Shown here piece by piece: positions 1 to 21,981 of a stretch of 21,981 nucleotides of DNA (within the stretch, counting starts at the first letter, position 1; every line of letters begins with the position of its first letter). Below the pieces are notes generated by a model. That model saw only the letters and a list, made by a program, of their open reading frames with translations. It was not told where the DNA came from and searched no databases. The stretch lies in IMG/VR virus record IMGVR_UViG_3300033145_002774, positions 1 through 21,981 of that record; one strand, given 5' to 3'. Source of the DNA: a virus. The position numbers were made by a program, and so were the translations under genes.

Positions 1-1218
1 ATTAGTGTCGTATCGGGGAAAGAATACAAAATTGATTTTGATATAATAAAATCACCGGGCGATGGTGTAGCGGGTAATTTTTATTTTCTTATCGGAGGTG
101 ATATAGATGAAAGTGGACATATAAAAATGTCAGATTATGCACTTGGGGTGCATCATGTTATCGTAACTGCACCTGATAACGGCAGCATCGTAATTGGTGT
201 CGGCGGTAATGGCATAAATGCTCAGATTGACTCTTTAACAATAAGCGAAACGGTCGGACACAGGATAGCACCGTTTAGCTGTATTCATTGCAGCAATATA
301 GATGCGTATACTATGAAGGGCTGGCGAGACCCTTTGAGCTGGCAAGTGCGGGAGCAGGGGATAATCAATGCAGCTAATAATTTTGGTGCCGAGGTGGCGA
401 TAGATTTAGGCGACCCTGTTGATTCAGGAACAACTCCCAGTTTGATGCTTGGATTTTTAAGCGGCGATACAAGTTACTTGTCTCTCGCTACCCATGCCAG
501 TACGGGTTTTCAAATGCCTCGATTAAACGCTTTATGTAATCATATTGCTGGTTATCCGAATATCGAAGATGGCGACTGGGCCCCCGTTTGGAATGGGGAA
601 AACAATAAACCTACAATGGCGGATTATTTTGATGTAATCAATAACCAGACATCGGGTTATTCGGTAACAAAAGAAAATTATTACCATGCACTTCAAGACG
701 AAAATCCTTACGGTTATACCGCAGACATAGCCGGTATCAGATACATTGTGATGTTTTTCACTATCGGCACTATCGGACAGGCTTTGCACGCAGATAAAAT
801 TACATGGTTGACAGCAAGATTAGAAGAAACTTCTTTGCCCGTTGTTATAGTTTCGCATTGTCATTTGTGGTTAGACCCAAATCATCCGCATACCGGGTGG
901 TGGAGACTTGGAGACCCTACGACTTTTTATAATGTTGTAGATGCTTTTGAGTGTGTTCAATTAACTATTGGTGGGCATAGACATCGACACGCTCATTGTT
1001 ATAAACGTAACGGTATTTGGTATGTATCGGTCGGCGGCAGCGTAGGGATTCGGCAGGAAGCCGATGCTGGAACAGGAAAAAATAACTACGCTTTAGTAAC
1101 TTTGGAGCCTCAAGTGATACCTACGCCTCACGGAATGAAAGCAAGACTGCACGTTGACGGCATTGGTACATGGTCAAAATCGTGTAGTAAACTCGATGAT
1201 GTATTCGGTGTGATGTGA
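1..1218 (+). CDS. Virion-associated protein with calcineurin-like phosphoesterase domain (5' end outside window)
   Basis: The frame is open from base 1, so the gene starts upstream; an internal ATG at 127 has no convincing ribosome site and is probably not the start. The first ~90 visible residues look like a beta-sandwich (jelly-roll) carbohydrate-binding-type domain. The rest resembles a metallophosphoesterase: a GD motif (409-414) in the context DLGDPVDSG, a late IVSHCH strand-histidine motif (847-864) and a GHRHRH motif (973-990) followed by a GIWYVSVGG strand. The first family motif, normally DxH, reads CIH (280-288), and no clear GNHD motif is visible, so metal binding may be weakened or lost. 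It lies just upstream of the tail genes and its stop overlaps the next gene's start, which suggests a virion or tail-associated protein. The phosphoesterase fold is fairly convincing; activity and substrate are unknown. Confidence 0.65.
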   Translation: MSVVSGKEYKIDFDIIKSPGDGVAGNFYFLIGGDIDESGHIKMSDYALGVHHVIVTAPDNGSIVIGVGGNGINAQIDSLTISETVGHRIAPFSCIHCSNIDAYTMKGWRDPLSWQVREQGIINAANNFGAEVAIDLGDPVDSGTTPSLMLGFLSGDTSYLSLATHASTGFQMPRLNALCNHIAGYPNIEDGDWAPVWNGENNKPTMADYFDVINNQTSGYSVTKENYYHALQDENPYGYTADIAGIRYIVMFFTIGTIGQALHADKITWLTARLEETSLPVVIVSHCHLWLDPNHPHTGWWRLGDPTTFYNVVDAFECVQLTIGGHRHRHAHCYKRNGIWYVSVGGSVGIRQEADAGTGKNNYALVTLEPQVIPTPHGMKARLHVDGIGTWSKSCSKLDDVFGVM

Positions 1219-1463
1219 TTGGAATATTATGCGATTTAAGATGTTTGGAAAAAGGGAGCAAGGTACAGAATTGTTGTATTCCGTGTGCGGGGCTTGAAAT
1301 GCCAGAAGAACAATTTAATAAAATACCGAAAAAATATAGGGATTTAAGAGACCCGGTTCACGGTTGGTACAGCCCGGATATTGGTTGTTTAATACCGAGA
1401 GAATACCGGCCTGATGGTTGTAATAATTCAATATGTTATCCGCCGGACAACATAGCACATTAA
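1215..1463 (+). CDS. Small cysteine-cluster protein (YkgJ-like, tentative)
   Basis: This 82-residue protein starts at a GTG that overlaps the previous stop by four bases (GTGA), so it is probably translated by coupling; no strong ribosome site is visible. It has eight cysteines, including a CCIPC group near residue 20 and later GCLIPREYRPDGC and SICY segments. That pattern recalls YkgJ-type zinc/iron-chelating cysteine-cluster proteins, where CC groups precede a GC...RP..C segment. It has no signal peptide or membrane span. Similar small proteins accompany phage structural genes, but a role here (metal binding, assembly) is an inference. The family assignment rests on cysteine spacing alone. 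Confidence 0.6.
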   Translation: MIGILCDLRCLEKGSKVQNCCIPCAGLEMPEEQFNKIPKKYRDLRDPVHGWYSPDIGCLIPREYRPDGCNNSICYPPDNIAH

Positions 1464-1474
1464 AGGAATAAAAA

Positions 1475-2998
1475 ATGGCCGATACATTAAACAGTACGCT
1501 AACTTTTAGTGCAGTTGATATTTATAACGGCGGCGGAGCGGCGGTTGCTGTGTTAGCATATACAGGGCCGGTTAATACATCTCTGTTTTTTACGCCTATG
1601 CTTCAGTTAGACAATCTTAATGGAGCGGCGGCGGATATTACTGTCGAAGTCTGGTTAGCATACGCCAAGAATGATTTTTTCAAGTTTTATACTTCCGGGG
1701 CGGTATCAAAAGTCCCGGATGCTTCGGTAAAATTTATTTGGACTTATCCCAATGGAATTATACCCTTCATCAAACCAACCGCCGTCAAAGTGGAAATAAG
1801 AGTTCACAGCACAAACACAAATGATACCTCTGTTGATGGTTTTGCATGGCTACTAAATGCGAAAATGAATGGACCTTATTTGTTTGAAACGAAAGTATTA
1901 TCAGCACCAGATAATAAAACAGTTAATCTTATGTCAGTTGCTGGTTTTCAAGAAACAAACGATTGGTATATCAATCATTTGCTTGAAGTCGAAGACGCAG
2001 ATACTGGTACTTGTGTAATTCGGCGAGTTGTTGACCAAGTAGGCGTTCAGTTAATTTTGGAATCTGATTATCCATTTACTCCGGCGACAAGCGATAAAGC
2101 AAGGATGCTGAAAACATACTACGGCGATATTGGTACAGTTAACGGTGCAACGCCAATATCAACTTCTGATATTACGACCGCAATGGAGGCATCCGGCAGA
2201 TTATTATATGCTTTGAATGCGTTAACAGAAGCGGCGGGCGACGGCGATTTAGCGGCGATGAAAACTGCCGTTGATATAATTGATGTGAATGTAGAAGACA
2301 TTGAAGATGCAACGGTACAAGATGCTGCTGGAGAGAATATCGCGGCGGACATAATTGCATTGAAAGCAAAGGCAGACACTGTTGTAGCCGATGTTTGGGA
2401 TGAGGTTCTTACAGGTGCAACTCATAATGACCCCACTTCTGCGGGAAGACGTTTGCGGGCAATTGAAGATATTACTGTTCTCCGTGATGAGACCGCAGTA
2501 AGTGATGGTGGTGGTACTAATACAATTGAACTTGATGCAGGAGCAAGTGATGTTGTAAACTTCTATGCAGAAGATTGGATTATGCTTACTTCGGGCACAG
2601 GTATTGGTCAGATGCGACATATAGATTCTTACGACAAAGACACAAAAATCTGTATGGTTGGAGATGATTGGAATCCGGCTATTGACGGTAATGAAAAGTT
2701 TGTAATTTTAGCTCGCAGTTCAACGCATGTCCATCAGATAGAGCAGGAAGGACTCGACCAAATTGTCGCTGCTATGAAAGCCATGACAGGAATAACTGAG
2801 GGTGGAACAATGACTTGGGAAACCGTCATGAAAATAATGACTGCATTTATAGCAGGTAATTGGAGGGTGAAATCCGGAGATTCAACGAAACAAGAATTAC
2901 TTGATGCTGAAAATGGTACGACGGTTATTTTGGAGCAGTCGATAACTCGCTCCCCATCGGCTGGTAATAAGTATAGGGATATTACGGTGAAGATATGA
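1475..2998 (+). CDS. Phage virion appendage/tail protein with repeated beta domains
   Basis: This 507-residue protein has a good ribosome site (AAAGGA, 1462-1467, seven bases before the ATG). Residues ~1-130 form a beta-rich domain. Two related beta modules follow, roughly residues 140-215 and 335-415; the second contains SGTGIGQMRHIDSYD and DDWNP..DGNEKFVIL, a module often seen in phage fibre and baseplate proteins, where it reads like 'GTGxGQxRxIxxY'. Between them are a helical stretch (~225-300) and the segment VWDEVLTGATHNDPTSAGRR, a linker-like motif widespread in phage structural proteins. The final ~90 residues hold a short helix region and a beta end. It is probably a structural decoration, collar or fibre-type component; exact location in the virion is not known. 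It is rich in GCG alanine codons, unlike the genes from 2995 onward. Confidence 0.65.
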   Translation: MADTLNSTLTFSAVDIYNGGGAAVAVLAYTGPVNTSLFFTPMLQLDNLNGAAADITVEVWLAYAKNDFFKFYTSGAVSKVPDASVKFIWTYPNGIIPFIKPTAVKVEIRVHSTNTNDTSVDGFAWLLNAKMNGPYLFETKVLSAPDNKTVNLMSVAGFQETNDWYINHLLEVEDADTGTCVIRRVVDQVGVQLILESDYPFTPATSDKARMLKTYYGDIGTVNGATPISTSDITTAMEASGRLLYALNALTEAAGDGDLAAMKTAVDIIDVNVEDIEDATVQDAAGENIAADIIALKAKADTVVADVWDEVLTGATHNDPTSAGRRLRAIEDITVLRDETAVSDGGGTNTIELDAGASDVVNFYAEDWIMLTSGTGIGQMRHIDSYDKDTKICMVGDDWNPAIDGNEKFVILARSSTHVHQIEQEGLDQIVAAMKAMTGITEGGTMTWETVMKIMTAFIAGNWRVKSGDSTKQELLDAENGTTVILEQSITRSPSAGNKYRDITVKI

Positions 2999-3531
2999 GT
3001 TATGAAGTAATAGCTGAAACGATACCGGCAGTTACAGGTGGTCTTTTTAGTTTCGAGAGGGACCTTTCTGGGGCAGAGGATTCGGCTTTTGGTCGTTCGG
3101 TAATATCTATCTTAGCCTACTATATTATAAATACTCTATCACTTATGACGTTGCCAAGTGATGAGGGTAGTTGGCCATTGTACATTTCAAGTATGCCGGA
3201 TGGTGAAGATGTAAAAGTAGACTGTGGTTCCATTTATGATACCGCGGGAGTGTTGGACGGGAAATTATCAAATGGTAAGGTTGTGCAACACCCCGGAATA
3301 CAATTAAGAATTCGTTCAGATGATTATGAACAAGGGTATGCCAAAATAGAGGAGATAGCTTTGGCATTGGATGATGTTTGTTGGGATACCGTAGAGGTAG
3401 GTGGCGTTACTTATCTATTGGAAAATATAAGTAGGTCTACCCCTATTGTTCCTTTGGGGAGTGAAAGAGGATACCAAAGAAGATTTTTGTTTACAGTAAA
3501 CTTTTTGATAACATTGAAAAAAATAGTGTAA
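2995..3531 (+). CDS. Putative tail terminator (phage minor capsid/tail-completion family)
   Basis: The ATG overlaps the previous stop (ATGA, 2995-2998). At 178 residues the protein has the size and alpha/beta make-up of tail terminator proteins, which cap the tail tube and join it to the head. A segment near residues 95-125 (GIQLRIRSDDYEQGYAKIEE) is characteristic of a Gram-positive phage minor capsid/tail-terminator family: a strand with RxRxxDYxxG followed by a helix. The C-terminal strand (RRFLFTVNFLITL) is also typical. Its position directly before the tail tube gene fits the lambda order (terminator U, then tube V). The assignment rests on this motif plus position. Confidence 0.6.
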   Translation: MSYEVIAETIPAVTGGLFSFERDLSGAEDSAFGRSVISILAYYIINTLSLMTLPSDEGSWPLYISSMPDGEDVKVDCGSIYDTAGVLDGKLSNGKVVQHPGIQLRIRSDDYEQGYAKIEEIALALDDVCWDTVEVGGVTYLLENISRSTPIVPLGSERGYQRRFLFTVNFLITLKKIV

Positions 3532-3550
3532 CTTAATTAGAAAGGATAGA

Positions 3551-3985
3551 ATGATGCCTACAGTAATGGAAGACGGCTACGCAACCAAAGTTGCATTTTC
3601 GGGTGCAGGTAGCAACATTGAAACCTATTTGTATGAGAAGGAAGTAACTCCTCCTGGGTTAGAAGGTGGTGGTCCTATTGATACAACCACCATGAGGAAT
3701 TCGGTTTATCGAACCCAACTTCCTAAACAGTTGAAAACCTTGTCTCCAGGCTCGTATGTTGGTGCATACGACCCTGATTTGTACACTGAGATTTTGTCGG
3801 CTGTGAATGTGAATCAGGAAATTGTCGTAACCTTCCCGGATGACAGCACTTTGACATTTTGGGGTTGGATTGACGAGTTCAAACCGAATCCTCTTGTTGA
3901 AGGAGAACAGCCAACTGCAAACATTACCATCATACCATCTAATTGGGATGGTAGTGCTGAGATAGCACCAGCTATGGGTCCGTAA
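3551..3985 (+). CDS. Major tail tube protein
   Basis: This protein of 144 residues (143 if the second ATG at 3554 is used) is the likely building block of the tail tube. The ribosome site AAGGA (3542-3546) lies four bases before the first ATG and seven before the second, so 3554 may be the true start. The sequence has the hallmarks of tube proteins: an early loop followed by TTMRNSVYRTQLPKQLKTLSPG, then alternating strands including ITVTFPDDSTLTFWGWIDEF-like segments and a 'PTANITIIPSN' strand. It sits between the terminator and the chaperone pair, as in lambda V. A 139-base gap follows, the longest non-coding stretch on the plus strand of this window, which fits a heavily expressed structural gene at the end of a transcript or just before a new promoter. 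Confidence 0.82.
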   Translation: MMPTVMEDGYATKVAFSGAGSNIETYLYEKEVTPPGLEGGGPIDTTTMRNSVYRTQLPKQLKTLSPGSYVGAYDPDLYTEILSAVNVNQEIVVTFPDDSTLTFWGWIDEFKPNPLVEGEQPTANITIIPSNWDGSAEIAPAMGP

Positions 3986-4062
3986 GAGCTTGATTTGGTG
4001 TAACCTATACAAAGTGTTGTAAAACTGTATTCGATGCGAGAGACGGGCAGAGAGGCTTGTTT

Positions 4063-4091
4063 CTGGTTACTTAAAGGGTATTAGGTATAAT
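4063..4091 (+). promoter_or_regulatory. Possible sigma-70-type promoter before the tail chaperone genes
   Basis: A perfect TATAAT (4086-4091) lies in the 139-base gap between the tube and chaperone genes, 33 bases before the ATG at 4125. The -35 position at 17-base spacing reads CTGGTT (4063-4068), a weak match. In many phages late tail genes are read from one distant promoter, so this could be chance. Its support is only the -10 box and the fact that this gap is the only sizeable one in the tail module. Confidence 0.3.
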
Positions 4092-4124
4092 GCTAATCTT
4101 GAAATTTTTGGAAAGGACAGTAAA

Positions 4125-4526
4125 ATGAGTGAAGAACTAAGATTTAGTACAGTATTAAAAGAGGTTCCTGTATATTTAACAGGAAGTGATAATGTTGAAA
4201 AACAATTCACCTTGAAGGAACTGACTGGCAAGCAGCGGGCTCTTTATAATGACAGCTTTGATATTAAGTTTGAGATGGATGTAGAAGGTAAAGCCCGTGC
4301 TGTTGCTGGTGGAAATTTCAAATCTTTTTCAGCGAAGAAATTCTTAGCCTTATGTTTGTATGGTGAGGATGGTAAACTTGTCGCGGAATCGGTTATTGGA
4401 GGTTACCCCAGTACGATGCTTGCTAAATTACACGAAAGGGCATTATCGCTTAGTGGTTTAGACAAGGAAGCACTTGAAGCAGCAAAAAACGACTTAGAGG
4501 GGAGCAATACCAGTGGTTCCGAATAG
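4125..4526 (+). CDS. Tail assembly chaperone, G-like
   Basis: This 133-residue protein corresponds to lambda gpG: a small, mostly helical tail assembly chaperone that coats the tape measure protein before tube polymerisation. It is preceded by a strong ribosome site (GGAAAGGA, just upstream of the ATG). Its position between the tube gene and the tape measure gene, its length and the residue pattern (beta-rich start ending in a FTLKELTGKQRALY segment, then helices, then an acidic low-complexity tail) fit the family. The last codons contain the heptamer A AAA AAC in the zero frame, the site at which a fraction of ribosomes is expected to slip to give the G-T form (4490-4864). The version ending at 4526 is the unshifted product. 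Confidence 0.82.
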   Translation: MSEELRFSTVLKEVPVYLTGSDNVEKQFTLKELTGKQRALYNDSFDIKFEMDVEGKARAVAGGNFKSFSAKKFLALCLYGEDGKLVAESVIGGYPSTMLAKLHERALSLSGLDKEALEAAKNDLEGSNTSGSE

Positions 4527-4532
4527 CTTCTC
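4484..4532 (+). promoter_or_regulatory. Programmed -1 ribosomal frameshift signal
   Basis: The heptamer A AAA AAC (4484-4490) is in the right phase: zero-frame codons are GCA AAA AAC. Eight bases downstream, GGGGAGC (4499-4505) can pair with GCTTCTC (4526-4532), giving seven pairs including two G-U, with a weak ACC/GGT pairing inside the loop. A heptamer plus a stem at this spacing is the standard -1 signal. The -1 frame is open from here through 4861 and encodes T-domain-like sequence from the first codons. The slippery site is seen directly; the structure is a hand-folded prediction. Confidence 0.88.
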
Positions 4533-4864
4533 ACTTAAAGATGTCCGTACAAAGGGCGAAGTTTGAGGTTACTTCTACTGAGTTCGTAGGTTGGGTTGCT
4601 TATTTAGACAATGAGGAAATGGTTAATGTTTCTAAGGAAGATTACTATCTTGCTAATATTGCCGCTGAGATGCGACGGTCTTACGTTAAGCATCCTGAAA
4701 GAGTGAAAATAGAATCTTTCTTGATGAAATTTAAAAATGTGGGCCAGGTAAGTAAACCAAAAACAAAAAAGAGTAAGAAAGAAAGAACAAAGAAGGCTAA
4801 GGCATTTTGGTGTGGTTTTTTAGGTATTAAGAACAAGGAAAAAGAAAATGGGACCAACACTTGA
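4490..4864 (+). CDS. T extension of the G-T tail chaperone (made by -1 frameshift; fusion is 4125-4864)
   Basis: Read in the -1 frame after slipping at 4484-4490, this adds 124 residues to the first 122 of the G protein, giving a fusion of about 246 residues. The first codons encode QYQWFRIASHLKMSVQRAKF and then STEFVGWVAYL, which matches the usual start of T domains (W..LA..L.M...., then S.EF..W.AY). The match begins upstream of the ATG at 4541, and that ATG has no good ribosome site, so independent initiation at 4541 is unlikely. In lambda the T domain recruits tube subunits to the tape measure-chaperone complex. The last ~40 residues are strongly lysine-rich. It overlaps the tape measure start by 17 bases. 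Confidence 0.85.
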   Translation, partial: RLRGEQYQWFRIASHLKMSVQRAKFEVTSTEFVGWVAYLDNEEMVNVSKEDYYLANIAAEMRRSYVKHPERVKIESFLMKFKNVGQVSKPKTKKSKKERTKKAKAFWCGFLGIKNKEKENGTNT

Positions 4865-7448
4865 CCTTGGAAATTTACTTGTACACTTGAGGGCGGACGC
4901 TACTCAATATATGTTGATGATGGGTAAGGCCGAGGCTCGAATGCGTTTGATGTCTCAGCGGATGATAACAATCGGCAGGACCATGTCTTTGTACATAACT
5001 GCTCCACTTTTGCTTATGGGTGGGGCATCTGTTAAGGCTTTTGCTTCCTTTGATGATGCCATGACCAAATCGTTGGCAATAATGACAGGTATTACTCCTC
5101 AATTAAGGAAGGAGATGGGGGAGTTGGCATTAGAGATTTCCAATAGGGGTGTTATCTCAGCTACAGATTTGGCAAGGAGTTACTTTTACTTAGCGTCGGC
5201 TGGACTTGACGCCAAACAATCAATGGCTGCCTTAGGCACTGTTGAAAGATTTGCGGTGGCAGGTGCTTTTGATATGGCAACGGCTACAGACTTGGCAACA
5301 GATGCTCAAAGTGCTTTGGGGTTAACAGTTAAAAATGCTCAAAAGAATATGATAAACATGACAAGGGTGACTGATGTTTTGACAGGAGCAAACACACTTG
5401 CCAATGCCACTACGGAACAATTTTCCTTAGCATTAACCTCACAAGCTGGCCCGGCAATGAAGGCTTATAATATAGAGTTGGAAGAAGGTGTGGCTGTATT
5501 GGCTGCCTATGCTGACCAAGGCATTAAGGCACAGCGAGCTGGTAATATGATGAGTAGAATGATTCGGTTGATGACAAAAGGATTTAAAGACCATCGAGGG
5601 GCTTGGGAGCGATTTAATATTGACATATACGATACGACTGGAGAATTAAAACCTTTGTGGACTATTGTAGGAGATTTGACAAGGGCATTGGGAGATATGT
5701 CAACTGAACAGAAAGTTGCCGCTCTTCAGATGCTTGGCTTCCAAGCTCGTTCTCAACAAGCCATACTTCCTTTAATGGGATTGGGAGACAGGATAAAGGA
5801 ATACAATGATGAACTTTTGAAAATGGGAGGAATTACAGAAACAGTAACACAGAGGCAGTTAAAATCCTTCTCATCACAGATGAAGATTTTATGGAACCAA
5901 ATTAGGAATGTTGGTATTGGTATTGGGAGTATATTAGCACCAGCTCTTCTCTCGTTGAATGAAAAGATTAGGAGGGCAGTGGCATATTGGAATTTGCTGG
6001 AGGAGAGTAGTAAGAGGAATGTGATTGCCTTTTTGTTAGTAGCCGCAGCAATTGGGCCTGTTTTGATAGCTACAGGTTTACTTCTTAAACTTTTTGCCTT
6101 TATGATTGCCACCGTCAATGTTCTTGCCGTTTCTTTTGTAGGGTTAGCGACAGCAATGTTTGGCCCAATTGGGGTTGCTTTGTTATTAGCAGCAATAGCT
6201 TATACTTTAAGAGCTGCTTGGGTTCAAAATTTGCAGGTTATTAAGAATAGAATGGAAGATTGGTTTAATGCTTTTAGTGAAGGCTTTGATTGGCTTATCA
6301 ATCATGAATTGACTCAAGGCCTTATAGAGTTTGGAAGACAATGGGTGGAATTATTCAAGTTTGTTGGTTCTCAAGCTGATAATTTTATAATAAATTTAAT
6401 ATCCCATCTAACTGGTGCATGGGCATGGTTAAAAAAAGTAAAGGATGGGATAGTGAACGGATGGGATGCCCCTACTTTTAGTCAAATGATAAATGAGTTT
6501 AAGAGAGGATTTGAAGAAGCTGGTGATGCTTGGGCTGGTGCTTTTTTAGCGGGAAATGAAAAAGCAGAAAAGGCTTTAGAAGATTTTAAAAAAATAGTTA
6601 TAGTGGGATATAAAGCTACCAGTATACAACTTGAGGGTTTTGGGAAGGCTACTGTTGAACATCTTCAAGAATTGTTGGAAGCAGTGAAAGTTCAATTTGG
6701 TCAGGATGCTGATGCTTTAATTGCTTTGATACAAAGTAAGATGCTAAAGTTGAAAGGAGAAAATCCTTTAGGATTGAATCCTGCTGATATAGCTGAATTA
6801 GAAAATGCAATGCAAAAAGTTACGAAACGGACTAAGGAATATAACAGAGAATTGGAAAAAATGAAAACACCTATACAAGAGTGGATGGATACTGCTCAAG
6901 ATGTTTCAACGCGAGTAGGGGAGGCATTTGCAAATACTTTTCAAAGAATGGGTGATACATTGGCAGATTTTTTGATAGAGGGGAAAGCAGATTTTAAGAG
7001 TTTTGCTAAGGCTGTGTTGAAAGATTTATTAGCCATACTAATAAGGGCTCAAATGGTACGAGCCTTAACCGGTTTGTTTCCTGGTTTAATGCCTGGTGCC
7101 TCTTCAGCGGGTACTGTTCCAGCTGGTCAAATGCCCACAGCAGTTGGTGCCGGAGAAATGTGGATGGGAATGCCAATGCATCAAGGTGGGATTGTTCCAA
7201 GGTTGCATGGTGGATTAAAATCAGATGAATTTCCTGCTATTTTACAAGCTGGTGAAACAGTTATTCCAAAAGGAGGTGGGTTAGCACCGCCAAATATTGT
7301 TATAAATAATAATACAGGGCAAGCCTTTAAACAAGATGGGGAACCCAAGTGGAATGGTAGAGAATGGGTTGTTGGAATTATAACTGAAGAAATAAATCAA
7401 TATGGACCTTTAAGGCATACTATTCAGGGGATAGGACAAAATGGCTGA
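4848..7448 (+). CDS. Tail tape measure protein
   Basis: At 866 residues this is a tape measure protein of the TP901/lambda H type. It sets tail length and is carried inside the tube until DNA injection. Residues ~1-60 include a helix and an early hydrophobic stretch (MSLYITAPLLLMGGA). Residues ~65-350 are the TP901 core, with FASFDDAMTKSLAIM, ATDLARSYFYLASAGLDAKQ and the QTEQFSLAL-like region. Residues ~390-455 hold several hydrophobic segments that could insert into the host membrane. Residues ~650-745 are coiled-coil and lambda H-like (FKSFAKAVLKDLLAILIRAQ). The end carries HQGGIVPRLHGGLKSDEFPAI and GETVIPKGG, also typical of the family. At the usual ~0.15 nm per residue, the tail would be about 130 nm long. 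The start overlaps the T frame; the ribosome site is AAGGAAAAAG-like. Confidence 0.93.
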   Translation: MGPTLDLGNLLVHLRADATQYMLMMGKAEARMRLMSQRMITIGRTMSLYITAPLLLMGGASVKAFASFDDAMTKSLAIMTGITPQLRKEMGELALEISNRGVISATDLARSYFYLASAGLDAKQSMAALGTVERFAVAGAFDMATATDLATDAQSALGLTVKNAQKNMINMTRVTDVLTGANTLANATTEQFSLALTSQAGPAMKAYNIELEEGVAVLAAYADQGIKAQRAGNMMSRMIRLMTKGFKDHRGAWERFNIDIYDTTGELKPLWTIVGDLTRALGDMSTEQKVAALQMLGFQARSQQAILPLMGLGDRIKEYNDELLKMGGITETVTQRQLKSFSSQMKILWNQIRNVGIGIGSILAPALLSLNEKIRRAVAYWNLLEESSKRNVIAFLLVAAAIGPVLIATGLLLKLFAFMIATVNVLAVSFVGLATAMFGPIGVALLLAAIAYTLRAAWVQNLQVIKNRMEDWFNAFSEGFDWLINHELTQGLIEFGRQWVELFKFVGSQADNFIINLISHLTGAWAWLKKVKDGIVNGWDAPTFSQMINEFKRGFEEAGDAWAGAFLAGNEKAEKALEDFKKIVIVGYKATSIQLEGFGKATVEHLQELLEAVKVQFGQDADALIALIQSKMLKLKGENPLGLNPADIAELENAMQKVTKRTKEYNRELEKMKTPIQEWMDTAQDVSTRVGEAFANTFQRMGDTLADFLIEGKADFKSFAKAVLKDLLAILIRAQMVRALTGLFPGLMPGASSAGTVPAGQMPTAVGAGEMWMGMPMHQGGIVPRLHGGLKSDEFPAILQAGETVIPKGGGLAPPNIVINNNTGQAFKQDGEPKWNGREWVVGIITEEINQYGPLRHTIQGIGQNG

Positions 7449-7794
7449 TTTTCCAACATTATCAAGAGGTGTAAGCCTTTCAAATTTTAAAGAAGAATTA
7501 GCATATAATCCTGCTATTCAATCTCAAGCTGAAGATGGTACAATAATAAGTAGAGGGCGATTTACAGGTAGAAAAAAAGAATGGGAGATTGAATATACAC
7601 TTCTTACAGAAGCTGATAAGGGCTTATTAGATACTTTACAAGCCGAGAGGAATGTTAGTGGTAACACGTTTACTTGGGACCATCCAAAAACAGATGTAGA
7701 ATATTCGGTTAGGTTAAAGGACCCTATAGAATTTAGGATAGAACCAAGCAACCACGAAAAATGGTCTGCAAGGTTTATAATAATAGAGGCGTAG
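7441..7794 (+). CDS. Minor tail protein, M-like (distal tail/tip)
   Basis: This 117-residue protein overlaps the tape measure end by eight bases. Its position directly after the tape measure and before an L-like gene, and its all-beta character, match lambda gpM, a tip complex component around which the tube starts. Visible features are FPTLSRGVSLSNFKEELAYN at the start, GRKKEWEIEYTLLTEADKGLLD in the middle, and a final ARFIIIEA strand. The 'W.v.Y..L...d...l..f' pattern is shared by short tip proteins of this class. It has no cysteines. Confidence comes from position plus this pattern. Confidence 0.75.
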   Translation: MADFPTLSRGVSLSNFKEELAYNPAIQSQAEDGTIISRGRFTGRKKEWEIEYTLLTEADKGLLDTLQAERNVSGNTFTWDHPKTDVEYSVRLKDPIEFRIEPSNHEKWSARFIIIEA

Positions 7795-7795
7795 G

Positions 7796-8677
7796 ATGCG
7801 AGATTTGCCCCCTAATATTATTTTGGAAAAGAACAAGTTAGCCACTCCAAATTCATGGTTAATATTATTAAAGATAACTTTGAATGATATTGGTGGTACA
7901 GTCCTAAGATTTGTTCGAAATAATGAGGATATAGATTTTAATGACGACATTGATAATAGTGCCAGCGTGAGTGAAACCTATACTGCATTTCCTTTTGAGA
8001 TAGAACCAACTAAGAATATGAATAAAGGTCAAATTCCCACAGTTACATTAAAGGTAAGTAACATTACAAACTTATTGGAACCATATCTTGAAAGTTTAGA
8101 TGGTGCTATTGGTTCGACAGTTAAAGTTACTGTGGTTAATTCTGGCAGATTAACAGAAATGTACAGTGAACTTGAATTAACCTATGATGTTATTGCCTGT
8201 AATAGTACAGTACAATGGGTAACATTCATTTTGGGAGCTCCTAATCCACTGCGACAAAGATTTCCGTTGCATAAATTTTTGGCTTTGCATTGTCGCTACC
8301 AATATAAAGATGTTGAAGACCAAATAGGACCGAGGTGTCAGTATGCAGGTAAAACCATAACTGGTATTACAAAGGGAGCCAATACTGAAGTTAGTGTTAC
8401 AGATTGTGGCTTTGAAGTTGATGATGTTATTAAATTTGCCGACGTAGGGGGGATGACCGAAATAAATGGAGAGAGTGGTAAAGTATTAGATGCGTCTTCC
8501 GCTGGAAATGTTTTTACAGTTGATATAGATAGTGATACATTTTCAAATTATACGTCGGGAGGTAGATGTGGATATGCAACCTGTAAAAAAACTTTGGTTG
8601 AATGTAGGGAACGAGAGAATTCTGTAAACTTTGGTGGGTTCCCAGGAATTCGTTCCGGAACTGTGAGGATAGCATAA
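7796..8677 (+). CDS. Minor tail protein L-like, iron-sulfur type, with inserted beta domain
   Basis: This 293-residue protein has a good ribosome site (AGAGG, six bases before the ATG). Residues ~1-160 form the beta-rich domain of L-like tip proteins (FPFEIEPTKNMNKGQIPTVTL; ending in FILGAPNPLRQRFP). The C-terminal part carries the cysteines expected of the lambda L iron-sulfur domain: C166, C181, then C263 and C270 (six residues apart), followed by NFGGFPGIR, a signature ending. C204 and C258 are extra. Between C181 and C258 is an inserted ~75-residue beta module (ITGITKGANTEVSVTDCGF, DDVIKFADVGGMTEINGES) resembling the FCCH-like module found in many phage proteins. Lambda L is known to bind a [4Fe-4S] cluster; binding here is inferred. 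The stop overlaps the next start by one base (TAATG). Confidence 0.82.
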   Translation: MRDLPPNIILEKNKLATPNSWLILLKITLNDIGGTVLRFVRNNEDIDFNDDIDNSASVSETYTAFPFEIEPTKNMNKGQIPTVTLKVSNITNLLEPYLESLDGAIGSTVKVTVVNSGRLTEMYSELELTYDVIACNSTVQWVTFILGAPNPLRQRFPLHKFLALHCRYQYKDVEDQIGPRCQYAGKTITGITKGANTEVSVTDCGFEVDDVIKFADVGGMTEINGESGKVLDASSAGNVFTVDIDSDTFSNYTSGGRCGYATCKKTLVECRERENSVNFGGFPGIRSGTVRIA

Positions 8678-9111
8678 TGACTATGAACTGCGATGATTTA
8701 TTAGGCAAACCATTTGAGAAGGGTGGTGATGGAAAGGTTGGTTATGATTGTTATACACTATCTCGCGAAGTATGTAAAAGGGCAGGAATAGATTTACCCA
8801 TAAAAGAAACACAAATATTGGCAGCCTTTGAGAATTTAAAAGCGAGAAGTGATATAATAAATAATGGTAAGGATGAGGATTATATTAGACTTGAAAAACC
8901 TGAACCTTTTTGTATTGTTGGGTTTCAATTGTGTCCTCCATTTTTAAATCATATGGGAGTGATGTTGGATAAGCATCATTTTATTCACATTATGGAAAAA
9001 CGGTCAGTAACTATTGAGAAAATAGACCATAAATTTTGGAAGAGCAAAGTTGAGGGCTTTTACAGATATGCCAATACGAATGATAACAATAAAGAATCCG
9101 TTCAATCGTAA
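8677..9111 (+). CDS. NlpC/P60 tail peptidase, K-like
   Basis: This 144-residue protein is a cysteine peptidase of the NlpC/P60 type that in lambda-like phages is the K tail protein, needed for tip assembly and possibly peptidoglycan cleavage. The opening LLGKPFEKGG, then YDCYTL, places the catalytic cysteine at C25; NHMGVML places the catalytic histidine at H92, and H104 (HHFIHI) is a reasonable third residue. Unlike lambda K, there is no N-terminal JAB/MPN metalloprotease half, so this is the peptidase domain alone. The ribosome site GAGGA is seven bases before the ATG. Its 3' end overlaps the I-J gene, which starts about 44 bases before its stop. Confidence 0.82.
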   Translation: MTMNCDDLLGKPFEKGGDGKVGYDCYTLSREVCKRAGIDLPIKETQILAAFENLKARSDIINNGKDEDYIRLEKPEPFCIVGFQLCPPFLNHMGVMLDKHHFIHIMEKRSVTIEKIDHKFWKSKVEGFYRYANTNDNNKESVQS

Positions 9112-12100
9112 AGAACGAGAGGTAAAGAATCTGGTATTTCAGAGCCAGTCCTTAAGTGCCCTGAAAGATGAATATTTACCAGAGGGTTTGGATGTTGTCA
9201 TTAGTATGAATGGAATGGTGATAGATGAGCAATTTTGGGGTTCAACTGTTCCTGGCCTTGGGGATGAAATTATTTTTATACCTGTCATTTCTGGTGGGGG
9301 TGGAGACAAAGATATACTTGGAATAATTTTAATGATTGCTTTGGTGGCAGTGGGTGCTCCTTATATGGCTGGAACGGTATTAGGGTTTGAAGCTGGAACG
9401 ATGGCTTATGCAATAGCAATGGCATCCACCATCGTAGCAGGGGGTATGTTGATAAATTCTTTGATGCCCCAGCCACAATTACCATCTTATGATTATGGTG
9501 CCGAAGCTTCTCAGATTTATAAATGGCATCCGACTACGGTACAAAGACAGGGAATTGTTGTTCCAAAGTTTTATGGTAAAAATAAACTATTTGGTAATGT
9601 TATTAGTTTATATACAGAACCAGATGGTGCAGATGAAACTAAGCAGTTACTTAATATGTTGACTGCTTTGGGTGCTGGACCTGTTGAAGGAATAACAAAA
9701 TCAGATGGTACCAATTATGACATACGAATAAATGGACAATCCATACAAAATTACGATGATGTAACTATTGAGGAAAAGAGAGGAACGATAGAACAAACAG
9801 CAATCAGTTTGTTTAGCAACACCAAACCTGAATACAGGCCCAATAGAGTAGTTACAAATACTGGTGGTGCTGAGATTTATACTACCCCTGATAATGACTA
9901 TGATGATTTGGAAATAGAATTGCTTTTTAATAGAGGACTTTATTATGCAAATGACCAAGGAGGTTTAAGTGACCACGGTGTTGATATTAAAATTGAGATT
10001 TCAGAACATGATGCAGGTCTTTGGTATATTTTAGTTGATGATACAATAACCAATAATATTACCGGAGCCATTCGTAAGAATTATGTGGCAAGTGGTAGTT
10101 ATACAGGAGGGTCAGCTGTAACTATAAACCGAGGAACAAAGTATGATATAAGAGTAACAAAGGACACGACGGATGAAACCAGTTCTCGTTATGGTGACAG
10201 ATTATTACTTGGTTCTGTTAGAGAAGTAATGGAGGATGGTTTTAAGTATCCTAATCTATCGCTTTTGGCTGTGAAGGCTTTGGCTACAGACCAATTATCA
10301 GGGGCGTTAGAAATAGATGTTGTACAAGAGGGGGCAGTAGTAGCAGTTTATGATGATAATACAGAGACATGGAGTTTGGGATATAGCAATAATCCAGCGT
10401 GGGTAATATATGATATTTTGAGCCAGCCGGTTATAAGTGGAGATGGTTCGAGCGGTTCTCCTTATGAAGTGGAACGATATGAAGGAATCAATCCGAGCAG
10501 ATTAGATTTGACTTCCTTTGTAGCCTTAGCTGATTTTTGTGATGAGTTAGTTCCAACTGGTATAGGGGAGGGGACGGAAAAAAGAATAACTTTTAATGGC
10601 GGATTTGATGTTGGTACTTCGATGTGGGAGGCAGCTTTGAAGGTTTGTGAAATTGCAAGGTGTGTTCTTATTTGGAATGGTACAGGATTATCCATTGCAA
10701 TTGACAAAGCAACAAACCCTTCACAGATGTTTAATGTTAGTAATATTATAAAGGATACTTTCAAACAAACTTTTTTACCCCAATCCGAACGAGCAAGTGA
10801 AATAGAAATACATTATAGAGATGCAGAACAGGATTATAAGAGAGTTCCTTTTTCAATTTATAATAGTTCTGCGGGTGCTTTTGAAAATAAGATTACCCTT
10901 AATTTATTTGGTATAACGAAACAATCGGAGGCTTATCGGGCGGGAATGTTTCGATTGGCTCAAAATATATTGTTAAATTCTACAATTGAATTTGAAGCTG
11001 ATATAGACGCGATTGCCTGTATGGTTGGTGATGTAATTTATGTGCAGCACGATGTACCAGATTGGAGAGAAGGGGGTAGGATAGTTGCGTCAACTAATAA
11101 TACAATTATGGTTGATAAGCCAGTAATACCCAGCGAAGGTTCTGGTGAGATAGATAAGGTTTTGATAAGGGTTTATAATCCGGTAAGTGAAGAGGAGGAA
11201 ATTGAAAGTCATAATGTGCAGGAGGTAAGTAGTGCAGGAACAGTCATAACGATAACTGATACTTGGACAACGAATCCAAGTGAAAATGATATTTATTGTT
11301 ATGGTAGTTCCAGTGGAGCAGCGAAGAAGTATCGAGTTATGCAGTTGAGTAGAAGTAGCGAACAGAGGATTAAAATTACGGCAATAGAATATAACGCTTC
11401 TATTTATACATATGATGACGATAGTCCAACAATACCAATATCAGATTACAATGCTCCGGGAAGCAGTGATGGTGAAATTATTAGGCCTCCAAGTTTTGAT
11501 GAAATACGAAGAGAATATCCAAAGACATTGCAAGGTCTCCCAACAATGGATAAACCCTTTACTTATAATCTTGCATGGACTGGTAATTCAGTTGATACTG
11601 TAGAGTGGTTTACTGATGTAGGCTCTGCCAGTGATTCCCCTATCCTACTTACTTATAAAGGAATTACCTATGAAATAACAGAGAGTGACACAACCGCCAA
11701 ATATATTTATTGGGATAAAAATGATAATAATAATACCTTCAAGGCTACTGATACAATGGCCAATGCAATAGGAGTGGATAAGTGGTTAATGTGCTATAAT
11801 GCTGATGGTGTTGCTTATCCTGCGTGGGGAAGGCCTATCATACATGGAGGTTTGATTCAGGGGAATACAATCGCAGCAGTTCATATGAAGGCAAATTCAA
11901 TAACAGCAGCAAATGGTGCAATAGAAGACCTTGCAGTTGATACCTTACAGATAGCCGGCAATGCTGTTACTATACCTATTTTTGCTTATACTGCCGGTGC
12001 GTATGAACTTGAAGCTACTAATAAATATGAAACCGTTCAATCTTGTACTATTACCACTACCGGTGGTTATATTAAAATAGATGCGTCTTGCACATTACAT

Positions 12101-12328
12101 GAAACCTTAGGGGGTTGGGCTTGGAAAGTGCGTGTATTACGGGAAGCTACTGTTATTTATGAACCCCCCTCTAATATTGGTTTAGGTGCAATGCTAACTC
12201 AACTTTTTGCTTGTACTACATATGATATACAATCTGCAGGCAGTTATACTTATTATTTACAAGTAAAAAATGACCAAAAAGATAGTATTTATAATAGAGC
12301 ATTAAGTTTGTTGGAACTTAAAAGATGA
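9068..12328 (+). CDS. Tail tip attachment protein, I-J fusion (host recognition)
   Basis: This is the largest gene (about 1086 residues). A longer frame begins with TTG at 9050, but ATG 9068 is preferred because GAGGG (9052-9056) lies 11 bases ahead; ATG 9080 is also possible. Residues ~1-75 are a ubiquitin/ThiS-like domain (NPFNRKEREVKNLVFQS; GDEIIFIPVISGGGG) and ~80-130 are hydrophobic spans, together matching lambda gpI. The next ~650 residues match the J hub: SYDYGAEASQIYKWHP, PVPKFYG-type, ELLFNRGLYYA, SRLDLTSFVALADFCDELV, MWEAALKVCEIARCVLIW and EIEIHYRDAEQDYKRVP. Residues ~830-975 carry the late J region (HGGLIQGNTIAAVHMKANSI), and the last ~110 form a terminal beta domain, the probable receptor-binding end. 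Hub proteins of this class contact the host receptor. Confidence 0.85.
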   Translation: MPIRMITIKNPFNRKEREVKNLVFQSQSLSALKDEYLPEGLDVVISMNGMVIDEQFWGSTVPGLGDEIIFIPVISGGGGDKDILGIILMIALVAVGAPYMAGTVLGFEAGTMAYAIAMASTIVAGGMLINSLMPQPQLPSYDYGAEASQIYKWHPTTVQRQGIVVPKFYGKNKLFGNVISLYTEPDGADETKQLLNMLTALGAGPVEGITKSDGTNYDIRINGQSIQNYDDVTIEEKRGTIEQTAISLFSNTKPEYRPNRVVTNTGGAEIYTTPDNDYDDLEIELLFNRGLYYANDQGGLSDHGVDIKIEISEHDAGLWYILVDDTITNNITGAIRKNYVASGSYTGGSAVTINRGTKYDIRVTKDTTDETSSRYGDRLLLGSVREVMEDGFKYPNLSLLAVKALATDQLSGALEIDVVQEGAVVAVYDDNTETWSLGYSNNPAWVIYDILSQPVISGDGSSGSPYEVERYEGINPSRLDLTSFVALADFCDELVPTGIGEGTEKRITFNGGFDVGTSMWEAALKVCEIARCVLIWNGTGLSIAIDKATNPSQMFNVSNIIKDTFKQTFLPQSERASEIEIHYRDAEQDYKRVPFSIYNSSAGAFENKITLNLFGITKQSEAYRAGMFRLAQNILLNSTIEFEADIDAIACMVGDVIYVQHDVPDWREGGRIVASTNNTIMVDKPVIPSEGSGEIDKVLIRVYNPVSEEEEIESHNVQEVSSAGTVITITDTWTTNPSENDIYCYGSSSGAAKKYRVMQLSRSSEQRIKITAIEYNASIYTYDDDSPTIPISDYNAPGSSDGEIIRPPSFDEIRREYPKTLQGLPTMDKPFTYNLAWTGNSVDTVEWFTDVGSASDSPILLTYKGITYEITESDTTAKYIYWDKNDNNNTFKATDTMANAIGVDKWLMCYNADGVAYPAWGRPIIHGGLIQGNTIAAVHMKANSITAANGAIEDLAVDTLQIAGNAVTIPIFAYTAGAYELEATNKYETVQSCTITTTGGYIKIDASCTLHETLGGWAWKVRVLREATVIYEPPSNIGLGAMLTQLFACTTYDIQSAGSYTYYLQVKNDQKDSIYNRALSLLELKR

Positions 12329-12612
12329 TATTTATTATTTACAATGAAGAAGGTAAAATACTCCGTAAAATTGGAGGACCCCTATCTCAAATGTCAGCAC
12401 AAATCGGGGAAAACGAATTTATGTTGGAGGGTGATGCTGCTAATGATATTACACAAAAAATTGTTGACGGCAAAATAGTAAATAAGACACCAGAAGAAAT
12501 TCTAACTGATAATCCACTTCCTATAGAAATACCATATGAAGACAGACAGGCAAGTTTTACAAATAAACAATTACAAGATATTTTGGGTAGATTAAGTAAA
12601 TTGGAAGATTAA
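12325..12612 (+). CDS. Small tail-associated protein
   Basis: This 95-residue protein starts on an ATGA overlap with the tip gene stop (12325-12328), so it is translationally coupled to it. The first half is a small beta module (EEGKILRKIGGPLSQM), with ITQKIVDGKIVNKTPEE in the middle, a pattern (DxxxxKIVDGxIVxK) common in short phage tail-fibre-associated proteins. The last ~25 residues form a helix (FTNKQLQDILGRLSKLED). It could be a tip accessory or fibre-chaperone-like protein; no enzymatic motif is present. Confidence 0.6.
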   Translation: MIFIIYNEEGKILRKIGGPLSQMSAQIGENEFMLEGDAANDITQKIVDGKIVNKTPEEILTDNPLPIEIPYEDRQASFTNKQLQDILGRLSKLED

Positions 12613-12652
12613 GAAAGTTGATAAAAATATCTTTTGGAAAGGATAATTACAA

Positions 12653-13306
12653 GTGAATAATGAAGTTTTCATAATAGGTGGGGGTTCAAGTCTAAAAGGA
12701 TTTCCCTTTAGCCAGTTGAAAGATAAGGATACTATTGCTGTCAATGTGGCAGCTTTTGATGTTCCAAATCCTACATACTGTATCACAGGTGATTCTGGTA
12801 TCTTTCGTAAAATACAGGAAGGATATTTCAAAGACATAAAAACTACCTGGATAATGGTAACTAACTTGCTCCACCCTAAAATGAAATGGAAGGATGGTAG
12901 GTTTAAGCATACCCAGTCAGGTTATGTTTACAATCTATTTTGTGTTGATATGCTTATTAGGAGTAGTGGCTTGGAAGGGATTGGTTTTTCTTTCAATGAT
13001 TTTAAGACAGGATATAATAGTGGCTTTTGTGCTTTTCAGTTGGCTGTCTTGTTACGATATAAAAAAATATATTTATTGGGTATAGATTTGTGCAAAGGAT
13101 TAAGAACGACTCATTACCACAAGCGGTATGGGACGACTAAAAAAATAGATGATAAACTCCTCGATAGATTTTATGATAATTTTGTCTTAGCCTTAAAGAT
13201 TATGAAACAGGAATCTGATATAGAGGTTATATCCTGCTCACCCGTAAGTAGATTGAACGAGTTTATTCCATATCAAGCCTTTAATACCTTGGAGGGAGTA
13301 AAATGA
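12653..13306 (+). CDS. DUF115/sialyltransferase-like protein, first gene of the carbohydrate cassette
   Basis: This 217-residue protein uses a GTG start with a clear ribosome site (GGAAAGGA, nine bases ahead), the same box as before the G chaperone gene. It is a Rossmann-like protein: EVFIIGGGSSLKGFPFSQL at the start, a 'pTYCITGDSGIF' strand (~residues 42-50), and LLGIDLCKG (~140-148). The combination of GxGxSL, an N-terminal 'iavN.a' segment (TIAVNVAAF) and a late GID motif recalls the DUF115/MptE-like and GT42 sialyltransferase-like families, which handle nucleotide-activated sugars. It has no signal peptide or membrane span. It begins a run of ten genes with almost no gaps (its stop overlaps the next start by four bases). 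Substrate is unknown. Confidence 0.6.
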   Translation: MNNEVFIIGGGSSLKGFPFSQLKDKDTIAVNVAAFDVPNPTYCITGDSGIFRKIQEGYFKDIKTTWIMVTNLLHPKMKWKDGRFKHTQSGYVYNLFCVDMLIRSSGLEGIGFSFNDFKTGYNSGFCAFQLAVLLRYKKIYLLGIDLCKGLRTTHYHKRYGTTKKIDDKLLDRFYDNFVLALKIMKQESDIEVISCSPVSRLNEFIPYQAFNTLEGVK

Positions 13307-14154
13307 AATCCATATCAATTGTAATGACTTATTTTAATAGGCCCATTCAATTGGCCTTAACATTGAAGAGTCTTGAAAAATCTTCTCTTATACAAGACAC
13401 TCAAATCATTATAGTAGATGATGCCAGTGATGAGGATAAGAGGGCTTTGCCTGTGGTGACACAGAGTGCCTTAAATGTAGACTTGATTGAGGTTACCAAA
13501 GAGAAGAAGAAGTGGCGAAGTTCTTGTATAGCCTACAATATGGGGTTTAGGAAAGCAACAGGTGCGATAATTATAATCCAAAATGCTGAGTGTTTGCATA
13601 TTGGTGATTTACTTTTACATGCAGTCAATAATGTTACCAATGAAAACTATCTATCCTATTCTTGTTATGCTATAGACTATGAAACAACCAAGGAAATACG
13701 AACTCTTTGGGATACTAATTTTGAAGAGGTGTTAAATATACTTGATGGACTACAACAAAGTCATCCTGAACTTGCAAATTGGATGGGTTGGTATAATCAT
13801 ATTAAGTATCGACCTGCAGGACTTCATTGGTTGTCAGCAATTACAGCACAGAATTTAAAAGAGTTGGGAGGGTTTGATGAGAGATATAAGTATGGTTTTG
13901 GTTACGATGACAATGATTTACTTTTACGAGTTATGATTAAGGGTTTGCAAGTTAAAATAGTTTCTAAAAAGGTGGGATATGCAGTACACCAACGCCATCC
14001 ACGAGTTGACAGGTATGCAAGTCTTAGGAATTGTCGTGGAAAAGATAATCGTAAATTATTTTTTGAGTTGAAAGCAGAATACGAAGAAGCACAAGGTAAA
14101 GAGTTTGGTGGCCATTATGATAAAAAAGGTTCTGTATTTCTTTTGGAGCGGTAA
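13303..14154 (+). CDS. Family 2 glycosyltransferase (first of two related copies)
   Basis: This 283-residue GT-A fold enzyme is probably cytosolic. The nucleotide-binding start is ISIVMTYFNRP, and the VDDAS motif places D39 and D40 at the nucleotide site. The sugar-site strand reads GAIIIIQNAECLHIGD instead of the usual DxD; the second GT2 gene in the cassette carries SPECLH at the same place. Later motifs are LHWLSAITAQNLKELGGFDE and YGFGYDDNDLLLRVM, the GGFDE/ED region that carries the catalytic base in the family. The end (~residues 225-283) is a positively charged helical extension. ATG overlaps the preceding stop by four bases. The exact sugar is not predictable from sequence. Confidence 0.82.
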   Translation: MKSISIVMTYFNRPIQLALTLKSLEKSSLIQDTQIIIVDDASDEDKRALPVVTQSALNVDLIEVTKEKKKWRSSCIAYNMGFRKATGAIIIIQNAECLHIGDLLLHAVNNVTNENYLSYSCYAIDYETTKEIRTLWDTNFEEVLNILDGLQQSHPELANWMGWYNHIKYRPAGLHWLSAITAQNLKELGGFDERYKYGFGYDDNDLLLRVMIKGLQVKIVSKKVGYAVHQRHPRVDRYASLRNCRGKDNRKLFFELKAEYEEAQGKEFGGHYDKKGSVFLLER

Positions 14155-14986
14155 TAAGATGTCTTGGATGAGGTATATGACTTTATACTCTTTCAGGATA
14201 TTGAATCCCGATTGGGAGGTGGTTCTCTTTTTATCTCGGAATAATGTTCATTCTAAAACTTGGAAGGACAGCCCTACTCAAGATTTTTATAATTATAAGG
14301 GAGAAGATTATTTGGGTATGGTAGAAGATTTAGGAATTACTATTTTGAGATGGGAGTTACTAAATGAGTTTGTTGATATGGATGCGAGTAAAGTAGGTCC
14401 TTCACATAAAAGTAATTTTTTCAAATGGCAAAAAATGGCTATATGCTCAGGATTTTACTGTGACCTTGATGTTCTTTTTGTAAGACCATTTGATAGTTTG
14501 TATCTTGAATGTTCTCATTCAGATGTTTTAATAGCCCATCATAATTATTGGTCAATTGGTTTACTTGGCTCCTCTGGGGAGAACAGGTTTTTTGAAGATT
14601 TATATAAACATACCTTTGAAATTTATACTGAAGAAGCCTACCAGTCAGCAGGGGTTCATTCTGTTGACTCCTGGTGTGATATTTTGAAAAAAGATGAAGA
14701 AATCGACAAGCGTGAAAATCTCAATGTTGTTAAAAATCATTATTGTGATTTACAATTTTATAATTTGGAAATGTCTCGAATATATCCTTGGCGATATAAT
14801 CAGATGGAGCATGTCTTTGCTCAACAGCATACCAGAGTGCCTCAGGATTGTATAGGAATTCATTGGTATGCTGGTGATTTGACTTCTCAAAGGTACAATA
14901 ATATTATGGAAGAATCAAACCTTAAAAAGTTTACCAATACCTATAGTTATTTTGCACAAAAACTATTGAAGAAAGGAAGGATTTAA
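14117..14986 (+). CDS. GT32-like glycosyltransferase (DxD sugar-binding type)
   Basis: About 289 residues from the ATG at 14117; a frame-extending TTG at 14105 is less likely because the MIKKVLYFFWSG start is exactly where the family begins. The opening 'hyfW.G...s.....l.Sf...nPdW.v' (LYSFRILNPDWEV) is typical of GT32 and capsular sugar transferases, and the DxD motif is clear at D116 and D118 (YCDLDVLFVRPF), where a manganese ion and nucleotide sugar bind. A late motif GIHWYAGD resembles the family's 'H...gSW' end. It overlaps the preceding glycosyltransferase by 38 bases, which implies coupled expression. Confidence 0.8.
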   Translation: MIKKVLYFFWSGNKMSWMRYMTLYSFRILNPDWEVVLFLSRNNVHSKTWKDSPTQDFYNYKGEDYLGMVEDLGITILRWELLNEFVDMDASKVGPSHKSNFFKWQKMAICSGFYCDLDVLFVRPFDSLYLECSHSDVLIAHHNYWSIGLLGSSGENRFFEDLYKHTFEIYTEEAYQSAGVHSVDSWCDILKKDEEIDKRENLNVVKNHYCDLQFYNLEMSRIYPWRYNQMEHVFAQQHTRVPQDCIGIHWYAGDLTSQRYNNIMEESNLKKFTNTYSYFAQKLLKKGRI

Positions 14987-14987
14987 A

Positions 14988-15827
14988 ATGATTTCAATTG
15001 TTATGCCTTACAAGAATAGAAGAGTATTGTTGATTCGGACATTGCATACTATAAGTAATTCCGTAGAAAAGGATTTGGAAATAATTATAGTAGACGATGC
15101 CAGCGATGATGGTGAAAAGGTTCTTGACCTTGTGGATATGTTTGATATGAATATCAAGGTGATAGAAATAACTAAAGAACAGCGAACGTGGAATAGCTGC
15201 TCCATTCCTTTTAATATAGGGTACAAAGCAGCCCGAGGTGATATCATACTTATGCAAAGTCCCGAATGTCTGCATGTTGGAGATGTGTTGGCTTATACTA
15301 AAGCTCATATCAATAATGAAAATTATATATGTTTTGCCTGTTATGCCATATCTGAAGAGAACATGAAGCACTTTAAGCGTATTGACTTTCTAAAGGAAAG
15401 GGTTAATCGGTTGCTCCGCAAACTTATTAGAGCTTGTGGCACCATGCCTTTGATGGAAAGAAGTCGTGGGCGGCAAGGTAACATTTGGTATTGTCATCCA
15501 AGACATCGGTCTTGGGCTCCACATTTTACATCGGCTATGATGCGAAAGGTTTTACTTGAGGAGTTTGGAGGACTTGATGAAAGGTACAAAGATGGTTGTG
15601 ATTATGAAGATATGGAATTTTATCATCGCATAGATAAATCAAATGTGGAGATTATAGTTCCTGACCCAACGGAAGCTCCTTTTGTTATTCATCAATTTCA
15701 TAAGGGGACAAATCAAATTAGGGATAAGAAAAAAGTACAGATGAATGCAGACTTGTACAATAACGTGACTACGAAAGAAGAGGGGTGGTTGGTTAATGAT
15801 AAGGAAGGAATTTTAGAAGATGAATAA
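14988..15827 (+). CDS. Family 2 glycosyltransferase (second related copy)
   Basis: This 279-residue protein shares its layout with the copy at 13303-14154. Shared points include ISIVMPYKNR, VDDASDD (D36, D37), a TKE(Q/K)..W(N/R)S.(C/S)I..N.G segment, a (Q)SPECLHVGD strand, GGLDERY and the late HQ region. The two are most likely an old tandem duplication separated by the GT32-like gene. An insertion near residues 125-160 (RVNRLLRKLIRACGTM) is absent from the other copy and is basic, which could alter substrate choice. A strong ribosome site (AAGGAAGGA) precedes the ATG by a short spacing. Its end overlaps the radical SAM gene by eight bases. Confidence 0.82.
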   Translation: MISIVMPYKNRRVLLIRTLHTISNSVEKDLEIIIVDDASDDGEKVLDLVDMFDMNIKVIEITKEQRTWNSCSIPFNIGYKAARGDIILMQSPECLHVGDVLAYTKAHINNENYICFACYAISEENMKHFKRIDFLKERVNRLLRKLIRACGTMPLMERSRGRQGNIWYCHPRHRSWAPHFTSAMMRKVLLEEFGGLDERYKDGCDYEDMEFYHRIDKSNVEIIVPDPTEAPFVIHQFHKGTNQIRDKKKVQMNADLYNNVTTKEEGWLVNDKEGILEDE

Positions 15828-16785
15828 AAATTCTTACTCTTCTGCGGATATTTCAATACCTGTCAAAATCCTTCATGATTTGGAATTAATCAAAGGAATG
15901 AAGAACCACAAACATATATTGCTCCGCCATCTACAGCTTTCTGTAACCAATAAATGTAATCTTAAATGTAGATATTGTTCTTGTAGTGATGTGGATAGGC
16001 AGCTTGAGCTTGACATAGAAAGGATTTTTATAATTCTACAAAAGGCAAAGCAGGCGGGGTGTATATCAATTACAATAACAGGCGGGGGTGAAACATTGTT
16101 GCATTCTAAGATAAATGAGATTATTAGGGAATGTAAAAGGCTTGGTATTTTGGTAGGGTTTGTTACAAATGGTATATTATTAAATAGATTAGAAGAGGAT
16201 GTCGGGTGGTGTAGAATTTCTTTTGACAGTGACCGAGTCTTTTCTTCAGAATTTGCTAATGGTATTGAGAAGACAGCAAAAAGACTTTCCAAAACTGATT
16301 GGGCTTTTAGTTTCGTAATAATAGATGATAGCCTAAAAAATGATTTTGGAGATTTAAAGAGATTGGTAAAGTTTGCAAATGCATCAAACTTTACTCATGT
16401 AAGGGTAGTGGTTGATATATTCCACCCAGATGAATCTTTGATAGTACAAGCTCGTTCCATTTTAAAAGGAATAGATGGGCGAGTGTTTTATCAAGCTCGT
16501 AACCATTCAACAAAAGGAACCAAAAGATGTTGGGTTAGTTTATTGAAACCTACAATAGGTACTGATGGTAATATTTATCCTTGCTGTGGTGTTCAATATG
16601 CCATAAACAGTTCTAAGAAAGATTTTAATCCCAAAATGTCTATGGGAAGGGGAGAAGACATTGTAGATATAATTGAACGGCAAGATTGCTTCGATGGTTC
16701 TGTTTGTGATGTTTGTTATTATCAAGGCTATAATAATGTCCTATCACTATTGTTAAAAGATATAGAGCATAAGGAATGGTTATGA
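15820..16785 (+). CDS. Radical SAM enzyme with SPASM/Twitch-type auxiliary cluster
   Basis: This 321-residue enzyme has the radical SAM signature CNLKCRYC (C46, C50, C53), which binds the [4Fe-4S] cluster that cleaves S-adenosylmethionine, and the GGGETLL motif that contacts SAM. In the C-terminal part, C237-X12-G250-X4-C255 matches the CX(9-15)GX4C pattern of SPASM/Twitch domains (KPTIGTDGNIYPCC), and C296 and C299 (CDVC) complete an auxiliary cluster. Family members oxidise or cross-link peptides, or dehydrogenate sugars and cyclitols. With no precursor peptide nearby and glycosyltransferases on both sides, a sugar substrate is the more likely one (inference). It overlaps both neighbours by a few bases. 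Confidence 0.85.
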   Translation: MNKNSYSSADISIPVKILHDLELIKGMKNHKHILLRHLQLSVTNKCNLKCRYCSCSDVDRQLELDIERIFIILQKAKQAGCISITITGGGETLLHSKINEIIRECKRLGILVGFVTNGILLNRLEEDVGWCRISFDSDRVFSSEFANGIEKTAKRLSKTDWAFSFVIIDDSLKNDFGDLKRLVKFANASNFTHVRVVVDIFHPDESLIVQARSILKGIDGRVFYQARNHSTKGTKRCWVSLLKPTIGTDGNIYPCCGVQYAINSSKKDFNPKMSMGRGEDIVDIIERQDCFDGSVCDVCYYQGYNNVLSLLLKDIEHKEWL

Positions 16786-17651
16786 AACGATTACTAAACA
16801 TTGTTGGTGAAAATAAGGGATGGGCAATTCCAAATCGGGCAAAGAATCTCGCTCCCTATTTGAAAGAATATTTTGATATTACAGATTATTTCAAATGGGA
16901 CCTACCAGATAATTTTAACGATTATGATTTAATCCATATGCATCATCCTGTTTTGAATGAGAAGATACTTGGTATCAATACTGTGTGGGGGTTTGAAGCA
17001 TCCTCGGAGAGATTACTACCGAAGATTCTTAATAGTGGTATTTGTGAGAAGGCTAATTTTATAATTGCCAAGAATAAAAACATACATAAAATCCTGTATC
17101 CAAAATATAGAACTTGTCATCTTATGTCAAACGGAGTGGACACAAAATTGTTTAAACCAAACCCAATTAGAGTAGGGTGGGTAGGAAATGATTCCAGTAG
17201 TAAGGAATATGAAATATATAAGGGAACAGATTTGATTGGGCAGGCTTGTGAAAAATTGAATACTGACTTGCAGGGATTATTTAATATCGTATTTGTGAAA
17301 GACCCATCTCAATATCCTGCTATATTTCCACAGGAGAAAGTTGTGGAGTTTTATAAAACACTTGATGTGTTTGTTTTGGCAAGTGAGGCGGAAGGAAGTA
17401 GTAATGTGGTATTGGAGGCTTTGGCTATGGGGATACCTGTCGTAACAACCAAGGTTGGTAATTGGGAACACCTTGCCAGATTTGGAGCGGTTATACTTGT
17501 GGAAAGGACTGTTGAAGCAATAAAGGAAGGAATACAAATAGCCATTCAGGAAAAGATTACACAAAGGAGGATGGTGGAACAAAGTTATAATTGGGCAAAT
17601 CATGCCAAACAATACCTTAAAATTTACAAGCAAGTAGGAATTGTGTTATGA
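16782..17651 (+). CDS. Family 4 glycosyltransferase (retaining, GT-B)
   Basis: About 289 residues from ATG 16782, which shares ATGA with the preceding stop and has AAGGA (16771-16775) six bases ahead; the ATG two codons earlier lies directly against that site and is less likely. The C-terminal domain carries the GT4 nucleotide-sugar motifs: SNGVDTKLFKP, then EAEGSSNVVLEALAMGIPVV, where E204 and E212 form the EX7E pair, followed by TTKVGN. The N-terminal domain is short for the family (~110 residues), with a DLIHMHHP segment. Retaining chemistry with an activated hexose donor is usual. The enzyme is in the same transcript as the radical SAM gene and the ATP-grasp gene that follows (ATGA overlap). 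Confidence 0.87.
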   Translation: MKRLLNIVGENKGWAIPNRAKNLAPYLKEYFDITDYFKWDLPDNFNDYDLIHMHHPVLNEKILGINTVWGFEASSERLLPKILNSGICEKANFIIAKNKNIHKILYPKYRTCHLMSNGVDTKLFKPNPIRVGWVGNDSSSKEYEIYKGTDLIGQACEKLNTDLQGLFNIVFVKDPSQYPAIFPQEKVVEFYKTLDVFVLASEAEGSSNVVLEALAMGIPVVTTKVGNWEHLARFGAVILVERTVEAIKEGIQIAIQEKITQRRMVEQSYNWANHAKQYLKIYKQVGIVL

Positions 17652-18607
17652 AAATATTTGGATATATAGATTCTGTTAACCAAGGTTGGAACGACCTTCT
17701 TATAGCAGCCGGGAAAAAATTAGGTGTTCCTGTTACTTCTTTCACACGGGCAGACGAAGTACCTGATGAGGAAGACGTGGCCGTCTTTGTTCATATGTCC
17801 CATTATCCTATCGCAAGGAGAGAGTATGATAAGCAGATGATGGAGGACTTGGCTAAGAAAAGTAAAATACATCTCATTCCAAATCGTCTTGAGGGTCAAT
17901 TGTATGACAATAAGATTTTACAATACCAAACCTTTGACGGTTGGATGCCAAAAACTTATTATGAAACCTCCTATGAAAAGGCTAAGAAGTTGGCAAAAAC
18001 TATAAAATATCCTTTTGTATCTAAGGCTTCTGAGGGGGCAGGTTCTTCCAATATTCGATTTATACAAAATAGGGAGCAGGCGTTGGCAGAAGCAAGAAAG
18101 GCCTTTTCTGACGATGGCATAATTTTGTGGATAAAAAATAGACAAAAAGGATATGTTTTATGGCAAGAATATCTTCCTCAAGTAAAAGGAAATGATTGGC
18201 GAATTGTTTTAATTGCTAAAAAATATGCAATGATAAAAGAGAGATTTATTAAGGATAAAAATCATCCGTTTGCTTCTGGAAGTGATAAGTTTAGAACGGT
18301 TTTTAGTTTGAATGATGATTTACGATTGCTTCTTAATCATACCTATGCGTTCGCTAATGAATTTGATTTGACTTTAGTATGTGTAGACATTATATATGAT
18401 GCTGATGGAAAGCCTATTATTTTAGAGAACAGTAACGGTTGGGGAATGTATGCCTATCGTGATTGCCCTTGGTTTGAGAAAAACCTAAGTAATTATTGGC
18501 CAAAGACGAAATACGTTGGAGACGATATGTTTGAGATTGTTGTAAAGGCTATTATGGAAGATAAAGAAATGCTTATGAAATGGTGTGTAAGAAAATGGCA
18601 AAATTAA
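17648..18607 (+). CDS. ATP-grasp ligase (RimK-like)
   Basis: This 319-residue enzyme joins a carboxylate to an amine or other nucleophile through an acyl-phosphate. The ATP-grasp core is visible: YPFVSKASEGAGSSNIRFI (the glycine-rich loop region), WQEYLP (hinge), NDWRIVLIAKKYAMIKERF (central strand with the conserved R), and a metal-binding end VDIIYDADGKPIILENSNG (E and N of the EN-N motif). The N-terminal domain (~residues 1-90) is a Rossmann-like pre-ATP-grasp. In the cassette it could attach an amino or carboxylic acid to a glycan or activate a peptide carrier. It overlaps both neighbours, so expression is coupled. The substrate is unknown. Confidence 0.8.
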   Translation: MKIFGYIDSVNQGWNDLLIAAGKKLGVPVTSFTRADEVPDEEDVAVFVHMSHYPIARREYDKQMMEDLAKKSKIHLIPNRLEGQLYDNKILQYQTFDGWMPKTYYETSYEKAKKLAKTIKYPFVSKASEGAGSSNIRFIQNREQALAEARKAFSDDGIILWIKNRQKGYVLWQEYLPQVKGNDWRIVLIAKKYAMIKERFIKDKNHPFASGSDKFRTVFSLNDDLRLLLNHTYAFANEFDLTLVCVDIIYDADGKPIILENSNGWGMYAYRDCPWFEKNLSNYWPKTKYVGDDMFEIVVKAIMEDKEMLMKWCVRKWQN

Positions 18608-19494
18608 AAGTCGCTTTTGTTTTTGATAAAGATAATAGAGGTCTAACCGGTCGTTGGTTTACTAACAATGCCTATAGGTTTTTTATGAAAGGTTTGTTTG
18701 AGAATGAAAGCATCGAGGCGTGTTCTTTCCCAACCGAACAGGAATTTGATTGTAACCAGGTTGCAAAGTTTGATGTCGTTATTTTTTATGACATACGCAA
18801 ATCGGTATATAAAAATGCAGATAGAATTAAAGGTGTCTCAATATCAAGGGCACCTGACAGCCACGATATAGATGATAAGTGGATTAGAATAGCAGACGAA
18901 CTTTCTATATCTCATTGTTTCAATCACCAATCAATTAAATACGCCAAAAAGTTTTTACCAAATAGAATTGCTTATCATCAAATCATATTTGGTGTTACTA
19001 AGAACTTACACAGAAATCCAAACTTTGACAACAGGATAAAAGATTTCATTTTACTTCCAGGCATTTCAAATAAAAGCCATTATTATATCTTAAGATATAA
19101 ATGTTTTGGATTACCCTATGTTGACGGTAAGACCCGTGAAGCTGGTTTTGTAAATGACGAATTTCCTGTTCTACTTGGTAAATACAGAGCGGCTATTGCT
19201 GCTTGTACCGTGTGTTCTGTTTATAAATACTTTGAGCTTCCAGCCTGTGGATGCTTAACTTTTATGGAAGTAAATTCTGAAAACGGTTGTGATGAATTGG
19301 AATTCATAGACGGTCACAATGCAATATTTATAAATGATAATAATTACATTGATAGATTCAAATCGTATTTACATGATGTCGATAATCCTAAATGGAAAAC
19401 TATCGCAGCCGCCGGAAGAGAATTTGCTCTGAGGAAATACGAAAATAAAATTCAAGTCCAAAAACTTGTAAGTATTATGGAGAGTCTGGTATGA
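18595..19494 (+). CDS. GT1/GT-B-like glycosyltransferase
   Basis: About 299 residues from ATG 18595 (MAKLKVAFVFD); an upstream ATG at 18580 would add five residues. The C-terminal half matches the Glyco_trans_1_2-type GT-B domain: KYFELPACGCLTFMEVNSENG, ELEFIDGHNAIF and AAAGREFALRKYENK. These motifs bind nucleotide sugar in spore-maturation CgeB-like and related enzymes. The N-terminal half has a short Rossmann-type start and an IKGVSISRAPDSHDID region. It has no membrane span. It overlaps the ATP-grasp gene by 13 bases and the next gene by four. Confidence 0.72.
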   Translation: MAKLKVAFVFDKDNRGLTGRWFTNNAYRFFMKGLFENESIEACSFPTEQEFDCNQVAKFDVVIFYDIRKSVYKNADRIKGVSISRAPDSHDIDDKWIRIADELSISHCFNHQSIKYAKKFLPNRIAYHQIIFGVTKNLHRNPNFDNRIKDFILLPGISNKSHYYILRYKCFGLPYVDGKTREAGFVNDEFPVLLGKYRAAIAACTVCSVYKYFELPACGCLTFMEVNSENGCDELEFIDGHNAIFINDNNYIDRFKSYLHDVDNPKWKTIAAAGREFALRKYENKIQVQKLVSIMESLV

Positions 19495-20132
19495 AAGTGC
19501 TTGGTGTGTTTGCCCACCCAGATGACGAAACCATATTTGGTTGGCCTATCTTTCAAGATGCTTCCATTGATAGGCACCTTATAATATGTGTAGATACTTA
19601 TCAAAATTATGGCACGGTGAAAGTCGAAGCTATTGAAAAGGTATGTAAAATGGAGGGGATAAAGTTGGAGTGGGTAGGGCATAATGATGGTCGACATTAT
19701 AGAATGATTAGAGATGAGAACAATCCAACATCTCCTGTAGGTGCAATAGAGGTGTTGACAAGCAACATAATAAAAACAGCGAAACGAATTAAACCTGATT
19801 ACATTTTTACTCATAATTTTTGGGGTGACAACGGTAATAGTGAGCACAAACTTGTTTCAGAAATTGTAATAAACCATTGTTTGGATTTTGATATACTGAT
19901 AACCAATCGGTGTGAACACAATAAAATGTGGTTATCATATAAGTCTATCCCAAGAATGAATCGAGAATTTTTTGTTGATAGTAATATGTTTAAGATATGT
20001 ATTTTGGATGCAGGGTTTTATTTGCGGTGCAAAAGGATATATGATGATTGTCAAATGTGGACAGGTAACACTTCCATTCCACCAAAGTATCCTGAAAAGG
20101 AATCTGTATTGTACCGTTTGAGAAAGAGATAG
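19491..20132 (+). CDS. PIG-L/LmbE-type zinc deacetylase
   Basis: This 213-residue protein is an N-acetyl-sugar deacetylase of the PIG-L/LmbE family. The AHPDDE motif puts zinc ligands at H9 and D12, and D11 is the usual general base; H108 (THNFWGD) and H119 (NGNSEHKLV) supply the remaining ligand and support. Family members remove acetyl groups from GlcNAc-linked lipids, mycothiol precursors or aminoglycoside intermediates. In this cassette it would expose an amine that the ATP-grasp ligase could acylate (inference). The start is an ATGA overlap with the preceding gene. Confidence 0.88.
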   Translation: MKVLGVFAHPDDETIFGWPIFQDASIDRHLIICVDTYQNYGTVKVEAIEKVCKMEGIKLEWVGHNDGRHYRMIRDENNPTSPVGAIEVLTSNIIKTAKRIKPDYIFTHNFWGDNGNSEHKLVSEIVINHCLDFDILITNRCEHNKMWLSYKSIPRMNREFFVDSNMFKICILDAGFYLRCKRIYDDCQMWTGNTSIPPKYPEKESVLYRLRKR

Positions 20133-20136
20133 ATAT

Positions 20137-20781
20137 ATGAAACCTTTTATTATAGTAGGCTACTTTACCAAAGGAACTTTTTACGAAGAGCATACTCAAA
20201 CTCTCGTAGAGTCTTTAGAATTGTATGACATACCTTATTACATAGAAGGTATTGAAAGTTTGGGAGATTGGTATAAAAATGTCAACTACAAACCTACTTT
20301 CATAAAGAGGATGATGGAGAAGTTTCCTGATTGTAATATCGTATATGTTGATTGTGATGCTAAGCTCTTTGGGTGGCCAAAACTGTTTGGGGAGATAGAG
20401 GCTAATATAGCTGTTCATCTATTTGACAAAAGCCATTTCAATAAGAGTTTACAAGGATTTGAAGTTCTTAGTGGAACCATCTTTTTAAGTAACACAGATG
20501 AAACTTATGAATTGGTGAAGAGTTGGGAAAAATTATGCAAGGAGAAACCACACCAATTTGACCAAAAGTCTCTGGAGAAGATATTGAATGGTAATTTTTA
20601 TAATTTACCAGAAGCATATTGTATGATATGTAACATATTGAAACCTGCTGCAAAAGCTATTATTGTTCACTACCAAGCAAGTCGTAAAATAAGAAGAAAT
20701 GGTGGGAAAATTTTAAAGAGTATATTGCGGGAACCGTTACCCCAGGTCCTTTCCAAAAGAACAAGTACCACCAAACGCTGA
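20137..20781 (+). CDS. DxD nucleotide-sugar transferase, last gene of the cassette
   Basis: This 214-residue enzyme has a GT-A-like DxD motif (YVDCDAKL, D72 and D74) preceded by 'KPTFIKRMMEKFPDCNIV', the set-up of the family in which a helix 'kp.fi...l...p...vlYvDaDa' leads into the metal-binding strand. A GFEVLSGTIFLSNT segment and an HQFDQKSL motif near residue 148 also fit. The last ~35 residues are basic. The ribosome site is weak (GAAAGAGATAG), and only four bases separate it from the previous stop. Its 3' end overlaps the minus-strand 58-codon gene by 45 bases, so the two transcription units collide here. Confidence 0.7.
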   Translation: MKPFIIVGYFTKGTFYEEHTQTLVESLELYDIPYYIEGIESLGDWYKNVNYKPTFIKRMMEKFPDCNIVYVDCDAKLFGWPKLFGEIEANIAVHLFDKSHFNKSLQGFEVLSGTIFLSNTDETYELVKSWEKLCKEKPHQFDQKSLEKILNGNFYNLPEAYCMICNILKPAAKAIIVHYQASRKIRRNGGKILKSILREPLPQVLSKRTSTTKR

Positions 20782-20802
20782 GGAACGGTTCCCACCTTTT
20801 TT
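20729..20802 (+). terminator. Candidate terminator at the convergent junction
   Basis: GGGAACCGTT (20729-20738) is an exact inverted repeat of AACGGTTCCC (20784-20793), followed by ACC and six T bases (20797-20802). The arms are 10 bp and lie at the end of the plus-strand cassette, where a terminator is expected. The loop is unusually long at 45 bases, and the arms sit inside coding sequence on both strands, so this is a candidate rather than a certainty. On the minus strand no T-run follows the hairpin. Confidence 0.5.
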
Positions 20803-20913
20803 CTTCTTCCTTTCTTTGGTTAATGTTGAGCGAATTGCTTTGCAAATTCCTACGAATAAGGCAATAGGACCGAAAACCATTATTCCAATTCCAATTAAAA
20901 TCAATATTTCCAT
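20737..20913 (-). CDS. Single-span membrane peptide (58 codons)
   Basis: This short gene has an excellent ribosome site: AGGAG six bases before the ATG, with the AGGAG lying against the stop of the ATPase gene. The protein has a hydrophobic stretch over residues ~2-24 (ILILIGIGIMVFGPIALFVG), then a strongly basic segment (KERKKKKGGNR) and a polar tail. That is the layout of an inner-membrane peptide with a basic cytoplasmic tail (positive-inside rule). It follows the ATPase gene on the same strand by 9 bases and overlaps the 3' end of the plus-strand glycosyltransferase by 45 bases. Its function is unknown; small membrane peptides of phages include lysis, superinfection-exclusion and antirestriction factors. 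Confidence 0.7.
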   Translation of the reverse strand: MEILILIGIGIMVFGPIALFVGICKAIRSTLTKERKKKKGGNRSSAFGGTCSFGKDLG

Positions 20914-20922
20914 CTCATTCTC

Positions 20923-21492
20923 CTATAACTTAATAACCTTTCCTGTTTGAAATGCTATTTCGTGTGTAACTACAATGAATTGAACATTGAAATCTTTGGC
21001 CAAATCTTCTAACAGTATTCTCACCCGCTCTCTATTTTCCATATCTAAGTTTTTAAAAGGCTCATCCATTATCATTATTCTTCTTAGACGGGGTTTGGAC
21101 AAAACGATACTGGACAACCGTAATGCCAGGGAGGCAACATCCACCACTCCTCCACTATCAGAATTTAATACATCTCCTATTTCATGTTCGTGTCTTAACA
21201 ATAGTAGGTTGGCTTCTGTCCTTCCTCTTTTCCTTTCAAAGTGTATTTTGAAACCGTATTCATTTCCAAATACAGCCTCCAAACACTTACTAACAACACC
21301 CTCTATTCTTTTATGGGCTTGTTGCTGTACCATTTGGGCCACTTGCTGCGTGATGGTTTGGGCTTCTTTAATGTTCTCCAATCTTTTCTTTGCTTCCTTA
21401 AGGTTTCTTTTTTCTTCTCTACCTTGTCTTTTGGCAGTATTTAATTCTCCAAGTAATGAATCAACTTTTTTTCTGGTTTTAATTATATCCAT
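20923..21492 (-). CDS. Carboxy-terminal half of a Rad50/SbcC-like ATPase
   Basis: This 189-residue protein starts with a coiled-coil stretch (~residues 5-60, many K/E repeats), then an ATPase lobe. It carries the ABC signature loop with S113-G114-G115 (LNSDSGGVVDVASLALRL), Walker B RIMIMDEP (D143, E144), the D-loop LD (D150) and the H-loop histidine H177 (VVTHE). These are the carboxy-terminal ATPase half of Rad50/SbcC/gp46-type recombination proteins. There is no Walker A, which must come from a separate amino-terminal half, presumably upstream on this strand beyond the window. A stop lies in frame shortly upstream of the ATG and no other start is available, so it is not a frameshifted extension. 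The ribosome site is weak. Confidence 0.8.
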   Translation of the reverse strand: MDIIKTRKKVDSLLGELNTAKRQGREEKRNLKEAKKRLENIKEAQTITQQVAQMVQQQAHKRIEGVVSKCLEAVFGNEYGFKIHFERKRGRTEANLLLLRHEHEIGDVLNSDSGGVVDVASLALRLSSIVLSKPRLRRIMIMDEPFKNLDMENRERVRILLEDLAKDFNVQFIVVTHEIAFQTGKVIKL

Positions 21493-21493
21493 C

Positions 21494-21661
21494 TTACTTT
21501 GTTTTCTTATACGTTTTTTTACTCTTCAGGTTAATAATTTTATCACAATGTAACAACCAACATCTGGTACAAATGCCCCTTTTCCTACCACTCCTGCTGG
21601 CAGAATAAATTATGGTAGATACATTTTTACATCTCTTTACTTCACATATATCATCTACCAT
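21494..21661 (-). CDS. Small CxxC zinc-type protein (55 codons)
   Basis: This short gene has a GAGGA ribosome site just before the ATG, and its first bases overlap the stop of the coiled-coil gene (ATGGTAG). The protein has C6-X4-C11, then C31-X2-C34 (ICTRCW) and C39, and a basic lysine-rich tail. Four cysteines in CX4C...CX2C spacing suggest a zinc-ribbon-like fold. It ends two bases from the start of the ATPase half gene, so it belongs to the same operon. DNA binding is a reasonable guess because of the basic tail; no family name can be given. Confidence 0.65.
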   Translation of the reverse strand: MVDDICEVKRCKNVSTIIYSASRSGRKRGICTRCWLLHCDKIINLKSKKTYKKTK

Positions 21662-21894
21662 TTTTCCTCAAATTCTTCCATAGCCTCTTCAAACTCAGTT
21701 TCTATTTTTTGCTTTTGTTTTTTTAAGAGTTTTAATTTCCTTTTGGCAGCCACCAAATCAGCACAACCAAATTCTTTCTTAAGCCGTTTTGTAATCTCTT
21801 CCAAAGCCCCCTCTGCTTTATTTGCTTCTTGTTGGGCCTCCTCTACTTTGCTTTTTAAAGCCATATATTTTTTTAGTATTTTTGAATCTTTCAT
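21655..21894 (-). CDS. Small coiled-coil protein
   Basis: This 79-residue protein is almost entirely heptad-like helix rich in K and E (MALKSKVEEAQQEANKAEGA; KRKLKLLKKQKQKIETEFEE), with a short break around an FGCADL segment. AAGGA lies eight bases before the ATG, and the ATG overlaps the stop of the upstream minus-strand gene (ATGA). It lies just upstream of the zinc-type gene and the ATPase half. It may supply coiled coil for a split Rad50-like machine or form its own complex; no catalytic motif is visible. Confidence 0.65.
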   Translation of the reverse strand: MKDSKILKKYMALKSKVEEAQQEANKAEGALEEITKRLKKEFGCADLVAAKRKLKLLKKQKQKIETEFEEAMEEFEEKW

Positions 21895-21981
21895 AATCCC
21901 ATTCCTTCTAAAATGTATGAAATGCTATTAGCTTCTTTTTCAATCGTTTTATATTCTTCAATTCTCCTTGCCAAACAATTA
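21891..21981 (-). CDS. C-terminal end of a helical protein (5' part outside window)
   Basis: A frame open from the right edge of the window (29 visible residues) ends at TGA (21891-21893) and overlaps the start of the coiled-coil gene. The visible part is helix-like (LARRIEEYKTIEKEANS) and ends in SISYILEGMGL. It could be the coiled-coil end of the missing amino-terminal ATPase half, but too little is seen to say so. Confidence 0.5.
   Translation of the reverse strand, partial: NCLARRIEEYKTIEKEANSISYILEGMGL

Follow-up and report, generated by a model that had tools for sequence, protein, structure and literature searches.

Long-tailed phages widely conserve a -1 frameshift that yields the tail assembly chaperones G and GT (PMC5009743). 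Phage lambda produces gpG and gpGT in a ratio of about 30:1, with G binding the tape measure and T binding the tail tube subunit, and neither protein is found in the virion (PMC5009743). In E. coli, the slip site A_AAA_AAC shifts far less readily than A_AAA_AAG, but it is used for the G-T shift of the haloarchaeal virus HCTV-2 (PMC5009743).

We analyzed a stretch of 21,981 nucleotides of viral DNA (positions 1 to 21,981 of IMG/VR record IMGVR_UViG_3300033145_002774; hereafter, the window), with all coordinates on the plus strand unless stated otherwise. Its likeness to lambda lies in the gene order G-T-tape measure, a predicted -1 shift near the end of G, and G and T proteins that are collinear with their lambda counterparts, although the identity to lambda G and T is very low (16-19%). 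The slip sites differ (G_GGA_AAG in lambda, A_AAA_AAC in the window), as does the distance from the slip site to the end of the zero-frame stop, which is 36 nt in the window and 18 nt in lambda. Read by the same script, lambda GGGAAAG is followed by three residues and then by GE, as is the heptamer of the window. With HCTV-2, whose host is an archaeon, the likeness is the heptamer A_AAA_AAC, compared by slip site. The efficiency of the shift in the host of this phage is not predictable, because A_AAA_AAC shifts less readily in E. coli yet is used by HCTV-2.

The slippery heptamer (4484-4490) was read directly from the sequence. The zero frame of the ORF at 4125-4526 runs ...GCA AAA AAC GAC..., which splits the heptamer into A AAA AAC, the correct phase for tandem -1 slippage, as an earlier note on this DNA had stated. 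Unshifted G ends at a TAG stop (4524-4526). In the -1 frame, no stop occurs between 4478 and a TGA (4862-4864), and joining this frame to G gives exactly 246 aa, the length that had been put at about 246 residues. Across the 22 plausible plus-strand ORFs of the window, XXXYYYZ heptamers occur in frame 31 times; the -1 opening spans 2-51 codons after 30 of them, and 126 codons only after the one at 4484.

The zero-frame product G (4125-4526; 133 aa) was assigned as a tail assembly chaperone based on PHROG 344 and predicted-structure matches. It is preceded by AAGGA (4113-4117), probably its ribosome-binding site, the context of which (GGAAAGGA) is common to close relatives. PHROG 344 ('tail assembly chaperone') was matched by G in 4/4 members of the family (best 6.3e-8), and a profile alignment with lambda G was collinear (E 3.2e-4 in a single comparison). 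A tblastn search of 50,697 phage records with G gave no match. AF2 was run on G and T as separate chains, and the model of G had a mean pLDDT of 77. In Foldseek, the first and second PDB matches of this model were chains of 2OB9, the HK97 tail chaperone (probability 0.99, E 0.01 and 0.05), and VIA-align gave Z scores of 6.5 for Bacillus subtilis YqbN (3KLU) and 5.8 for 2OB9, with the next entry at 2.8. These two best structural matches share 13-15% sequence identity with G, at modest TM-scores of 0.41-0.53. Going by these profile and model matches, G resembles known tail chaperones in both homology and predicted fold.

The T domain (4490-4864; 124 aa plus stop) lies in the -1 frame and is predicted to be translated only as the G-T fusion, its assignment drawing on PHROG 337, Phage_tail_T and AF2. 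PHROG 337 was matched at 2.2e-7 by the T of the window and at 2.5e-13 by the best member. Pfam Phage_tail_T (PF06223) was matched by 4/4 members (best 8.1e-7), and the window's own T scored 18-20 bits on this profile, under the curated cut-off of 25.9. The profile alignment with lambda T was collinear (E 8.4e-4, again a single comparison). The T-domain identity that the earlier note had proposed for the -1 frame is thus borne out by PHROG 337, by the Phage_tail_T matches of family members and by the lambda T alignment. The model of T had no useful match in the PDB, and its best viral match in BFVD, a 'Minor tail T domain-containing protein', had an E-value of only 0.22.

Relatives were searched in IMG/VR by single-protein scans and then by alignments of the first four sequences. 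T homologues were detected at 26 loci (23 non-redundant) from many independent metagenomes, with identity down to 35%; scanning genome contigs for a host or prophage revealed no relative. A slippery heptamer is in register at the same codon in all 26 loci, each time within the zero frame of a G-like ORF, and this conservation rules out a chance heptamer at 4484. With the window counted, the heptamer of the 24 non-redundant sequences is AAAAAAC in 19, GGGAAAC in four (L025, L028, L034 and L037) and AAAAAAA in one (L019), all of which permit -1 re-pairing. A scan with the sole pattern EDYYLA[QN], located well 3' of the ATG at 4541, recovered 22 of the 26 loci, and the heptamer is therefore not a product of the search. 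The segment from the heptamer to +66 aligns without gaps in the family. Past the heptamer, the zero-frame tails terminate at differing stops; in many relatives, the G stop is one codon past the heptamer, and in L032 it follows immediately.

Outside this set, the tail chaperones gp21/gp22 of Streptomyces phage PHTowN showed a weak similarity to T (30.5%) that starts from T residue 1, with an E-value of 0.1 that is not significant alone. An in-frame GGGAAAC (L038:1492-1498) lies just upstream of T, ahead of its -1 frame, and the tape measure comes next. The PHTowN record annotates gp21 and gp22 as two separate genes, and this layout suggests that they too probably represent an unannotated frameshift.

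One alternative involves no frameshift: translation of T as its own protein would begin at the ATG at 4541, by reinitiation or coupling after the G stop. This ATG (T codon 18) is the sole possible early start in the window and sits about 15 nt past the TAG stop, and the same T codon is ATG or TTG in 14/23 non-redundant relatives. However, no Shine-Dalgarno sequence was found upstream of it, and a start at this position would remove a confidently predicted AF2 helix (T4-16, pLDDT 93-98) along with four (G4, W9, A13 and L16) of the seven T columns that are invariant in the alignment of 24 sequences. The relatives were also examined for a T encoded from its own start, with none identified; the start codon is absent from this position in 9/23, and L035 is without ATG, GTG or TTG across the first 30 T codons. 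Moreover, a separate T gives no reason for an in-frame slippery heptamer kept in every relative. We consider this alternative very improbable. As far as sequence conservation and the predicted helix can tell, T has no independent start and the -1 coding begins at the slip site; the suggestion that T-like coding begins before the ATG has held up.

Downstream of the heptamer, a possible stimulating stem is formed by GGGGAGC (4499-4505) and GCTTCTC (4526-4532), with 7 pairs including two G-U and a spacer of 8 nt. The 5' arm is kept in close relatives, and the 3' arm is GCTTCCC in most of them, giving the pairing GGGGAGC/GCTTCCC. The stem belongs to the minimum-free-energy structure of 4491-4540. 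In the window, at -8.4 kcal/mol, it showed no extra stability relative to dinucleotide shuffles (-8.7 kcal/mol; z 0.13) and was no better than chance relative to synonymous-codon shuffles (z +0.16 and -0.5 in two versions). The seven-pair stem eight bases downstream, as described in the earlier note, is thus present, but at this locus it is no more stable than shuffled sequence.

At the family level, a hairpin appears to be under selection. With the T protein fixed and codons drawn from the usage of each locus, the 51 nt right after the heptamer had a mean folding z of -2.23 over the 24 sequences, 79% of which were below -1 (Wilcoxon p 4e-6, for sequences that are not independent). The control mean z values ranged from -0.6 to +0.4 for ten later T windows and from -0.5 to -0.1 for four G windows, and when codon usage was pooled, as in an earlier version, the mean for the 51 nt was -2.15. 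These 51 nt fold markedly better than the synonymous-codon controls, which points to selection for a hairpin in the family. Elsewhere in the family, the helix is shifted by a few bases, as in L029 (GGTGCGAAGCT/AGCTTCGCACC), L035 (AGCGGCGAGC/GCTCGCCGCT) and L027 (AGGTGAG/CTCACCT). The helix is not fixed to alignment columns, and accordingly no covariation at fixed columns was detected: the only 3 pairs that RNAalifold proposed carried no compensatory changes, and counting pairs showed no gain over shuffles. Tentatively, and at somewhat less than even odds, the hairpin may be kept for its stability and not its position; its sliding from relative to relative, by several bases, would then follow from a double duty of the sequence, which also encodes the conserved first T helix and, in many relatives, the end of G. 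An upstream Shine-Dalgarno-like stimulator as in dnaX was also considered and rejected, as the anti-SD pairing equalled the synonymous-codon null (mean z 0.06).

The six consecutive A's inside the heptamer raise another alternative, in which RNA polymerase slips on the A run and a mixed mRNA pool encodes the fusion. A run this short would not be expected to support efficient polymerase slippage, and the GGGAAAC of four relatives keeps ribosomal re-pairing while leaving just three A's. A-to-G swaps that keep re-pairing in both sites are predicted by ribosomal tandem slippage and not by polymerase slippage, and the apparent selection for a downstream hairpin also argues against the latter, which we regard as an extremely improbable source of the fusion. 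A sequencing or assembly error splitting one continuous gene, for which an A run is a typical spot, is in practice already refuted by the relatives, given that 26 loci from many independent metagenomes, the GGGAAAC loci among them, share the two-frame layout at the same codon and that their zero frames end at differing stops past the heptamer.

The genes around G and T were also profiled. The tail tape-measure protein (4848-7448; Pfam PhageMin_Tail 1.5e-29 and Tape_meas_lam_C 5.6e-16, PHROG 1533 1.5e-58) is the expected client of G/GT. Its strongest E-values to named phages include those to haloarchaeal Halorubrum viruses (2e-30 and 3e-30) and Streptococcus phages. In the window, T and the tape-measure gene share 17 bases (4848-4864); in close relatives, T ends with TAA just ahead of the tape-measure ATG. 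Upstream of G, a tail terminator protein was identified at 2995-3531 (Pfam Phage_tail_terminator_6, 7.5e-9). The ORF at 3551-3985 had no family match in Pfam or PHROG; its position between the tail terminator and the chaperone suggests that it is probably the major tail protein, and the T domain is expected to partner with its product. Further downstream, an NlpC/P60 peptidase (8677-9111; 3.7e-9) lies between lambda L-like and J-like genes, which is the position of lambda K. Directly past the tail module, about ten enzyme-like genes (12653-20781) make up a glycan- or small-molecule-like cluster that is unusual for a phage, with two GT2 and two GT1-type glycosyltransferases, a DXD sugar-binding GT-like protein, a radical SAM protein, an ATP-grasp protein and a PIG-L deacetylase. 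An ORF on the minus strand (20923-21492) has an ATPase-like C-terminal motif (MIMDEPFKNLDMENRERV) and is SbcC/SMC-like by eye.

Homology, synteny, heptamers at the same codon, T conservation upstream of the ATG and the family-level stem all fit a lambda-like G/GT programmed -1 frameshift at A_AAA_AAC, and from this sequence evidence we put the probability that it explains the locus at about 0.96. The earlier description of the frameshift as textbook is fair, the lambda trick being long known.

For the phage of the window, we infer the occurrence of the shift, its rate and the roles of the proteins as follows. Most ribosomes would read G and terminate at the TAG stop, producing an abundant 133-aa chaperone. 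In a minority, the tRNAs on AAA and AAC of A_AAA_AAC would slip back by one base to pair with AAA AAA, and the shifted ribosomes would go on in the -1 frame to make the 246-aa G-T fusion. The hairpin about 8 nt downstream probably increases the shift rate. If the proteins work as in lambda, the G portions would cover the tape-measure protein and the small number of T domains would bring in the tail tube subunit, allowing the tube to polymerize at the right ratio and length.

For annotation, G should be called together with the joined G-T fusion in this uncultured phage group, and T should keep the residues before its first ATG; the advice in the earlier note against annotating two separate genes was right. 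The 24 diverged, ungapped sites provide a set for studying the tuning of A_AAA_AAC or G_GGA_AAC with a downstream hairpin. The mechanism itself has long been known from lambda, and here it appears to be conserved in a family of environmental phages.
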